In this document: positions 1 through 64,000 of the stretch, piece by piece
Position numbering within the stretch: the stretch's first letter is position 1
How the letters are laid out: every line of letters starts with the position of its first letter
Assembly (NCBI RefSeq): GCF_000214215.1
Contig: NC_015559.1
Coordinates: forward strand, 1,674,001-1,738,000
DNA length: 64,000 nucleotides
Reading direction: 5' to 3'
Source of the DNA: Marinomonas posidonica IVIA-Po-181
GTDB taxonomy: Bacteria > Pseudomonadota > Gammaproteobacteria > Pseudomonadales > Marinomonadaceae
Translations under genes and position numbers: made by a program
Notes under the pieces: model-generated
Seen by the model: the letters and a program-made list of their open reading frames with translations, nothing else
Databases searched by the model: none
Told to the model about the DNA's origin: nothing

Positions 1-804
1 TTGTTTATTTGGAAGTCTTCGCAAAGATTCAACGAGCAGCATGTCACGGACATGTTGCTCTCCTCTAAACTTATGAAACTCATTATATTCAACCATGTGA
101 TGGGTAAATGAAAAGTGATCCGAGAGCTGGAAGCCAAGCTTCATGCGAGCCCCAACAAGTATGGATAGAGGCTGAGGGTTGTCTTCATCTTCTAATACGC
201 TGTAACTGTAGGGTGATAGGCCTAAAACCTTCGCCATAGTCAATTTACTTAAGTCATGCTCCGCACGAAACTCTTTTCCATATTTAGCTAAAGCGCGGTA
301 GTAACTGTCACCGAATGTCTTTAAATCAATGATTTTTGGGGCGGCATATTCTGTGTCAATCTTGTGCGTCAGGAGAGGTAAGGATTTTACGAGTTCATCT
401 AGCGTTGTTTTGCCGTCATCGTCAAGATAGAGATAGATGCATTTAAGGACAACATCAAACTGCTCATGCGGCATTCTGCCAATGTTTATAAGAGCTTCAA
501 CTGCAGATGGATCCATTCCACGAAACTCTTCACTAATGTTCGCGCCGCGGTAGAAAGATGTCATTGGTAACATGGTTATCCAGCTAAAGGCTGCGATAAA
601 GTGAAGAGGTCGGACTGTCGAATATCGAGGTTGAAAATAACGCTTTAGAAGCCCCGGTTCAATGTTTGAGAATCGTGCAGCAAGCGTCTCCGGCGTCCAC
701 CCTTGCGTGCGTTTTACATAGACCATACTTTCGACAGCATTTTGCTCAAAGCCTTCGAGCAATTCGCTTAGTTGGTCTAACATCTCATCCGGTAAAATCT
801 TCAA
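1..804 (-). CDS. Hypothetical protein, C-terminus cut by window edge
   Basis: An open frame of 268 codons runs off the left edge without a stop. An in-frame TAG lies just upstream (814-816), so the start must be the TTG at 804, which has AGGA seven bases before it, or the ATG at 783, which has no good ribosome site. I do not recognise the family. The visible part is soluble, with no signal peptide or membrane segment. Around residues 143-160 there is a loop with three acidic residues, DG, and a Glu seven residues further on, which resembles a weak EF-hand lacking the first ligand. The gene reads away from the AT-rich gene at 1135, so the two are divergent. Function unknown. Confidence 0.6.
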   Translation of the reverse strand, partial: MKILPDEMLDQLSELLEGFEQNAVESMVYVKRTQGWTPETLAARFSNIEPGLLKRYFQPRYSTVRPLHFIAAFSWITMLPMTSFYRGANISEEFRGMDPSAVEALINIGRMPHEQFDVVLKCIYLYLDDDGKTTLDELVKSLPLLTHKIDTEYAAPKIIDLKTFGDSYYRALAKYGKEFRAEHDLSKLTMAKVLGLSPYSYSVLEDEDNPQPLSILVGARMKLGFQLSDHFSFTHHMVEYNEFHKFRGEQHVRDMLLVESLRRLPNKQ

Positions 805-1134
805 TGTGCGTTCCTAGTTCTTAAACTGTATCAGCCTGTCATTCTATCACTCGTGCGTACTATCTAAAAAGAGTATCGAAATAGGTGAAATAAGAGAGGT
901 TTAGAAAATTTTTTTGCTAAAAAAGGTCTAACGACAAAATCACCCGCGTCAAAGGCTTCGACTATGGTTGCTTTTTAGTCTTTTTAAACTGAAACAATTA
1001 AAGCTCACCTATGGGCGGGGTAATGAATCAGTTAATTCCCCTTGTCTTTTATATAAAGGCAAACTAGTTTTAAAAAAAATTTATTATTGATAAATCTAGA
1101 TCTATAGGATTTTTTAATATAAAAGGAGTGTATT
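805..1134. other. Intergenic region between divergent genes
   Basis: 330 bases that become AT-rich toward the right. No RNA gene or convincing promoter pair was found. The only clear signal is the ribosome site AAAAGGAG at 1121-1128, serving the GTG start at 1135. TTGATA occurs at 1087-1092 but no -10 box lies at a usable distance. Confidence 0.4.
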
Positions 1135-2004
1135 GTGCCAACAATAAATGTAACTGTTCCATTAACCCCATCATATAATTCCGCTTATAATCATTTAGTA
1201 GTAATTGAATCTGAAAGCATTAATCTTTCTATTGACCTTAAAGAAGGAACTCATACCTATACAAGTTCTTATCAAACGGTAGGTACTTTGAAGTATTTTG
1301 CCGTACCTAGACTTGAAGCTGCAATTAGATTTACTTATACCTATAATTCTTCGGAAGATGTGCTCGAGGTATATGGAAATGATTTCGTTGCCGCGGATAA
1401 GTCTACTTGTTTGTTAACAAAACCAGCAAAATCAAACCAAATATGCTATCAGCATACATATAAAAATGACTTGGCTCCTTGCGGAAAGAATCCAAATTGG
1501 AACTATTCTCTACAATACACACCAGGGTTACCCTCATTACTAACTAATACAATACGAAGTGCTAATGAAAAAATCATTGCTGCTGCAAAGTCAGTTTGTA
1601 AAATTGTTCGTATTCATACGCCCCCTCCACAACTTGATACTATTGAAGACACTCATAAATGGATGAATATGCATAGTGAGGATGGAGCATTTTTAGGCGT
1701 GTATGATCCTGAGAAAGAATATCCCGAAGGCACTTTAATGACCAATCATATAGAGTCTACTTGGGGGGGAGTCGTGTTTTTTAATAAAAATGAACATATT
1801 GCTAATGTTATCGGCTCTACACCAGACCCAAAGCTTCCCGGTAGCAAGCCTTGGATTGAGCTTTGGGAAAGGCAATTTGGGCTCGAAGATGAATGTACAT
1901 CTCATAATTGGGCATCTGGCAATGCATTTCCATGTAATGATCATGATAAAAAAAATAGTAGGTGGTCATGTTATTTTAGGGCAAGTAGCGAAACGTATGC
2001 CTAA
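1135..2004 (+). CDS. AT-rich hypothetical protein, reading frame broken near its end
   Basis: Starts at GTG (1135) behind AAAAGGAG. The frame gives 289 residues with no signal peptide or membrane segment. AT content is clearly higher than in most neighbours, which suggests acquisition by transfer. The first 275 residues look like genuine protein, ending in a Cys/His-rich stretch (C-T-S-H-N-W, then P-C-N-D-H-D). After an A8 run at 1948-1955 the frame yields an ordinary-looking but short tail, whereas the next frame continues with GGHV, then IIPIC, then HN and ends at 2122. Joined, they give about 328 residues with a C-x2-H ... GGHV ... PIC-x2-HN pattern like a treble-clef or HNH-type zinc domain. 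That reading is motif inference only; the family is not recognised. Confidence 0.6.
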   Translation: MPTINVTVPLTPSYNSAYNHLVVIESESINLSIDLKEGTHTYTSSYQTVGTLKYFAVPRLEAAIRFTYTYNSSEDVLEVYGNDFVAADKSTCLLTKPAKSNQICYQHTYKNDLAPCGKNPNWNYSLQYTPGLPSLLTNTIRSANEKIIAAAKSVCKIVRIHTPPPQLDTIEDTHKWMNMHSEDGAFLGVYDPEKEYPEGTLMTNHIESTWGGVVFFNKNEHIANVIGSTPDPKLPGSKPWIELWERQFGLEDECTSHNWASGNAFPCNDHDKKNSRWSCYFRASSETYA

Positions 2005-2122
2005 TGGTAGTAATAACGTTTATATAATTCCTATTTGTAAGAAACATAATGGTGATGATAGCGTGTATATGAGAGCTGATATTTATTTACGTGGAATCTG
2101 GTTAAATAATTATCTGAATTGA
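1948..2122 (+). other. A8 frameshift site and shifted C-terminal segment of the 1135 gene
   Basis: Eight A residues lie at 1948-1955. Moving one base forward here (equivalent to seven A residues) joins the upstream frame to a segment that reads I-V-G-G-H-V-I-L-G, then Y-I-I-P-I-C-K-K-H-N, and ends with the TGA at 2120-2122. The combined Cys and His spacing looks like one metal-binding domain split across the two frames. Possible causes are a one-base insertion that made a pseudogene, an assembly or sequencing error in the homopolymer, or transcriptional slippage at A8 that restores the frame in part of the mRNA. Confidence 0.55.
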
Positions 2123-2206
2123 CCTTACTGGCTAGTTTGAAAACTTCGGGGGGTGAGGAGCTAGATGAAAATTATACATGTTTCACCTAGCCCCATTCTC
2201 AATGAT

Positions 2207-3058
2207 TCATGGACACTCATTCGCCCATATCGCTTTTACAAACTCAGGGTGATCGATAAAGGGATTTCGATTGCCTTGTAGTTCTTCTACTCTATCATTT
2301 CGGCGTTTCTCAAAGTCTGTTACGGCAAACTCTTCATGCCACTTAACCAGCGTACATAGGTCGCCTATGGAGGGTTGTCCGCTTTGCTTTGCGTTACTGT
2401 CTAATATGATTAAGTCTGGCATGTTCTCTGGTGAGGCGTTGTCGCCTTTTTCATAGCGAACTGCCATGTAGAAGATCATGCGGGCGATTTGGCCTTTGGC
2501 TCTGTCTGTTGGCTCGAAGGATTCGTTGGCTTTGTCTAGGTAGGCGCCAGATAAGACTTGGCTGCCGTCGGCCAGTTTGTCATAGACTGGCTCGCCACCT
2601 TCATCGTAACCATAGTTGCTGTGTGCGCCGTTTATGTTGCGATCAGCAGGGCGTAAGTGGTGCAAATCTGTGTATCCGTCTTGGCTTTGTTTTTTGAAAC
2701 CACGTGATTTTGGCCATACGTGTTCACGATCCCATGAGTCGTTTTTGCTTTTCCCTCTGTTCGCCTGGTCGATGCGTCTTACATCATCCAGGTACAGCAT
2801 TTGGACTAAACCGCATTTTGGCGCTTCATCTGGACAAGCTGAGTCGGTGTAAACCAGTGCTTCCCACACATCCATTTTCACCCCATCGTACCAATCGTTA
2901 TTGCCACTCTTTGTGTATTTTAAGGCCTTCTGACCATCTATGATGGTGTGGAGTTTGGTTTTTAACGCGACGCCTGCAAGTCCTTCGGTATCGTCGTAAT
3001 AGCCAGCCGACACACCAGCTGAAAAGAATATAAAAAATACAAAAACACTGCGAAACAT
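2207..3058 (-). CDS. Secreted endonuclease I family nuclease
   Basis: 283 residues. Residues 1-18 form a signal peptide ending A-G-V-S-A, so the enzyme is exported. The core (about residues 105-175) carries the endonuclease I signature: D-R-E-H-V-W-P-K-S, then D-L-H-H-L-R-P-A-D-x3-N and H-S-N-Y, the His-Me finger metal site of EndA/NucM/Vvn nucleases. Family members cut DNA and RNA non-specifically in the periplasm or outside the cell, used for nutrient scavenging or to limit DNA uptake. Length is slightly above the usual 230-260. It stands alone; neighbours are the unrelated gene ending at 2122 and the repeat gene upstream. Confidence 0.9.
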   Translation of the reverse strand: MFRSVFVFFIFFSAGVSAGYYDDTEGLAGVALKTKLHTIIDGQKALKYTKSGNNDWYDGVKMDVWEALVYTDSACPDEAPKCGLVQMLYLDDVRRIDQANRGKSKNDSWDREHVWPKSRGFKKQSQDGYTDLHHLRPADRNINGAHSNYGYDEGGEPVYDKLADGSQVLSGAYLDKANESFEPTDRAKGQIARMIFYMAVRYEKGDNASPENMPDLIILDSNAKQSGQPSIGDLCTLVKWHEEFAVTDFEKRRNDRVEELQGNRNPFIDHPEFVKAIWANECP

Positions 3059-3242
3059 AACCCACCCCTTGCTTTGAAGATTTGGGTGGATTGTAGGTTA
3101 GTGTCAGGTATTTTGTATGAGGGAAATTGCAACGTTTTGTTATTTCGTCAAAACACGTATGTATTTGAAATTTAATGAATTATAAATATATTTTAGAGGG
3201 TTGGATGGACTGCATGTTTGATGAAACTTTGCTTGGGTTGGT

Positions 3243-3274
3243 GAGTTCAACCCACCCAAAAGTGGGTTGAACTC
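3243..3274. terminator. Perfect 13-bp hairpin downstream of the repeat gene
   Basis: GAGTTCAACCCAC (3243-3255) and its exact complement (3262-3274) surround a six-base loop. There is no T run on either side, so it may be a processing or stability hairpin for the repeat gene mRNA rather than a classic terminator. Confidence 0.4.
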
Positions 3275-3319
3275 TGGGTAAAACGAGTGGTTATTTATTT
3301 ACCTTCCTTCCATAGAGGC

Positions 3320-3691
3320 TTATTTTGGCCAAGTAGCTTGTTTCGGCCATGTGGCTTGTTTTGGCCAAGTGGCTTGTTTTGGCCAAGTGGCTAGTTTCGG
3401 CCAAGAGGCTAGTTTTGGCCAAGTAGCTTGTTTCGGCCATGTGGCTAGTTTTGGCCAAGTAGCTAGTTTTGGCCAAGTAGCTTGTTTCGGCCAAGTAGCT
3501 TGTTTCGGCCAAGTGGCTTGTTTTGGCCAAGAGGCTTGTTTTGGCCAAGTGGCTAGTTTCGGCCAAGTAGCTAGTTTCGGCCAAGAGGCTAGTTTTGGCC
3601 ATATAAGGGCTTTGTGGTTGGTGACTTGATTGAAAAGGGATGGTTTTTTTGGCCAGTTAGGCAGGTTTTTGAACGTTACTTCGTGTTTCAT
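3320..3691 (-). CDS. Hexapeptide repeat protein WPK[QL]A[TS]x15
   Basis: 123 residues. The ATG at 3691 has AAGGA seven bases upstream. A 30-residue non-repeated N-terminus, which itself holds an N-W-P-K-K-P-S degenerate unit, is followed by 16 WPK motifs spaced six residues apart; the stop follows the last K directly. W, P, K and A are invariant. Of the variable bases in the 18-bp DNA unit, those in the P, A and T codons are synonymous in this frame, while the others give only Q/L and T/S. The overlapping frame (LA[KE]TS[HYL]) shows more replacements, so this is the best coding frame. No signal peptide. The repeat resembles no family I know; function unknown, and it may be only a DNA satellite with open frames. 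Confidence 0.5.
   Translation of the reverse strand: MKHEVTFKNLPNWPKKPSLFNQVTNHKALIWPKLASWPKLATWPKLATWPKQASWPKQATWPKQATWPKQATWPKLATWPKLATWPKQATWPKLASWPKLATWPKQATWPKQATWPKQATWPK
3323..3610. repeat. 18-bp tandem repeat, 15 full copies plus a partial
   Basis: Units of exactly 18 bp with consensus TTTYGGCCAAGTRGCTWG run head to tail from 3323 to 3592, followed by a degenerate 16th unit that merges into unique sequence. Each unit contains the palindrome TTGGCCAA or a one-base variant. Eighteen is a multiple of three, so copy-number changes keep the frame. No stop codon occurs inside the unit in several frames, which explains the overlapping open frames on both strands. Confidence 0.95.
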
Positions 3692-3840
3692 ATCTTAATC
3701 CTTAAAAAAATGAATAACGGGAACGGCAATGTGTTTTTACTTTGAATTCGCCCGAACAAAAAAATGAACAGGCATTTTAAGGCTAGATCCAAGTTTTAAA
3801 GAAAGCAAGTTTCCTATTTGGATGTTGCGGATAATGTGGA

Positions 3841-4032
3841 TTAGTCTTTAGCGTCCAAAGCTTTGGATTTGTCGGCTTGTATGCGTTTATAAATTTCGTG
3901 GCGATGTACGCTTATTTCACGTGGTGCTTTGATCCCAACCCTAACACAATTGCCCTGTACACCGAGCACGGTAACTTCCATATCGTCGCCAATATTGATG
4001 GTTTCACCTGGACGTCGAGTGACTATTAGCAT
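3841..4032 (-). CDS. csrA: CsrA-type carbon storage / translational regulator
   Basis: 63 residues, full length. The start [11 protein letters not shown], the core V-x-V-L-G-V-x-G-N-x-V-R-V-G-I-x-A-P and the RNA-contacting V-H-R at 42-44 are all present. CsrA homodimers bind GGA in hairpins of mRNA leaders and block or stabilise translation. It stands alone, not in the usual alaS or lysC setting of the housekeeping copy, so it may be an accessory paralogue. A perfect 16-bp palindrome lies 37 bases upstream, between a TTGACC -35 and a TGTATT -10, and matches the operators of the phage-type repressor encoded just upstream. Repression by that protein is inferred. Confidence 0.92.
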
Positions 4033-4066
4033 AATGATATTCCTTTACTGATGAGTACTGGTTAAA

Positions 4067-4094
4067 AATACAGTTAAAACTGTATTTCGGTCAA
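4067..4094 (-). promoter_or_regulatory. csrA promoter with embedded operator
   Basis: On the minus strand TTGACC (4094-4089) and TGTATT (4072-4067) are 16 bases apart. The spacer holds the perfect palindrome TACAGTTAAAACTGTA (4069-4084); with flanking bases it extends to 22 bp (4066-4087). It fits the ACAR-N6-YTGT pattern shared by the three sites at 4769-4829, so the same repressor or Cro protein probably binds here. Confidence 0.55.
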
Positions 4095-4133
4095 CAGTTT
4101 TTGTTGTTTATTTTGATTAATCCTTATTGTTGT

Positions 4134-4757
4134 TTAGCAAAGGTGTCGTTTTGCCTCTTTCGCTACACCAATGATTTCCATATCAGAGTTCAATTGAACA
4201 GGGAGATAATTGGAATTAAGTGGTTTTAAATAGCGATTTCCAGCATCCATCACCAGTTGTTTAAAGGTGATTTCTTGTGAAGTGTTTAATTTTGCCAGCA
4301 CCAGATCGCCATGCTTCGGTGAGGCTTCTGGCTCGATTAAAATGAGATAGTTTTCAGGGATGCTTAAACCAGATATGCTGCTCATGCTGTCGCCGATCAC
4401 CATGAACCAAAATGCTTTCGATGAAGCGCTGTGTGGGGCTTCTAACATGGTATCTGCGGTCGAATCTTGTCGGCCAAACAGAGTATTTTGGCTTAACAGT
4501 GGGCGCATGTTGTTAGTAGAGTTCTGATTATTGTAGCGGCTCCTTTCCTCACGCACTTCGTCAAGATGACCTGATAGAAGCCACTCTGGATCACAACGAA
4601 GCTGTTTGGCAAGGGACAGTAATTTGCGTGGGTTTTGGGTTCGGCCATCTTCGATTTTCTGTAAAGACTGCTGAGTAATACCGACACGTTTGGCTAACTC
4701 TGCTTGAGTTAGTGCCAGTTCCATCCGTTTTTCTTTAACGCGTTTTGAAATGCTCAT
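4134..4757 (-). CDS. Phage-type repressor: XRE HTH plus S24 peptidase domain
   Basis: 207 residues. Residues 1-62 form a helix-turn-helix (A-E-L-A-K-R-V-G-I-T-Q-Q-S-L-Q-K-I-E). Residues 115-207 are an S24 (LexA/CI) domain with the catalytic Ser124 in G-D-S-M and Lys166 in I-T-F-K. The linker shows no Ala-Gly or Cys-Gly cleavage dipeptide, so RecA-stimulated self-cleavage is doubtful. Divergent from the Cro-like gene at 4844 with 86 bp between them that hold three operators, as in lambdoid phages; csrA lies downstream on the same strand. No other phage gene is nearby, so this seems a domesticated or decayed prophage switch. Confidence 0.85.
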   Translation of the reverse strand: MSISKRVKEKRMELALTQAELAKRVGITQQSLQKIEDGRTQNPRKLLSLAKQLRCDPEWLLSGHLDEVREERSRYNNQNSTNNMRPLLSQNTLFGRQDSTADTMLEAPHSASSKAFWFMVIGDSMSSISGLSIPENYLILIEPEASPKHGDLVLAKLNTSQEITFKQLVMDAGNRYLKPLNSNYLPVQLNSDMEIIGVAKEAKRHLC

Positions 4758-4768
4758 CCGAGGATAGT

Positions 4769-4829
4769 TACAACTTTATCTGTATTTGACAAACAGTATA
4801 AGTTGTTTTTAGATACAATAAAGGTTGTA
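4769..4829. promoter_or_regulatory. Three lambda-like operators between repressor and cro-like genes
   Basis: Three 16-bp imperfect palindromes of form ACAR-N6-YTGT: O1 at 4769-4784 (TACAACTTTATCTGTA), O2 at 4792-4807 (AACAGTATAAGTTGTT) and O3 at 4814-4829 (TACAATAAAGGTTGTA). Centres are 23 and 22 bp apart, about two helical turns, so dimers could bind cooperatively on one face. TTGACA at 4786-4791, between O1 and O2, is a likely -35 for the rightward gene; O2 and O3 cover where its -10 and start should be. Confidence 0.65.
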
Positions 4830-4843
4830 TATAAGGAGGTAGT

Positions 4844-5050
4844 ATGTCAGCGATAGCAAAAGCAGTCGAAGTAGTAGGGAGTCAAACTGGATTAGCGAAA
4901 ATATTAGGAGTTAATCAATCTCATGTCTGGAACTGGCTGCACATTCATCATAGGTGTCCAGCAAAGTATATCCGCTTAACGGCGTTGGCAACGAAGGGCG
5001 AGGTGAGTGAAACTGAGTTGTTAATTGATCATGAAATAGCGCGTCAATAA
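4844..5050 (+). CDS. Cro/YdaS-like DNA-binding protein
   Basis: 68 residues, preceded by AAGGAGG. The order V-G-S-Q-T-G-L-A-K-I-L-G-V-N-Q-S-H-V-W-N-W is the helix-turn-helix of the Cro/YdaS (CI-like antirepressor) family. In phages Cro turns down the repressor promoter to favour lytic genes. Here it faces the S24 repressor across three shared operators and is followed at once by a strong terminator, so it is the only gene of its transcript: there is no downstream lytic operon. The switch must therefore act on other promoters, perhaps csrA. Confidence 0.8.
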   Translation: MSAIAKAVEVVGSQTGLAKILGVNQSHVWNWLHIHHRCPAKYIRLTALATKGEVSETELLIDHEIARQ

Positions 5051-5085
5051 AAACGCCTTTCGCTGCATTGAGGGAAAGGCGTTTT
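5050..5085 (+). terminator. Rho-independent terminator of the cro-like gene
   Basis: AAAACGCCTTTC (5050-5061) pairs perfectly with GAAAGGCGTTTT (5074-5085). The stem begins at the stop codon of the cro-like gene and ends in a T run. Confidence 0.85.
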
Positions 5086-5107
5086 CGGCCGTCATGGCTT
5101 GATGTTT

Positions 5108-5139
5108 ACCGTCGCATCAGGTCATTCTGATGCGACGGT
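5108..5139. terminator. Perfect 13-bp hairpin after the DUF1127 gene
   Basis: ACCGTCGCATCAG (5108-5120) and its complement (5127-5139) flank a six-base loop, just past the 3' end of the minus-strand DUF1127 gene. No strong T run, so its role as a terminator is probable but not certain. Confidence 0.5.
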
Positions 5140-5143
5140 CTTA

Positions 5144-5359
5144 TTAGCTGTCGCTCGGTTGTTCTCCCGGCGGTATGATGTTTTTCTGATGCAATTCATT
5201 TTCATCATGGCTTGCTCCGCTAATGGGGCGAATGTGGCCATTATCGCGATAGAAGCCAATGTCTTTTAAGTAATGGTCATCTAGATGACGGAATACTTGG
5301 TTCGTGCGACGAGCTTCGAAATAGTCTTTAGCGGCGTTAAATAAAGCGATGATACTCAT
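5144..5359 (-). CDS. DUF1127 (YjiS-like) small protein
   Basis: 71 residues. The central R-H-L-D-D-H-Y-L-K-D-I-G-F-Y-R (about residues 24-38) is the DUF1127 signature. The domain is a short Arg/aromatic-rich helix that in alphaproteobacterial small proteins has been tied to phosphate and carbon metabolism or RNA binding; in this group the role is unknown. TTTGGAGAA precedes the ATG. A possible 33-residue ORF lies 90 bases upstream on the same strand and could be a leader or partner. Confidence 0.8.
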   Translation of the reverse strand: MSIIALFNAAKDYFEARRTNQVFRHLDDHYLKDIGFYRDNGHIRPISGASHDENELHQKNIIPPGEQPSDS

Positions 5360-5449
5360 AAGTGTTCTCCAAAATAATAAAATTTAAGGCGGAACTTACG
5401 AGGTTTTAGAAGGGGTGACCGCGTAAATTCCGCGGTCAATGAGGTAAAA

Positions 5450-5551
5450 TTACACAGGCATTGAACGCGTACAGATTGAGATTGATCGAACTTGTTTATT
5501 GCAAGTTGCCATAGAAGAAGTTCGGTGATTATTCAGAATGAATGTGGTCAT
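5450..5551 (-). CDS. Possible small ORF upstream of the DUF1127 gene, 33 residues
   Basis: ATG at 5551 follows AAAAGGAGAAGCAAG, one of the strongest ribosome sites in this region. The product is 33 residues, polar, rich in Thr, Ser, Asn and basic residues, with three Cys or Met near the end and a TAA at 5450-5452. Between it and the DUF1127 gene is an 8-bp hairpin (5416-5438). It may be a real small protein, a translated leader, or chance. Confidence 0.35.
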   Translation of the reverse strand: MTTFILNNHRTSSMATCNKQVRSISICTRSMPV

Positions 5552-5748
5552 CTTGCTTCTCCTTTTATCTGTTGGTCCATTTAGGTAATTTTGCTCTTTG
5601 AGCTCGTTTATTGAGCCTCATTATTTGTCTTATGTCAAACAATTATATTGAAATAACGCATTTTATCTTTGCACGATAAAAGGTGTGACGAACTTTTTTG
5701 CTGTACAATACATCGCAATTTTCCCCTGTTCATATTTGAGAAGTAATT

Positions 5749-6303
5749 ATGGCGACTAAAGCAACGGTATATAAAGCCTCGGTACAAGTGTCTGATATGG
5801 ATAGACATCACTATCAAGGGTATGACTTAACTTTGGCATTGCATCCGTCGGAGACCGAAGAGCGCATGATGGTTCGTCTCGCTGCCTTTGCTTTGTTGGC
5901 CGATGAAAAAGAGGGCGATGAGCAATTAAGTTTTACCAAGGGCATCAGCACAGAAGAAGAGCCAGACCTTTGGCAGAAGAATTTTTCCGATGAAATTTTA
6001 CTTTGGGTCGAATTAGGGCAACCAGATGAAAAACGTTTACGCAAAGCCTGCGGTCGCGCTCAGCAGGTTGTTGTCGTGAATTACAATGACAAATCAGACA
6101 TTTGGTGGGAACAAAACCGAGGTAAGAATAGTCGTTTTCATAACTTACGGGTACTGCAATTTCCAGAACATCAAGTCCTAGAACTGGCCAAAATATGTGC
6201 TCGTTCGATGCAGTTGAATGTGACCATCCAAGATGGTGAAATGTGGGTCTCTGGTGAGCTGGGGGAATGTGCCTTAACACCAAGTTGGCGCGGCGAGCAA
6301 TAA
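5749..6303 (+). CDS. yaeQ: YaeQ family protein
   Basis: 184 residues, the usual length. The start A-T-K-A-T-V-Y-K-A and the later stretches L-H-P-S-E-T-E-E-R-M-M-V-R-L and W-V-E-L-G-Q-P-D-E-K-R-L-R-K-A-C identify YaeQ. The fold is related to PD-(D/E)XK nucleases but activity has not been established; E. coli yaeQ was noted as a multicopy suppressor of rfaH loss. Monocistronic. A 7-bp hairpin (6292-6310) overlaps its stop codon and sits between it and the convergent hydrolase gene. Confidence 0.88.
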   Translation: MATKATVYKASVQVSDMDRHHYQGYDLTLALHPSETEERMMVRLAAFALLADEKEGDEQLSFTKGISTEEEPDLWQKNFSDEILLWVELGQPDEKRLRKACGRAQQVVVVNYNDKSDIWWEQNRGKNSRFHNLRVLQFPEHQVLELAKICARSMQLNVTIQDGEMWVSGELGECALTPSWRGEQ

Positions 6304-6318
6304 GCTCGCCTTATCTCG

Positions 6319-7065
6319 TTAAACGGCTTTGTTAAGGGTGCGTTGAAATAACGCGACGGCTTTTGCGTAATATTCTAGGGCCAACGCAGGATCGTATCTA
6401 TCTCCCTCATCTCGCATAAAAGCATGTTGGCCATTGACCTCATACCAGCTAAACAATCGATCTGTTTCGACCAGTTGTTGATAGATTTTCTGGCGTCCTT
6501 CTGTGGGCACATGAGGATCTTGTTTACCCCAAACCATCACCAGTTCCGCTTGAATTTCCTTAGTACGAGTAAAAGAATCGTTTCCTGCTTGGCAAGGTAA
6601 GGTGTTGGAATGAATGTCGGTTGCGTATAGGCAAAAAGCCGCTTGGATGCGAGGGTTTAATGCGGCTCGATACGCCAGATGCCCCCCTAAACACACCCCC
6701 ATGCTACCAAATTGGCCAGTACAATAGTCTTGTTGTTCAAAGTAGGTGAGCATGGCGACTGTGTCTGAATCATAGGATTCCAGAGGCTTAGTGAATTTGT
6801 CATTGTTGCCTTTGTCTTTGCCTTCGTCATCATAACCCAGCACAGTACCGATTGGGTTCAGTTCATGGAACACTTCCGGCACGATGATGACAAAGCCATG
6901 GCCAGCCATGATGGCCGCTGAACGCGCGATCGGGGCAGTTTGTTGAAAAATTTCAGAATAAAAAAAGACACAAGGAAAGCGACCTTCCGCTTGAGGGCGA
7001 TAGACGGTGCAACGCATTGTACCGGTTGGCGTGGTAATATCTTGGTCGTGACGCTGAATGATCAT
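6319..7065 (-). CDS. Dienelactone hydrolase family protein
   Basis: The start is placed at the ATG at 7065 because TAAGGACC lies four bases upstream; the open frame extends 18 codons further without a ribosome site. 248 residues. The nucleophile is Cys125 in G-V-C-L-G-G, with Asp183 (W-G-K-Q-D-P-H) and His214 (G-Q-H-A-F) completing the Cys-Asp-His triad of dienelactone hydrolases, cytoplasmic alpha/beta hydrolases that open lactone or ester rings. No aromatic degradation genes are nearby, so the natural substrate is unknown. Convergent with yaeQ, divergent from the glycosyltransferase. Confidence 0.88.
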   Translation of the reverse strand: MIIQRHDQDITTPTGTMRCTVYRPQAEGRFPCVFFYSEIFQQTAPIARSAAIMAGHGFVIIVPEVFHELNPIGTVLGYDDEGKDKGNNDKFTKPLESYDSDTVAMLTYFEQQDYCTGQFGSMGVCLGGHLAYRAALNPRIQAAFCLYATDIHSNTLPCQAGNDSFTRTKEIQAELVMVWGKQDPHVPTEGRQKIYQQLVETDRLFSWYEVNGQHAFMRDEGDRYDPALALEYYAKAVALFQRTLNKAV

Positions 7066-7188
7066 GTTGGTCCTTAGAGGCGTTGTTGCTTTCTTACATG
7101 ATAAGCGACCAGCCTTCATTGGGCTAGACTCAAAGCGCGCAGTCTTGTTGCGCTTCTTCTGTTAACAAAGAGAGTAAATGGTTGGGTT

Positions 7189-8310
7189 GTGCGAATATTA
7201 ATCATCAGTGCGTATGAAGCAAGCAGTCATAAAGTGTGGGCAAAGGCGTTAATGAATGGCCTAGATCAGCATGATTGGTGTTACATGTCTTTGCCTGCTC
7301 GCCACTTTGCTTGGCGTATTCGTGGTAATGCCATGAGTTTTGCGTTTGACCCCAAGTTTAAGGACACATTGCAAAAGCCTTATGACTTGGTGATAGCAAC
7401 CTCAATGACGGATTGCGTTGGGCTGAAAGCTTTTTGCCCTGATTTGCAAAATATTCCTTGGATTCTCTATTTTCATGAAAATCAATTTGCTTATCCTGCG
7501 AGTGACAACCAGCAAGGTTTGATCGAGATGCAGATGGTAACCTTATACAGCGCTTTGGCGGCGGATCTGTGCGTGTTCAATAGTGCGTTTAATCAAAGGT
7601 CTTTTTTTCAAGGAGCGAAGGCACTGCTGAAGAAACTGCCAGATTACGTGTCACCAGATTGGTTGGCGAATACACAAGCTAACTCACAGGTGATTCCCGT
7701 TCCAATTGAATGGCCGCTTGAGTGTTTGATTGAAAAGCCGTTTAGCACAGAAGGGCAAGCGGATTCTCTAATGGGGGCTAGCAGGCTCAAAATAGCTTGG
7801 TCAGCGCGCTGGGAATTTGATAAAGGCCCAGATCGCTTATTCGCCATTTTACAAGCATTGGAAGCCACGGGTTTGGACTATGAAATGGCCATCATGGGAG
7901 AACAATTTCGGTCTGTGCCAGAGGTGTTTACGAACATTCAGCGTCAGTTTTCACATCGTATTACTCAATTTGGTTACGCCGAAAGCCGAGAGCAATATTT
8001 TGCCATATTAGCCTCATCAGATCTCTTTCTTTCAACTGCTTTACATGAGTTTCAAGGGCTGTCTGTCTTAGAAGCGGTGGCGGTAGGTTGTGTTCCCATT
8101 TTGCCTAATCGCCAAGTGTATCCTGAATTATTTGGCGAGGAGTGCTTGTATCAAAGTCATCTCGATGACCTGACAAAAGAGGCCAGCAGTGCCGCCGATT
8201 TAATTCAGTCTTTTGCTCAACATCGCATAAAGCCGCCCTCAGTAACGGATTTTCGTCTAGAAAATGTGCTGGCGCGTTATCAAGCATTGATTCGATTATT
8301 TGAAAAATAA
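7189..8310 (+). CDS. tRNA-queuosine alpha-mannosyltransferase-like glycosyltransferase (DUF3524)
   Basis: 373 residues from a GTG start. The N-terminal domain (1-180) has the DUF3524 features: I-I-S-A-Y-E-A-x-S-H, then R-H-F-A-W-R-I-R-G-N, L-V-I-A-T-S-M-T-D, Y-F-H-E-N-Q-F-A-Y-P and F-N-S-A-F-N. The C-terminal half is a GT4-type Rossmann domain (W-S-A-R-W-E-F-D-K-G-P-D, later S-T-A-L-H-E-F-Q-G-L-S-V-L-E-A). The vertebrate member GTDC1/QTMAN adds mannose to queuosine in tRNA-Asp. Whether bacterial members do the same is not shown here. Single gene; weak ribosome site. Confidence 0.8.
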   Translation: MRILIISAYEASSHKVWAKALMNGLDQHDWCYMSLPARHFAWRIRGNAMSFAFDPKFKDTLQKPYDLVIATSMTDCVGLKAFCPDLQNIPWILYFHENQFAYPASDNQQGLIEMQMVTLYSALAADLCVFNSAFNQRSFFQGAKALLKKLPDYVSPDWLANTQANSQVIPVPIEWPLECLIEKPFSTEGQADSLMGASRLKIAWSARWEFDKGPDRLFAILQALEATGLDYEMAIMGEQFRSVPEVFTNIQRQFSHRITQFGYAESREQYFAILASSDLFLSTALHEFQGLSVLEAVAVGCVPILPNRQVYPELFGEECLYQSHLDDLTKEASSAADLIQSFAQHRIKPPSVTDFRLENVLARYQALIRLFEK

Positions 8311-8416
8311 TGTCTATACATTGATCTTATAGAAGTTGTTTTCTACCACTCTTCCATTCATGAAATATCGCCATGTCAATGGCCTCAACTGTGGCCCTTT
8401 TAGTCGAATATAAGGT

Positions 8417-8950
8417 CTATAAATCCGCTTCGATGGCGCTTACCAATGTTTCATTATCTGGCGTGGTATCCGGTGCAAAACGCGTTATGTCGCCATTTTT
8501 TCTGATGAGGAATTTTTCAAAATTCCACACCACTTCTGGAGCAGCAGTAGGCTCAATGTCATATTGCTTAAGCATGTTTTCCATTCCTTCACGGTGTGGT
8601 GTGACAGGGACGGCCTTGATTAAATCTTGGTATAAGGGGTGCTTGTCTTCGCCTGTGACGACAAGTTTGCTGAACATAGGGAAGGTGACATCGTAGGTAA
8701 GACTGCAAAATTGCTGAATTTCTTCATTGGAACCGGGCTCTTGACCTGCGAAGTCATTGGCGGGGAAGCCTAAAATTTCAAAGCCTTGTTCGTGATACTT
8801 TTTATAAAGTGCTTCTAAGCCTTCGTATTGAGGGGTTAGACCGCATTTTGAAGCCACATTGACCAGCAAGAGTGTTTTGCCCTGGTAACGGGATAGATCG
8901 ACTGGCTCGCCTTGAATATTGTTGACGGTATGATTTAGCACTGCGCTCAT
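8417..8950 (-). CDS. Glutathione peroxidase family protein
   Basis: 177 residues. Cys36 lies in N-V-A-S-K-C-G-L-T-P-Q-Y, the peroxidatic site (Cys form, not selenocysteine), followed by F-P-A-N-D-F-x2-Q-E-P-G-S-N-E-E-I and the Trp in V-V-W-N-F-E-K-F. Such Cys enzymes reduce hydroperoxides, often with thioredoxin rather than glutathione. Cytoplasmic. Single gene transcribed minus, just downstream (in the reading sense) of the ynj operon's other strand context; no shared operon evident. Confidence 0.92.
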   Translation of the reverse strand: MSAVLNHTVNNIQGEPVDLSRYQGKTLLLVNVASKCGLTPQYEGLEALYKKYHEQGFEILGFPANDFAGQEPGSNEEIQQFCSLTYDVTFPMFSKLVVTGEDKHPLYQDLIKAVPVTPHREGMENMLKQYDIEPTAAPEVVWNFEKFLIRKNGDITRFAPDTTPDNETLVSAIEADL

Positions 8951-9044
8951 TCTGTTCTCCTTCGGATGGATCTAGGGTGAATCTTGTGTTTATTAGCTTA
9001 TCTCACTATCGCATCGCTATGACGGCCTTAATGCGTAAACAATG

Positions 9045-9689
9045 TTACTTTTCCATTTTGAGGGGTTCTAGGTCCAAACATTGTCCTTGCATGGCTTTGG
9101 CATCTTCCGAATCATGTGTGACCAACAGGGCCGGAATATCTGACTGGCGAATTTGCTCTAGCACAAAGGCTCTGACATCGCGGCGCAAGGCTGGGTCGAG
9201 TTTGCTAAAGGGTTCATCCAAAAGCAGATAGGCAGGTTCGGCTAATAAGGTCCGAAGTAAGGCGACACGAGCTTGCTGTCCGCCAGACAGTTCTGATGGC
9301 AAGGCGTTGGCTTTGTCTGGAATGCCGAGCTTTTCTAATGCTTGTTGTGCCTTTCGTTGACGGGTTTTGCTCGGCATAGATTCCGGTATGGCGAAGAGTA
9401 AATTCTCAATGATGCTCATGTGAGGGAACAGCAGTGGCATTTGTTGCAACAGTCCCACCTTGCGTTTGTTGGTTGGTAAATCCTGAAGGGGCTGCTTGCC
9501 CAAATACACTTGACCACTGGCGTTAAGAGAGGTGTTCAAGGTGCCGCTTAAAAAGTGCAACAGGCTGGATTTTCCTATGCCACTGGGTCCCATGATCGAC
9601 AAGACTTCCCCTGGTAGGATTCGAAAACTTAGATCCCGAATCAGAGGTTGCTGACCTAGGGTTAATGAAAACTGATTTACGCTAAGCAC
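9045..9689 (-). CDS. ynjD: ABC transporter ATPase, YnjD-like
   Basis: 214 residues. Walker A G-P-S-G-I-G-K-S-S (about 34-42), signature L-S-G-G-Q-Q-A-R-V-A, Walker B Y-L-L-L-D-E-P-F-S-K-L-D and the H-loop V-T-H-D-S-E-D-A are all intact. It powers the importer with the permease, whose gene overlaps its start by 8 bases, and the binding protein further upstream. The order binding protein, permease, ATPase matches E. coli ynjBCD, whose substrate is not firmly known (a relative of iron and thiamine importers). Confidence 0.88.
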   Translation of the reverse strand: MLSVNQFSLTLGQQPLIRDLSFRILPGEVLSIMGPSGIGKSSLLHFLSGTLNTSLNASGQVYLGKQPLQDLPTNKRKVGLLQQMPLLFPHMSIIENLLFAIPESMPSKTRQRKAQQALEKLGIPDKANALPSELSGGQQARVALLRTLLAEPAYLLLDEPFSKLDPALRRDVRAFVLEQIRQSDIPALLVTHDSEDAKAMQGQCLDLEPLKMEK

Positions 9690-11442
9690 GAGTCATCCTT
9701 ATAAAGAGAGATTTAAACGCCAGCCGCCATCTTGTCCAGCGCGGTGGTACCACCAACGCCAGCCAAAATACGAAAATAGGAAAGAGGGTTTGCAACAACG
9801 CCATGCTGCCCACTTGTTTTCTGTCACCGGATGCAGCCCGTGTTACGGCTTCGGTGGTTAAGGTGCTGTAACGTCCTTCACCAGCAATCAAAGTGGGAAG
9901 GTATTGCGCCACACTGACCGAAAAACCAATCGCAAAGGCCGTGAACAAGGCCGGTTTAAGCATGGCCAGTTTAACCGTCAGGTAATTACGCCAAACATTG
10001 GGCTTGAGTCGGTTGGCTTGTTCTAGATAGGCTTGATGGTAAGCCAGATACGGGTTTTTTAAGGTGAGGTAGACGTAAGGTAACACGTATAAAAAGTGCA
10101 GCATCATCACGGCGATGAGATCACCGTTTAGGTTTAGGTGGATTAACAGCACATGCAGGCCAAATAAAAAGCCAATTTGCGGCAATAAAATCGGCACATA
10201 GATGAGCCAGTCAAAGGCATGCGATGGAGGGTTTGACGCTTGCAGTGAAAGTCGCTGTGAAGAGTGCTGCTGTGATGAGCCATGACTAACGCGTTTGATT
10301 TCTAACATGATAAGGCTAATCACACTGGCCAGTAATGTACTTACCAGTGCAATGGCCAATGTGTTGTTGGTCAATTCCATTAATAACGGCGCAGCACGCT
10401 CTAAATTATCCAATGTCCATGTGGTGGGGAACACATCGGGAAAGCGCCAGCGTTTGGTCAGAGACCAGATGGGCAATATGACCAGAGCCAGCAGACCAAT
10501 CAGCAAACTGAAGCACGCCAACATGGCGCCAAGGGACAGCAGCTGATCGGATAAACCTCGTCGTTTGCCGTTGCTTCGCTCCGCACGAGTCAGTGTTGCT
10601 AAGAGTCGATGACTTAATTCCCAGCCGGCCAGCACGAATACAATCACCAGCATTAAGCTGATGGCGCCCGCGCTGGCGTTAAATCGCATCGTTAAATCTG
10701 GGTCGTTAAACCAGCGAAACAAGGTCACGGCTAAGGTAGAAGGGGTGTTTGGCCCAATGATCAAAGCCAAATCCACCACCGTCAGGCTAAAGCTAATGAC
10801 GATAAATAGGGGTAAACGGATCAAGGGGTAAAGCTGCGGGATCAACACCTTACGCCAAGCGGTAAAACGACCATAGCCTAACGATTGACAAGCTTGCAGG
10901 CTGTCGCGGGCTTGAATGCTTTTCATGCTGGCTAACATGACGAAGAGCAAGTAGGGCATTTCCTTGATGACCAAGGCGAAAATGAGCGAGAGTCCATAAG
11001 GGTCTTGCACACTGATCCAATTTGGTGGTCGTTCAAAATCGGTCAGCCATGGGCTGAATAAGCGTACTAACCAGCCAGATGGGCTTAGCAGAAATACCAA
11101 GCCGATTGCTATGGCGGCATGAGGAATGGCCAAAATAGGCGCAAGAAGGTTTTCAATGGGGCGAAAAAACGGTTTTTCATAGCCCCAAGCCAATAGCGCC
11201 AATGCCAGCCAAAGAGCCATAACAGGGGCCAGAATGCCGCTGATCAGGGTGAGTTTTAAGCTGGCGAAAAACTCTGTGTTGGTGAACAGGTTTTGCCACG
11301 GGGTGAAAGAAAATTCGGTTTCCCCAAGCGGTGGAAAATAGTGAAAGGCAGGCAGTAAGGTACCAACCAATCCCGCCAAAATGGGCAAAAGTAATAAAGC
11401 GCAAATCAGCCCAGTGGTCATTTGGCGGTATTTGGTTGGCAT
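9682..11442 (-). CDS. ynjC: ABC transporter permease, fused two-domain, YnjC-like
   Basis: 586 residues with about 12 hydrophobic segments in two homologous halves, each with an EAA-type loop (around Q-S-L-G-Y-G-R-F-T-A-W-R-K-V in the first half and Q-A-N-R-L-K-P-N-V-W-R-N-Y in the second). Fused permeases of this length occur in iron (FbpB-like), thiamine (ThiP) and YnjC importers. The gene sits between the binding protein (90-base gap) and the ATPase (8-base overlap), so translation of permease and ATPase is likely coupled. Confidence 0.88.
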   Translation of the reverse strand: MPTKYRQMTTGLICALLLLPILAGLVGTLLPAFHYFPPLGETEFSFTPWQNLFTNTEFFASLKLTLISGILAPVMALWLALALLAWGYEKPFFRPIENLLAPILAIPHAAIAIGLVFLLSPSGWLVRLFSPWLTDFERPPNWISVQDPYGLSLIFALVIKEMPYLLFVMLASMKSIQARDSLQACQSLGYGRFTAWRKVLIPQLYPLIRLPLFIVISFSLTVVDLALIIGPNTPSTLAVTLFRWFNDPDLTMRFNASAGAISLMLVIVFVLAGWELSHRLLATLTRAERSNGKRRGLSDQLLSLGAMLACFSLLIGLLALVILPIWSLTKRWRFPDVFPTTWTLDNLERAAPLLMELTNNTLAIALVSTLLASVISLIMLEIKRVSHGSSQQHSSQRLSLQASNPPSHAFDWLIYVPILLPQIGFLFGLHVLLIHLNLNGDLIAVMMLHFLYVLPYVYLTLKNPYLAYHQAYLEQANRLKPNVWRNYLTVKLAMLKPALFTAFAIGFSVSVAQYLPTLIAGEGRYSTLTTEAVTRAASGDRKQVGSMALLQTLFPIFVFWLALVVPPRWTRWRLAFKSLFIRMTRA

Positions 11443-11532
11443 AAAGCAGTCAAATTCCAGAGAAAATTGAAAAAAGGCGTGTTTATGAAACTGAATGTCT
11501 CAACAAGCCAATTCGTTTACAAACGAGCGAGG

Positions 11533-12732
11533 TTAATTCGCATAACGTTTGCGCCATTCGGTTTCGAGCGCGCTCACCCAGCTACTGTGTGGTTCTGGTA
11601 GGGTTTGCCCAAGCTCTTCGATAGATAGGGTGGCGATGCCGCGAGGCAAAGCATCAAATTTTTGTTGGTCCGCTGCACTGAGTTTGTCATACGATAAGAC
11701 ACTTAGATCGCCCCAGACAGTTGGCGTTTGTTTGCGGATCTGAGCTTCTGGCGACAGTAAGAAATTGGCCACAACTTGCGCTCCAGCGGTGGCGCTACTG
11801 TTATAAGGAATGGCTAAAAAATGAGTGTTGCCTATGGTGCCACCTTGGAATACATAAGAGCGAACCGTATCGGGCAAGTTGCCTTGGTCAATTTGCACCG
11901 ATGCGGCGGAAATATCAAAACTCAATGCAATGTCGATTTCTTGGTCGTCGAGCAAACGCATCATTTCCTCAGCGCCAGAAGGGAAGTTTTGGCCGCTGCG
12001 CCAAGCCACTGAGTGCAGTTGGTCTAAGTAGGCCCAAAGTGGCGCGGTGACTTTGTTGACGTCCACTTTGTCGACGGGTTGTGACAAGGCTTTACGGTGA
12101 GGGGATAATTCGTAAAGCGCTTGCTTCAAAAAAGTAGAACCTAAGAACTGTGGGGGTTCAGGGTAGGTAATTCGCCCTGGATTTGCCTGTGCGTAAGCCA
12201 ATAGCTGAGTCATGGATTTGGGCGGCGCTGACAGTGTGGCAGTGTCGTACATGAAAATGACTTGTGCCATGCCCCAAGGGGATTCCATGCCGTCTACCTG
12301 AGTGCCAAAATCCTGAGTCAAACTTTGACGGGCATCTTCATCGACATAGTTTTGGTAGTTTGGTAAGGCTTGGCTAAAGGGCCCAAACAAGAGTTGATTG
12401 TCTTTCATCGCGCGAAAGTTCTCGCCATTCAGCCAGATAAGGTCGATAGAGCCTTGCTTGTCTTGCCCCGCCGCTTTTTCGGCTAATACACGATTTACGG
12501 CATCAGCAGTATCGGTTAACTTCACCTGTTTTAAGGTGACTTGATATTTGTCTTCAATGCGCTCCGCAGCCCATTGGATGTACTGGTTGATGTTGTCTGC
12601 GCCACCCCAAGCGTTGAAATAGACGGTTTGACCTTGAGCGGCTTGTAAGGTGTCTTGCCAATCGGCTTTGGTGATGGGGGAAGTGAATAATAAAGCGCTG
12701 CTGATGGAGGCGGCTAGGATGGATTTGATCAC
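11533..12732 (-). CDS. ynjB: ABC transporter periplasmic binding protein, YnjB-like
   Basis: 399 residues with a Sec signal peptide (about 1-23, ending T-K-A). The stretches V-Y-F-N-A-W-G-G-A-D-N-I-N-Q-Y-I-Q-W and I-D-L-I-W-L-N-G-E-N-F-R-A-M-K are typical of YnjB, a family within the spermidine/thiamine/iron group of binding proteins. It is the first gene of the three-gene importer operon. Upstream (12733-12928) there is no TPP or other riboswitch that I can see, so the substrate is left open. Confidence 0.87.
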   Translation of the reverse strand: MIKSILAASISSALLFTSPITKADWQDTLQAAQGQTVYFNAWGGADNINQYIQWAAERIEDKYQVTLKQVKLTDTADAVNRVLAEKAAGQDKQGSIDLIWLNGENFRAMKDNQLLFGPFSQALPNYQNYVDEDARQSLTQDFGTQVDGMESPWGMAQVIFMYDTATLSAPPKSMTQLLAYAQANPGRITYPEPPQFLGSTFLKQALYELSPHRKALSQPVDKVDVNKVTAPLWAYLDQLHSVAWRSGQNFPSGAEEMMRLLDDQEIDIALSFDISAASVQIDQGNLPDTVRSYVFQGGTIGNTHFLAIPYNSSATAGAQVVANFLLSPEAQIRKQTPTVWGDLSVLSYDKLSAADQQKFDALPRGIATLSIEELGQTLPEPHSSWVSALETEWRKRYAN

Positions 12733-12928
12733 TCTTTGCTCCTAATTTTATGGTCAATGTAGCATGTTTCACTTGTTAATAGCGTTTAGACGTAACCAAT
12801 GAGCCATTTATTACACTGATTTCATTATAGTATTTGGTTTTTATTAACACGGCGATTTAGCGTACCATGGGCAAGTTTATTTTTGAGCCCATATTTTCAT
12901 TTTAGCGCTCAGTCCAGTTCGAGGTTGT

Positions 12929-14071
12929 ATGTCTTACCAAATCTATTCTCACGTCTTACCCAGCGCATCTCCTGGTACCCAGCGAGTGTTAAAAGCACAT
13001 CATTTTGGGGAGGCGGGCGCTCGTCCTAAAGTGTATCTTCAAGCGGGTCTTCACGCGGATGAATGGCCTGGTTTTTTAGTGTTGAATAAGCTGATTGCTT
13101 TACTGAAGAAGGCCGAACAGGCGGACTTGATTAAAGGTGAGGTGATTATCGTGCCTGTGGCGAATCCCATTGGCTTGGCGCAGAATTTTCACGGTTATAT
13201 TCCAGGGCGTTTTGCTTTTTCCGATGGTGGTGGCAATTTTAATCGTAACTGGCCGAATCTAGGGGGAAAAGTGGAGAAGCGCATTAAGGGCGATGTGGCT
13301 TCTGAAACAGACGTCAATGTATCTGTGGTGCGTCGGGCGATTCGTGAAGAGTTAGCGCTATTGCCTGAAATGACGGAGTTGCAAGGAATGAAAAAGACCT
13401 TGTTGGCTTTGTCGATGGATGCGGACGAAGTGATTGATCTGCATTGTTCTGGTGAAGCCTGTATGCATGCTTATGTGCCGCAAGAATTTGAAGACCATTT
13501 TAAGCCTTTGTTAGGGCTTTTAAACGCGACTGTGGGTCTGTCTGAATTGGAAACCGGTGCGGCTTCGTTTGATGAAACCAATGTCAGTGTTTGGCGCTCG
13601 TTGAAAGCCCACTATGCGCATTTAATTCCCTGGGGTTGTCGCTCTTTGACTGTGGAATTGCGAGGTGAAAATGACATTAGTCACGAGTTTGCGGAGCAAG
13701 ATGCGCAGGCTTTGTATGATTACCTAATATATCGAGACATAGTGCAAGGTGTTGTTGCTGAACCCGATGTGTCGGCTGTTAACTATTACCCATTGGATGC
13801 CATGGATTTGGTCAAAGCCCCTTGTGCTGGGATTGTCTGTTATCACAAAGCCATTGGCGAACCTGTGGAAGCGGGTGAAGTGATCGGTGACGTGGTGAAC
13901 TTGCTGGATGACGATGTGGATGGGTCGCATTACCCATTAGTGTCTCGTGCGAACGGCGTGTTTTTTGCCCGAGTGCAGCGCCGTTTGGTGATGTGTGGTG
14001 AATCGATTGCGAAAATTGCTGGCAAAGAACACTTAGCTTACCGTGAAATCGGTCATTTATTTGAAGACTAG
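12929..14071 (+). CDS. Succinylglutamate desuccinylase / aspartoacylase family zinc deacylase
   Basis: 380 residues. G-L-H-A-D-E-W-P-G (about 42-50) supplies the first zinc His and Glu of the M14-like AstE/ASPA fold; N-F-N-R-N-W-P-N follows, and D-L-H-C-S-G-E (about 172-178) gives the third zinc His. Family enzymes hydrolyse N-acyl amino acids such as succinylglutamate or acetylaspartate. The C-terminal 90 residues (A-P-C-A-G-I-V-C-Y-H-K-A-I-G-E-P-V-E-A-G) resemble the beta-barrel of this family. It lies divergent from the ynjBCD operon with 196 bp between, so common regulation and a role in using an imported acylated compound are possible but unproven. Confidence 0.82.
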   Translation: MSYQIYSHVLPSASPGTQRVLKAHHFGEAGARPKVYLQAGLHADEWPGFLVLNKLIALLKKAEQADLIKGEVIIVPVANPIGLAQNFHGYIPGRFAFSDGGGNFNRNWPNLGGKVEKRIKGDVASETDVNVSVVRRAIREELALLPEMTELQGMKKTLLALSMDADEVIDLHCSGEACMHAYVPQEFEDHFKPLLGLLNATVGLSELETGAASFDETNVSVWRSLKAHYAHLIPWGCRSLTVELRGENDISHEFAEQDAQALYDYLIYRDIVQGVVAEPDVSAVNYYPLDAMDLVKAPCAGIVCYHKAIGEPVEAGEVIGDVVNLLDDDVDGSHYPLVSRANGVFFARVQRRLVMCGESIAKIAGKEHLAYREIGHLFED

Positions 14072-14081
14072 GCCCGTTATT

Positions 14082-16382
14082 TTGACCGATTCCATTCTTT
14101 CCGCTCCCGCTCTTTCTTTAACGCCTGAGCAATTGGCCGTTGTCCATCATGATTTGCAACAGCCTGCTAAGGTCATTGCGGTGGCTGGCGCGGGTAAAAC
14201 CACGACACTCATATCGCGTATTGAGTATTTATTATCGCAAGGCATAGACGCGTCGCAAATTGGCGTGTTTATGTTTAATAAGAGTGCTCAAGAAGAATTT
14301 TCTCAACGCTTGGCTCAACGCCTTCTGCCACAAGGGATTCGCTCCCCCAGTGTGATGACCTTTCACGCCTTTGGTATGCGTTTTTGTCGCCGTTTAGAGC
14401 AACAGGCTTGGTTGGAGCCGGCAAAGTTGCTAACCGATGATTTTAGCTTAATTAAGTTGTTGCGAGAGGCGATGTCGCGCTTATTAAAGCGCGGCGAAAA
14501 AATTACCCTTCAGGACGAGAAAGAGTGGCTGGAAGATGTGCTGCTGTTTATTGATCAAGTCAAGGCATCGAACTTGTCGGCTAGCGATGTGTTTGAACAA
14601 CTGGGTTGGTCGAAGGAACGGCGCTTTTTTGTCGCTCTGTTTGAGGAATTGGAAGGGCTGCGTCAGCGCCAGACTATACGTTTTTTTGCCGATTTATTGA
14701 GTGATCCCTATCAATTGGTGAGGGATTTATCCGAGCCAGATTTACAGCGTGTGCGCGCCTTGGTGCCGAACTTTCAATATCTGTTGATTGACGAGTTTCA
14801 AGATATTAACCCTTGTCAGTATGAATTGTTAAAACGACTTTACCCAATGCCTTGTCAGTGGATGATTGTTGGCGATGTACAGCAATGCATTTATGAATGG
14901 CGTGGTGCCAGCCCTGATATTATGGCCCGTCAATTTGATGCGGAATTTACCGAAGTAAAGACTTTTCCTTTGAGCAGCAGCTTTCGCTTTGGTCATGCCA
15001 TCGGGCTGATGGCATCTAGTGTGATCAGTGAGAACGATCCAGAGGCTTTAGTGGTGGGGCTGGGTGAGCGGACGCGGGTGTCTTTCGCGAAATCGCCGAA
15101 GACAGGTAAAGCCTTGTTAGGGGAATTAAAAGCCTGGGTCGAAGAGGGTAAAGCCTTAACCGACTGCGCTGTCTTGGTGCGTTTGTACAGTGATATGGTG
15201 CCAGTGCAATTGGCTTTGATGCACAAAGCCGTGCCGTATCAGTTGCATGGTGATTCGCCCTTATTAGAGAACCGTCAAATTCGCATGTTGATGGCGTATC
15301 TGGCCGTCATGGCGGGGGGCTTGGAAACACCGAATCATTTTTTTCATCCAGACGATGTCGAATACCTGTTGACCGTGCCCAGTTTAGGCGGCGCGGTGGC
15401 GCAACGACGACTGCTTATTCAGCAAGCGAAACAGTCGCCGCATTTACTGCCGCAGATAGTTGAGAATATGGCTGATGCGAGTGAGGGTTGGCGTGCGAAA
15501 AAATTGTATGAAAGAGCGGATTGGTTGCGCAGTTTGAGTGCATATCGCAAGGATCCTGCACAAGGTTTGGTGCATACGCTGGAAAAATTGGGAATTTATC
15601 GTTATTTCGAGAGTACCAGTAGCAAAGACATACAAGCGCAGGAAAAAATCGCCACCTGCGAGGCATTCATTGCGTATGTACGTGGTGTGGGCGGCGATGC
15701 GGCGAGCATTTTACAACAACTTGCCAGCCTCAATGAACATCAGTCGGATGTGGCACAAGGTGTGCATCTGATGACGATCCATAAATCCAAAGGCTTGGAG
15801 TTTGGGCAAGTACTTTTGTGTGGGTTGCAGGAAGGTCGATTTCCCTATTATGAGGAAGACTTGAGTGCGATCGACAAGCAAGCAGCGAACGAATTGGCTG
15901 CTGAGCGGCGTTTATTCTATGTGGCCATGACACGAGCACGTCAGAAACTGGTACTATTGGAAACGCCAAGTGCGGAAGAGAACAAACAAATGAAGCTGGG
16001 GAGCATTCCCCGAGCCGGTTTAAAATCTTTGTCATTATCCCGCTTTATTTTTGAGGCTCAGCCTCATGCGGTTAGCCAGATTTGCGATGCCTGGTATCAG
16101 GCGCGTAATGGCGATGTAATTGACACAGAAAAAGGCTCTGTTTTTCAGCGCTACTTGGCGTTTGTTCAGCCTTCACCTGAAGTCACTTTCCGTCATAAAA
16201 TGGTAGAGAAAGGGCAGCTTAAGCCGGGGGACAAGGTGCGCCATGATCAGTTTGGTCAAGGGGTGATTGTCCGACAAGAAGAGGACGATAGGCAGATGAT
16301 TATTGTTGATTTTGGCGAAGCAGGGTTGAAGCGTTTTAACCCAAAACATACGAAATTAGTGAAGCTTTCTTCACGGACTTAA
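14082..16382 (+). CDS. UvrD/Rep/PcrA-type SF1A DNA helicase
   Basis: About 766 residues from TTG at 14082, chosen because it avoids overlap with the deacylase and follows TAGG; GTG at 14043 and TTG at 14061 are alternatives. Motifs in order: V-A-G-A-G-K-T-T-T (Walker A), D-E-F-Q-D-I-N (II), Q-Q-C-I-Y-E-W-R-G-A (III), S-S-S-F-R-F-G (IV), T-I-H-K-S-K-G-L-E-F (V), V-A-M-T-R-A-R-Q-K-L (VI). The C-terminus ends in a small domain (D-K-V-R-H-D-Q-F-G-Q-G-V-I) of the Tudor-like kind that in PcrA/UvrD contacts RNA polymerase. A 3'-5' repair or replication-restart helicase; not the housekeeping uvrD or rep with certainty. Confidence 0.87.
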   Translation: MTDSILSAPALSLTPEQLAVVHHDLQQPAKVIAVAGAGKTTTLISRIEYLLSQGIDASQIGVFMFNKSAQEEFSQRLAQRLLPQGIRSPSVMTFHAFGMRFCRRLEQQAWLEPAKLLTDDFSLIKLLREAMSRLLKRGEKITLQDEKEWLEDVLLFIDQVKASNLSASDVFEQLGWSKERRFFVALFEELEGLRQRQTIRFFADLLSDPYQLVRDLSEPDLQRVRALVPNFQYLLIDEFQDINPCQYELLKRLYPMPCQWMIVGDVQQCIYEWRGASPDIMARQFDAEFTEVKTFPLSSSFRFGHAIGLMASSVISENDPEALVVGLGERTRVSFAKSPKTGKALLGELKAWVEEGKALTDCAVLVRLYSDMVPVQLALMHKAVPYQLHGDSPLLENRQIRMLMAYLAVMAGGLETPNHFFHPDDVEYLLTVPSLGGAVAQRRLLIQQAKQSPHLLPQIVENMADASEGWRAKKLYERADWLRSLSAYRKDPAQGLVHTLEKLGIYRYFESTSSKDIQAQEKIATCEAFIAYVRGVGGDAASILQQLASLNEHQSDVAQGVHLMTIHKSKGLEFGQVLLCGLQEGRFPYYEEDLSAIDKQAANELAAERRLFYVAMTRARQKLVLLETPSAEENKQMKLGSIPRAGLKSLSLSRFIFEAQPHAVSQICDAWYQARNGDVIDTEKGSVFQRYLAFVQPSPEVTFRHKMVEKGQLKPGDKVRHDQFGQGVIVRQEEDDRQMIIVDFGEAGLKRFNPKHTKLVKLSSRT

Positions 16383-16402
16383 TCCGTAACAGGAGACGTT
16401 AA

Positions 16403-17356
16403 ATGTCCATTCCACTCATAGATTTAGCCAAATTAACCCATGAAAGCGACTCAGTGCGTTTACCTGAGGTAAAGGCGTTGGATACAGCTTGTCGAGAAAT
16501 CGGCTTTTTCTATCTTACCAATACGGGCGTACCCGCTTCATTGCTGAAGGCGTTGATGCGTGAGGCAAAACACTTTTTTAACCAGCCTCAAGAGGTTAAA
16601 AATGCCATTGATATCAAAAACAGTCCTAATCACCGAGGTTATGGCAATATTGGCGAAGAACAGCTCGATGAAGTGACGCATGCGGACTGGAAAGAAACCT
16701 TTGATATGGCATTGGATTTTCCGGCGGATCATCCATTGGTTGCCAAATACCCGACCATGTATGGACCAAATCAAAACCCGAGTGATCCTGCGACCTTGGA
16801 AGTCCTGCAAGAGTATTATGTAGAGACCTTCCAAGTTGCACAAAAATTGCTGACCGCCATGGCCCAAGCCTTGTCTTTACAGGATGATTTTTTTACTCGT
16901 TGTTTTACCGATCATGTCACTGTGATGCGGATGATTCATTATCCGCCACGCCCTGAAGCGGCTCATGATAATGGTGCTGGCGCGCACACGGATTATGGTT
17001 GTGTGACCTTGTTGCTACAAGATCAAACCGGTGGCTTGCAGGTGAAAAATCGTCAAGGTGAGTGGGTGGATGCCACGCCAATAGAGAATGCTCTTGTGGT
17101 GAACATCGGTGATTTAATGCAGCACTGGACAAACGACGAATATGTGTCAACGGCTCACCGTGTACGCGCTTCTTTACCGGATGTACATCGTTATTCTTTC
17201 CCATTTTTTGTTGAGCCAGACTATGAGACGGAAGTGAGTTGTGTGCCAAGCTGTCAGTCTGACGCTAAGCCAGCTAAATATGACAAAGTTCTAGCGGGTG
17301 ATTGGATTCAATCCCGATTTGATGCCACTTATGCTTATCGTGAAGACAAGCATTAA
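16403..17356 (+). CDS. 2-oxoglutarate / Fe(II) oxygenase, isopenicillin N synthase-like
   Basis: 317 residues with GGAGACG before the ATG. The N-terminal DIOX_N part (C-R-E-I-G-F-F-Y-L-T-N) and the C-terminal jelly roll are both present. Iron ligands: G-A-H-T-D-Y-G (about 194-200) and the His of S-T-A-H-R-V; the 2OG-binding R-x-S is H-R-Y-S-F-P-F-F. Bacterial members oxidise small molecules, often amino acid or nucleobase derivatives. It follows the helicase by 20 bases and probably shares its transcript. A bidirectional terminator follows at 17388. Confidence 0.9.
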   Translation: MSIPLIDLAKLTHESDSVRLPEVKALDTACREIGFFYLTNTGVPASLLKALMREAKHFFNQPQEVKNAIDIKNSPNHRGYGNIGEEQLDEVTHADWKETFDMALDFPADHPLVAKYPTMYGPNQNPSDPATLEVLQEYYVETFQVAQKLLTAMAQALSLQDDFFTRCFTDHVTVMRMIHYPPRPEAAHDNGAGAHTDYGCVTLLLQDQTGGLQVKNRQGEWVDATPIENALVVNIGDLMQHWTNDEYVSTAHRVRASLPDVHRYSFPFFVEPDYETEVSCVPSCQSDAKPAKYDKVLAGDWIQSRFDATYAYREDKH

Positions 17357-17387
17357 GAGGCGACGTTAAAAAGGATTGAATGTCAGA

Positions 17388-17422
17388 AATGAAATTGAGC
17401 GCGTTAAGCGCTCAATTTCATT
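17388..17422. terminator. Bidirectional terminator overlapping a stop codon
   Basis: AATGAAATTGAGCGC (17388-17402) pairs exactly with GCGCTCAATTTCATT (17408-17422) around a GTTAA loop. The loop and right arm contain the last codons and stop of the amidotransferase gene, so one hairpin serves the two convergent genes. Confidence 0.8.
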
Positions 17423-18189
17423 AGGTCGGGTAGAGCTTGAATCTGATATTGATTGCCTTTGATTTTAGCAAGATGCCCTGCCGGTACTAATGTCCAGCCT
17501 TGATTGGAGAGCTCTAACGGTTCTGAACCAATGACGATATGAGTATCAAATGCTTTGCAATAAAGGCTGGGCGCTTGCTCGTCACTGGAAAAACGCACAG
17601 CGATCATTTCATCACCGTTAGACACCACAGACGTAAATCTCAAGGGTTCTTGAATGTCTTTCTGTTTCATTAGATCGAGAATTTGTGCCAGGGTATCGGC
17701 AATGGCTTGTTCCGGATCTTGCTCCAAACCATTGGCAATCATCAATAAGAAAATCACTTCAGAGTCAGTCGCACCTTGGCGTTCGCCATAGAGAGATTCA
17801 GGAATCAGTCGATCCAATTGATAGCGAATGGATTCATAACCACCAACTTGTCCATTGTGCATAAACAGCCAGTTTTTATAGCTGAATGGATGGCAGTTAG
17901 AGCGGCTGGTGGCGGTGCCTGTCGAGGCGCGGACATGGGCGAAAAAGAGGCCACTCTTGATGTGCCTTGCTAGGCTTTTTAAATTGCTGTCGCTCCATGC
18001 GGGTAAAATTTCATGGTACAAACCTGGTTCACTGCGTTCGTCGTACCATCCAAGCCCAAACCCATCTGCATTGACAGTGACTTCAGATTTTTTCGCACTC
18101 AAACTTTGATGAACGAGTGAATGCTCTTGTTCAAATAACAATGACTCAAGGTATACCACGTCACCCTGATAGGCCATCCAACGACACAT
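17404..18189 (-). CDS. yafJ: Class II glutamine amidotransferase, YafJ-like
   Basis: 261 residues. M-C-R-W places the catalytic Cys at position 2, exposed after Met removal, as in all Ntn-type class II amidotransferases. F-F-A-H-V-R-A-S-T-G, N-C-H-P-F, F-M-H-N-G-Q-V-G-G-Y and the T-D-S-E of the glutamine pocket follow. YafJ proteins are stand-alone glutaminase domains related to EgtC; the acceptor is unknown. Ends inside the shared terminator hairpin. No ergothioneine genes nearby. Confidence 0.87.
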   Translation of the reverse strand: MCRWMAYQGDVVYLESLLFEQEHSLVHQSLSAKKSEVTVNADGFGLGWYDERSEPGLYHEILPAWSDSNLKSLARHIKSGLFFAHVRASTGTATSRSNCHPFSYKNWLFMHNGQVGGYESIRYQLDRLIPESLYGERQGATDSEVIFLLMIANGLEQDPEQAIADTLAQILDLMKQKDIQEPLRFTSVVSNGDEMIAVRFSSDEQAPSLYCKAFDTHIVIGSEPLELSNQGWTLVPAGHLAKIKGNQYQIQALPDLMKLSA

Positions 18190-18232
18190 TTTGTTCTCCT
18201 GACTACAAGAAGCATAAAATTAGAGAAAGATA

Positions 18233-18257
18233 AAAGGGAAACCAAGGGTTTCCCTTT
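18233..18257 (-). terminator. Terminator of the first chemoreceptor gene
   Basis: On the minus strand an 11-bp perfect stem (18233-18243 with 18247-18257) with a three-base loop is followed by a T-rich stretch, 20 bases past the chemoreceptor stop. Confidence 0.7.
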
Positions 18258-18278
18258 GCTTTGTCGGTATCTTAATGA

Positions 18279-19946
18279 TTAGACATTAAAGTAACTGATT
18301 TTGTTCGATAGTTGTTTCGCTAAATCGGCCAGTTGCCCAGCCGATTGACTGATTGCATGAATTGAGTTGGTGGTCTTTTCCGTAATGCTGGTGATGTTCG
18401 ATACATTTCGGTTTACTTCTGCGGTGACAGAGGCTTGTTCCTCTGCGGTGGCTGAAATACGGTCGTTCATTTCTCGAATCTTAGACACCGACTGATTGAT
18501 GTTTAACAGTGATTCTTCTTCGTGTTTCACTTGCTCTACTGCGTCCGTCGAGCGTTGATGGCTAGACGTCATCGCTGCAACGGCTGATGAGGTACCTGAT
18601 TGCAGTAGGGTGATCATTTTTTCAATCTGTTGCGTCGCATCCTGAGTGTTTTGCGCAAGATGACGAACTTCGTCGGCTACCACCGCAAAGCCTCGACCTT
18701 GTTCACCCGCTCGTGCCGCTTCAATTGCCGCGTTTAAAGCAAGCAGGTTGGTTTGTTCAGCAATGCCTAAAATGACGTTTAGAATGTTGCTGATTTCATT
18801 GGTGTTAACTTGTAATTCGTTAATGGTCTTGGAAGAATCGGCGATTTCTTCGGCCAACTCTTGAATGCTGTGGATGGTTTTGGTGACAATATCCGCCCCT
18901 TCATTGGCTGCCGTTTCGGCAGTATGAGCGGCATTACTGGCATCCGTCGTGGATTCTGACACGTGCACTGCTGTCGCCTGAATCTCTTGCACTGCTTGTG
19001 AAATAAGATGTGTTTCTTCTTGCTGGCGGTCCACCATAGTGGAGGATTCGTCGGTAATGCGATTCAGGTCATTTGCGGCATTGGTCAACATGTCGCTGGA
19101 GTGAGCCACATCATGAAGAATGCTGCTAAGTTGGACAACCAATTTGTCCATGGCGCCTTCTAGCATACCGATCTCATCTTTACGCTTGCTGTTGACTGGT
19201 TCTTGCGATAAGTCCCCTGATGCGATGCCTTCCGCACGACGGACGGCTTTAATAAGAGGGCGACAAATACCATTGACGATCAACAAGCTGATGGTGATAC
19301 CGATAATGATTAATAACGCCGCCACGCCGCCGCTTGCATAAATGGCTTGGTCTAATTTGCTGTTTTGATTGTTTGCCACTTGATGGTTGTACTCGTTGAT
19401 GGCGCTGATGATGGTTTCCATCTGAGTATTAACACTTTCTAGGCTCGCGTCAGCAACCCGTCGAGCTTTATTGGCTTGTAGGGTTTTAAGTTTGATCCAC
19501 CAACCATAGGTCTCGGTACTGGCTTTCAAGAAGGTCGCCTGTTGCACTTCTAATAGGTCAATCTGTTCTAATAGGTTGGTTAGGCCATCATTTTCTGGCA
19601 TTTCGTTCAGAATGCCTTTTACGCTGTCGATGCTGGTCAGTAGCTCATCTGTATAAGCTTTGAATTTTTCTTCTGATTCGGCGATCAGTTCAGTACCGTA
19701 GCCGCCCATGGATTTGGCGATCGATACTTGGAAATAACCTCGTTCAAATTCGACTGATTGTTGCAGTAAAAGTTGGCGGCTTTTTTCCAAATGCTTAACC
19801 AGTTGCAGGCTTTGTGATGAGAGGCTTTGCAATTCGGAAGAAACGGATTTACTGGACAGAGCCGAGCTAATACTCAAGCCAATAATGACTATAGAGAAGA
19901 GAGCAATAAGTGAAAATATTTTGGTGCGTACGGACAAATTTAGCAT
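18279..19946 (-). CDS. Methyl-accepting chemotaxis protein
   Basis: 555 residues. TM1 at about 9-31, a periplasmic helical domain of about 165 residues (long enough for a four-helix or bimodular HBM sensor, with Y-G-W-W-I-K-L-K), TM2 near 205-227, HAMP ([19 protein letters not shown]), then the cytoplasmic signalling helix with the hairpin tip [20 protein letters not shown]. No C-terminal NWETF-like tether for CheR/CheB. It senses an unknown ligand and controls CheA. Monocistronic. Confidence 0.93.
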
Positions 19947-20285
19947 AGTTGCTCCTGAGTTGTCTTTGTCTTGAGTTGAGCAATCCTTATGCCAGTTACA
20001 GTTACATCTAGATACAAATACTGTTTAACTTTCAATGTGCTTCATACTCCTTTTTGGAGACTATGGAGGGGGAAGCCTTTTACTTAAAGGCTTTTTTATA
20101 ATTGGTCGTTATTATTGCGTGTAGAGTTGCGATAGGCAAGACTTGTAAGAGTGTGTAAACAAAAAGAATTTGAAAAGGTTTGAACTTAGGAAGATGGCTT
20201 TAAAAAAAGGATGACTGAAAAGTGGGCATGAAGTGGTTCAGATGTGTTTCCATGCCCAGTTTCGGTGCGATGTAGCTGATGGGGT
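19947..20285. other. Intergenic region with an orphan plus-strand terminator
   Basis: Both neighbouring genes are on the minus strand. The stretch contains one clear signal, a rightward Rho-independent terminator at 20073-20097, with no plus-strand gene in front of it. No promoter pair of good quality was seen in the 120 bases to its left. A short antisense or intergenic RNA is possible. Confidence 0.4.
20073..20097 (+). terminator. Orphan Rho-independent terminator
   Basis: AAGCCTTT, loop TACTT, AAAGGCTT and a following T run (20092-20097). Read on the minus strand it is followed by C residues, so it works only rightward, where no gene precedes it. Confidence 0.7.
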
Positions 20286-20699
20286 TTAAGATTGTTTTTC
20301 TGGTGCTGAGTCGATGACGACGTGATTTCCTTCTACTTTGAAAAAGAAACAATCTCGGCGGTTGGTATGACAAGCAGGGCCTTTTTGATCCACTTGCAAT
20401 AAGATGCAGTCACCGTCGCAATCAAAGGACATGGAAATCAGAGATTGGCGATGACCTGAGCTTTCGCCTTTGCGCCAATAGGTTTGTCGAGAGCGTGACC
20501 AATAGCAAACCTGTCCTGTTTCTAGCGTTTCACGAATCGATTTTTCATTCATGTAAGCCAACATCAAGACTTCACCCGTATCGTGTTGCTGGGCAATGGC
20601 AGCAACTAACCCGGCATCGTCTGTTTTTAAATTGGCTAACACCGTCTCCAGTGGCAATTGCTCGCCTTTTGCCAAATTCTCATACGCTTTTAAACTCAT
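20286..20699 (-). CDS. hisI: Phosphoribosyl-AMP cyclohydrolase
   Basis: 137 residues, the single-function HisI without a HisE domain. A-Y-M-N-E-K-S, W-S-R-S-R-Q-T-Y-W-R-K-G-E-S-S-G-H and the metal site D-C-D-G-D-C, with the later C-H-T-N-R-R-D-C-F-F, are intact. It opens the purine ring of PR-AMP in step three of histidine synthesis. The other his genes are not in this window. Its start overlaps the stop of the PTPS-like gene by four bases, so the two are co-translated. Confidence 0.94.
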   Translation of the reverse strand: MSLKAYENLAKGEQLPLETVLANLKTDDAGLVAAIAQQHDTGEVLMLAYMNEKSIRETLETGQVCYWSRSRQTYWRKGESSGHRQSLISMSFDCDGDCILLQVDQKGPACHTNRRDCFFFKVEGNHVVIDSAPEKQS

Positions 20700-21559
20700 T
20701 TCGTTACCTTATATTCAGAAATGGCACCTTTACCAATGCCTTCAAAACCATGTGCTTCAATGAGGCTGCCAACCTGTTCATGCGCTAATACATAGGCTAC
20801 GTGAGCTGACAAGGACTCTACCGTGGTGTCGCAATTCAACATATAGACTTGCTGGCTATCAATGGTCAGTTCAAATAAGCCTTGTTGACTGGTGTAGCTG
20901 AAATAATGGTGTGGGCGGCCGTTAATGTCGACGACTTTTTGCAAATCTTCTTGTGTGCCCAGATAAATGTCTTGCCAGCGTTTTGCCCAATCTTGCTCTA
21001 ATGCGGCGTCGGCTTTGCCATCACGATAAATTTCAATGGTGGATCGATGACCATGAGCGATACGTTGGCAATTTCCGGCGTGCTTCTTTAGACCATGGCT
21101 ATATTGATACTGAGCGCCAGATATGGACTCTGGCGTAAAGCGAATACTGACGGCTTCTAATTCTGCCGGCAATAGGTCTAGAATTTGTTGTTCTACCCAA
21201 GCGGCCGCTAAAGAGGGGGTAATTTGCTGACAAGGTAATGAGCAGATTGCTTGTGATGGTGCATCACATTGGAAATGTCGACCGTCTTCATGATCGAACT
21301 GGAAAGAGACACGATCATTGTCTAACTCAATAAGCCGACTGCTTGGGTGCTCAGTTGGAATGGCGAGCATGTGATCTATGTTGTCGTCTAGCCATTTTTT
21401 AATTTGCTTTTTCACTATGCTGAAATCGCAAATCATGCTTTCGTCATTCAGCTTGCCGGTCAGCACGATGTCTGTCTGCCAGCTTTCTCCTAACAATCCG
21501 CGTTCTGCATCAAAGTAGGAAAAATCCACGTGAGTTAGGTTTTTTACAAATAGCTTCAA
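20696..21559 (-). CDS. PTPS-fold protein (6-carboxytetrahydropterin synthase family, extended)
   Basis: Start set at TTG 21559, seven bases after GAGGAG; the open frame reaches to 21703 without a ribosome site. 287 residues, about twice a normal QueD. The N-terminal half has L-F-V-K-N-L-T-H-V-D-F-S-Y and I-C-D-F-S-I-V-K-K, like the substrate-binding half of QueD; the second half has F-S-H-style S-H-G-L-K-K-H-A-G-N-C-Q-R-I-A-H-G-H-R-S with the zinc His-Gly-His. QueD makes the pterin precursor of queuosine; the job of the long form is not known. Overlaps hisI by four bases. Confidence 0.75.
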   Translation of the reverse strand: MKLFVKNLTHVDFSYFDAERGLLGESWQTDIVLTGKLNDESMICDFSIVKKQIKKWLDDNIDHMLAIPTEHPSSRLIELDNDRVSFQFDHEDGRHFQCDAPSQAICSLPCQQITPSLAAAWVEQQILDLLPAELEAVSIRFTPESISGAQYQYSHGLKKHAGNCQRIAHGHRSTIEIYRDGKADAALEQDWAKRWQDIYLGTQEDLQKVVDINGRPHHYFSYTSQQGLFELTIDSQQVYMLNCDTTVESLSAHVAYVLAHEQVGSLIEAHGFEGIGKGAISEYKVTK

Positions 21560-21877
21560 CTTGCTACTCCTCAAATCTGATGACGCGTATCTTACCTTAA
21601 ATACCATGGCGGATATAGGCGAGCCCGAAGCCTTTAGAAATAGAGTCGGTTGTTCGAGCTGCTTGCTTAGGCGTTGTCGATATCCTAGTCGATATAAAGA
21701 CAAGTGGTGAAAAGGGCATTAGCAACAGAGTTTACGGTTGGAAATGTGACCGGTGAAAAAAGCCGAATCAAGAAAAGCCGTGGTAAAAGGTGAGGGTGGT
21801 GGGGATTGAGCAAGATGAGAGCCCAAAAATTAGTTTGGCCAATCATTTTAACTATTTGAAAATACATAAGAATGCGG

Positions 21878-21905
21878 TTGATATTTCAAATTGGCCGCGT
21901 ATAAT
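21878..21905 (+). promoter_or_regulatory. Strong sigma-70 promoter of the SRP RNA
   Basis: TTGATA (21878-21883), 16-base spacer, TATAAT (21900-21905), then a GC-rich discriminator as in stable RNA genes. The start should be near 21912, about 24 bases before the mature RNA. Confidence 0.8.
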
Positions 21906-21935
21906 CTCGCCCCAAGGTCAACAGGCCTCCTTTAT

Positions 21936-22048
21936 GGTGTCTCTGCTGGTCCCCTCGCAACAATAAATCGTTAATCTGGTCAGGTCCGGAAGGAAGCAGC
22001 CACAGCGATGGACTTGTGTGCCGAGGTGCGGCTGGTAGAGATGCCACC
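21936..22048 (+). ncRNA. ffs: Signal recognition particle RNA (4.5S)
   Basis: The invariant domain IV loop GGTCAGGTCCGGAAGGAAGC (about 21979-21998) with the following CAGCC and the downstream GTGTGCCG are clear. The ends GGTG...CTCTGCTGG and GGTAGAGATGCCACC pair to close a hairpin of about 113 nt, the short bacterial form. The RNA binds Ffh to deliver membrane proteins to FtsY. Exact ends are judged from pairing. Confidence 0.93.
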
Positions 22049-22497
22049 TAATTCTTGTCATTCCAAGCAATTTTTCAAACCGATTATTTCCCGATACTCT
22101 TTCCATGTCATGACTCGTTAGCCTAGAAGCCGATTCTAAGCCCGTTAACTCGTCATACCGCCTAATGAGTTTTTCGTTTCCTTTTGTCCCCACTGAATGC
22201 CTGCATGCCACGTCTTTTTTGTTCTCTCTGGCTTACCCATGTCTCTGTTTACCCTACGATATTTTGTTAAAGATAAATGATCGCGTAATTTCTTGTTATC
22301 TTGTATGAACTTTGTATGAAGTTTCTGAGATGAATTCTATAGTTATTATAGTTAGGGAGGGTGCGGATACGTCTTCTGAGGGTGTGTTTTATCAGAAGGA
22401 AGGCATTTCAAGGCAAGTGTTGGAAGAGGCCTGTTGTTGAATGTCCGGATTTGTTCGCTCCTTGCCCAAATGGAATGTCATGTCTTTGGAGAACATA
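22049..22497. other. Intergenic region after the SRP RNA
   Basis: About 450 bases. TTGTATGAACTTTGTATGAA near 22301-22321 is a short direct repeat. A 36-codon open frame (22330-22440) has only a weak ribosome site. No clear terminator for the SRP RNA was found. The binding-protein promoter must lie in the right part. Confidence 0.35.
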
Positions 22498-23310
22498 ATG
22501 ATGACACGTTTATGGTTACTTGTTGCACTTCTATTGCCATCCCTATGTGCCGCACAAACTTTGACCTTTGGTGTGGTGCCACAACAGTCGGCGAAAACGC
22601 TGGCAGCGAAGTGGTCTCCGGTGCTGAGTTACATCAGTGAGCAAGCGGGAGTGACTTTGCAGTTTGCCACGGCGAAAAATATTCCTGAGTTTGAGAAGCG
22701 CTTGTTAGCTGGGGAATACGATCTGGCCTATATGAACCCCTATCACTATGTGGTGTTTCACCAAAAGCCAGGTTATCAAGCCATTGCTAAGCAAAAAGAT
22801 AAGCAAATACGAGGCATTGTCGTGGTGCGAAAAGACAGTGCTATTCGTTCGTTAGAGGATTTGCAAAATACGCGTTTGGCCTTTCCTTCTCCTGCGGCAT
22901 TTGCGGCGAGTATTTTACCTCGAGCCCAAATGACTCAGGAAAACATTGTTTTTACGCCTTCTTATGTTTCTTCTCATGACTCGGTGTATTTAAACGTGGC
23001 TCGCGGTTTTTTCCCGGCAGGGGGCGGTGTGATTCGTACCTTTAATAATACGTCTCCTGAGGTGCGAGATCAGCTTAAAGTACTGTGGCGAACCAAGCCT
23101 TATACGTCTCATGCGATCGCCGCACATCCTAGGGTTCCTCAAGCGCAACTGACTAAAATTGTTCAAGTTATGATGCAAATGAACGGTGAGCCAGAGGCCA
23201 TGGCTTTGCTTAAGGTGCTTAATTTTAAAGGGTTAGAAGCGGCTTCAAACGATCGATGGGATGACATTCGCGACCTTGATATTAAGTTGCTTGATTATAT
23301 GCTTGAGTAA
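22498..23310 (+). CDS. PhnD/PtxB-like periplasmic binding protein
   Basis: Start set at ATG 22498, after GGAG; earlier ATGs in frame (22441, 22480) lack a ribosome site and would hide the signal peptide (M-M-T-R-L-W-L-L-V-A-L-L-L-P-S-L-C-A-A). 270 residues. F-G-V-V-P-Q-Q-S-A-K-T-L-A-A-K-W, D-L-A-Y-M-N-P-Y-H-Y and the S-S-H-D-S-V pocket mark the phosphate/phosphite/phosphonate binding family. No permease or ATPase follows; 37 bases on begins a sensor kinase, so this protein probably serves as the ligand-sensing partner of that kinase rather than as a transporter subunit. Confidence 0.85.
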   Translation: MMTRLWLLVALLLPSLCAAQTLTFGVVPQQSAKTLAAKWSPVLSYISEQAGVTLQFATAKNIPEFEKRLLAGEYDLAYMNPYHYVVFHQKPGYQAIAKQKDKQIRGIVVVRKDSAIRSLEDLQNTRLAFPSPAAFAASILPRAQMTQENIVFTPSYVSSHDSVYLNVARGFFPAGGGVIRTFNNTSPEVRDQLKVLWRTKPYTSHAIAAHPRVPQAQLTKIVQVMMQMNGEPEAMALLKVLNFKGLEAASNDRWDDIRDLDIKLLDYMLE

Positions 23311-23347
23311 CCTTTCTATTGAATCGCGCAAGGGAAGGGAGAAGTAA

Positions 23348-24952
23348 ATGTCATTAAGGTTAAAAACCATACTGGGCGTCGCTTTTATCGAAGCGATTTT
23401 GTTGGCGTTGTTGATTTCCATGACATTGAATTATTTGGAGTCAACCAACTACGATGGTTTATATAAGCGAGCGACCACTACAGCGACCTTGTTTTCGACA
23501 ACCACTAAAGACGCGGTGATTTCTTATGACCTTGCTTCGTTAGAAGACTTTAGCTCTGAGTTGATGGCCAACCCGGATATTGTCTATGTGAAAGTGCTGA
23601 CACCCGAAGGTCAGGTGTTTACTCAAGCTGGGGACGAGCGTCTTTTAACACGCGCTTTTATAGAAGATGAGGATGTCTCTGCTGTAAACGATGGTGTTTT
23701 TGATATCAGTGCCTCCATAGAAGAAGGCGGTCAGGTATTTGGTAAAATTGAATTAGGGATTGATACCACAGGGTTAAGCCAATCTATAGAAGAAGCCCGA
23801 ATCTGGAGTGCTTCTATTGCGATTGGCGAGATGCTGTTAGTGGCGTTGTTTTCATTTTTATTGGGGACTTATTTAACCAGTCGTCTCAGCAGACTCACGG
23901 AGGCGGCCAATCAAATTTCACATGGCAGCACTGAGTTTAGTCTATCGACAAAAGGCAATGATGAGATTTCCGATGTGGCTGAGGCATTTAATCAGATGTC
24001 TCGGCGTTTGACTCAAGCGGCCGAGCAGAGGGCCGTTTATGAGCAACAGTTAGAGCAGTTAAACCAGACACTTGAAAGTCGAGTGGAGCGTAGAACCGAG
24101 CAATTGAAAAGTAACATTTATAAATTAGAAGGCACCAATAAGAAACTGCAAGTGGCTCAGGAGCAATTGATTCAATCCGAAAAAATGGCGTCTATTGGTA
24201 CGCTGGCGGCAGGCGTCGCACACGAAATCAATAACCCGATTGGTTATGTGATGAGCAATATCAAAACCTTAAAGGAATATAATCAAATCTATCAAGAGGC
24301 GATTAATCGCTTTTTAAAACTGACGAGCCAAGTGTCGGAAGATGTCGACCCGTCTCTACAGGAGCTGATGGTGTGGCTACAACAGCAAGACATTGAGTAT
24401 ATTCAAGCCGATGTGTCTGAGCTTATGAGTGATACGGTAGAAGGGACATTGCGTATACGAGAAATTGTCGCAGGCCTAAAAGACTTTTCGCACGTCAAGC
24501 TTCAACAGGAAATGCAGGAGGAAGACCTTAATGAGGCGATAAAAAAAACCTTAAAAGTGGCGCAGAACGAGCTCAAGTATAAAGCGGCTGTGAAAGTCAA
24601 ATTAGGCAATATCCCTAAGGTAAAATGTCGTATCGGCCAAGTACAACAAGTACTGCTGAACCTTTTTATTAATGCGGGGCATGCTATTACGGACAAGGGC
24701 GTCATAAAAGTGATAAGCGGGGTGATGGGAAAAGAAGTGTATATTGCTGTGAGAGACAATGGCACAGGGATAGCGAAATCGCTTCAAGAAAAGATCTTTG
24801 ACCCATTCTTTACGACGAAAGAAGTCGGAACGGGAAGTGGTCTTGGTTTATCCATTACGTATGGCATTATGCAAGATCATAATGGCAGAGTAGAGCTTGA
24901 TAGTGCCGTGGGTAAGGGCAGCACTTTCACACTGTTTTTTCCAATCGACTAG
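23348..24952 (+). CDS. Sensor histidine kinase with HAMP domain
   Basis: 534 residues. TM1 about 6-28, a periplasmic or extracytoplasmic domain of about 125 residues, TM2 about 157-178, HAMP (S-R-L-T-E-A-A-N-Q-I-S), coiled coil 225-285, H-box with the phospho-acceptor in V-A-H-E-I-N-N-P (about 290), then ATPase boxes N-L-F-I-N-A-G-H-A-I, D-N-G-T-G-I and F-F-T-T-K-E-V-G-T-G-S-G-L-G-L-S. Class resembles HATPase kinases with the NNP H-box. Co-oriented with the PhnD-like gene 37 bases upstream. No response regulator is adjacent, so the partner is elsewhere. Confidence 0.92.
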   Translation: MSLRLKTILGVAFIEAILLALLISMTLNYLESTNYDGLYKRATTTATLFSTTTKDAVISYDLASLEDFSSELMANPDIVYVKVLTPEGQVFTQAGDERLLTRAFIEDEDVSAVNDGVFDISASIEEGGQVFGKIELGIDTTGLSQSIEEARIWSASIAIGEMLLVALFSFLLGTYLTSRLSRLTEAANQISHGSTEFSLSTKGNDEISDVAEAFNQMSRRLTQAAEQRAVYEQQLEQLNQTLESRVERRTEQLKSNIYKLEGTNKKLQVAQEQLIQSEKMASIGTLAAGVAHEINNPIGYVMSNIKTLKEYNQIYQEAINRFLKLTSQVSEDVDPSLQELMVWLQQQDIEYIQADVSELMSDTVEGTLRIREIVAGLKDFSHVKLQQEMQEEDLNEAIKKTLKVAQNELKYKAAVKVKLGNIPKVKCRIGQVQQVLLNLFINAGHAITDKGVIKVISGVMGKEVYIAVRDNGTGIAKSLQEKIFDPFFTTKEVGTGSGLGLSITYGIMQDHNGRVELDSAVGKGSTFTLFFPID

Positions 24953-25106
24953 CCGTTTTATGGCACTAGCTCGCTTATTTTTTGACGTCAATAAGGCGTA
25001 CCCAGTTCACCTCATTCCACATTACTTTCAAAAAGACGTTTAGCCTATTTTGCAGTTGAAATGATGCGGTATTTTTATGCCGTATAGTGTGAGTTTTTTA
25101 TCGACC

Positions 25107-25148
25107 TGTTACTTATCTTGGAGAGCTGGCTCTGCCTCTTTTATTGTT
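25107..25148 (+). pseudogene. Remnant of the 5' end of umuD
   Basis: TGTTACTTATCTTGGAG is identical to codons 3-8 of the intact umuD (27494-27510); the match then continues through CTGGCTC and GCCTCTTTTATTG with few changes and one missing base that breaks the frame. Weaker likeness reaches about 40 bases upstream, over the region where umuD has its LexA box, which is lost here. It lies in direct orientation to umuD with the chemoreceptor gene between the two. Confidence 0.7.
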
Positions 25149-25289
25149 AAGAGACGGGCGGTGTGTCCGCTGCAAAGTTCGAAGGAATGCATTTATTGAG
25201 GCGACTACTAGCGACTCGTGAGGTGGAAAATCTCATTGGTTTAAAGGACACATTCTTAATGGTATGTCGTCATAGCGGGTCAAAAGGGA

Positions 25290-25325
25290 ACACCAATGAA
25301 TCTTTAGTGATCGATTCATTGGTGT
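25290..25325 (-). terminator. Terminator of the second chemoreceptor gene
   Basis: A perfect 13-bp stem (25290-25302 with 25313-25325) and a ten-base loop, followed on the minus strand by TCCCTTTTG. It lies ten bases past the chemoreceptor stop. Confidence 0.65.
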
Positions 25326-25334
25326 GGTGGCGCG

Positions 25335-27029
25335 TTATACTTTGAATTGAGCTAGTCGCTCATTAAGGTTTGTAACCTCTTCAGCTATGCTGTAGTTGGC
25401 GGTTGCGACCTTGCCTGTGTCTTGGCTGGTTGTTTGAGAGATCTGACTAATGTTGTTAACGCGGTCGAGAATTTGCGTTGCTACTGATGATTGTTCCTCG
25501 GTCGCGGTGGCAATTTGCTGATTTAAATCCGCAATGTTATTCACCGCGCCAACCACTTCTTCAAAACGCTCTGCTGTCTTTCTGCCAATAACGGTGCAAT
25601 GTTCAGTGACTTCGATGCCTTTGTTCATACTGTCCATTGCGTCTTTTGCACCTGCTTGAAGATTTTCAACCAGATTTTGAATGTCGACTGTCGATGTCTG
25701 GGTTTTTTGTGCCAAAGAGCGAACTTCATCGGCAACCACGGCGAAACCTCGACCAGATTCTCCTGCGCGCGCGGCTTCTATGGCGGCATTCAGTGCTAGC
25801 AAATTGGTTTGTTCTGCAATGCCTTGGATCGTGTCTAACACGGCGCCGATGTTATCTGTTTCTTTGGCCAGATTGTCGATGCTGTGAGCCGTGGCTTGCA
25901 CGTCTTTTGATAATTGAGTGGTGATTCTTTGGTTTTCTTCTGCCGTCGATTTGCCTTGTTCAACGAGTTCCAACACCTCAGAGGCAACATTCGACGCGGA
26001 AACGGTATTTTTGGCGACTTCTTCCGTTGCGTCACTCATTTCGCTGACTGCGTCAGCCACAAGGCTGGTTTCCGTTTCTTGCTTGTCGACTGAGGCAAGG
26101 GTGTTTTTCACTATCACCGACGCTTTGGCTGAGTTGCTGTCTAAGCGCTTTGAAGACTCTGAAATACCAATAATGATGTTTTGGAGTTTGCTGATGAACT
26201 GGTCCAGTTTGTTCGCCACCTTTCCCACTTCATCGTTACGTTTGAAGTCCATTCGAAGGGTTAGGTCGCCATTGCCATTAACCAAATCATCTAAGCGTAC
26301 CAAAAGGTCTTTTAGTGGCCCAATGATAGAGCGACCAATGAAGACTGGAATGAGGATGCCCACTAGTATGGAAATCGCAATGACAGTCGCAATAACGTTG
26401 AGGGCATGTTGTTCATCGGCAAACGCGATGTTGGCGGAATCTAATGCAAACTGTTGAGATTCATTCAAAACCGAAATCATGTGTTTGTCTAATTGCTCAT
26501 TAGCATGCTCGATCTCTGCAATAGTGTTAAGGGCGTTTGTTATGCCGCTGCTCTTAATCGTCTGTAGAAAATCTATAATAGTGTGTTCTAATGCGAAGAA
26601 TTCAGATTCTATCTTGATAAATTCTTCTAGGATGACGTCATATTTTTGTTTTGCTTCAGCGCTTTCAAGATTTGACTGTAGTGTTTTAATGGTTTGATCA
26701 GCCATTATGATTTCGTCATGTAATTTTTTATTGTTTGTTTCTAACATCGCAATTAAGGCCACCGTTTCTTGTGATGTACCTTTGCCCTTGACTTCATCTA
26801 ATAGTGCATGAGAAATGACTTTTTCAACGGTGATGGCTTGTTGTAATTGGTGTTCTGTAACAAGGGTTAACGTGTTTGTTAGGGGAAGGTGGTCGTGTGC
26901 TATTTCTTTGATTTCATGGCCAATTTTTTGGAATTGGTTGATCGAAAAGCCGCCAACTACAATAATCAAGAGCAATTGAATAGCGCTCATTATGAAGAAT
27001 TTATGGGAAATTTTCAGCTTAGATATCAT
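25335..27029 (-). CDS. Methyl-accepting chemotaxis protein
   Basis: 564 residues. TM1 about 12-32, a helical periplasmic domain of about 180 residues, TM2 about 215-237, HAMP ([20 protein letters not shown]), methylation helices, and the signalling tip [23 protein letters not shown]. No tether pentapeptide at the end. Ligand unknown; the sensor domain differs from that of the receptor at 18279. It is flanked by umuD and the umuD remnant in direct orientation, which suggests the segment arrived or was rearranged as a block. Confidence 0.93.
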
Positions 27030-27488
27030 ATGAACTTCCTATTAGTTTAGAGCTATTTGATAATAAATATCGTAGTCATATTGTTGAGGTCATGCTTTAT
27101 ATAAACTTCATCGTAACCTTCTGAAAGTCAGCAACAAAGTTAGCAACAACAATGGCGTGTGCGTCCATGCGTGTGCGTCAATAAAGATATTAAACTTCTT
27201 AGCACGAGATGTACTTTTCTATTATGCGTAGTTCCTGAGTTTATTCTATAAGTGTTTGTTTTTATTTTGTAAACTTTAGTGTTTGGTTTTTACGCTATTG
27301 TTACTGTTATGAATTGTTATTTGTAAAACGGGCGTGAATAAAGGGGGTTGAAAAGACGCTCTTGATTGAGTTCTGAGATAATCTTTTGGCCTTGGTTCTA
27401 AATCTGCATTCTTCACAAAAATACACTTGGTCAATTCTGCCTATGAAACTATACTGTACGTTTATACAGTTTGGTTTGAGTGTTATAT
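27030..27488. other. Intergenic region upstream of umuD and the chemoreceptor gene
   Basis: 460 bases between divergent genes. The LexA box at 27454-27469 serves umuDC. A short GTGTGCGTC direct repeat occurs near 27158-27180. The chemoreceptor promoter must lie in the left part, but no clear sigma-28 or sigma-70 pair was identified. Confidence 0.4.
27454..27469 (+). promoter_or_regulatory. LexA (SOS) box of umuDC
   Basis: CTGT-N8-ACAG within TACTGTACGTTTATACAGT, a full match to the gammaproteobacterial LexA consensus, 20 bases before the umuD ATG. It predicts induction by DNA damage. Confidence 0.88.
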
Positions 27489-27938
27489 ATGCGTGTTACT
27501 TATCTTGGAGTGTCTGGCTCCGCCTCTTTTATTGCTGAAAATAGTGTGCAGATTCCTCTTTACAGCGACGCTGTGTCAGCAGGTTTTCCTTCTCCGGCAC
27601 AGGATTTCGTTGAACGGACGTTGGATTTGAATGAGTTGTGCATTCCTCACCCAAGTGCCACTTTTTTTGTACGAACTCAGGGTGATTCTATGATTGAAGC
27701 TGGGATTCACAGTGGTGATGTGCTGGTGGTGGATCGCTCATTAACGGCGCGCCATCGTGACACCATCATTGCTTGCCTGCATGGGGAAATGACCGTGAAG
27801 GTGTTGGAGTTGAAGCCGGATGTTTTATTACGTCCTAAAAATAAGGCTTATAAAGCAATACCAATCACGGAAGAATCGGAGTTTGAGGTGTTTGGCGTTG
27901 TTACCAGTGTGATTCGTAAGCTAGAGCGCGGTGCATGA
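27489..27938 (+). CDS. umuD: UmuD-type translesion polymerase accessory protein
   Basis: Start at ATG 27489; a GTG nine bases earlier is less likely. 149 residues. The self-cleavage site is Ala31-Gly32 in S-A-G-F-P-S-P-A, with Ser67 in G-D-S-M and Lys104 in T-V-K-V-L-E as the catalytic pair. RecA filaments would trigger cleavage to UmuD', which joins UmuC to form polymerase V. The stop overlaps the umuC start (ATGA), and a LexA box precedes it. Confidence 0.93.
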   Translation: MRVTYLGVSGSASFIAENSVQIPLYSDAVSAGFPSPAQDFVERTLDLNELCIPHPSATFFVRTQGDSMIEAGIHSGDVLVVDRSLTARHRDTIIACLHGEMTVKVLELKPDVLLRPKNKAYKAIPITEESEFEVFGVVTSVIRKLERGA

Positions 27939-29206
27939 AAAATGTGTTTGCTCTGGTGGACTGTAATAACTTTTACGCCAGTTGTGAGACTTTATTCCGG
28001 CCTGATTTAAAACATAAACCCGTGGTGGTTTTATCCAATAATGATGGTTGTGTGGTGGCTCGTTCTAAGGCGGTCAAGGCGCTCGGCTTAAAAATGGGCG
28101 TGCCTTTGTTTCAAGTTCAGGCCGCAATAAAGCAGCATAATATTGTGTGTTTTTCATCGAATTATGCGCTGTACGCTGATATGTCGAATCGAGTGATGAC
28201 CTTGCTGGAAGAGCAAGCGCCGCGAGTGGAGATTTACTCCATTGATGAAGCTTTTTTGGACTTGTCTGGTGTTGAGATGGTGACAGACGTATTAAGTTTT
28301 AGTCGAGGTGTGAAGGCCAAGGTTGATCAATGGACGGGGATTACGGTTGGCATTGGCATTGCGCCAACCAAGACGCTGGCAAAATTAGCCAATTATGCCG
28401 CCAAGACCTATCCGGCCACGGGTTCTGTTGTGGACTTGATGGATAGGGAGAGGCAACAGCGGTTACTGGCGTTGGTCGATGTTAGTGAGGTGTGGGGCGT
28501 GGGGCGCCGTATGACGGCTAAATTGCGCGCCAAAGGAGTGAAGACGGCATTGGAACTAGCTAACACGGATCCCAAGCGGATTCGAAGAGAGTTTTCCGTG
28601 GTATTGGAACGTACCGTGCGTGAATTAAATGGCGTGTCGTGTTTGGACTTGGAGTGTGTAAGGCCAACCAAGCAGCAAATTATTTGCAGCCGTTCTTTTG
28701 GCCATAAGGTGACAGAAAAGCAGACTCTAAGGGAAGCCATTGCAAAGTACACGACGAGGGCCGCGGAAAAGCTCAGAGGGGAGCGACGCCTCTGTCGGGT
28801 AGTGAGTGTGTTTATTCGTACCAGTCCACACATTCCGCATGAGCCCTTTTACGCCAAAACCTTATCGGTTGAGTTACCCAATCCTAGTGACGATACACGG
28901 GATTTGTTGGAAGTGGTCAATGTGATTTTCAATCGTATTTGGCGGTCTGGGTTTCGTTATATGAAGGCTGGGGTGATGCTGTCGGATTTTTATGAACACG
29001 GTGCCTTTTCCACAGACCTTTTTCATTCAGCCACCAATAGAGCCAACTCAAAGGCCTTGATGGCGGTTGTTGATGACATTAACCGCAGTGGTTTGGGAAA
29101 TGTGTTTTTTGCCTCTCAGGGGGTATCGCCGCAATGGTCAATGAAACGGGAACATCTGTCGCCTTGCTATACTACGCGATGGGAGGATTTGCCCCTGGTG
29201 CGATGA
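27935..29206 (+). CDS. umuC: UmuC, DNA polymerase V catalytic subunit
   Basis: 423 residues. F-A-L-V-D-C-N-N-F-Y-A-S-C-E (motif I with the first catalytic Asp), the steric-gate region, Y-S-I-D-E-A-F-L-D-L-S-G (the S-I-D-E catalytic motif), G-I-G-I-A-P-T-K-T-L-A-K and the helix-hairpin-helix W-G-V-G-R-R-M-T define the Y-family UmuC subgroup. It copies past DNA lesions at the cost of mutations. Four-base overlap with umuD. Confidence 0.95.
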   Translation: MKNVFALVDCNNFYASCETLFRPDLKHKPVVVLSNNDGCVVARSKAVKALGLKMGVPLFQVQAAIKQHNIVCFSSNYALYADMSNRVMTLLEEQAPRVEIYSIDEAFLDLSGVEMVTDVLSFSRGVKAKVDQWTGITVGIGIAPTKTLAKLANYAAKTYPATGSVVDLMDRERQQRLLALVDVSEVWGVGRRMTAKLRAKGVKTALELANTDPKRIRREFSVVLERTVRELNGVSCLDLECVRPTKQQIICSRSFGHKVTEKQTLREAIAKYTTRAAEKLRGERRLCRVVSVFIRTSPHIPHEPFYAKTLSVELPNPSDDTRDLLEVVNVIFNRIWRSGFRYMKAGVMLSDFYEHGAFSTDLFHSATNRANSKALMAVVDDINRSGLGNVFFASQGVSPQWSMKREHLSPCYTTRWEDLPLVR

Positions 29207-29385
29207 TTGAGCCGAATGGGCCTGAGGATCGTTTTAATGGCGTGATTGATTCGTCCGGTTAACATCAACATGGGGTGTATCTAAGTTGATGATAATGATC
29301 ATGAAAATGAGATTGAGTTTACAAATGTGGCCATAAGAAAAGCATGCAAAAGTAAACTTTCATTTTGTTTGAGCGGCTGGGTGTG

Positions 29386-29412
29386 AAAAAAGCGAGGCAA
29401 GCTCGCTTTTTT
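29386..29412. terminator. Bidirectional terminator between umuC and the second repressor gene
   Basis: AAAAAAGCGAG (29386-29396), loop GCAAG, CTCGCTTTTTT (29402-29412): A run on the left, T run on the right, so it can end both converging transcripts. Confidence 0.85.
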
Positions 29413-29436
29413 ATTCGAGAGACTTGGTTGGATGAT

Positions 29437-30093
29437 TTACAGTTTTAATCTGGCTTCTCTGACAACACCAATTACCCGACAGTTGTTTGTGACTTCGATT
29501 GGTCGGTAATTTGGGTTCAGTGGTTTGAGGTAAGTTTGGCCTGCATCAATGATTAATTTCTTGAAGGTCACTTCTTTTGTGGCGCTGACCTTTGCTACCA
29601 CCAGGTCACCGTTTTGAGCTTGCATGCAAGGGTCAACCAAGATGATGTGAGCTTCGCTAATGCTATGACCAACAGGAGACACCATACTGTCGCCTGTGAC
29701 TTTAAGCCAGAACGCCTGATGACTAATGGCTGCTGGGGCGTATTCCCACTCTAATTGTTCTTTAAGGCTTGCTTTGTCGGTAAAGTCACGCCAAGTTTCA
29801 GCTTGCTCGTGGCTGATAATAGGAACTTGTTTGCTGATAAAGCTGGGGTTGAAAGAAGTATCATGCTGTGGATGGGATGAAGTTTGTCGGCTGGCCGACA
29901 CGCCACCAAATAACCAGTTAGCATCACATTGTAACGCTTTTGTGAGTGGGATGATGTATTTACCACCAGGCGATGAAATGCCGTTTAGCCATTGGCTAAC
30001 CGATCCTTTGGTCGCACCTGTCATTTTTGTTAGGTCAACGGCTCTAAGGTGGTGTTCTGTCATTTTCTGTCGAATGCGATCTGAAATATCCAT
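29437..30093 (-). CDS. Second phage-type repressor: HTH plus S24 peptidase domain
   Basis: 218 residues. HTH at about 18-42 (A-V-D-L-T-K-M-T-G-A-T-K-G-S-V-S-Q-W-L-N-G). S24 domain from about 90, with V-P-I-I-S at 90-94, Ser136 in G-D-S-M and Lys178 in V-T-F-K. Where cleavable repressors have Q-A-G-x-W this one has Q-A-E-T-W (97-101): the Gly of the scissile bond is Glu, so RecA-dependent self-cleavage is probably lost. The C-terminal third is close to that of the repressor at 4134 (Y-L-K-P-L-N-x-N-Y), so they are paralogues. Faces a broken cro-like gene. Confidence 0.85.
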   Translation of the reverse strand: MDISDRIRQKMTEHHLRAVDLTKMTGATKGSVSQWLNGISSPGGKYIIPLTKALQCDANWLFGGVSASRQTSSHPQHDTSFNPSFISKQVPIISHEQAETWRDFTDKASLKEQLEWEYAPAAISHQAFWLKVTGDSMVSPVGHSISEAHIILVDPCMQAQNGDLVVAKVSATKEVTFKKLIIDAGQTYLKPLNPNYRPIEVTNNCRVIGVVREARLKL

Positions 30094-30186
30094 GTTAAGA
30101 ATACTAAACCAATTTGAGTTTATTTTTATTCATTTGTTTCGTTTAAAAAATTAAACTTTTAACTTTGTGGTTGAGATGAAGGGCAT
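30094..30186. promoter_or_regulatory. Possible operators of the second repressor
   Basis: TAAAC-N8-GTTTA at 30105-30122 and the near-palindrome GTTTAAAAAATTAAAC at 30141-30156 lie between the repressor start and the cro remnant. Their sequence differs from the ACAR-N6-YTGT sites of the first switch, so the specificities probably differ. AT-rich sequence makes chance likely. Confidence 0.3.
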
Positions 30187-30330
30187 ATGAGGAAAAAAAC
30201 CATTCGTTATTTTGGTACTCAGTCGCTGCTCGTTAGCATGTTGAATTTCTCTAACCGTTCTGTTTTTCAATGAGGTTGTGTGCTCCTAGAAAAGCCAGTA
30301 CCAAGTACTGCGTATCGAGAAACTCACTAA
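30187..30330 (+). pseudogene. Decayed cro-like gene opposite the second repressor
   Basis: ATG at 30187 after AAGGG. The 28 residues before a TGA (30271-30273) read I-R-Y-F-G-T-Q-S-L-L-V-S-M-L-N-F-S-N-R-S-V-F-Q, matching position by position the V-V-G-S-Q-T-G-L-A-K-I-L-G-V-N-Q-S-H-V-W-N of the intact Cro-like protein at 4844. The TGA stands where the family has a conserved Trp (TGG), and the frame goes on with K-P-V-P-S-T-A-Y-R-E before a TAA. Distance to the repressor start is 93 bp, against 86 bp in the intact pair. Confidence 0.6.
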
Positions 30331-30576
30331 GCGTAATGAAACAATCCTAAGCTATACCGTCGCTAACTTGTACATTCATTCTGTGAAGTTTATGAGGCAT
30401 TTTGTGTTTTAAGGTAGGGAAGGTTGAGTGATCAAAAGAAAAAAGCACATTAAGATGCAAGCGTGAGGCATCATACTAGGGTGAAGAAAGTGTCAAAAGA
30501 AAAGCCAACATGTTTAACATGTTGGCTTTTCTATGGCATCAGCGCTTTAGAAATAGATGACCAAGAGTCGACCTAG
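30331..30576. other. Intergenic remainder after the cro remnant
   Basis: Nothing recognised apart from the leuA terminator at 30498-30532. Confidence 0.4.
30498..30532 (-). terminator. Terminator of leuA
   Basis: AGAAAAGCCAACATG (30498-30512) pairs with CATGTTGGCTTTTCT (30518-30532); on the minus strand the stem ends in TTTTCTTTTG. It lies 45 bases past the leuA stop. Confidence 0.8.
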
Positions 30577-32250
30577 TTAAGCGACATTGGCGTCCGTATT
30601 CTGTAGGATTTTCTGGTTTACGGTTGCCATTAAGGCCTGCACTGAGGCCGAAACGATATCACTATCGATGGCAACACCATTGAATCGATCACCATCGATA
30701 TTGGCTTGCACATATGCGATGGCTTGTGAATCGCTGCCGACGGTTAGAGCGTGCTCTTGATACTGGATAATATCAACGCGCATGCCAAAGTGTTTGCCCA
30801 AGGCTTCACTGAAAGCAGACAACGCGCCATTGCCTGTACCGGTAATGTTTATCACGCCCGAATCACTGTTTAGCTCAGCATGAACCGTATCCACATCGTC
30901 TTTGGCGTGATCGTATTTACCCAGTTGGTAAGGTTTATCACCTGTCATAAAGCGGGACTCAAATAAGCCTTTCATTGATTCGGCATTCACCACGCCACCA
31001 TCTTGTTCAGCAAACTGTTGTACGATCGGACTGAACTCAACTTGCAACCAGCGAGGCAATGCCAAGCCATATTCTTGCTCAAGAGTATAAGCCACACCAC
31101 CTTTACCAGATTGGCTGTTGACGCGAATGACTTCTTGGTAACTGCGACCAACATCACGAGGATCGATTGGCAAGTAGGCCACGTCCCAAGGTTTGTCATC
31201 GGTCTGATTTGCCAAACATTTTTTGATGGCGTCTTGGTGAGAGCCAGAGAAAGCGGTAAACACCAATTCGCCTGCGTAAGGGTGGCGCGGGTGAACTTGT
31301 AATAAGGTGCAAGCTTGGACGACACTTATGATGCGGTCCATATCGCCTAATGCTAACTCTGGATCAATGCCTTGGCTGTACATGTTCATGGCCATGGTGA
31401 CCACGTCCATGTTGCCGGTTCTTTCGCCATTGCCTAACAAGGTGCCTTCGATGCGATCGGCACCCGCCATCAAGCCAAGTTCTGCCGCCGCCACACCACA
31501 ACCTCGGTCGTTGTGAGTGTGTAAGCTGATGATCATGCTGTCACGTTGTTTCACATTGCGACAGAAGTATTCGATTTGGTCAGCAAAACGATTTGGCGTG
31601 GCCACTTCGACTGTGGCTGGTAGGTTAATAATGGCTTTGTTATCCGGTGTTGGTTGCCATACGTCGATGACGGCATCAACGACTTCAATGGCGAAATCGG
31701 TTTCGGTGCCGGTGAAACTTTCAGGTGAGTATTGAAATACCCATTCCGTTTCTGGGTGTTTCGCCGCATGTTCTTTAACACATTGAGCGCCTTTCACGGC
31801 AATCTCTTTGATGCCGTCTTTGCCCAAGCGGAAGACTTGCTCACGCTGAGTTTTAGAGGTTGAGTTGTAAACGTGTACGATGGCTTTTTTCGCGCCTTTT
31901 AGTGACTCATAAGTACGCTCAATCAATTCTGGGCGTGCTTGCGTTAAGACTTGAATGTAGACATCGTCAGGAACTTGGTTTTCTTCAATTAACCAACGGA
32001 CGAAGTCGAAATCCAATTGCGATGCGGCCGGGAAACCCACTTCGATCTCTTTGAAGCCTACGTCCACAAGCAGGGCGAAGAATTGTTTCTTTTGTTCCAC
32101 TGTCATTGGTTCAACCAGTGCTTGGTTGCCATCGCGCAGGTCAACGCTTGACCAAATTGGGGCGCTGGTGATTTCTTGGTCAGGCCAAGTGCGATTCTCA
32201 ATGGCGACAGGCTCGAATGCTCTGTACTTAGTGTGATCAAAAGAGGTCAT
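30577..32250 (-). CDS. leuA: 2-isopropylmalate synthase
   Basis: 557 residues, the long LeuA type with a C-terminal regulatory domain. W-S-S-V-D-L-R-D-G-N-Q-A-L opens the TIM barrel, S-L-H-T-H-N-D-R-G-C-G supplies the metal His pair, and G-N-G-E-R-T-G-N is conserved. It condenses acetyl-CoA with 2-oxoisovalerate, the first step to leucine. Residues from about 430 form the leucine-feedback domain. Divergent from an Lrp-type regulator with 214 bp between; no leader peptide rich in Leu codons was seen, so Lrp control is the simplest idea. Confidence 0.95.
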   Translation of the reverse strand: MTSFDHTKYRAFEPVAIENRTWPDQEITSAPIWSSVDLRDGNQALVEPMTVEQKKQFFALLVDVGFKEIEVGFPAASQLDFDFVRWLIEENQVPDDVYIQVLTQARPELIERTYESLKGAKKAIVHVYNSTSKTQREQVFRLGKDGIKEIAVKGAQCVKEHAAKHPETEWVFQYSPESFTGTETDFAIEVVDAVIDVWQPTPDNKAIINLPATVEVATPNRFADQIEYFCRNVKQRDSMIISLHTHNDRGCGVAAAELGLMAGADRIEGTLLGNGERTGNMDVVTMAMNMYSQGIDPELALGDMDRIISVVQACTLLQVHPRHPYAGELVFTAFSGSHQDAIKKCLANQTDDKPWDVAYLPIDPRDVGRSYQEVIRVNSQSGKGGVAYTLEQEYGLALPRWLQVEFSPIVQQFAEQDGGVVNAESMKGLFESRFMTGDKPYQLGKYDHAKDDVDTVHAELNSDSGVINITGTGNGALSAFSEALGKHFGMRVDIIQYQEHALTVGSDSQAIAYVQANIDGDRFNGVAIDSDIVSASVQALMATVNQKILQNTDANVA

Positions 32251-32464
32251 GATCTTTCCCTTCTTATGTTAAGGAGCGGATAAGCTCCGGTTTGAAACAG
32301 ATAGTATTGAAAAAGATTTATGCGTTACTTTTTCAGGCTTTTCTCTATGTTTCTATCATAGCGAATTTTTTAGGGTAAAAGATTGCGTTTTTTATGGAAG
32401 TTTTGGTCCAAATGGCAGTATATTGCGTATATGTAAAATAATTTAGCAATATAAGGCGGATGTT

Positions 32465-32938
32465 TTGGGTTTTGATAAGATTGATTTGAATATTTTACGT
32501 GAGTTACAGCAAGATTCTAGCTTAACAAATCAGGAGTTGGCCGACCGAGTTGGCTTGTCTGCGTCGCCTTGTCTGCGTCGTGTGAAGGCTTTAGAAGAAT
32601 CGGGTGTGATTGATCGTAGCGTTACCTTGCTGGATCAAAAGAAACTGGGTCTAAAGCTGACGGCTTTTCTACAAATTAGCATGGACCGACACACACCAGA
32701 TCGTTTTAGTGTGTTTGAAGAGCAGGTTGATTGTTTTCCAGAGGTCAGAAATTGCAACTTGGTTACAGGTCAGAACTGTGACTACCTATTAGAGGTTGTG
32801 GTGGAAGATATGGAAAAATATCATGACTTTCTATTGGGAAAATTAACACGAATTCCTGGTGTAACCGGTGTGCAATCTAGTTTTCTATTGCGCAGTGTAA
32901 AAGAGAGCACTTCTTTACCCCTAGAGCATTTGATGTAA
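32465..32938 (+). CDS. Lrp/AsnC family transcriptional regulator
   Basis: 157 residues from TTG 32465 after AAGGCGGA. N-terminal winged HTH (I-L-R-E-L-Q-Q-D-S-S-L-T-N-Q-E-L-A-D-R-V-G-L-S-A-S-P-C in pieces) and a C-terminal RAM domain (about 75-145; N-L-V-T-G-Q-N-C-D-Y-L-L-E-V-V) that binds amino acids. Members control amino acid synthesis, transport or breakdown, often of a divergent neighbour; here that is leuA. Not the global Lrp with certainty. Confidence 0.9.
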   Translation: MGFDKIDLNILRELQQDSSLTNQELADRVGLSASPCLRRVKALEESGVIDRSVTLLDQKKLGLKLTAFLQISMDRHTPDRFSVFEEQVDCFPEVRNCNLVTGQNCDYLLEVVVEDMEKYHDFLLGKLTRIPGVTGVQSSFLLRSVKESTSLPLEHLM

Positions 32939-33035
32939 TGGGATATTTCCAAGCTAAAGCATTGATTTTTTCATATTTGACCAAATGTAAGGGCGTTATA
33001 CTTTGCGTCATAAATAATCCCTAGAGAGAGCAGTA

Positions 33036-33641
33036 ATGACAGATTTAACCATTAAGCGTCGCGTGATGATCCCAGTTCGGGCGGGCGACGTGAGTGCTGA
33101 GTTTATTTCCTTTGATGGTGATGATTCAGGCAAAGAGCACATAGGGATATTTTTTGAAGGACAACAGCAGCAAGAGGACCATGTGCCACTGGTTCGTTTG
33201 CATTCAGAGTGCTTAACCGGAGATGTGTTTGGCTCTGGTCGTTGTGACTGTGGTGAGCAGCTTGATGAAGCCATTGACCGTATTAATGAAGAAGGCGGTT
33301 ACATTCTGTACCTTCGTCAGGAAGGTCGTGGCATTGGTTTGTATGCAAAGTTAGAAGCGTATGCTTTGCAGGATCAAGGTTATGATACTTATCAAGCCAA
33401 TGAAATGTTGCATTTACCAGACGATGGTCGTGATTTTGGTGTCGCCGCAGATATGTTACTCGCGTTAGGTGTGAGTAAGGTTAGGTTATTGACAAACAAT
33501 CCAGATAAGGCTCAACAATTGAAAGAGCATGGCATTGATGTGGTTGAGTTGGTGCCAACGAAAGTGCATGTAAATCAGCATAACCGTCAGTACCTAGAAA
33601 CCAAAGCGAAGCGTAAACAACACACTTTAAAGTTTGATTAG
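33036..33641 (+). CDS. ribA: GTP cyclohydrolase II
   Basis: 201 residues, the stand-alone Rib[21 protein letters not shown] carries the zinc Cys residues, [10 protein letters not shown] the pyrophosphate site, and R-L-L-T-N-N-P-D-K the GTP-binding end. It makes the first pyrimidine of riboflavin synthesis from GTP. Monocistronic with its own terminator; no FMN riboswitch seen in the 97 bases upstream. Confidence 0.95.
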
Positions 33642-33659
33642 CGCTTCTTTAAGGTCAAA

Positions 33660-33686
33660 AAATACCGTCATAAGGACGGTATTTTT
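33660..33686. terminator. Bidirectional terminator of ribA and the helicase gene
   Basis: AAATACCGTC (33660-33669), loop ATAAG, GACGGTATTT plus T run. The A run on the left gives six T residues on the minus strand, so it can also end the helicase transcript. Confidence 0.85.
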
Positions 33687-33718
33687 GTCTAGAAAAGCTG
33701 GCAAGTAGGGTGTCTCTC

Positions 33719-34915
33719 TTACTTCTTAGCTTTTTTCTTTTTCTTCTTGAAACGTGGAGATCTGGCCTTGGTTTTGGCTTCTAGTCCTTCAATGCGACCA
33801 AATTTAATATTGGTCTGCATAAAACGCTGAATTTTTTCGATCATCGGCAAATCATTAATGTCGATCAAGGAAATGCATTCGCCTGGCGCGCCTTCTCGCG
33901 AAGCGCGACCGGCACGGTGAATATAAGAGTCGGCTTTACGGGGCAAGCGTAGGTTGATCACAGTATTGATTTCTGGCAAGTCGATACCACGTGATGCCAC
34001 ATCAGTGGCGACCAGCACTTGCAAGCGTCCGCGTTTCATTTGCTTTAAATGTTCGCTGCGATCACCTTGTTTCATTTCACCGTGCAAACCATCACACATG
34101 ATGTTCATGTTACGAATTTTTTGTACCCACACATCCACGTGATCACGATTGGAGACAAAAACCACGGTTTGTTGTACGCCTTCTTTATTGAGTAGATGCT
34201 TAAGCATGGCTTCTTTATGAGCATCATCGTCAACACGATAGGCGACTTGGTGAATTTGGTTGGGCACGGTGCGAGATGATTCGCCAAGACGAATTTGCTC
34301 TGTCTCAGGGCTTAATAAAGCACTGGCAAAGCGGCCCATTTTTTCACCTTCCAACGTGGCTGAGAACATCAGGGTTTGATGTTCCTGTGGTAGTTCTTTG
34401 GCGATCTTGTTGATGGCATTCACAAAGCCCATGTCTAACATGCGGTCTGCTTCATCAATGACGAAGTAGCTTACATCCGTTAAGTCTAACCATTGTTTTT
34501 CATCAAGTTCGACCAAGCGGCCTGGTGTTGCAACAAGAATGTCACAAGGTTCGCTTAATTGTTGTTGCTGCATGCCATAAGGTGTGCCGCCAATGATTAG
34601 CTGAGATTGAATACGAGTATGCTGTGTTAATCCGCCGATGACATTGAAAATTTGTCGAGCAAGTTCGCGGCTAGGCGCTAAAATAAGAACTTTAGGGGCG
34701 GTGGTGGATGTTTCGTCACGGTCTAAAACATGTTGCACGGCGGGTGCGCAAAAAGCGATGGTTTTGCCTGTGCCAGTTGGGGCGGTTGCCAAAAGGTCGG
34801 AGCCTTCCAAAATGACGGGGATGGCTTGCTGTTGAATTTCAGTAGGTGTTTCAAAACCTAGGCTATTGATTGCTTCTTCGATCGTGTAATCTAGGTCTAA
34901 CTCAGCAAATGACAT
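33719..34915 (-). CDS. srmB: DEAD-box RNA helicase, SrmB-like
   Basis: 398 residues. Q motif F-E-T-P-T-E-I-Q, Walker A A-P-T-G-T-G-K-T, P-S-R-E-L-A, T-P-G-R-L, D-E-A-D-R-M-L-D-M-G-F, S-A-T, then V-A-T-D-V-A-S-R-G-I-D and H-R-A-G-R-A-S-R in the second domain. A Lys-rich tail (K-K-K-K-K-K-A-K-K) ends the protein, as in SrmB, which assists early 50S subunit assembly. The assignment to SrmB over RhlE is by memory of E. coli SrmB (F-S-E-L-E-L-D and M-F-S-A-T-L-E-G). Monocistronic. Confidence 0.85.
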   Translation of the reverse strand: MSFAELDLDYTIEEAINSLGFETPTEIQQQAIPVILEGSDLLATAPTGTGKTIAFCAPAVQHVLDRDETSTTAPKVLILAPSRELARQIFNVIGGLTQHTRIQSQLIIGGTPYGMQQQQLSEPCDILVATPGRLVELDEKQWLDLTDVSYFVIDEADRMLDMGFVNAINKIAKELPQEHQTLMFSATLEGEKMGRFASALLSPETEQIRLGESSRTVPNQIHQVAYRVDDDAHKEAMLKHLLNKEGVQQTVVFVSNRDHVDVWVQKIRNMNIMCDGLHGEMKQGDRSEHLKQMKRGRLQVLVATDVASRGIDLPEINTVINLRLPRKADSYIHRAGRASREGAPGECISLIDINDLPMIEKIQRFMQTNIKFGRIEGLEAKTKARSPRFKKKKKKAKK

Positions 34916-35091
34916 GTAAACTCTCTGTTGCAGGAAAAGGAGTGCCTTATGCCGCTAAACTCGACAAAAGGCTAATGGGCAGAATGATACCTTGTTTTAT
35001 GTTGTTTCGAAATCAAAAGCCGTTTTAAAGCGGGTGTGTTTACGCCTGGTCTTTAATATGGTGGTTAATGTCACTACTAAGAAGATACTGT

Positions 35092-35646
35092 ATGTTGTTA
35101 TCAGATGATTTGGTGGTCAGCCAAACAATGAATTGGGTGAAGGATTTTATTGTGGGTCACAATGTTTGCCCCTTTGCCAAGCGAGAAGTGGAAAGAGACA
35201 GTGTACGTCTTGTTGTATTGCGTTCGAAAAAAACAGATGTCGCCTTAGAAGAGTTGATGTCTGAAATTCAGTGGTTAGACGAGCATGCCGAAACGGAAAC
35301 CACACTGCTTATTTTTCCGACCTTATTTAAAGATTTTCAGCGTTACTTGGATTTTGTCGAAGTGTCTGAGAACCTGATGTTTGATCAGGGGTGTGAAGGT
35401 GTCTACCAGTTGGCCACCTTTCACCCAGATTATTGTTTTGCTGGGGCAGAAGAAGAGGATGTGTCTAATTATACTAACCGTTCTCCTTATCCTATGCTGC
35501 ACATATTACGAGAGGCCAGTTTGGATAAGGCCATTGAATTTTATGGGAATACGGCTCAAATACCGGATGAAAATATCGCTAAAATGGAAGCTTTGGGACG
35601 AAATAAACTGGAAGACATTTTTAAAGCTTGCATGAATGTAAACTAA
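35092..35646 (+). CDS. DUF1415 family protein
   Basis: About 184 residues from ATG 35092; an ATG at 35068 is equally possible, as neither has a strong ribosome site. W-V-K-D-F-I-V-G-H-N-V-C-P-F-A (18-32) and the later F-P-T-L-F-K-D-F, A-T-F-H-P-D-Y-C-F and N-R-S-P-Y-P-M-L-H-I-L-R-E define the conserved family, common in gammaproteobacteria and of unknown function. The invariant C-P-F-A and H-P residues suggest an active or metal site. Confidence 0.85.
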   Translation: MLLSDDLVVSQTMNWVKDFIVGHNVCPFAKREVERDSVRLVVLRSKKTDVALEELMSEIQWLDEHAETETTLLIFPTLFKDFQRYLDFVEVSENLMFDQGCEGVYQLATFHPDYCFAGAEEEDVSNYTNRSPYPMLHILREASLDKAIEFYGNTAQIPDENIAKMEALGRNKLEDIFKACMNVN

Positions 35647-35704
35647 TCTTGCGCTCGACGGATAAGTCAGTATAGTGCGTGAAAAAATCCTTGCCGGAGA
35701 AACC

Positions 35705-36538
35705 ATGGCTACACAAATTGGACGCTTAAATACCTTAAGAGTCGTTAAAGAAAAAGAGTTTGGCGTCTATTTGGATGCTGATCCATTGGGTGAGATTCTG
35801 CTGCCAAAACGCTACGTGCCAAAGCAGGTGGAAATTGGCCAAGAAATTGATGTGTTTGTTTATCTTGATTCTGATGACAAGCTCATTGCGACGACGGAAC
35901 TCCCGAAAGCGCAAGTGGGTGAGTTTGCGGCATTGAAATCGGTTGCGGTCAATCAAGTGGGTGCGTTTTTTGATTGGGGATTACCAAAAGATTTATTGGT
36001 GCCTTTTAGTCAGCAAAAAAACCGCGTGGAAGAAGGTGAAACGCATTTATTGTTTATTTACCTTGATCAAATTACCAATCGTATTGTCGCGACAACCAAG
36101 GTTGATCCTTTGTTGAACCGTGAAGAAGCGCCTTATCGCGTCGGTGATAAAGTCTCCGTGGTGATTGGTGATAAAACCAACATCGGCTTCAAATGCGTGA
36201 TTGATAATCGTTTTTGGGGGGTGTTGTTCTTCGAAGACGCTTTTCGTCAGTTGTACAAAGGCGAGAAAGCCACAGCCTATATTAAGCAGATGCGCGAAGA
36301 CGGAAAAATCGATTTGAGTCTTCAAGAAGTGGGCTACAAAAAAGTGCGTAACATCTTGGACGATGTATTGGATTATTTGGACTCACAAGGTGGGGAATCT
36401 GAATTGACCGATAAAGCGTCGCCGGAAGCCATTTATAAGGTGTTCAAGGTGAGTAAGGCAACGTACAAAAAAGCACTGGGTGCTTTGTACAAAGATAAAA
36501 AAATTGCTTTGACCAAGGAAAAAATTACTAAGTTGTAA
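35705..36538 (+). CDS. cvfB: CvfB/YitL family S1 RNA-binding protein
   Basis: Start set at ATG 35705 after GGAG; the open frame begins 30 bases earlier. 277 residues: three S1-like barrels in a row (about 1-65, 66-130, 140-210; markers F-G-V-Y-L-D, G-A-F-F-D-W-G-L-P-K-D-L-L-V-P and G-F-K-C-V-I-D) and a C-terminal winged helix (220-277). In Staphylococcus CvfB binds RNA and affects virulence genes; in this group the role is not known. Its terminator (36565) overlaps the end of panE. Confidence 0.87.
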   Translation: MATQIGRLNTLRVVKEKEFGVYLDADPLGEILLPKRYVPKQVEIGQEIDVFVYLDSDDKLIATTELPKAQVGEFAALKSVAVNQVGAFFDWGLPKDLLVPFSQQKNRVEEGETHLLFIYLDQITNRIVATTKVDPLLNREEAPYRVGDKVSVVIGDKTNIGFKCVIDNRFWGVLFFEDAFRQLYKGEKATAYIKQMREDGKIDLSLQEVGYKKVRNILDDVLDYLDSQGGESELTDKASPEAIYKVFKVSKATYKKALGALYKDKKIALTKEKITKL

Positions 36539-36564
36539 TTTTTCTAAGAGAATGTCTTTTGATC

Positions 36565-36598
36565 AAAAGCTGCTAAGTAAGACTTAGCAGCTTTTTTT
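36565..36598. terminator. Shared terminator of cvfB and panE
   Basis: AAAAGCTGCTAAGT (36565-36578) and ACTTAGCAGCTTTT (36582-36595) form a 14-bp stem with a T run after it and an A run before it. The panE stop (36573-36575) lies inside the left arm. Confidence 0.85.
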
Positions 36599-37532
36599 GT
36601 ACCTCAGGGCGAGAGTCTGGTTGGTTGATGCCTTCGTACAGAAGCGCTTGTACGGTCAGTTTGACCGGACTGTTTTTCATTAAGAAGCCAGAAATAAAGT
36701 CGTTCTCGGTTTGTCTTTGCAATCGCATGTCTTCAAACATAGAGGAGCGATTCAATCGGGTGAGTTTGGCGACGGTACTGACACGGTTTTTTAAATTGTC
36801 ATAAGATAAATGCTGACTGTGCTTAGCGTAAGCAAATTTAGGGTGAGTAAAGACGCGTTCCAATTCCGTCAGAGTGGCTTGCATTAAGGTTTGAAATTCG
36901 TCGTTTAAAATATCCCCGTTATGTAGGTTGAAGATGGCGGTAATCGGGTTGATGACGGCGTTAACAGCCAGCTTTTCGAGAATTCTTTGGTGAATGTTTT
37001 GTACTTCAAAGCCTTCTAACGGAAAGGCTTTTTCGGCTTCTGAGGGCAACCAAGGGCCAAAGTAGGTGTCGCCTAATCCTGTGTGCTTAATGTGATTAGG
37101 TTCAATTTTGAGTACCCCTTCACTGGTCACGCCTGCCCATAAAGTTTGTTCTGGTTTTATTTGCTTTTGTAATTGATCCTGTGCGCCTAAACCATTGCAT
37201 AGGCAGACGATGTCCGCTTCATCACTGAGGTGCTCAGACACTTGTTGATAGGCTTCCACAAGGTCAAATGACTTAGTGCATAAGAGTACTTTTTGGTATT
37301 GCTTTTCGAGTGTGCTGGCGGTGAATGTTTTTATTTTATACGTCTGTGTTTCGGCTTGCTGTTGTCCGCTTTCATCCACTAAGGAGTCGAGGGTGATTTT
37401 TTTTCCGGGGTCGGTGCTTCGATAAACTAGATGCACTTTGTGGCCGAGACTTTTTAGCTTACAGGCCCAAAATAGGCCGATGGCGCCAGAGCCAACCACT
37501 AACCAAGGAGATGGTTTCATAACTTGATCCAT
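36573..37532 (-). CDS. panE: 2-dehydropantoate 2-reductase
   Basis: 319 residues. The N-terminal Rossmann motif V-V-G-S-G-A-I-G-L-F-W-A (about 12-23) binds NADPH; L-L-C-T-K-S-F-D carries the catalytic-site Lys, and the C-terminal helical domain has K-L-A-V-N-A-V-I-N-P-I-T-A-I with the second conserved Lys and Asn. It reduces ketopantoate to pantoate for CoA synthesis. Convergent with cvfB, divergent from yajQ (70 bp). Confidence 0.9.
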   Translation of the reverse strand: MDQVMKPSPWLVVGSGAIGLFWACKLKSLGHKVHLVYRSTDPGKKITLDSLVDESGQQQAETQTYKIKTFTASTLEKQYQKVLLCTKSFDLVEAYQQVSEHLSDEADIVCLCNGLGAQDQLQKQIKPEQTLWAGVTSEGVLKIEPNHIKHTGLGDTYFGPWLPSEAEKAFPLEGFEVQNIHQRILEKLAVNAVINPITAIFNLHNGDILNDEFQTLMQATLTELERVFTHPKFAYAKHSQHLSYDNLKNRVSTVAKLTRLNRSSMFEDMRLQRQTENDFISGFLMKNSPVKLTVQALLYEGINQPDSRPEVQKKLLSLT

Positions 37533-37602
37533 TAGGTGTTTTATTTCAATTCTTGCTATTATCGCGCCAAACGAACTGATTGAAAATGCAAAGGAGCAGA
37601 AA

Positions 37603-38088
37603 ATGCCATCATTTGATGTGGTCTCTGAATTGGACTGGCACGAAGTTAGTAACGCCGTGGACCAAGCAAACCGAGAAATTACAACGCGTTATGACTTTAA
37701 AGGCGTCAAAGCCAGCTTTGAAATTAAAGATAAATCCAGTGTTGTTATGCAGGCTGAAGCTGAACCTCAGCTTCGTCAATTGTCAGATATTTTGAATCAA
37801 AAGCTGGTAAATCGAGGTATCGATCTGAAGAGTCTTGAAAAAGAAGACATTGAGAAAGGCAATATGCGTGTGTCACAAGCGGTCAAGATGAAAGAAGGCA
37901 TCGAGGCGGCGGAAGCGAAAAAAATTGTCAAAATGATCAAAGACAGCAAGATCAAAGTGCAAGCGCAAATTCAAGGGGATCAATTGCGTGTCACAGGTAA
38001 AAAACGTGATGATCTGCAACAGGTCATGACATTGCTGCGTGGCGCGGACTTGTCACAACCCGTGCAGTTTAATAACTTCCGAGACTGA
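37603..38088 (+). CDS. yajQ: YajQ family nucleotide-binding protein
   Basis: 161 residues. M-P-S-F-D-V-V-S-E-L-D, T-R-Y-D-F-K-G-V-K-A-S and Q-V-R-V-T-G-K-K-R-D-D-L-Q style C-terminus (here L-R-V-T-G-K-K-R-D-D-L-Q) are diagnostic. Two RRM-like domains. YajQ proteins bind nucleotides, RNA and, in Xanthomonas and Pseudomonas, cyclic di-GMP with control of transcription. AAGGAG precedes the ATG. Confidence 0.94.
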   Translation: MPSFDVVSELDWHEVSNAVDQANREITTRYDFKGVKASFEIKDKSSVVMQAEAEPQLRQLSDILNQKLVNRGIDLKSLEKEDIEKGNMRVSQAVKMKEGIEAAEAKKIVKMIKDSKIKVQAQIQGDQLRVTGKKRDDLQQVMTLLRGADLSQPVQFNNFRD

Positions 38089-38139
38089 TTTTTGGGTAAA
38101 GACAGTCATCTGCTTGGGATGGCTGTTGCCTCGATGATG

Positions 38140-38460
38140 TTATTGGTCTTTGTGCTTAAGCTTGCTGCCAATAATGATCCAGCCTTCGGCCTCTAATTTT
38201 TCTTTTTGACGAAAATAGGCCTCAGATCCTTCCATGAAGCTAATGCACTTTTGGGCATTGACGACTCGGTGCCAGGGCAGTTTGGTGTCTTTGGGTAATT
38301 TCTTGAGTAATTGGCCAACTTGTCGTGCGTAACCTGGAAACCCCGCTAATTTGGCGATTTCTCCATAGCTTAGGCATTCTCCTGCTTGTGACTGGTGCAA
38401 AATCAGAAATACTTGAGATTTAAAATGCGTCATTGCTTGATTAGTCACGGTGTTGCCCAT
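38140..38460 (-). CDS. atl: Alkyltransferase-like (ATL) DNA-binding protein
   Basis: 106 residues, the size of the DNA-binding domain of O6-alkylguanine transferases: S-Y-G-E-I-A-K-L-A-G and A-R-Q-V-G-Q-L-L. Trp63 (L-P-W-H-R-V-V) replaces the reactive Cys of the P-C-H-R-V motif, so it cannot remove alkyl groups. ATL proteins bind O6-alkylguanine, flip it and hand it to nucleotide excision repair. The start may be ATG 38460 or the internal ATG at 38433. Divergent from fxsA. Confidence 0.88.
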   Translation of the reverse strand: MGNTVTNQAMTHFKSQVFLILHQSQAGECLSYGEIAKLAGFPGYARQVGQLLKKLPKDTKLPWHRVVNAQKCISFMEGSEAYFRQKEKLEAEGWIIIGSKLKHKDQ

Positions 38461-38496
38461 AGTTATAGGTTAAGTCAAAAACAAAAGAAGGTGATC

Positions 38497-38967
38497 ATGA
38501 GATTCGCGTTATTACTATTTATCCTTGTGCCCATTATCGAAATGACTGTGTTGATTCAAGTTGGCAGTGAAATCGGTAGTTTGGCGACAGTGGGCTTAGT
38601 CTTTCTGACAGCCATTGTAGGGGTGAGTTTGATTCGTAAGCAAGGTTTAGAAACCTCTTTAAAGGCTCAAGAAAAAATGAGCCGTGGTGAACTGCCGGCA
38701 TCAGAAGTTGCCGAAGGCGTGATGTTGCTGTTTGCAGGTTTGTGTTTGTTGATTCCTGGTTTTGTCACGGATGCCATTGGTGGTTTGTTGCTGATTCCAG
38801 TGCTGCGTAAGTTGTTCGCGGCTGGTTTAGTGGTTAAGTTGATGAGCTCTGTGATGGCGCGGGGTACTCAGTGGCGTACTCGTGGTCATTATGAATCTAC
38901 CCATGAGGGTGAGATCATCGAAGGCGAGTATGCTAACGAAGATAATGATTTAATTGATAAAAAATAA
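38497..38967 (+). CDS. fxsA: FxsA family membrane protein
   Basis: Start set at ATG 38497 after AAGGTG; the open frame extends 34 codons further over the divergent gene. 156 residues with four hydrophobic segments in the first 120, including E-M-T-V-L-I-Q-V-G-S-x-I-G and L-L-L-I-P-G-F-V-T-D-A-I-G-x-L-L-L-I-P. FxsA is an inner membrane protein named for suppressing F exclusion of phage T7. The usual position next to groESL is kept here. Confidence 0.87.
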   Translation: MRFALLLFILVPIIEMTVLIQVGSEIGSLATVGLVFLTAIVGVSLIRKQGLETSLKAQEKMSRGELPASEVAEGVMLLFAGLCLLIPGFVTDAIGGLLLIPVLRKLFAAGLVVKLMSSVMARGTQWRTRGHYESTHEGEIIEGEYANEDNDLIDKK

Positions 38968-38980
38968 TTTATTGGATGGG

Positions 38981-39007
38981 TTGAAAAATAAATTAGCAAC
39001 CGTATAT
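38981..39007 (+). promoter_or_regulatory. Likely sigma-32 promoter of groESL
   Basis: TTGAAA (38981-38986), 13-base spacer, CCGTATAT (39000-39007), close to the heat-shock consensus CTTGAAA / CCCCATNT. Two short hairpins in the 5' leader follow (39025-39042, 39052-39066). Confidence 0.6.
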
Positions 39008-39093
39008 AAAAGTCCGATAGAGATTCTCGCAACTGAGCGAGATAAGTCCTGCCAGGGGAGTCCTGGTATTGTTTTAATTGGAGAAAATGATTG

Positions 39094-39384
39094 ATGAATA
39101 TTCGTCCTTTGCACGATCGTGTCGTTGTTCGCCGTAAAGAAGAAGAAACAACAACCGCATCTGGTATCGTCCTACCTGGATCTGCTACAGAAAAACCAAC
39201 ACAAGGTGAGGTTTTGGCTGTGGGCACTGGCCGTATTCAGTCTAATGGCGATGTCAGTGCACTTGCTGTTAGCGTTGGTGACACTGTGCTTTTTGGTCAA
39301 TACTCAGGCCAGACAGTAAAAATCAACGGTGAAGAACTGCTTATCATGAAAGAAGATGAAATTTACGGCGTTATTGAAGCCTAA
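39094..39384 (+). CDS. groES: GroES co-chaperonin
   Basis: 96 residues from ATG 39094. [13 protein letters not shown], the mobile loop [12 protein letters not shown] and the roof and end D-E-I-Y-G-V-I are standard. The heptameric lid closes GroEL during folding. First gene of the groESL operon, 59 bases before groEL. Confidence 0.97.
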
Positions 39385-39440
39385 TTCGTCTTATCCTTCC
39401 TATTTATTTTTGTAACATTAAAACAGTTAAAAGGTATTAG

Positions 39441-41090
<1,650 letters not shown>

Positions 41091-41264
41091 TAGATTTAGC
41101 CTAAATCGCTTGAAGAAGGCCACAACACTTAGGTGTTGTGGCCTTTTTTTATTTTTGTAGGGTGCATTTTATTAAAATGTAAAGGTATAAAGTGGGGGAT
41201 TATAGAAGTCTCAAAATACTATCGCCTCATGGAGGGAGTTTGTTTCCCTCATTAATTGAAAGGC
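41091..41264. other. Intergenic region after groEL
   Basis: Holds the groEL terminator and an unassigned stretch leading to a probable MITE (41274). Confidence 0.5.
41116..41150 (+). terminator. Terminator of groESL
   Basis: AAGGCCACAACAC pairs with GTGTTGTGGCCTT around a TTAG loop (41116-41145), followed by a T run. Confidence 0.9.
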
Positions 41265-41273
41265 CTGAATTTA

Positions 41274-41448
41274 AGTCGAAGTGCGACACTTTTCATTTCA
41301 AGCAGCTAAACACATCTGTTTAAAAATAATGGCTGGCTGCTTGAACCCTAAACACTTCCTTAGACGATTGTTTATTCGTCTCATCGCGAAGGCTATTCTC
41401 TCGCAGTTGGCTTCTTCTACACCTGATTAGCAGTGTCGCACTTATTAT
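41274..41448. mobile_element. Probable 175-bp MITE with 9-bp target duplication
   Basis: Perfect 12-bp terminal inverted repeats AAGTGCGACACT (41279-41290) and AGTGTCGCACTT (41432-41443), each set five bases inside a direct repeat CTGAATTTA (41265-41273 and 41449-41457). This is the layout of a short non-autonomous transposon with a 9-bp target site duplication. Inside, TTCAAGCAGC and GCTGCTTGAA can pair, but no open frame is present. No matching full transposase gene is in the window. Confidence 0.55.
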
Positions 41449-41561
41449 CTGAATTTAGGTTTTTCAGGGACGACTAACAAACACCTGTAAAAATACGAGT
41501 ATCTATCAGGTCAAGTAAAAACTAAAACCAAGAAAGCAAAGTGATTTTTTTAATGTCGGCA

Positions 41562-42926
41562 TTAGCTTAAAAACTGATAAATCAAGCCAAGCAAAGCACT
41601 TATTATAATCACTGTCATGATTCCTAGCTTTAACCTTATCAAAGCAATGAATGCTGCCGTACCAATTAGCAATGCAAACCACTCAAATCTTCCTGAAAGA
41701 TTAAAATCTTGGCTTTCAGGCCAAAGTACATGCAGCGCAAAGAACACTGCTAGGTTTAAAATCACACCTACCACAGCGGCTGTTATTGCGGTCAATGGCG
41801 CGGTAAATTTCAAATTATCTCGTGTTGCTTCAACCGCAGGCCCACCAACGAGTATAAAGATGAATGAAGGTAAAAAAGTAAAGAAAGCGGCAACAATTGC
41901 GCCTATCGCACCAGCCAACGGAAGCATTTCAGGCCCGAATACTTCTTTAGTCCATGCGCCTACAAACCCAACAAATGATACGACCATAATTAAAGGGCCT
42001 GGTGTCGTTTCTCCCAGCGCTAAACCATCGATCATTTGAGATCCTGTTAACCAGGTGAATTGTTCTACACCTCCCTGATAAACATAAGGTAAAACAGCAT
42101 ATGCTCCACCAAATGTCACTAAGGCAGCCTTTGTGAAAAACAAACTCATTTTAGTCAGTGTACCTTCCCATCCATACATTACTGTAAGTACTCCCATTCC
42201 TGTAAGCCAAAGTAAAAGTCCAATAACCAGAAAGGTAAACATCCGACGCCATTTAAAACTAGCGTGTTCTGGGGCGGGTGTTTCATCATCGATTACTGCC
42301 GGCCCGAAATTTATATTTTCATCGCCGTGATGATTACTTGTCTGAAAATACTCAGGGGCAAATCGAGAGCCTAGAATCCCTATTAAAGCTGCAGCTATGA
42401 CAATGTAAGGAAAAGGAATTTTCAAAGCAAAAATCGCGACGAAAGCTAATATGGCTATTAATTTTAATACAGGATTAGGGAGAGCTTTTGAGCCAATTCG
42501 ATAAGCGGCAAACAAGACAATAGCCGTCACTGCTGGTTTTATTCCGTATAAAATGCCTTCAATTTCAGGAACATTTCCGTAGGCTAAGTAGACCCAAGTG
42601 AGCGCTATAAGAATAAATAAAGAGGGTAGTACAAATAAGACTCCTGCCATTATCCCACCGCGAACGCCATGCATGAGCCAACCAATATATGTGGCTAATT
42701 GTTGTGCTTCGGGGCCTGGAAGCACCATGGTGTAATTCAGTGCATGTAAAAAGCGTTTATTAGAAATCCAGCGACGTTTCTCTACTAGTTCTTGGTGCAT
42801 CATGCTTATTTGACCTGCCGGGCCACCAAAGCTAATAAAGCCAAGTTTCAACCAATAGATAAAGGACTCTATTAGTGTAACCGATTGAGTAGGATTGTTT
42901 TTTTGATGCTTGTTTTTCATTATCAA
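41562..42926 (-). CDS. chrA: Chromate transporter ChrA, long two-domain form
   Basis: 454 residues with two CHR domains: the N-terminal one has F-I-S-F-G-G-P-A-G-Q-I and A-L-N-Y-T-M-V-L-P-G-P-E-A-Q-Q-L-A, the C-terminal one V-T-F-G-G-A-Y-A-V-L-P-Y-V and A-L-G-E-T-T-P-G-P-L-I-M-V. About twelve hydrophobic segments. ChrA exports chromate from the cytoplasm. Two bases after the ChrB-like gene, so one operon. The pair is more AT-rich than the core genes, pointing to horizontal gain. Confidence 0.93.
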   Translation of the reverse strand: MIMKNKHQKNNPTQSVTLIESFIYWLKLGFISFGGPAGQISMMHQELVEKRRWISNKRFLHALNYTMVLPGPEAQQLATYIGWLMHGVRGGIMAGVLFVLPSLFILIALTWVYLAYGNVPEIEGILYGIKPAVTAIVLFAAYRIGSKALPNPVLKLIAILAFVAIFALKIPFPYIVIAAALIGILGSRFAPEYFQTSNHHGDENINFGPAVIDDETPAPEHASFKWRRMFTFLVIGLLLWLTGMGVLTVMYGWEGTLTKMSLFFTKAALVTFGGAYAVLPYVYQGGVEQFTWLTGSQMIDGLALGETTPGPLIMVVSFVGFVGAWTKEVFGPEMLPLAGAIGAIVAAFFTFLPSFIFILVGGPAVEATRDNLKFTAPLTAITAAVVGVILNLAVFFALHVLWPESQDFNLSGRFEWFALLIGTAAFIALIRLKLGIMTVIIISALLGLIYQFLS

Positions 42927-42927
42927 A

Positions 42928-43746
42928 TTATCCTTTTTTATTATTTGTTAGCCAATCGTGGCCTTCATTACTCGCATCACGAGCCCATCGATAAAATGCA
43001 TCGTACAAAAGCATTCCGGCATCGAGCTGTTCATTATCATCTCGATACATACGTGATAACCCTAACGAAGCTGCCAAAAGTCCAGCGCATTCCGGGGCAA
43101 GATCATGTCTATTGGTATCAGCACCTCTAATTACTTTGGCAAGATGGAGTATAGCGGGAGTTTTTATCTCAAATTCTTCGACCATTACATCAAAGGTGCA
43201 TAGTTCACTACGATGGCTCCAAAAGACATCTTCAACGTCAAAAGGAGTCGCATTAAATTTTTCTGCAACACCTAATACCTCAGAAGCAGCAACGAATAGA
43301 AACTGTGCTTGTGGATCAATAAACCTTCTTATCAACCATGGACATGCGATACGGTCTATTTTGGGTCTTTGTTTAGTCACCCAAACCGTTTGCTGATTTA
43401 AATTTTTTTGGGGAAGTTTATCGTATGGAATTAGCGTTTGGCCTGCATCTCGCCAGCCAAAATGACCACCTTCGAGGCTTTCAGCTGCAACTCCCATGGA
43501 GCGCAATATCGCTAAGGAGCCTTGGCTAATCTTTTTACCTTGTTGACAATAAATCACAACTCTTTGAGCGTTTAATTTAGGTGCTAATTCTGCAACTTTT
43601 AAATGCGGGCACCGAATTGCAGTAGGTATTATTTGTGGGTCAAGATCAAAGTCTTCGTTTATTCTAACGTCAATAATAACAGGAGCATTAGGAGTGCCGA
43701 TAAGGCGAGATAGTTGACTTACGGTAATTTCAGTAGGTGAGGCCAT
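42928..43746 (-). CDS. chrB: Rhodanese - ChrB-type chromate resistance protein
   Basis: 272 residues with two parts. Residues 8-115 form a rhodanese domain with the active Cys in V-I-Y-C-Q-Q-G-K-K. From about 125 on, V-T-K-Q-R-P-K-I-D-R-I-A-C-P-W-L-I-R-R-F-I-D-P is the ChrB C-terminal domain (chromate resistance), with F-D-V-x-D-V-x-W-S-H. This domain is proposed to sense or reduce chromate. First gene of the chrBA operon. The rhodanese fusion is seen in some marine bacteria and differs from the regulator-type ChrB. Confidence 0.88.
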   Translation of the reverse strand: MASPTEITVSQLSRLIGTPNAPVIIDVRINEDFDLDPQIIPTAIRCPHLKVAELAPKLNAQRVVIYCQQGKKISQGSLAILRSMGVAAESLEGGHFGWRDAGQTLIPYDKLPQKNLNQQTVWVTKQRPKIDRIACPWLIRRFIDPQAQFLFVAASEVLGVAEKFNATPFDVEDVFWSHRSELCTFDVMVEEFEIKTPAILHLAKVIRGADTNRHDLAPECAGLLAASLGLSRMYRDDNEQLDAGMLLYDAFYRWARDASNEGHDWLTNNKKG

Positions 43747-44020
43747 AAAACATCCTTTCTTAGTACAGACCTAATATATTAAAATTAGCATTAGCTAATA
43801 ATACAAAAAGAGCTGTACTATTCATTAATAAAGAGTTGGATGCGAGTCTTAGGCTGGCGCCTCACGGGGTGTTCGCAACCCCATGAGTGAATTCTGCCTG
43901 CATTTTTTTGAAGCGTCAAAATTATTTATCAGGCCATGTACCTCACAAAGCCAGTAAATCCGAACCTTTAGCCATTTTCTCAAATTTTCTTGGTGATCTT
44001 TTCTAGGCAATATGGGCTAA
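43747..44020. other. Intergenic region upstream of chrBA
   Basis: Contains a short hairpin CTCACGGGGT/ACCCCATGAG at about 43860-43890 and a T run after it. No gene recognised. Confidence 0.4.
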
Positions 44021-44248
44021 GGGGAAACCGAGTTCAGCCAAAGCAGCAGCACCCAAAGTGGTATCAACACGGCTAACTTAATCATTATGGGTGAAGAAGC
44101 TCAGCAAGCGCTAACAGATGAAACGGCAGAGCAAGCCAGTGGTGCCTTAGACAACATCAACACATTGATTTACTTGGTCAACTCTACGACAGAACCATTT
44201 ATGCTGAAATTTTCAATAGTAAAAGGCAAAATCTGCCCCCAGAAATAG
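44021..44248 (+). pseudogene. Fragment of an FhaB/CdiA-type two-partner-secretion adhesin
   Basis: 75 codons without a proper start, closed by TAG at 44246-44248, with a TAA just upstream. The text Q-S-G-I-N-T-A-N-L-I-I-x-G-E-E-A-Q-Q-A-L-T-x-E-T-A-E-Q is like the conserved stretch near the C-terminal region of filamentous haemagglutinin / contact-dependent inhibition proteins (S-G-I-N-T-A-N-L-T-I-T-D-E-A-x-Q). No secretion partner, toxin tip or immunity gene is next to it, so it is an isolated relic. Match is from memory only. Confidence 0.5.
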
Positions 44249-44611
44249 GGAGTGTACTTACGTAGGGTGGGGAATAAATAATCAGAGGGGGTTAAGCTTT
44301 GGTCATGTATCCAAATATTTAAAGACTAAGTTTTGCATATACCATAAGTCCTTTGAGCTAGCATGGATTAGTTACCACTTTCAGTAAGGTGCATTCAAGA
44401 TATACAAGAATTACTTACCCTATTTCTGTTTTATTCTTACAGCTCAAACCTTTTTGATAAGAAATTGGCGAGGTCAATTTACCCACCTTATTAATTTTTT
44501 ATTTTATCGGAGGTTTTTTTATATCTTACATATTGCTATAAAGCCATTTCATGCAACTATTGATAATAGAAGTGTTAACTTTTATATATTTCACAAATAT
44601 GCTTGTTGATT
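44249..44611. other. AT-rich intergenic region
   Basis: About 360 AT-rich bases between the adhesin relic and the LysE gene. No gene, RNA or clear terminator seen. Confidence 0.45.
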
Positions 44612-45244
44612 TTACTCTGAACTTGCCTCGATAATTAATTTCAAGCCTAAGCTACCAATAATAAAACTTGCTACGCGATCTAAAACTGTTTTTAAATTTA
44701 AATATATTTTCCTAGGAGAATGTGAAGAGAGTGCTAAAGCAACAATAGCATACCAGCCAGCTTCAAGTATAAATAACATTAGAGCTAAAATAAGTATCAC
44801 CGAAATAGACAAATTGGTAGGAAGTAAAGCTGCAAAAACACTTCCATAAAATATAGCTGTCTTAGGGTTGCTTAGTTGAGTAATCAGCCCTATTTTGAAC
44901 GATTGGTAAACTTTATTTGGCTTTTCACCTGAGTCATTAACAATATCAACAGTCTGTTTTGAGCCTCGCCATATTACAACAGCAAGGTAGAGTAAATAGG
45001 CTCCGCCTAGTATTTTTAACGCCATGTATAGAGTAGGTATATTTAACAATACTGCTTGTAACCCCAAAAGTGCCAAAGTTGCAAAAAATAGAGCACCAAC
45101 TCCCATACCTAGAGCAGCTGCTAAACCGTCGGCTCTAGAGTTGGCTACCGCTGTTCGTGCCACTAATACAAAACTTGGACCAGGGCTCATTATGCCAAGG
45201 CTCATTACACCTAATATGCTTATGAGGGGCGCTATAAATTCCAT
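44612..45244 (-). CDS. LysE/RhtB family amino acid exporter
   Basis: 210 residues with about six hydrophobic segments. L-G-I-M-S-P-G-P-S-F-V-L-V near the start, A-L-G-M-G-V-G-A-L, G-A-Y-L-L-Y-L and Q-L-S-N-P-K-T-A-I-F are the LysE/RhtB signatures. The family exports amino acids such as threonine, homoserine or lysine. AT-rich like its surroundings; single gene. Confidence 0.9.
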   Translation of the reverse strand: MEFIAPLISILGVMSLGIMSPGPSFVLVARTAVANSRADGLAAALGMGVGALFFATLALLGLQAVLLNIPTLYMALKILGGAYLLYLAVVIWRGSKQTVDIVNDSGEKPNKVYQSFKIGLITQLSNPKTAIFYGSVFAALLPTNLSISVILILALMLFILEAGWYAIVALALSSHSPRKIYLNLKTVLDRVASFIIGSLGLKLIIEASSE

Positions 45245-45762
45245 ATTATATTCCTATAAAACCTTTTGTTGAAATTTGAATGACACTAATTAAAGCGTAA
45301 TTCTAATCGTTTATTATGTAGGTGCCTTAGTACTAATACTTACTTAGCAGGTACAGTACCAGAAAACCTAGGAAAGGTACGAATAAGTCTACTAAGCCTC
45401 AGTCTTTCAGAGAAATCGTCAAATAAGGCGCGACTCTGAAGGAATGTAGGTACCTTTCAAAGAGTCGCAACGCAGTAGGACGTTTTCTCTGAAAGACCCG
45501 TATGCTTACATGGATGTGGGTAATAAGAGCAACGCATAACCACAGGGATGTGGTGCAGTAGGGCAACGCAGGAGCAATTGCCGAGGCAAGAGGACTTGTT
45601 TGCACCTTCCTTAGATGGCAAAGCTGATCATAAGGATTATGTTCTTACAGAAGATGAAAGAGCAAGGAACTCTCGACTTATGACCTGTTGTTCTCGTTCA
45701 ATCACTCCATCTCTAACGCTAGACTTATAATTTAGTTAAATTGAACCATATAGATGGATCGT
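45245..45762. other. Gene-poor stretch with a palindromic repeat
   Basis: Besides the palindrome at 45402-45497, the motif GCAACGCA recurs three times (45465-45580) and CCACAGGGATGTGG (near 45540) is itself palindromic. Short open frames here have no ribosome sites. This looks like non-coding repeated sequence. Confidence 0.45.
45402..45497. repeat. 96-bp nested palindrome with 19-bp inverted ends
   Basis: Outer arms GTCTTTCAGAGAAA (45402-45415) and TTTCTCTGAAAGAC (45484-45497) are perfect complements and extend with one mismatch to 19 bp. Inside them GCGACTCT (45430-45437) pairs with AGAGTCGC (45461-45468). It could be a REP-type or MITE-like element; no target duplication was found. Confidence 0.6.
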
Positions 45763-46659
45763 TTATTGATTCACTGGAAAGTGCTTTTTCAAGAATGCCA
45801 TGACGTTAGGGACGTATTTTTCACTGTCAAAAATACGGGCGCTGTGGCCAACGCCTTGTTCTACGTATAGTTCGTTGTCGACACCGTATTGATCCAGCAA
45901 GGCTTTGAGGCTCTCACTTTGTGACAAGGGAACGCGTTTGTCTTGATCGCCGTGCAGTTGGATGTAAGCTGGCGAATTGGCATTGATGTAGCTAGTGGAA
46001 GAGGCTTGTTTGGCTAATTTTGGATTGTCAGTGGGAGCGCTACCAAGAAACATGGAAACAGAGGATCTTGGGCCGACTTTCTTGCCGCCTTTGGTGCCCA
46101 TAGCAAGTAGGTCCGTAGGCCCAAAGAAGCTGACTACCGCTTTGACTTGGTAGTTGGGTTGAGCGTAAAAATCGACCTTCTCATAAGCGGCGTTCGTGGC
46201 ACCAATAAAGCCAGCCAAGTGGCCGCCGGCTGATCGCCCCATTATCACTAATTCATCGGCTTTTAGATTGTAAGCGTCAGCGTGTTTATGAATAAAGTTG
46301 ATGGCGTCGTTAATGTCCTGCACTGGGGCAGGAAAGCTGGCGTCGCCGCTGAGTCGATAATCAACCGAAACTAAAGCGTAACCTTCTTTTAATACTGAGT
46401 TTAGAAGCAGTGGATTTTTATTGGGAATGGCGTCTTTGCTGCCACGTTTCCAAGCGCCACCATGAACCCAGACCAATAGTGGATGTTTTTGGTCGGGTTT
46501 AATCGTGGGGAGGTAGATGTCCAGTTTGATGTCTTTGTTATCAACTTGCTTAAAGCGAATGTTTTTCTCAAGGGTGTAATGATTCTGCAGAGCGTCTGCG
46601 GCGTTGGCACTGGATAAGCCAATTAAAGAAACGGTTAATGCGCTTAGTAGTTTTTTCAT
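45763..46659 (-). CDS. Secreted alpha/beta hydrolase (BD-FAE / carboxylesterase-like)
   Basis: Start set at ATG 46659, after AAGGA, because it begins a signal peptide (M-K-K-L-L-S-A-L-T-V-S-L-I-G-L-S-S-A-N-A-A); the open frame continues 27 codons upstream. 298 residues. Oxyanion H-G-G-A-W, nucleophile in G-R-S-A-G-G, H-G-D-Q-D-K-R-V-P and the final V-G-H-S-A-R complete a Ser-Asp-His triad. Periplasmic or secreted esterase, perhaps on acylated sugars. A Fur-like box (46689-46707) lies 30 bases upstream. Confidence 0.85.
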   Translation of the reverse strand: MKKLLSALTVSLIGLSSANAADALQNHYTLEKNIRFKQVDNKDIKLDIYLPTIKPDQKHPLLVWVHGGAWKRGSKDAIPNKNPLLLNSVLKEGYALVSVDYRLSGDASFPAPVQDINDAINFIHKHADAYNLKADELVIMGRSAGGHLAGFIGATNAAYEKVDFYAQPNYQVKAVVSFFGPTDLLAMGTKGGKKVGPRSSVSMFLGSAPTDNPKLAKQASSTSYINANSPAYIQLHGDQDKRVPLSQSESLKALLDQYGVDNELYVEQGVGHSARIFDSEKYVPNVMAFLKKHFPVNQ

Positions 46660-46688
46660 ACATTCCTTAAGAGTGAAGATGGTTAGGC

Positions 46689-46707
46689 GATATTGATAAA
46701 TGATATC
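46689..46707 (-). promoter_or_regulatory. Fur-like box upstream of the esterase gene
   Basis: GATATTGATAAATGATATC matches the 19-bp Fur consensus GATAATGATAATCATTATC at 14 positions. Iron control of the esterase is inferred. Confidence 0.35.
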
Positions 46708-46887
46708 TTTTCTCAATTGGAGCGAAAAGTGAATAGACACTTCTTTACATTGTGGTTTCTGCTGATAATGCTTGTTTTTGAGCTTTGAAACGCATTCATT
46801 TCACTAAGGGATTGTTAGTAAGGTTTTGAAAATACTTATAAAATTGCATTTTTTTGAGCGGCTTGTCTTGCCTTTTGTCTATATGGG

Positions 46888-46901
46888 TATCATTATCATT
46901 A
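46888..46901 (+). promoter_or_regulatory. Fur-like box upstream of the EAL gene
   Basis: TATCATTATCATTA is two and a half Fur hexamers in a row (AATGATAATGATA on the other strand), 11 bases before the first possible start of the EAL gene. Confidence 0.4.
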
Positions 46902-46911
46902 GCCTTTTTTA

Positions 46912-47658
46912 GTGGTTAGATATGGCTTGTATAGAATGTTATCCAATAGAAAGTTATTAGAGTTAATTGAGTCACAACGTTTTGGGGTGGAGTTTCAACC
47001 GATTATTGAATTAAAGAGTGGTGATGCGTACGCGTATGAAGCGTTATCACGTTTTAGAATGGCGGATGGTAGTTTGATTCGTCCTGACTTTGTGTATGCG
47101 GCTTTGCATGATAACCCGCTGCTATTATTGCAAGTTGAGTTGGCGCAAAAACGCATTCAGCTGGAAGGATTGTCCCGTCAGCAAAGGGTGTTTGTAAATC
47201 TGGATCAGGATGCCTTTTATGCGTGTGGGACAGACGTCGAAGATAATCCTTTCATAGAGTTAATCCAAGATCATGACCAAGATCGAGTCATTGTTGAATT
47301 GATTGAGAATTCAGCAATGAGTGATGCTTTAATGAGTTTGTCTATGATTGAAGTGTTTAATAAGCTTGGTGTCAGAACGGCTTTGGATGACTTATGTAAC
47401 CCTAAATCCATGCTGTCAGTTGCGGTGCTACAGTTAGTTGAATGGGTTAAATTGGATAAATGTGTGCTAGAACAAAGATTAGATGCTAATTTTATGGTGT
47501 TCGTTGAAAAAATGATCGACTTTGCTAAGGTGACCGGTAAAAAAGTGGTGTTGGAAGGAGTGGAAGAGGAGTCTGATCTGGCATTTGCTCATCACATCGG
47601 GGTGGATTATGTGCAAGGTTTTTATTTCAAAGACCGTTTTGTATCAGAGTGGACTTAG
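46912..47658 (+). CDS. EAL-domain protein (cyclic di-GMP phosphodiesterase family)
   Basis: 248 residues from GTG 46912; ATG 46936 is an alternative. It is an EAL domain alone: Y-E-A-L-S-R (about 43-48), F-V-N-L-D-Q, V-E-L-I-E-N, A-L-D-D-L-C-N-P-K-S, W-V-K-L-D-K, V-L-E-G-V-E-E and V-Q-G-F-Y-F. The metal and catalytic positions (E, N, E, D-D, K, E, Q) are present, but loop 6 has D-D-L-C-N-P in place of D-D-F-G-T-G, which may weaken activity or dimer control. No sensor domain or membrane segment. Confidence 0.87.
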   Translation: MVRYGLYRMLSNRKLLELIESQRFGVEFQPIIELKSGDAYAYEALSRFRMADGSLIRPDFVYAALHDNPLLLLQVELAQKRIQLEGLSRQQRVFVNLDQDAFYACGTDVEDNPFIELIQDHDQDRVIVELIENSAMSDALMSLSMIEVFNKLGVRTALDDLCNPKSMLSVAVLQLVEWVKLDKCVLEQRLDANFMVFVEKMIDFAKVTGKKVVLEGVEEESDLAFAHHIGVDYVQGFYFKDRFVSEWT

Positions 47659-47848
47659 TTTTCTAAAGGGGTATTTAGGGATCGTTATTTTGTTTTTGGG
47701 AATGCGACTTTTGTGTAAATATTGAACGAAAATGAAGGCCCAACTCATTTAGTCCAAACCATTGATTCTAAAGCTATTGATAAATGCTCACCTGTGTAAG
47801 ATACTTGTTTAATATTTGTGTCCGTTATTTGTAAATAAAGGGAAGCTT

Positions 47849-50107
47849 ATGCTCAGAAAAACCCTCGTCAGTATTGCTGTGTCTGGAGCTTTGTATGTCT
47901 CCAGCAGTTACGCGCTAGAGTTGGGTGAGTTAACCTCGCAGTCAAGCTTAAACGAGCCATACCGCGGGAAAATTGAGCTTTCTGATGTGGGCGCATTAAC
48001 CAGTGACGATATTTTGGTGCGCTTAGGCAGCGAAAGTGAATTCCGTCAGGCTGGCTTTATGCCGACCCGTGTTTTATCTCAATTGAAGTTTGATGTGGCG
48101 CAGGATAACGGCGACTTCATCGTTTCTGTCTCCTCCGATCGTCCTTTGATGGTTGATGAATTGCATTTTGTGCTGGCTGCTCGCTGGCCAAGTGGCCAAG
48201 TGGTACGAGAGTATCAAGTTCCACTTAATCAGACCGCATTGGTTGATAAAGCGCAAAGTGAGGTGGTGCAAGCGGCACCAGTGACGTCAACGCCGACTCC
48301 TACCGCAAATCAAGCAACGGATGCATCTGTGTTTACAGAGGCAACGTCGACGGCTGAGAAGATGCCTATTCAAAGCGAATTGGATGTGGTCAAAGGTAAT
48401 ACCCTTTGGTCTATCGCTGGCCGTAATCGTCCGACGAATCAATTGACCATTTATCAAACCATGATGGCGATTCAGGCGTTGAACAAAGACGCTTTCTATT
48501 CTGAGAACATTAATTTGCTGAAAGAGGGGGCCGTGCTGCGTCTTCCAACACAAGAGCAAATTGCCCTGTTTAACAATAATGTTTCCAAAGCCGAATTTCA
48601 GCGACAACATGCGGCTTGGATGGCCTTAAAGGCGACCAAAGGCGATCAAGGAAATGTTGAGCAAGCACAACTTAATACTCAGGCCAAGGCTAAGCCAGCG
48701 GCGAGTGCGGCGGAGAAAACCGGCGATCAATTAACCTTGGCGTCGGGCCAAAGTGTGCTGCCTGAAAAAGAATCCAGTTCAAACGCGGGTGACAGTAATA
48801 GTGCGATGGTGGACTCGTTAAAGAGTGAGCTGTCTGCGTCACAAGAAATGCTAGACAAAGAAAAGCGTGAGAAAGGTGAGTTATCTGACAAGCTCACAGA
48901 CCTAAACAAGCAATTAGAAACGCTTGAAAAACTGATCAGTCTAAAAGACAAACAAATGGCGGAATTGCAGCAGCAATTTGCCAGTGCTCAACAGGCTCTA
49001 CAAGAGCAAAAAAATACCGTCGATCAGCTTTTAGAGGCGGATCAGATTCGTCGAGAAAAAGAGCTAGCTGAAGCGAACTCTTTGATGAATACGATTTTCG
49101 GTAACCCTATTATTATGGCGATTGGGGCTGGGGTATTGCTTCTATTAGGCTTCTTGATTGGCTTAATTATGCGTCGTGCAGGTAAGAAGCAAGCTGAGGG
49201 ACTAGAAAACTCAAAAAAGGATGAATTTGATTTATCAACTGCGGCGGCGGTGGCTCCTGTTGCGGCGGCCGTGGCGTTGGATGAGACAACTGATGAACTG
49301 GACGTGAAAGAGGATATAGCGGAAGAAGATCCTTTTGCATTCGATTTTGATACGCCAGAAGAAGATGAGCCAGAGGATTTTAACTCTTTTGATGAAGAGG
49401 TCGCTTCAACAGATTTCCCAGAAGTGGCTGATGACATGGATATGGGCTTTGAGGATGAGTCAGCCGCGGAAGACATACTTGAAAGCGCTGACGAGCCAGA
49501 GGAAGAGTTTCCTGGGTTTGAAGACATAGACGATTTGCCGGATCCAGTGTTGGATCTTGATGAAGATGATGTGGCAGAAGAAGCGTTTGATGGTGATGAT
49601 ATCCCAACCATGGAGCCTGAGGCGGATGATTTTGACGCTTTAGATGAGCCAGAGGCAGAAGACGATCTGTCAGAGTTCACCGCGCCAGACGATCTACAGA
49701 TTGACAGTGAAGAAGAGTCTTTTGTGTCAAATTTGTTGGAAGACACTGAGCAAGAAGATGTGGATGAGTCTGCTATCTTTAGTGGTATACCAGATGACAG
49801 CGTTGAGAATTCAATTGAAGAGACACTTGCAGGAATGCAGGACGAAGTCGAAGAAATTGACGTGCCAGCATTTGGTGAAGCAGAGGCCGCCTCTGATGAA
49901 GAAATCAGTGATGACGAAGAGGAATTTGATTTCTTTGATGCCAGTGGTGATGAGGTTGCCACAAAACTTGACCTAGCAAGAGCCTACATGGATATGGGTG
50001 ACGAAGAAGGTGCGCGAGTCATTTTAGAAGATGTGGTTGAATCAGGTAATGAACAACAAATCGCCGAAGCACAAAGTATGATGGAGCGAATGTTCCCAAG
50101 TGACTAA
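47849..50107 (+). CDS. fimV: FimV-like pole / pilus assembly protein
   Basis: Start set at ATG 47849 after GGGA, which begins a signal peptide ending S-S-S-Y-A. 752 residues: N-terminal FimV domain (L-E-L-G-E-L-x-x-x-S-x-L-N-E-P), LysM at about 177-235 (V-K-G-N-T-L-W-S-I-A), coiled coil 320-408, membrane segment 421-441, a very acidic stretch 457-700 and the TPR-like FimV C-terminal domain (T-K-L-D-L-A-R-A-Y-M-D-M-G-D). FimV/HubP organises the cell pole, type IV pili and chemosensory arrays. The truA GTG overlaps its stop. Confidence 0.9.
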   Translation: MLRKTLVSIAVSGALYVSSSYALELGELTSQSSLNEPYRGKIELSDVGALTSDDILVRLGSESEFRQAGFMPTRVLSQLKFDVAQDNGDFIVSVSSDRPLMVDELHFVLAARWPSGQVVREYQVPLNQTALVDKAQSEVVQAAPVTSTPTPTANQATDASVFTEATSTAEKMPIQSELDVVKGNTLWSIAGRNRPTNQLTIYQTMMAIQALNKDAFYSENINLLKEGAVLRLPTQEQIALFNNNVSKAEFQRQHAAWMALKATKGDQGNVEQAQLNTQAKAKPAASAAEKTGDQLTLASGQSVLPEKESSSNAGDSNSAMVDSLKSELSASQEMLDKEKREKGELSDKLTDLNKQLETLEKLISLKDKQMAELQQQFASAQQALQEQKNTVDQLLEADQIRREKELAEANSLMNTIFGNPIIMAIGAGVLLLLGFLIGLIMRRAGKKQAEGLENSKKDEFDLSTAAAVAPVAAAVALDETTDELDVKEDIAEEDPFAFDFDTPEEDEPEDFNSFDEEVASTDFPEVADDMDMGFEDESAAEDILESADEPEEEFPGFEDIDDLPDPVLDLDEDDVAEEAFDGDDIPTMEPEADDFDALDEPEAEDDLSEFTAPDDLQIDSEEESFVSNLLEDTEQEDVDESAIFSGIPDDSVENSIEETLAGMQDEVEEIDVPAFGEAEAASDEEISDDEEEFDFFDASGDEVATKLDLARAYMDMGDEEGARVILEDVVESGNEQQIAEAQSMMERMFPSD

Positions 50108-50924
50108 GAAAGTAGTATTGGTCGTTGAGTATAACGGCTCAGCGTATAAGGGCTGGCAAGCCCAAAAGTTTGATGTTCCAAGTGTTCAAGAAAATTTAGA
50201 AAAAGCCTTGTCTGTGATCGCCAATCATACTGTGAAAGTAGTATGTGCAGGGCGCACAGACTCAGGTGTTCATGCTAGCGCACAAGTTGTGCATTTTGAG
50301 ACTCAGGCCGAGCGAAGTGAGCGAGCTTGGACTCTGGGTGTTAATACTTACCTTCCTGATGATATTTCCGTTGTTGCAGCCCGTCATGTAGACGATGACT
50401 TTCATGCTAGATTTAGCGCATTAAGCCGTCGCTATCGTTATGTGATATATCAAGCCGATTTTTGCCCAGCCATCTTGGTAAAAGGGGTGACTTGGACGTA
50501 CAAATCACTTGATGTTAATGTGATGCGACAAGCTGCTAAGACCTTTATTGGTACACATGACTTTTCTTCCTTCCGGGCGGTCGGATGTCAAGCCAATACG
50601 CCAGTTCGCACTATCTTAAATTTTGATGTCCATCAGCTTGGGCAGTACATTGTTCTGGATGTGCGGGCGAATGCTTTCCTGCATCATATGATACGAAATT
50701 TTGCCGGAGTGCTGATGACGATTGGGGCAGGCGAGCAACCACTGGAATGGGCGCAGCAAGTGTTAGACGCAAAAGATAGGACGAAAGGTGGTATTACAGC
50801 ATCGCCTTATGGCTTGTATTTTGTCGACGCAGAATACCCAGAGCACTTTAATGTGCCTGTGTGCAAATTAGGCCCTCATTTTTTACCCTTTGTAGACGAG
50901 TCCAGTTATGAGTTGTCGAGTTAA
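50100..50924 (+). CDS. truA: tRNA pseudouridine(38-40) synthase
   Basis: 274 residues from GTG 50100. Y-N-G-S-A-Y-K-G-W-Q, the catalytic Asp in A-G-R-T-D-S-G-V-H-A-x-x-Q-V, and A-F-L-H-H-M-I-R-N are standard TruA. It modifies the anticodon stem-loop of many tRNAs. Overlaps fimV by 8 bases and trpF by 17, as in Pseudomonas-type clusters. Confidence 0.96.
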   Translation: MTKKVVLVVEYNGSAYKGWQAQKFDVPSVQENLEKALSVIANHTVKVVCAGRTDSGVHASAQVVHFETQAERSERAWTLGVNTYLPDDISVVAARHVDDDFHARFSALSRRYRYVIYQADFCPAILVKGVTWTYKSLDVNVMRQAAKTFIGTHDFSSFRAVGCQANTPVRTILNFDVHQLGQYIVLDVRANAFLHHMIRNFAGVLMTIGAGEQPLEWAQQVLDAKDRTKGGITASPYGLYFVDAEYPEHFNVPVCKLGPHFLPFVDESSYELSS

Positions 50925-51525
50925 AATCTGTGGTATTACCAATTTAGCGGATGCGTTAGCTGCGTGTGAAGCGGGTGCTGACGCCTTGGGTTTTGTGTTT
51001 TATGAAAAGAGTCCGCGTTACGTTAGCCCAAATGTGGCCAATGACATTGTCGCTCAACTACCGCCATTTGTGGTGCCAGTCGCTTTGTTTGTGGATGCGG
51101 AAAAGAGTTTGATTGAGTCTGTTATTGGTCCAAGTGATCGTTGGATGATTCAGTTTCATGGTGATGAATCTGAGGCTGAATGTCGGTCTTACCAGCGTCA
51201 ATATCTGAAAGTTTTACGGGTGAAAGAGGGTGATGACATTGCTAACAGTGTGTCACAATACCCCAGTGCGAGTGCCATTTTATTGGATGCTTATAAAAAA
51301 GGCGTTCCAGGTGGTACAGGCGAAACCTTTAACTGGTCTTTGATTCCGACTAATTTGCCCAAGCCCATCGTGTTAGCGGGCGGTTTAACCCCTGATAATG
51401 TGGCTCAGGCAGTGGCTCAAGTCGCCCCTTATGCTGTCGATGTGAGCGGTGGTGTTGAGCAATCAAAAGGCCTTAAAAATAATTCAAAAGTGACAGAGTT
51501 TATAGCGGGAGCAAAACGTGGATAG
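50908..51525 (+). CDS. trpF: Phosphoribosylanthranilate isomerase
   Basis: 205 residues, a free-standing TrpF barrel. [11 protein letters not shown] (catalytic Cys), [19 protein letters not shown] and the catalytic Asp in L-L-D-A-Y are present, with [10 protein letters not shown] near the end. Third-from-last step of tryptophan synthesis. Start and stop overlap truA and trpB. Confidence 0.96.
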
Positions 51526-52729
51526 CAAGAAAAATCATACCAATCTGCCAGATGAACACGGGCGTTTTGGTGATTATGGTGGTGTGTTTGTTTCCGAAAC
51601 CCTGATGTCGGCACTAGACGACTTGTCGAAAATGTATGAGACCTTATCAAAAGACGCGGATTTTCACGCGGCGTTTGATTACGATTTGGCTCATTATGTG
51701 GGTCGGCCTTCGCCTTTGTACTTTGCTGAACGCCTGACACAAAAAGCCGGTGGGGCAAAAATTTATTTAAAGCGTGAAGACCTGAACCACACGGGTGCGC
51801 ATAAGATCAACAACACCATAGGTCAGGCATTGCTGGCTAAGCATATGGGGAAACCGAATATTATTGCTGAGACGGGGGCTGGTCAGCATGGTGTTGCATC
51901 GGCAACGGTTGCTGCTCGCCTTGGTTTGAAATGCAAGGTGTTTATGGGGGCGGAGGACATTCGTCGTCAATCTCTAAATGTTTATCGCATGAAGTTGTTG
52001 GGCGCAGAGGTGATTCCGGTTGAATCGGGAACGCAAACCTTGAAAGACGCGTTGAATGAAGCCATGCGTTACTGGGTTGGCAATGTTGATGATACCTTTT
52101 ACATCATAGGTACCGCAGCAGGTCCACACCCTTACCCTAAGTTAGTACGTGATTTTCAGGCGATTATTGGCCGTGAAACCAAGCAACAGTGTATTGAGCA
52201 TGAAGGTCGTTTGCCAGATGCTGTAGTGGCTTGTGTTGGTGGCGGTTCCAATGCGATTGGTATGTTTTACCCTTTCATTGAAGATGAGTCTGTTGCTATG
52301 TACGGTGTTGAAGCGGGCGGAGATGGTCTGGAAACGGGTCGTCATGCTGCGCCGTTATCGGCTGGTCGTCCAGGTGTACTGCATGGTAATCGAACTTATG
52401 TTATGGCTGATGATGACGGGCAAATTATCGGCACCCACTCAATTTCGGCTGGACTTGATTACCCAGGTGTAGGGCCAGAGCACGCGTGGTTGAAAGATGT
52501 TGGTCGTGCCAATTATGTGGCCATCAATGATGATGAAGCCATGGATGCGTTCCGTGATTTAACGCGTCTTGAAGGCATTATGCCAGCATTAGAGTCCAGT
52601 CACGCGGTGGCCTATGGTATGAAGCTTGCGGCGACCATGAATCCGGACCAAGTGGTTGTGGTGAATTTGTCTGGGCGTGGTGATAAAGATATTTTGACAG
52701 TCGCTGAATTGGATGGGATTGAAGTATGA
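51518..52729 (+). CDS. trpB: Tryptophan synthase beta chain
   Basis: 403 residues from GTG 51518. The PLP Lys lies in H-T-G-A-H-K-I-N-N (about 93), the serine-binding E-T-G-A-G-Q-H-G and the PLP phosphate loop G-G-G-S-N-A-I-G are intact. Joins indole from TrpA to serine. Overlaps trpF by 8 and trpA by 4 bases, ensuring matched synthesis. Confidence 0.97.
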
Positions 52730-53532
52730 GTCGCATAAAGCAATGTTTTGAAAATTTAGAAAAATCTGGTAAAAAGGCGCTCATTCCATATATCACGGCA
52801 GGTGACCCTTCTCCAAAGCACACAGTGACCATGATGAATGCGCTAGTGGATGCGGGTGCCGATGTAATTGAGATCGGTATGCCGTTCTCTGATCCAATGG
52901 CGGATGGTCCGGTTATTCAGCTTGCCTGTGAACGCAGTTTGGCCGCTGGCACCAGTGTCCGAAAAGTATTGGAAATCATTGCTGAGTTTAGGCAAGGCAA
53001 TAGCACTACCCCAGTGGTTTTGATGGGCTATTTAAACCCAATTGAGTTCTTTGGTTATCAAGAATTTGCTGATGCAGCAAAAGAAGCTGGGGTAGATGGC
53101 GTTTTATTAGTAGATCTGACTCCAGAAGAGGCGACAGATGTAGTAGAATGCTTCCGACAAAATGAGATTGATCTGATTTACTTGCTGTCTCCGACTACCA
53201 CGCTTGAGCGAGCAAAGAAAATTTGTGCCCTAGCGTCTGGTTATGTGTATTACGTTTCAGTAAAAGGCGTAACAGGTTCAAGTGAATTGGACGTGGACAG
53301 TGTTAAGCAGCATGTAGAGACTTTACGCAGTGTAACGTCATTACCGATTGGGGTAGGTTTTGGCATCCGTGATGCAAAAACGGCCGCCGCGGTGAGTCGT
53401 TGCTCTGATGGTGTGATTGTCGGTAGCGTATTAGTGAATTGCATTGCTGAAAATAAAGATCAACAAAAAGAATATATAGCTGACGCTCTAGGGGCAATTT
53501 TGACTCCGATGCGTAGTGAAATGGACGCCTGA
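52726..53532 (+). CDS. trpA: Tryptophan synthase alpha chain
   Basis: 268 residues. Y-I-T-A-G-D-P-S, the catalytic Glu in [15 protein letters not shown] and Asp in [11 protein letters not shown], and V-G-F-G-I-R are present. Releases indole from indole-glycerol phosphate inside the alpha-beta complex. Confidence 0.97.
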
Positions 53533-53564
53533 GTGGCAGCAAATACAGAAGTATGGAGAAATAA

Positions 53565-54434
53565 ATGAGTAGCTGGTTAGATAAATTTGTACCTTCCATT
53601 GTACGCAGTGAGTCACGACGTACGTCATCTGGCTCTGTGCCAGAAGGTCTTTGGAAGAAGTGCCCAAAATGTGAAAACGTTTTGTATCGCCCAGAGTTAG
53701 AAAAGAATTTAGATGTTTGCCCTAAGTGTAACCATCATTTACGTGTGAACGCGCGTCGTCGTTTGGACATCTTTTTAGACAAGGAGGGTCGTACTGAAAT
53801 TGGTGCGCACCTAGAGCCAGAAGACAAATTGAAGTTCAAAGATTCTAAGCGTTACAAAGATCGTATCGCCGATGCGCAAAAAGCCACGGGCGAGAAAGAT
53901 GCTTTGGTCGCGATGCAAGGTGAATTGAACGGCATGCCTGTTGTGGCGGTGGCGTTTGAATTTAGTTTCCTTGGCGGTTCCATGGGGGCCATTGTCGGTG
54001 AGCGTTTTATTCAGGCAGTGAATGTTTGTTTAGAAAAACGTATTCCATTGGTGTGTTTCTCTGCCAGTGGTGGTGCTCGTATGCAAGAAGCCTTGATCTC
54101 CTTGATGCAGATGGCGAAAACCAGTGCCGGTCTTGAGCGCATGAAGCAAGATGGCATTCCTTACATTTCTGTTATGACAGATCCTGTGTTCGGAGGTGTG
54201 TCGGCATCTTTGGCCATGTTAGGGGATTTGAATGTGGCCGAGCCAAATGCTTTGATCGGTTTTGCTGGTCCTCGTGTTATTGAGCAGACAGTTCGTGAAA
54301 AATTACCAGAAGGTTTCCAGCGCAGTGAATTCTTGCTGGAAAAAGGCGCCTTGGACATGATTGTTAAGCGTGAAGAAATGCGTGATCGCTTATTTAATGT
54401 ATTGTCGTTGTTGACCAAGCATAAGGTTGCATAA
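53565..54434 (+). CDS. accD: Acetyl-CoA carboxylase carboxyltransferase beta subunit
   Basis: 289 residues. The zinc ribbon W-K-K-C-P-K-C, then C-P-K-C-N-H-H (about 25-50) is followed by the crotonase-fold carboxyltransferase with [10 protein letters not shown]. With AccA it moves CO2 from biotin to acetyl-CoA, the first step of fatty acid synthesis. 32 bases after trpA, 4 before folC. Confidence 0.97.
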
Positions 54435-54438
54435 TTAA

Positions 54439-55689
54439 ATGACGCCAACGTCATTATTGGATTGGCTCTCATACATTGAGAGCCAACACCCCTCTGAGAT
54501 CGAATTGGGTTTAGAAAGAGGGCTTCAAGTCCTATCAAAATTGGGCTTAAAACGTCCTAAGCACAAAGTCATTACAGTGGCCGGTACCAATGGTAAAGGG
54601 TCCACTTGTGCCATGCTGACACAATATCTGGTGTCTCAAGGGCATTCTGTCGGTACCTACACTTCCCCGCACTTTATCGATTTCAATGAGCGTATCGCGC
54701 TGAATAATTCACCCTGTGAAGACGCTTTGATCTGTCAGGCTTTTGAATTGATCGAGCAGGTGCGTGGCGACATCCCATTGACCTATTTTGAGTTCAGTAC
54801 CTTAGCCGCCCTTTGGGTGTTTGATCAGTCCGAACTGGATTATTGGGTATTGGAAGTGGGCTTAGGTGGTCGTCTTGATTCGGTGAATATGATTGATGCC
54901 GATGTGGCGGTGGTGACTTCCATTGCATTAGATCATGTGGATTGGTTGGGTGATGACATTAACGTCATTGCTTGTGAGAAAGCTGGGATTGCGCGTCAGG
55001 GTAAATTGTTAGTCAGTGGCGTGGTCAATCCACCTAAAGGGATTGCTGATACTGCCGTCGATATTGGTGCTGATCTAAAACAAAAAGGCGTTGATTTTCA
55101 GTTTTCAGCTAATCAGAAGACGTGGTCTTGGGAGAATGAAGCGCATCAATTTGATGACTTGCCGATTCCTTCATTACCATTAGAGAATGCAGCCACAGTG
55201 GTGGCAGTGTTGATTTATATGGGCTTAGAGCTTCAAGTATCTGATTTGATTGAGTTGTTTGCCACGGTTGAATTGACAGGCCGTTTTCAACAAGTGTCTC
55301 AGCAGCCTGATGTGTATATTGATGTGGCTCATAATCCAGAGGCAGCCGTTGAATTACAGCATCGATTAGCGGTGTTCGAGACTCAGCCAATTGCCGTATG
55401 TGGTATGTTACATGATAAAGACATTGGCTCAGTGGTGAAGACCCTTGCAAACTCCTTTGTGACTTGGCATTGTTCCGATTTAGCTGGTCCCAGAGGGGCA
55501 ACAGCGCAAGAGTTAGTGGCGTATTTAGATCCGCTTGATGCCATCAGTCAGTGTTACTCTGATATCGCCAGTGCGTTTGTTAGCGCGATTGAGCAAGCGC
55601 AACAAGAAGGGCGTCCGGTCGTGGTATTTGGGTCTTTTGTTACGGTTTCTGACTATCTAGAGTTCGCCAAGGGAAAGAATGATTTATGA
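54439..55689 (+). CDS. folC: Folylpolyglutamate synthase / dihydrofolate synthase
   Basis: 416 residues. The Mur-ligase type ATP loop V-A-G-T-N-G-K-G-S-T (about 48-57), Y-T-S-P-H-F-I-D-F-N-E-R-I, V-G-L-G-G-R-L-D-S and D-V-A-H-N-P-E-A are intact. Adds glutamate to folates. Stop overlaps the start of the SPOR protein (ATGA). Confidence 0.95.
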   Translation: MTPTSLLDWLSYIESQHPSEIELGLERGLQVLSKLGLKRPKHKVITVAGTNGKGSTCAMLTQYLVSQGHSVGTYTSPHFIDFNERIALNNSPCEDALICQAFELIEQVRGDIPLTYFEFSTLAALWVFDQSELDYWVLEVGLGGRLDSVNMIDADVAVVTSIALDHVDWLGDDINVIACEKAGIARQGKLLVSGVVNPPKGIADTAVDIGADLKQKGVDFQFSANQKTWSWENEAHQFDDLPIPSLPLENAATVVAVLIYMGLELQVSDLIELFATVELTGRFQQVSQQPDVYIDVAHNPEAAVELQHRLAVFETQPIAVCGMLHDKDIGSVVKTLANSFVTWHCSDLAGPRGATAQELVAYLDPLDAISQCYSDIASAFVSAIEQAQQEGRPVVVFGSFVTVSDYLEFAKGKNDL

Positions 55690-56240
55690 TTGACAAACGT
55701 TTGACTTATCGTTTGATTGGCGCAGGCTTAATGGTGTTGTCTGCTGCCATAGTATTGCCGTTAGTGTTAGATGGCGAGCGTCCACCTGAACTGGATATGC
55801 AAGTGGATGTTTCTGAGCCACCGGCGTTTGAAGTCGTGAAGATTGCGCCGGTTAAGTCTGTGCAAGAAATCGCTTCAGAAGAAGCGGAAAAAGCCCCCCA
55901 AGATATTCAGTTAATTCCGCTGGCCAAATCCGTTTCACCGCAAACGACTCAACCTAAACACGATGCGAAAGCGCCAGTAAAAGTGGTAAAAGCTGAGCCT
56001 AAAAAAGTTGCGGATCGGTGGACAGTTCAAATCGCCACCTTTAAAAGTAAAAGCAATGCGACACGTTTGGTTGAGAAACTGAATAAGGCTAATTACGATG
56101 CTTACAGTGTGACGACCAACTCTTTGTATAAGGTCTTTGTGGGTCCGGAGTTTAAGCGAGATACGTCGAAAAAAATTCGCGATGACATCAAAAAAGAATT
56201 TGGTTTGGCGGGGCTTGTGGTGAAGTATTCAGTGAATTAA
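55686..56240 (+). CDS. dedD: SPOR-domain protein, DedD-like
   Basis: 184 residues. One membrane segment at about 8-28, a Pro/Lys/Glu-rich linker, and a C-terminal SPOR domain (110-184; W-T-V-Q-I-A-T-F-K-S-K-S-N-A and Y-K-V-F-V-G-P-E) that binds denuded peptidoglycan at the division septum. The position folC-dedD-cvpA-purF is conserved from E. coli to Pseudomonas. Confidence 0.9.
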   Translation: MIDKRLTYRLIGAGLMVLSAAIVLPLVLDGERPPELDMQVDVSEPPAFEVVKIAPVKSVQEIASEEAEKAPQDIQLIPLAKSVSPQTTQPKHDAKAPVKVVKAEPKKVADRWTVQIATFKSKSNATRLVEKLNKANYDAYSVTTNSLYKVFVGPEFKRDTSKKIRDDIKKEFGLAGLVVKYSVN

Positions 56241-56329
56241 TGTCACTTGTCTTCCTCAGTATTTAGAATCAGGTGTTCATCTGATACACTCCCCAGCGAT
56301 TTTAGCATGTTCACGGAGCAAGGTTATTA

Positions 56330-56845
56330 ATGGCAACAGTTGATTGGTTGATCATTGCAGTAGTGGTTATGTCTTCTTTATTAAGCTTGAAAAGAGGCTT
56401 TGTGAAGGAGGTGCTTTCCCTGTTAACTTGGGTGATTGCTTTTGTCGTGGCGGTAAAGTTTTCTGATCAGATGCAATCGTTGCTGATTGAGCAGGTGCAG
56501 AATGACCAAATTCGCTATATCGTCGCCTTTGTTTCTTTGTTCGTTGCTTCATTAGTGGTCGGCGCTTTGGTGAGCTTTTTGTTAGGCTCATTGATTCAGG
56601 TGACTGGATTATCCAGTACCGATCGAGTTATGGGCATGTTGTTTGGTTTTGCCCGCGGTAGTTTAATTGTGGTGGCGTTTGTCTCCCTGTTGAGTTTAAG
56701 CCCAGCCATTCAAGAAACAGATTTTTGGAAAACATCGCAATTGATCCCTCAGTTAGGGCAGTTGAATGACTGGACGCGTGAAATGTTAGGCAAGAGTTCG
56801 GAACTGATTGATTCGACTCTCATTGAGCGCGCCCTGAGTAATTAA
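56330..56845 (+). CDS. cvpA: CvpA family membrane protein
   Basis: 171 residues with four hydrophobic segments. D-W-L-I-I-A-V-V-V, S-L-K-R-G-F-V-K-E-V-L-S-L-L-T-W and D-R-V-M-G-M-L-F-G-F-A-R-G are signatures. Named for colicin V production; affects envelope stress and bile tolerance elsewhere. Always near purF, as here (81-base gap). Confidence 0.93.
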   Translation: MATVDWLIIAVVVMSSLLSLKRGFVKEVLSLLTWVIAFVVAVKFSDQMQSLLIEQVQNDQIRYIVAFVSLFVASLVVGALVSFLLGSLIQVTGLSSTDRVMGMLFGFARGSLIVVAFVSLLSLSPAIQETDFWKTSQLIPQLGQLNDWTREMLGKSSELIDSTLIERALSN

Positions 56846-56926
56846 TCACTTAGTAAGTGGTTAAAAATTAGAGAGAAAATCGTGCGGTTTATCAAGCCGC
56901 AATTCCCCAACACGAGGATCTAGATA

Positions 56927-58435
56927 ATGTGTGGTATCGTTGGTGTCGTAGGCACGTCGGTGGTTAATCAGTCAATTTTTGATGCGTTAACCCTTCTTCA
57001 GCATCGTGGGCAGGATGCTGCAGGTATGGTGACCAGCCATAATGGACGTTTATGCTTGCGCAAAGACAATGGTCCGGTGAGTGAAGTATTTCGCACTCGC
57101 CATATGAAAAAATTATTGGGTAACATTGGCATCGGCCACGTTCGTTACCCTACGGCTGGTACGTCTAGTTCAGCAGAAGCTCAGCCATTTTATGTGAACT
57201 CTCCTTACGGTATTTCGTTGGCGCATAATGGCAACTTAACCAATACCGCTAAGCTGAAGCAGGAAGTCTTTGAATCGGATTTACGTCACATAAACACGAC
57301 GTCTGATTCTGAAGTTTTGGTCAATGTTTTAGCTCATGAGCTTCATGAAGAAGGTAAATTAATCCCTAAGCCTGATGATATCTTTAATGCTTTGGAGCGT
57401 GTTTATCATCGTATTGAAGGTGGTTATGCGGTGGTTGCTCTGATCACTGGCTACGGCATTTTGGCTTTTCGTGATCCAGATGGTATTCGTCCTTTGATTT
57501 ATGGCTCACGTCAGACCGATACGGGTATCGAATACATGGTAGCGTCTGAAAGTGTGGCGCTGGATGCGGCGGGTTTCAAACTGGAGCGTGATATTGAGCC
57601 AGGTGAAGCCATCTTTTTTGATGTGAATCATAATGTGCACGTTCGCCAATGCACACCGAAGAAAGTGCCTCGTCCTTGCTTGTTTGAGTACGTGTATTTT
57701 GCTCGTCCGGACACAGTGATTGACAGCATTTCGGTATACAAAGCGCGTATGAACATGGGCGATCGTTTGGCCGATAAGATTCGTCGTGAGTGGCAAGACC
57801 ATGACATTGATGTGGTGATTCCGATTCCGGACACCAGCCGTACCGCAGCGTTGCAAATTGCGCAGACATTGAATATCCCTTTCCGTGAAGGCTTAGTAAA
57901 GAACCGCTATATTGGTCGTACCTTTATCATGCCGGGTCAATCGGTACGAAAAAAATCCGTCCGTCAGAAACTGAACCCAGTACCGTTTGAGTTTAAAGAT
58001 AAAACGGTTTTATTGGTCGATGACTCGATTGTACGTGGTACCACCAGTAAAGAAATTATCGAAATGGCCAGGGAAGCGGGCGCGAAAAAAGTCTACATCG
58101 CCTCAGCAGCCCCAGAAGTGCGTTACCCGAATGTGTACGGCATTGATATGCCAGCGGCGAAAGAGCTGATTGCTCATAATCGCAATGTCGATGAGATTTG
58201 TGAGTTAATTGGAGCCGATAAATTGATCTTCCAAGACTTACAAGATTTGATCGAAGCGTGTATTGATGAGAAGCACTCAGAAGTAAGAGAATTTGATACG
58301 TCGGTATTTGATGCGACGTACATCGCTGGCAACATTGACTTAGAGTATTTGACTCAGTTGGAAGGCAGTCGTAATGATCAAAACAAGGCCTCCGTTGAAT
58401 CGGTGCAAGCTAGTGATATGATGCACCCTATGTAA
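56927..58435 (+). CDS. purF: Amidophosphoribosyltransferase
   Basis: 502 residues. Cys2 (M-C-G-I-V-G-V-V-G) is the glutaminase nucleophile of the Ntn domain; the C-terminal PRTase has the PRPP loop [14 protein letters not shown]. No pro-peptide or iron-sulfur Cys cluster, as in the E. coli type. First committed step of purine synthesis. Confidence 0.97.
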
Positions 58436-58463
58436 TACTCATAGGGCCTAATTAGTGTTCATT

Positions 58464-58494
58464 CTAAGCCAGGTCTCGCCTGGCTTAGTTTTTT
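58464..58494 (+). terminator. Terminator of the fimV-purF cluster
   Basis: CTAAGCCAGG, loop TCTCG, CCTGGCTTAG, six T residues. Confidence 0.9.
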
Positions 58495-58542
58495 GGAAAG
58501 CTTTATTAAGAAAGTGTTTTAGATTGTTTGGTGGAGAACAAA

Positions 58543-59718
58543 ATGTCGGCTTATAAAGACGCAACCAACGCGATTCATGCGGCAACGCGTCAAACTCAAG
58601 AGCAAGAAAACAGCGAAGCCATTTTTGTCACCTCCAGTTTTGCCTATGCCAGTGCGGAAGAAGCGGCGGGCAAATTTTCAGGTGATGACGATGGCAATGT
58701 TTATTCGCGTTTTACCAATCCAACGGTAGAGCTATTCGAGAAGCGTTTGGCGACTCTAGAGAAAGGTGAGGCTGCGATTGCCACCAGTTCTGGTATGGCG
58801 GCTTTGATGACCTTGGCATACAGCTTGTTAAGCGCAGGCGATCGAGTGGTTTGTTCGCGTAACATCTTTGGCTCTACTGTGAAGTTTTTTAACACTTACA
58901 CGACCAAGTTTGGTGTGGAAGTGGTGTATGTTGACGCCACCGATTACGAGGCATGGCAAGCGGCGATCACTGATAAGACTCGCCTGTGTTATTTTGAGAC
59001 GCCGTCGAACCCATTGTACGAGGTCGTGGATGTTGCCAAGGTAGCGGAATTGGCTCATGCGAAAAACGCCTTATTGTGTGTGGATACCGTGTTGGCCACG
59101 CCCGCGTTGCAAAATCCGTTAACGCAAGGTGCCGATATTGTCATGCAGTCAGCGACGAAGTTTATTGATGGACAAGGTCGTTGCTTGGGGGGGGCGTTAA
59201 TTGCCAGTCAAGAGATTGTGGATGTTTTCACTGCCTTCATGCGCAGTGCTGGGCCTTGTATGAGCCCTTTTAATGCCTGGGTGTTGCTGAATGGTCTTGA
59301 AACCTTATCCTTACGAATGAAAGCCCATTCCGCCAGTGCTTTGCAGCTGGCAGAATACCTTGAAGCGCATCCGAAAGTGCTTAAGGTCAATTATGGTGGT
59401 TTGCCTAGTCATAAGTATCATCAGCTTGCCAAGCAGCAGCAAAAAGACTTTGGTGGCTTGTTGTCATTTGAATTAGAAGGCGGACGTCCTTCCGCTTGGG
59501 CATTCATTAACAGTACTAAGTTAATGTCAATCACCGGCAACCTAGGTGACAGCAAGACGCTTGTGACGCATCCGGCCACGACGACCCATGGTCGCCTAAC
59601 CGATGAAGAAAAAGCCAAAGCGGGCATTACGGAAGGCCTGATTCGTGTCTCAGTTGGACTAGAAGACATTGAAGACATTATTGCGGATGTGGAAGCGGCA
59701 TTGACGCAATTACCTTAA
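58543..59718 (+). CDS. metZ: O-succinylhomoserine sulfhydrylase
   Basis: Start set at ATG 58543 after GGAGAAC. 391 residues. PLP enzyme of the Cys/Met group: Y-S-R-F-T-N-P-T, T-S-S-G-M-A-A, F-E-T-P-S-N-P and the PLP Lys206 in S-A-T-K-F-I-D-G-Q-G. The usual V-D-N-T-F-A-T-P is V-D-T-V-L-A-T-P here. It makes homocysteine directly from sulfide, and in Pseudomonas it also follows purF. Own terminator at 59733. Confidence 0.92.
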   Translation: MSAYKDATNAIHAATRQTQEQENSEAIFVTSSFAYASAEEAAGKFSGDDDGNVYSRFTNPTVELFEKRLATLEKGEAAIATSSGMAALMTLAYSLLSAGDRVVCSRNIFGSTVKFFNTYTTKFGVEVVYVDATDYEAWQAAITDKTRLCYFETPSNPLYEVVDVAKVAELAHAKNALLCVDTVLATPALQNPLTQGADIVMQSATKFIDGQGRCLGGALIASQEIVDVFTAFMRSAGPCMSPFNAWVLLNGLETLSLRMKAHSASALQLAEYLEAHPKVLKVNYGGLPSHKYHQLAKQQQKDFGGLLSFELEGGRPSAWAFINSTKLMSITGNLGDSKTLVTHPATTTHGRLTDEEKAKAGITEGLIRVSVGLEDIEDIIADVEAALTQLP

Positions 59719-59732
59719 CGATATACAAACAT

Positions 59733-59771
59733 AAAAAAGCGGGCTTAGAATTTTCTAACCCCGCTTTTTTT
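59733..59771. terminator. Bidirectional terminator of metZ and the efflux operon
   Basis: AAAAAAGCGGG and CCCGCTTTTTT with an inner TTAGAA/TTCTAA pairing; A and T runs on both sides serve the two convergent genes. Confidence 0.88.
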
Positions 59772-59828
59772 GTGTGCTTTGATTGGTTGGTTTTGATCAA
59801 TGAGATCTAAACCAACCAGTGTATTAGT

Positions 59829-62800
59829 CTAAATCGACTGGGGAGCGGACGGCCCTGTAGGCGTGTCGACTAAGTCGCTCATCTCAGATTCGTCCACCGC
59901 TTGTAACGCTTCAAGCTGTTTGCGTTCTTTACGGCGATAGCCTAATACCAAAAGACAGGGTGTTAGGATCAAAGTGAGCGGCGTTGCGAACGTTAAACCA
60001 CCAGCAATGGCCGTCGACAGTTGCGTCCACCATTGAGCGGAAGGGGCGCCAACACTGAGTGACTGGTGAACCAAGTCGATGTTCAGTTGGAACACCATAG
60101 GCACTAAGCCTAGAATGGTGGTAATGGTCGTCAAGATAACAGGACGCAAACGCTGAACACCTGTGCGAATGGCGGCTTCTCTTACTTTCATGCCTTGTTT
60201 GCGCAAGCCATTAAAGGTGTCGATCAGGACAATATTGTTGTTCACCACAATGCCGGCTAAGGCAATGACACCAACGCCACTCATGACCACACCAAAAGGT
60301 TGTCCTTTCACCATTAAGCCGATGAAAACCCCCATGGTTGAAAACACCACGGCGCTAAGGATGAGTAGACATTGGAAGAAGTTATTGAACTGTGTCACCA
60401 AAATAATGGCCATGATGAAAAAGGCCACACCAAAGGCTTTAGCCAAGAAAATCATCGACTTTTGTTGTTCTTCGGTGTTTCCGCGGAACTCATAATTCAC
60501 CGTTTGACCAAGGTCTGATTCATCCAGCTTGGCTTTGATTTTCTTGATGACTTCGTCCACCACCAGTCCGTCAACCACGTCAGCGTCAATGGCGATGGTC
60601 TTTTTCCCATCAGTACGGATTACGACGCCTTGTTTGGGAGCGGCATAGCGATGAATGAAGTTACTCGCAGGAATACTGCCTTGGTTAGTTGGTATTTGCA
60701 GCTGGTCGAGCTGATCTAGGCTGCGTTGATTAACTGGGTAGCGTAAGACAATATCAATCTTATCGTCAGCGCCTTCAGGTAAGAAATCGCTCAATGTAAT
60801 GCCGGTGGTGACCAGCTTGATCACATTGCCTAGGCTGTTTACATCGACACCGTAGCGACTCGCTTCTTCCCGGTTGATGTCAATTCGCCATTCGATTCCG
60901 GGTAAAGAGCGATCATCGCTGACGGTGACGATTTCATCCCTTTGCAAAAGCTCTTTGGAAATTCGGTCGGCGGCGACATTTAACGCTTCACTGTAACTGG
61001 AGCTTAGTTGTAACTGGATATCAGCGCCGGATTGTGGACCACCTTGCTCTTTCTCAGCACTGACTTCAATGCCCGGAATTTGTTTGGTTTTATCGCGTAT
61101 TTTGTCTAGGATTTGGCTGGCGGGAGGACGCTCATACCAATCGATGAACTCCATACTAATTGAGCCAATGCTATCAGGAGCAGAGCTGTTACCAGGCTTG
61201 GTGTAGGTTCTTACCACGACACTTTTCAATTCTGGTGTACCAAGTACTTGTGCTTCCACTTGTCTGACTAAGGCATCTTTTTCATCCAAGGATAAATCGC
61301 CGCGAGCGCGAATGTCTAAGTTCGCAGATTCCGGCTCTACATCAGGGAAGAACTCCACACCTTTGCCAAACTTACCATAACCGGTAAGCACGCAAACCAG
61401 TAGGGTAATGGTAAAAAGTAAAACCCAAATAGGGTGTTCTACTAGGCGAGTCAGCATTCGACCATATGCGCCAGTAAAGCCTCTTAGTTGGCTTAGATCC
61501 CCCGTTTCCGTGATGCGCAATGTGTTCATGGTTTTTTGACTGTAAGCGCCTTTTTTACCAATGATTGAACCAATGGTTGGCAATACAATCAAGGCCATAA
61601 CAAGGGAGGAGGCAAGGGTCGCAATAATGGTGATGGGCATAAATCGCATGAACTCACCGACAATGTCTGGCCAGAATAACAATGGCATAAAGACCGCGAG
61701 AGTGGTGGCTGTTGAGGCGGTAATAGGCCAGGCCATGCGTTTCGCGGCTTCACTGTAGGCTTGACGCTTAGATGCGCCTTCTGCGAGTTTTCGATCGGCG
61801 TATTCGGTGACAACGATGGCCCCATCCACCAGCATACCGACACTCAAAATCAACGCAAACAAGACCACCATGTTGATGGTGAACCCTTGTAGATTGAGCA
61901 ATAGAATACCGGTTAGAAAGGCCCCAGGAATGGCCAAGCCGACTAAGATTGAGCTGCGTATGCCCAACGCCCAAACAATGACGATCATAACCAGTAAAGT
62001 GGCGGCCAGAACATTATTGAAGAGATCGTTTAGGGAGGTTTCAATATCGACCGATTTATCACCTGTTAAGCTGTATTGCACCCCATCAGGCCAAGATTCG
62101 CTTTCTTTTTCGACCACGGCTTTGACCGCTTCGATGGTTTCAATAATGTTAACGCCGACCCGCTTAGAAACCCCAAGAGTAATGCTGCGCTTGCCATTCA
62201 CACGTGCATAGCTGTTTGGGTCTTCAAAGGTCAGTTCGCCCGTTGCGATATCACCTAATAAAACGACTTGATCACCGTCTACCTTGACTGGCAGATTAAG
62301 AATGTCCTCTTTGGTTTTGAGCAAACCGGGAACTTTTAGAGAGAACCGGCCCGCGCCCGTGTCCAGATTGCCTGCCGCCACAAGGCGGTTATTGCCCGCG
62401 ACAAAGTTGGCCACTTCAGTCAGAGACAGATTATAGGTTTCAAGCTGTTCAGGTCGAACAATAATTTGCGCTTGTTGGTCGCGATCACCACTGATGTCGG
62501 CTTCTAAGACGCCATCAATGGCTTCAATGGAATCTTGTAGATGTTGTGCTGTCTGACTGAGCGTGGCGAAATCAACGTTGCCAGACAAGTTGACTCGAAT
62601 GACTGGAAAGGTGGATAAGTTTATTTCGGTGACAGTGGGTTCTTCAGCATCGTCAGGCAGTTCGCTTTTTGCGCGATCAACCTTGTCACGGGTATCGCTG
62701 ATGGCTTGGTCTATGTCCACGCCGGACTCAAATTCCAACATGATGGAAGCATGACTTTCCGAGGCGGTTGACTTGAGTTCTTTTAACCCTTCTAAACCTT

Positions 62801-63017
62801 GTAGCTCTTTTTCAAGTGGATGAACCAATAAACTGTCAGCGTCTTCGGGTGAAATCCCATCTAATGTCACCGAAACATAAGCCATAGGAATGGTAATGTC
62901 TGGGTCGCTTTCTTTAGGAATCTCAATGTAGGAGACCGTGCCCATAATCAGCACCAGCACAAAGAACATCATTACGGTTCTAGAGCGGGCTAAAGCGGCT
63001 TCAATTAATGTTTGCAT
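59829..63017 (-). CDS. RND efflux transporter permease (AcrB/HAE1 family)
   Basis: 1062 residues with 12 membrane segments and two large periplasmic loops. The N-terminus R-T-V-M-M-F-F-V-L, I-P-K-E-S-D-P-D-I, and TM4 S-V-G-M-L-V-D-G-A-I-V-V-T-E-Y are visible; only one Asp of the D-D pair is present in TM4, as in a common marine subgroup. TM10-12 hold G-I-V-V-N-N-N-I-V-L-I-D. Drives export of drugs or other toxic compounds by proton flow. 15 bases downstream of its fusion-protein gene; no outer membrane channel gene in the window. Confidence 0.93.
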   Translation of the reverse strand: MQTLIEAALARSRTVMMFFVLVLIMGTVSYIEIPKESDPDITIPMAYVSVTLDGISPEDADSLLVHPLEKELQGLEGLKELKSTASESHASIMLEFESGVDIDQAISDTRDKVDRAKSELPDDAEEPTVTEINLSTFPVIRVNLSGNVDFATLSQTAQHLQDSIEAIDGVLEADISGDRDQQAQIIVRPEQLETYNLSLTEVANFVAGNNRLVAAGNLDTGAGRFSLKVPGLLKTKEDILNLPVKVDGDQVVLLGDIATGELTFEDPNSYARVNGKRSITLGVSKRVGVNIIETIEAVKAVVEKESESWPDGVQYSLTGDKSVDIETSLNDLFNNVLAATLLVMIVIVWALGIRSSILVGLAIPGAFLTGILLLNLQGFTINMVVLFALILSVGMLVDGAIVVTEYADRKLAEGASKRQAYSEAAKRMAWPITASTATTLAVFMPLLFWPDIVGEFMRFMPITIIATLASSLVMALIVLPTIGSIIGKKGAYSQKTMNTLRITETGDLSQLRGFTGAYGRMLTRLVEHPIWVLLFTITLLVCVLTGYGKFGKGVEFFPDVEPESANLDIRARGDLSLDEKDALVRQVEAQVLGTPELKSVVVRTYTKPGNSSAPDSIGSISMEFIDWYERPPASQILDKIRDKTKQIPGIEVSAEKEQGGPQSGADIQLQLSSSYSEALNVAADRISKELLQRDEIVTVSDDRSLPGIEWRIDINREEASRYGVDVNSLGNVIKLVTTGITLSDFLPEGADDKIDIVLRYPVNQRSLDQLDQLQIPTNQGSIPASNFIHRYAAPKQGVVIRTDGKKTIAIDADVVDGLVVDEVIKKIKAKLDESDLGQTVNYEFRGNTEEQQKSMIFLAKAFGVAFFIMAIILVTQFNNFFQCLLILSAVVFSTMGVFIGLMVKGQPFGVVMSGVGVIALAGIVVNNNIVLIDTFNGLRKQGMKVREAAIRTGVQRLRPVILTTITTILGLVPMVFQLNIDLVHQSLSVGAPSAQWWTQLSTAIAGGLTFATPLTLILTPCLLVLGYRRKERKQLEALQAVDESEMSDLVDTPTGPSAPQSI

Positions 63018-63031
63018 ACGATAAAGCCTCG

Positions 63032-64000
63032 TTAGAGTTGATAATGTGCGTCAACTGTGTCGCCTTCGGACACAAAGCCCTGACCGACGGTGATGATATT
63101 CACATTATTCGGTAGGCCTTTGACCCATATTTGATCACGCTCTGACTTGACGATAACCACGGGCATGATTTTGACCTTATTGTTGATGTCGATGATTTTT
63201 ACGGCCGTATGGCCAGAGTCATCTAAGGTCAGAAGGGCGGGGGAAAAAGCATGGGCTTTTTGCTCTTCTAAAATGAAATCGACACTGGCGGTTAAGCCTG
63301 ATGATATTTTGTTGTCTGGGTTGTCCACTTCCATTTCGACTTGGATAGTGCGACTTGAGGTGTTTGCCGTGGTGTTGATGAAAGACACGGCGCCTTCGGC
63401 TTCATAGCCTGATTCAAGTGTGACTTTGCCAAGGGTGCCGAGTTGAATTTGTTGGATTTTATTCTGCGGGATGTTGACGCTGATTTTTATAGGGTTTAAT
63501 GACACTAAATGGCCAACTTGTGTGCCAACGGACAGTACTTGTCCTTGTTTAACCTCTAGGCTGTTTACTATGCCGGAAAATGGCGCCGTAAGAGTGGCAT
63601 TTTCAAGGTCGATTTCTAATGCTTTTAGGCTGGATTTGGCCGAGGCCAGATCCGTTTCGGCTTGAGCCAAATTGACCTTCGAACTCAAATTGCCCACATT
63701 CAGTTTCTTAATGCCGTCTAATTCCAAAGCACGTTGCTTGATTAATAGCTTGGCTTGTTCAATCTGGCTTTTTAAGGTGCGGGTATCGATGGAAAGAATG
63801 GCTTGATTTTGCTTTACCTCATCGCCTTTTTCGATGGCTAACTTGGTGACTTTGCCCTGATAGTTGTTGACGAGCGTTAAGGTCTCATTCGCGACGGTTT
63901 GGCCACTTAGAGGGAGGTGAACTTCAATGATTTGTGCGCTCAGGGTTTTGGCTTGTACCGAATAAGCAAGTTTGCTTTCGTTGGTTTGAGTAACAAGGGT
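63032..64000 (-). CDS. RND efflux membrane fusion protein, N-terminus beyond the window
   Basis: 323 codons are open up to the window edge; an internal TTG at 63727 is not the start. From the edge: barrel-sandwich half (G-Q-T-V-A-N-E, then Y-Q-G-K-V-T-K-L-A-I-E-K-G-D-E-V), alpha hairpin (S-Q-I-E-Q-A-K and V-N-L-A-Q-A-E-T-D-L-A-S-A-K), second lipoyl half (L-T-A-P-F-S-G-I-V), beta-barrel and membrane-proximal domain. Links the inner membrane RND pump to an outer membrane channel. The signal peptide or lipid anchor is not visible. Confidence 0.92.
   Translation of the reverse strand, partial: TLVTQTNESKLAYSVQAKTLSAQIIEVHLPLSGQTVANETLTLVNNYQGKVTKLAIEKGDEVKQNQAILSIDTRTLKSQIEQAKLLIKQRALELDGIKKLNVGNLSSKVNLAQAETDLASAKSSLKALEIDLENATLTAPFSGIVNSLEVKQGQVLSVGTQVGHLVSLNPIKISVNIPQNKIQQIQLGTLGKVTLESGYEAEGAVSFINTTANTSSRTIQVEMEVDNPDNKISSGLTASVDFILEEQKAHAFSPALLTLDDSGHTAVKIIDINNKVKIMPVVIVKSERDQIWVKGLPNNVNIITVGQGFVSEGDTVDAHYQL

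Follow-up and report, generated by a model that had tools for sequence, protein, structure and literature searches.

Why does a Marinomonas genome carry a second csrA gene directly beyond what appear to be the repressor and Cro of a temperate phage, and do the operators of that pair also govern csrA? The answer reached here, which is considered probable, is that the locus is a domesticated immunity region of the lambda/P22 kind that has been uncoupled from the SOS response, in which the repressor, together with Cro where it has been kept, would repress csrA at a PL-like promoter.

Genes and operators of the locus

The window is a 64-kb stretch of a single-contig genome of 3.9 Mb (G000) from Marinomonas, and all relatives found with a matching locus are likewise Marinomonas. 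The genes concerned and the terminator are:

3841..4032, minus strand: csrA2, encoding a 63-aa RNA-binding regulator of the CsrA/RsmA family (Pfam CsrA, 84.3 bits against a cut-off of 27)
4134..4757, minus strand: S24/CI-type repressor with an HTH and an S24 peptidase-fold domain, its Ala-Gly cleavage site lost
4844..5050, plus strand: Cro of the YdaS / P22-Cro-like family, 68 aa (Pfam PF15943, 61 bits; PHROG 35 'transcriptional repressor')
5050..5085, plus strand: hairpin terminator of the cro transcript (-20.9 kcal/mol, z = -3.5, UUUU at its end)

The csrA2 gene is a paralogue of csrA1 (at G000:743749), to which it is 63% identical. It is monocistronic in the window and a PL-operon gene in related prophages, and in the relatives inspected the genes that follow csrA are unrelated and mostly on the opposite strand, so that csrA stands alone. 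The CsrA2 of the window has R6, R7, V42 and R44 and may bind GGA-containing RNA; in several other species residues known to contact RNA are altered, by R7H or otherwise, and RNA binding by the changed proteins may differ from the usual. The repressor matches the profiles Peptidase_S24 (67.5 bits), HTH_3 (48.4 bits) and PHROG 4 repressor, and the Cro stands at 45% to the Cro of Salmonella P22-like phages. An earlier note on this DNA had given cro a terminator of its own and no phage structural or lysis genes as neighbours; the strong hairpin bears out the first, and no such genes were seen among the flanking ORFs that were scanned. CII, replication and structural genes were not found in the window, and the prophage relatives have them. 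Nor was ydaT found after ydaS, cro being followed by its terminator and an unrelated gene on the opposite strand.

Two further features of the surroundings can be recorded. The interval between cro and yaeQ holds a small ORF (5144-5359, 71 aa) that is conserved in most species with the locus and has no Pfam or PHROG match, and just downstream of csrA there is a tandem array (3317-3601) of 15.8 copies of the 18-bp unit GGCTTGTTTTGGCCAAGT, which is open in several frames.

The promoters and operators, the latter given without strand and named after lambda, are:

4065..4094, minus strand: predicted csrA promoter (the PL equivalent), -35 TTGACC at 4094-4089, 18-bp spacer, -10 TATTTT at 4070-4065
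4069..4084: OL1, TACAGTTAAAACTGTA, in the csrA-promoter spacer (17.8-18.1 bits), kept in 20/21 yaeQ-locus csrA genes
4093..4108: OL2, AACAGTTTTTGTTGTT, 24 bp from OL1 and overlapping the upstream edge of the csrA -35 (18.4 bits)
4769..4784: OR3, TACAACTTTATCTGTA, between the -35 of the repressor promoter and the repressor start, near-invariant in the listed yaeQ-locus copies
4786..4791, plus strand: -35 TTGACA of the cro promoter PR
4792-4787, minus strand: -35 TTGTCA of the repressor promoter
4792..4807: OR2, AACAGTATAAGTTGTT, in the cro-promoter spacer and at the upstream edge of the -35 of the repressor promoter
4814..4829: OR1, TACAATAAAGGTTGTA, in the -10/start region of the cro promoter

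The four operators that had been proposed beforehand are all where they were said to be. The site at 4069 had been described as a perfect palindrome, which is true of its 7-bp arms, but a central AA breaks the full palindrome. It does fall within the spacer of that promoter of csrA, as was claimed, but it is not the sole operator there, the second at 4093-4108 having been missed. The csrA promoter was called by consensus match only; its -10 is weak, and its -35 beside the operators is kept in relatives. For the repressor promoter (4757-4792) the likely start point is at or adjoining the ATG, thus the mRNA made from it probably has no leader, as has been reported for lambda cI and paaR2.

Single sites of the form ACAR-N6-YTGT are common, with 9 found in the window against 5.1 expected. 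Pairs at the operator spacing are another matter, the whole 3.9-Mb genome containing only OR1-OR2, OR2-OR3, the csrA pair and one pair between two convergent 3' ends, and a reversed control pattern gave zero such pairs in the whole genome. When a PWM was trained on the OR sites of other species, with the species of the window and its two nearest relatives excluded, the top five 16-mers in the window were OR1-3 and both csrA sites (15.8-18.4 bits), with the next at 11.0 bits. The promoter of the housekeeping csrA1 has no comparable site by this PWM, its best being 2.2 bits. A chance origin of the sites is ruled out by the rarity of pairs, the PWM ranking and the conservation described below. 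The remaining pair (G000:C1:2452062-2452099, locus L201) lies 3'-3' in the gap separating a GGDEF-domain gene from a CobW-like one and is probably a chance match; as it is the only other pair in the genome, the idea of a wider regulon was rejected.

Conservation at yaeQ and loss of the cleavage site

The order csrA–S24–cro is found in 19/50 Marinomonas genomes and adjoins yaeQ in all 19. Loss of the palindrome from relatives that keep this order had been named in advance as the result that would count against the csrA operator, yet it is retained in 18/19 species, in which its distance from the csrA start codon is nearly constant. OL2 is more variable, scoring at least 13 bits in 13/21 relatives and being degenerate in about 8/21 copies. 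The exception for the palindrome is G002 (locus L016), where the three genes and OR are kept and the operator at csrA is absent, which suggests that control of csrA is dispensable there. Other species have lost other parts. In G017 and G049 cro is not detectable and the -35 of its promoter reads TTAACA or CTAACA in place of TTGACA, with S24, csrA, OR1-3 and OL1 all kept, whilst G029 has lost csrA and kept S24 and cro. The persistence of the rest in the species without cro argues that whatever is being preserved does not depend on two-state behaviour.

These losses, together with the disappearance of CII, replication and structural genes and the absence of the cassette at yaeQ in about six related genomes, could be taken as signs of a prophage remnant in decay that no longer has a function. 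Such a reading is very improbable, as a single clade in 22 species has stayed at one locus with low dN/dS and with conserved non-coding operators. Pairwise dN/dS is mostly 0.02-0.2 for csrA, S24 and cro, and purifying selection acts on all three genes. In the S24 tree the repressors of the yaeQ locus form one clade (100/99) that adjoins the CI proteins of csrA-bearing prophages. The evidence for a common origin is drawn from this tree only, as in the yaeQ tree short flanks cut off S24 at some loci; the yaeQ tree, read by hand, fits one gain and about six losses of the cassette.

The repressors themselves have changed on domestication. The column of the cleavage site reads VQAG in prophage repressors, and in 22/22 yaeQ-locus repressors the Gly or the whole motif has been lost, leaving none with Ala-Gly. 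Two of them have in addition replaced the catalytic Ser by Asn. LexA/CI proteins without a cleavage site should not cleave themselves. The locus had previously been called a lambda-type switch, which stands in so far as it has a domesticated repressor/Cro pair, but with the self-cleavage site gone it is not a normal inducible one. It has the CI-type repressor, the divergent Cro around three spaced operators and the OL/PL beyond the repressor that mark an immunity region, and the window lacks a self-cleavable repressor and linked CII, replication and structural genes. Judged by its sequence, the region is therefore a derivative and not a working inducible member of the lambdoid group. Because the Ala-Gly site is lost, the trigger would probably be the level of the repressor or another signal, and not cleavage through RecA/SOS.

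Prophage relatives and the operator swap

Searches of IMG/VR and of genomes found prophages in Marinomonas that have cro–S24–csrA in a matching arrangement (L158, L166, L160, L122 and L136). In these csrA comes first or early among the genes beyond the repressor and points toward the integrase, which is found beyond csrA wherever the prophage stretch extends far enough. A CII-like gene follows cro, and terminase, portal and tail-sheath genes were found in the two prophages that were traced further. The prophage csrA thus occupies the place of lambda N, which makes the csrA operators OL and the csrA promoter PL. The short csrA leader CCAAAGGATAGGAAT is common to most chromosomal and prophage copies. 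As prophages share both the arrangement and the leader, an operator newly arisen at a host csrA is ruled out, and from this comparison csrA is best described as a gene that arrived with the phage, as the first of the PL operon, and not as one newly recruited by the switch.

In L158, L166 and L160 the sites OR1, OR2 and OL2 are longer by a single base in the middle, because of which the yaeQ-locus PWM scores several of their OL sites poorly; the OL sites of these three were assessed by eye against the OR of each prophage.

The prophages also offer a natural exchange of specificity. L136, L090, L091 and L092 have a different HTH, a different Cro and OR sites of the CTTAGGAAAACTTAAG type, and their csrA genes have at least three sites of this same type, the csrA promoter of L136 having three CTTAGGAAAACTTAAG-like sites. 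At the csrA of these four no ACA-N8-TGT site was found, with a best score of no more than 5.9 bits. The csrA genes of L136 and L158 are identical at 283/306 nt (92%), and the C-terminal parts of their S24 proteins at 100/130 aa, whereas the N-terminal, DNA-binding parts agree at 28/82 and the Cro proteins are unrelated. The csrA operators therefore co-vary with the repressor and Cro, which indicates that they are read by that pair. The claim that the csrA promoter belongs to the operator set of the switch is thereby upheld, since the prophages with swapped immunity change their csrA sites along with the repressor type. This swap is the strongest sign, short of an experiment, that the repressor/Cro pair reads the csrA operators, and the placing of csrA under the control of the repressor/Cro operators is strongly supported by such comparisons.

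The OR sites of L122, TACAACTTTATCTGT and ACAATAAAAACTGT, match those of the yaeQ locus. It could thus be argued that the chromosomal repressor serves in superinfection immunity, shutting down incoming phages of the csrA family with csrA and OL as passengers, and firm immunity would be expected of uncleavable repressors. As the explanation of the locus this is unlikely, as it leaves unexplained both the purifying selection on csrA and cro and the retention of OL1 in species without cro, and G005 (M. aquiplantarum) has both the cassette and a related csrA prophage in its genome. Such immunity may nevertheless be compatible with repression of csrA from PL as the main explanation.

The CsrA of several prophages is itself unusual, being 100-114 aa long with a first CsrA copy of ~38 aa (strands 1-4, no helix) fused to a complete CsrA (L158:2473-2778, L136:6775-7077, L166:957-1265, L122:8432-8776 and L090-L092). 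An AlphaFold2 model of the fusion has a mean pLDDT of 90.6 and its best PDB matches are RsmE/RsmA/CsrA (E 0.0025-0.03); the extra copy is possibly a built-in half of the dimer. Next to a prfC-like gene, L083, L084, L085 and L095 have another S24/YdaS pair, which is diverged and has four ACA-N8-TGT operators. In L083 a large gene resembling those for conjugation proteins lies nearby, from which the pair possibly sits in an SXT/R391-like integrative element.

Direction of control and comparison with known switches

The direction in which csrA is controlled is inferred to be repression. A repressor dimer on OL1, between the -35 and the -10, would shut csrA off, and repressor on OR1/OR2 would shut cro off, hence csrA2 and cro would be expressed together when the repressor is low and both be off while it is present. 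In return, Cro bound to OR3 and OL would dampen the repressor and csrA. The CsrA2 produced would act on mRNAs in parallel to the housekeeping CsrA1 or in competition with it.

It could instead be that repressor on OL2 activates csrA, so that csrA2 would be expressed in the repressor state and silent in the Cro state, as OL2 stands to the csrA -35 as OR2 stands to the -35 of the repressor promoter and the spacing of the sites is 24 against 23 bp. This is quite improbable, as the conserved site is OL1 in the spacer (20/21), where binding should block polymerase, whilst the upstream OL2 is weak or absent in about 8/21. The position of csrA in the phages is moreover that of PL, and we know of no lambdoid phage in which PL is not repressed. 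Expression data from one species bear on the same point. The genome G020, which we take to be that of M. mediterranea, has a prophage csrA, and by elimination this is the CsrA2 of that species. In M. mediterranea the expression of CsrA2 is very weak (36 normalised counts, where CsrA1 has 1208; PMC8523701), a near silence that counts against activation and fits a gene under repression in a lysogen, although the degenerate OL of this csrA and its place outside the yaeQ locus limit the argument.

The locus can be set beside known switches. As in lambda and P22, with their order OL-cI-OR-cro, a divergent repressor and Cro surround three spaced operators, a second promoter beyond the repressor has additional operators, and the repressor leader is very short with an mRNA that is probably leaderless. 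Unlike them, the first gene after OL is csrA instead of N, and the window locus is without rex, CII, replication and structural genes, lies in no prophage and has a repressor without Ala-Gly. Another such switch is that of the cryptic prophage CP-933P, which has YdaS as Cro, PaaR2 as CI and a PL, and whose paaR2 / ydaS-ydaT switch was measured as bistable (PMC8630535). Common to both are a CI-like repressor, YdaS in the role of Cro, a PL promoter and persistence in a cryptic element; the output of CP-933P is a toxin-antitoxin pair in the repressor operon, whereas here it is csrA behind OL. Two-state behaviour at the Marinomonas yaeQ locus is possible by analogy, because this YdaS-based switch of a cryptic prophage is bistable (PMC8630535).

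The same family has another history, PF15943 carrying the Pfam name 'Bacterial toxin YdaS' and RacR/YdaS of E. coli having first been reported as toxin-antitoxin (PMC5700373), so that the YdaS protein might be a toxin that the S24 protein keeps under control. This is scarcely credible here, as the YdaS of CP-933P binds operators and acts as Cro (PMC8630535), and the prophage YdaS occupies the place of Cro before CII and resembles the annotated Cro of P22-like phages.

Lambda-type OL and OR operators are textbook material. Also already known are YdaS in the role of Cro and the carriage of csrA by phages, with the gene on 30/2,517 phages (PMC7366521); it occurs in 85 records of the phage collection, and in phage JC1 it lies among the head genes (PMC9144972). 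A literature search found no report of a phage csrA under OL/PL control, nor of a bacterial genus in which such a region has become fixed and has lost the cleavage site. As a tentative generalisation, less likely than not and more open to doubt than the reading of the locus itself, a family of temperate phages might use CsrA, an RNA-binding global regulator, as an early PL gene in the place of N, by which host mRNAs and perhaps those of the phage would be redirected upon induction, with Marinomonas having fixed this switch as a heritable, SOS-independent and possibly bistable one leading from transcription to translation.

The locus brings together phage immunity switches and post-transcriptional control by Csr, fields that seldom touch, and its origin accounts for the second csrA in Marinomonas. 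The prophages provide a naturally replicated swap of operator and repressor specificity. With three genes and five sites the locus is a small and clear system for testing how a phage decision circuit turns into a host regulator once it has lost the SOS trigger and then, in some species, Cro.

The Providencia phage PSTCR8lys has, just after cI (L232:4246-4292), two operators 23 bp apart that mirror its OR. They precede an operon with a short ORF and csrA, a likeness to the Marinomonas csrA behind OL by which the arrangement extends beyond Marinomonas.
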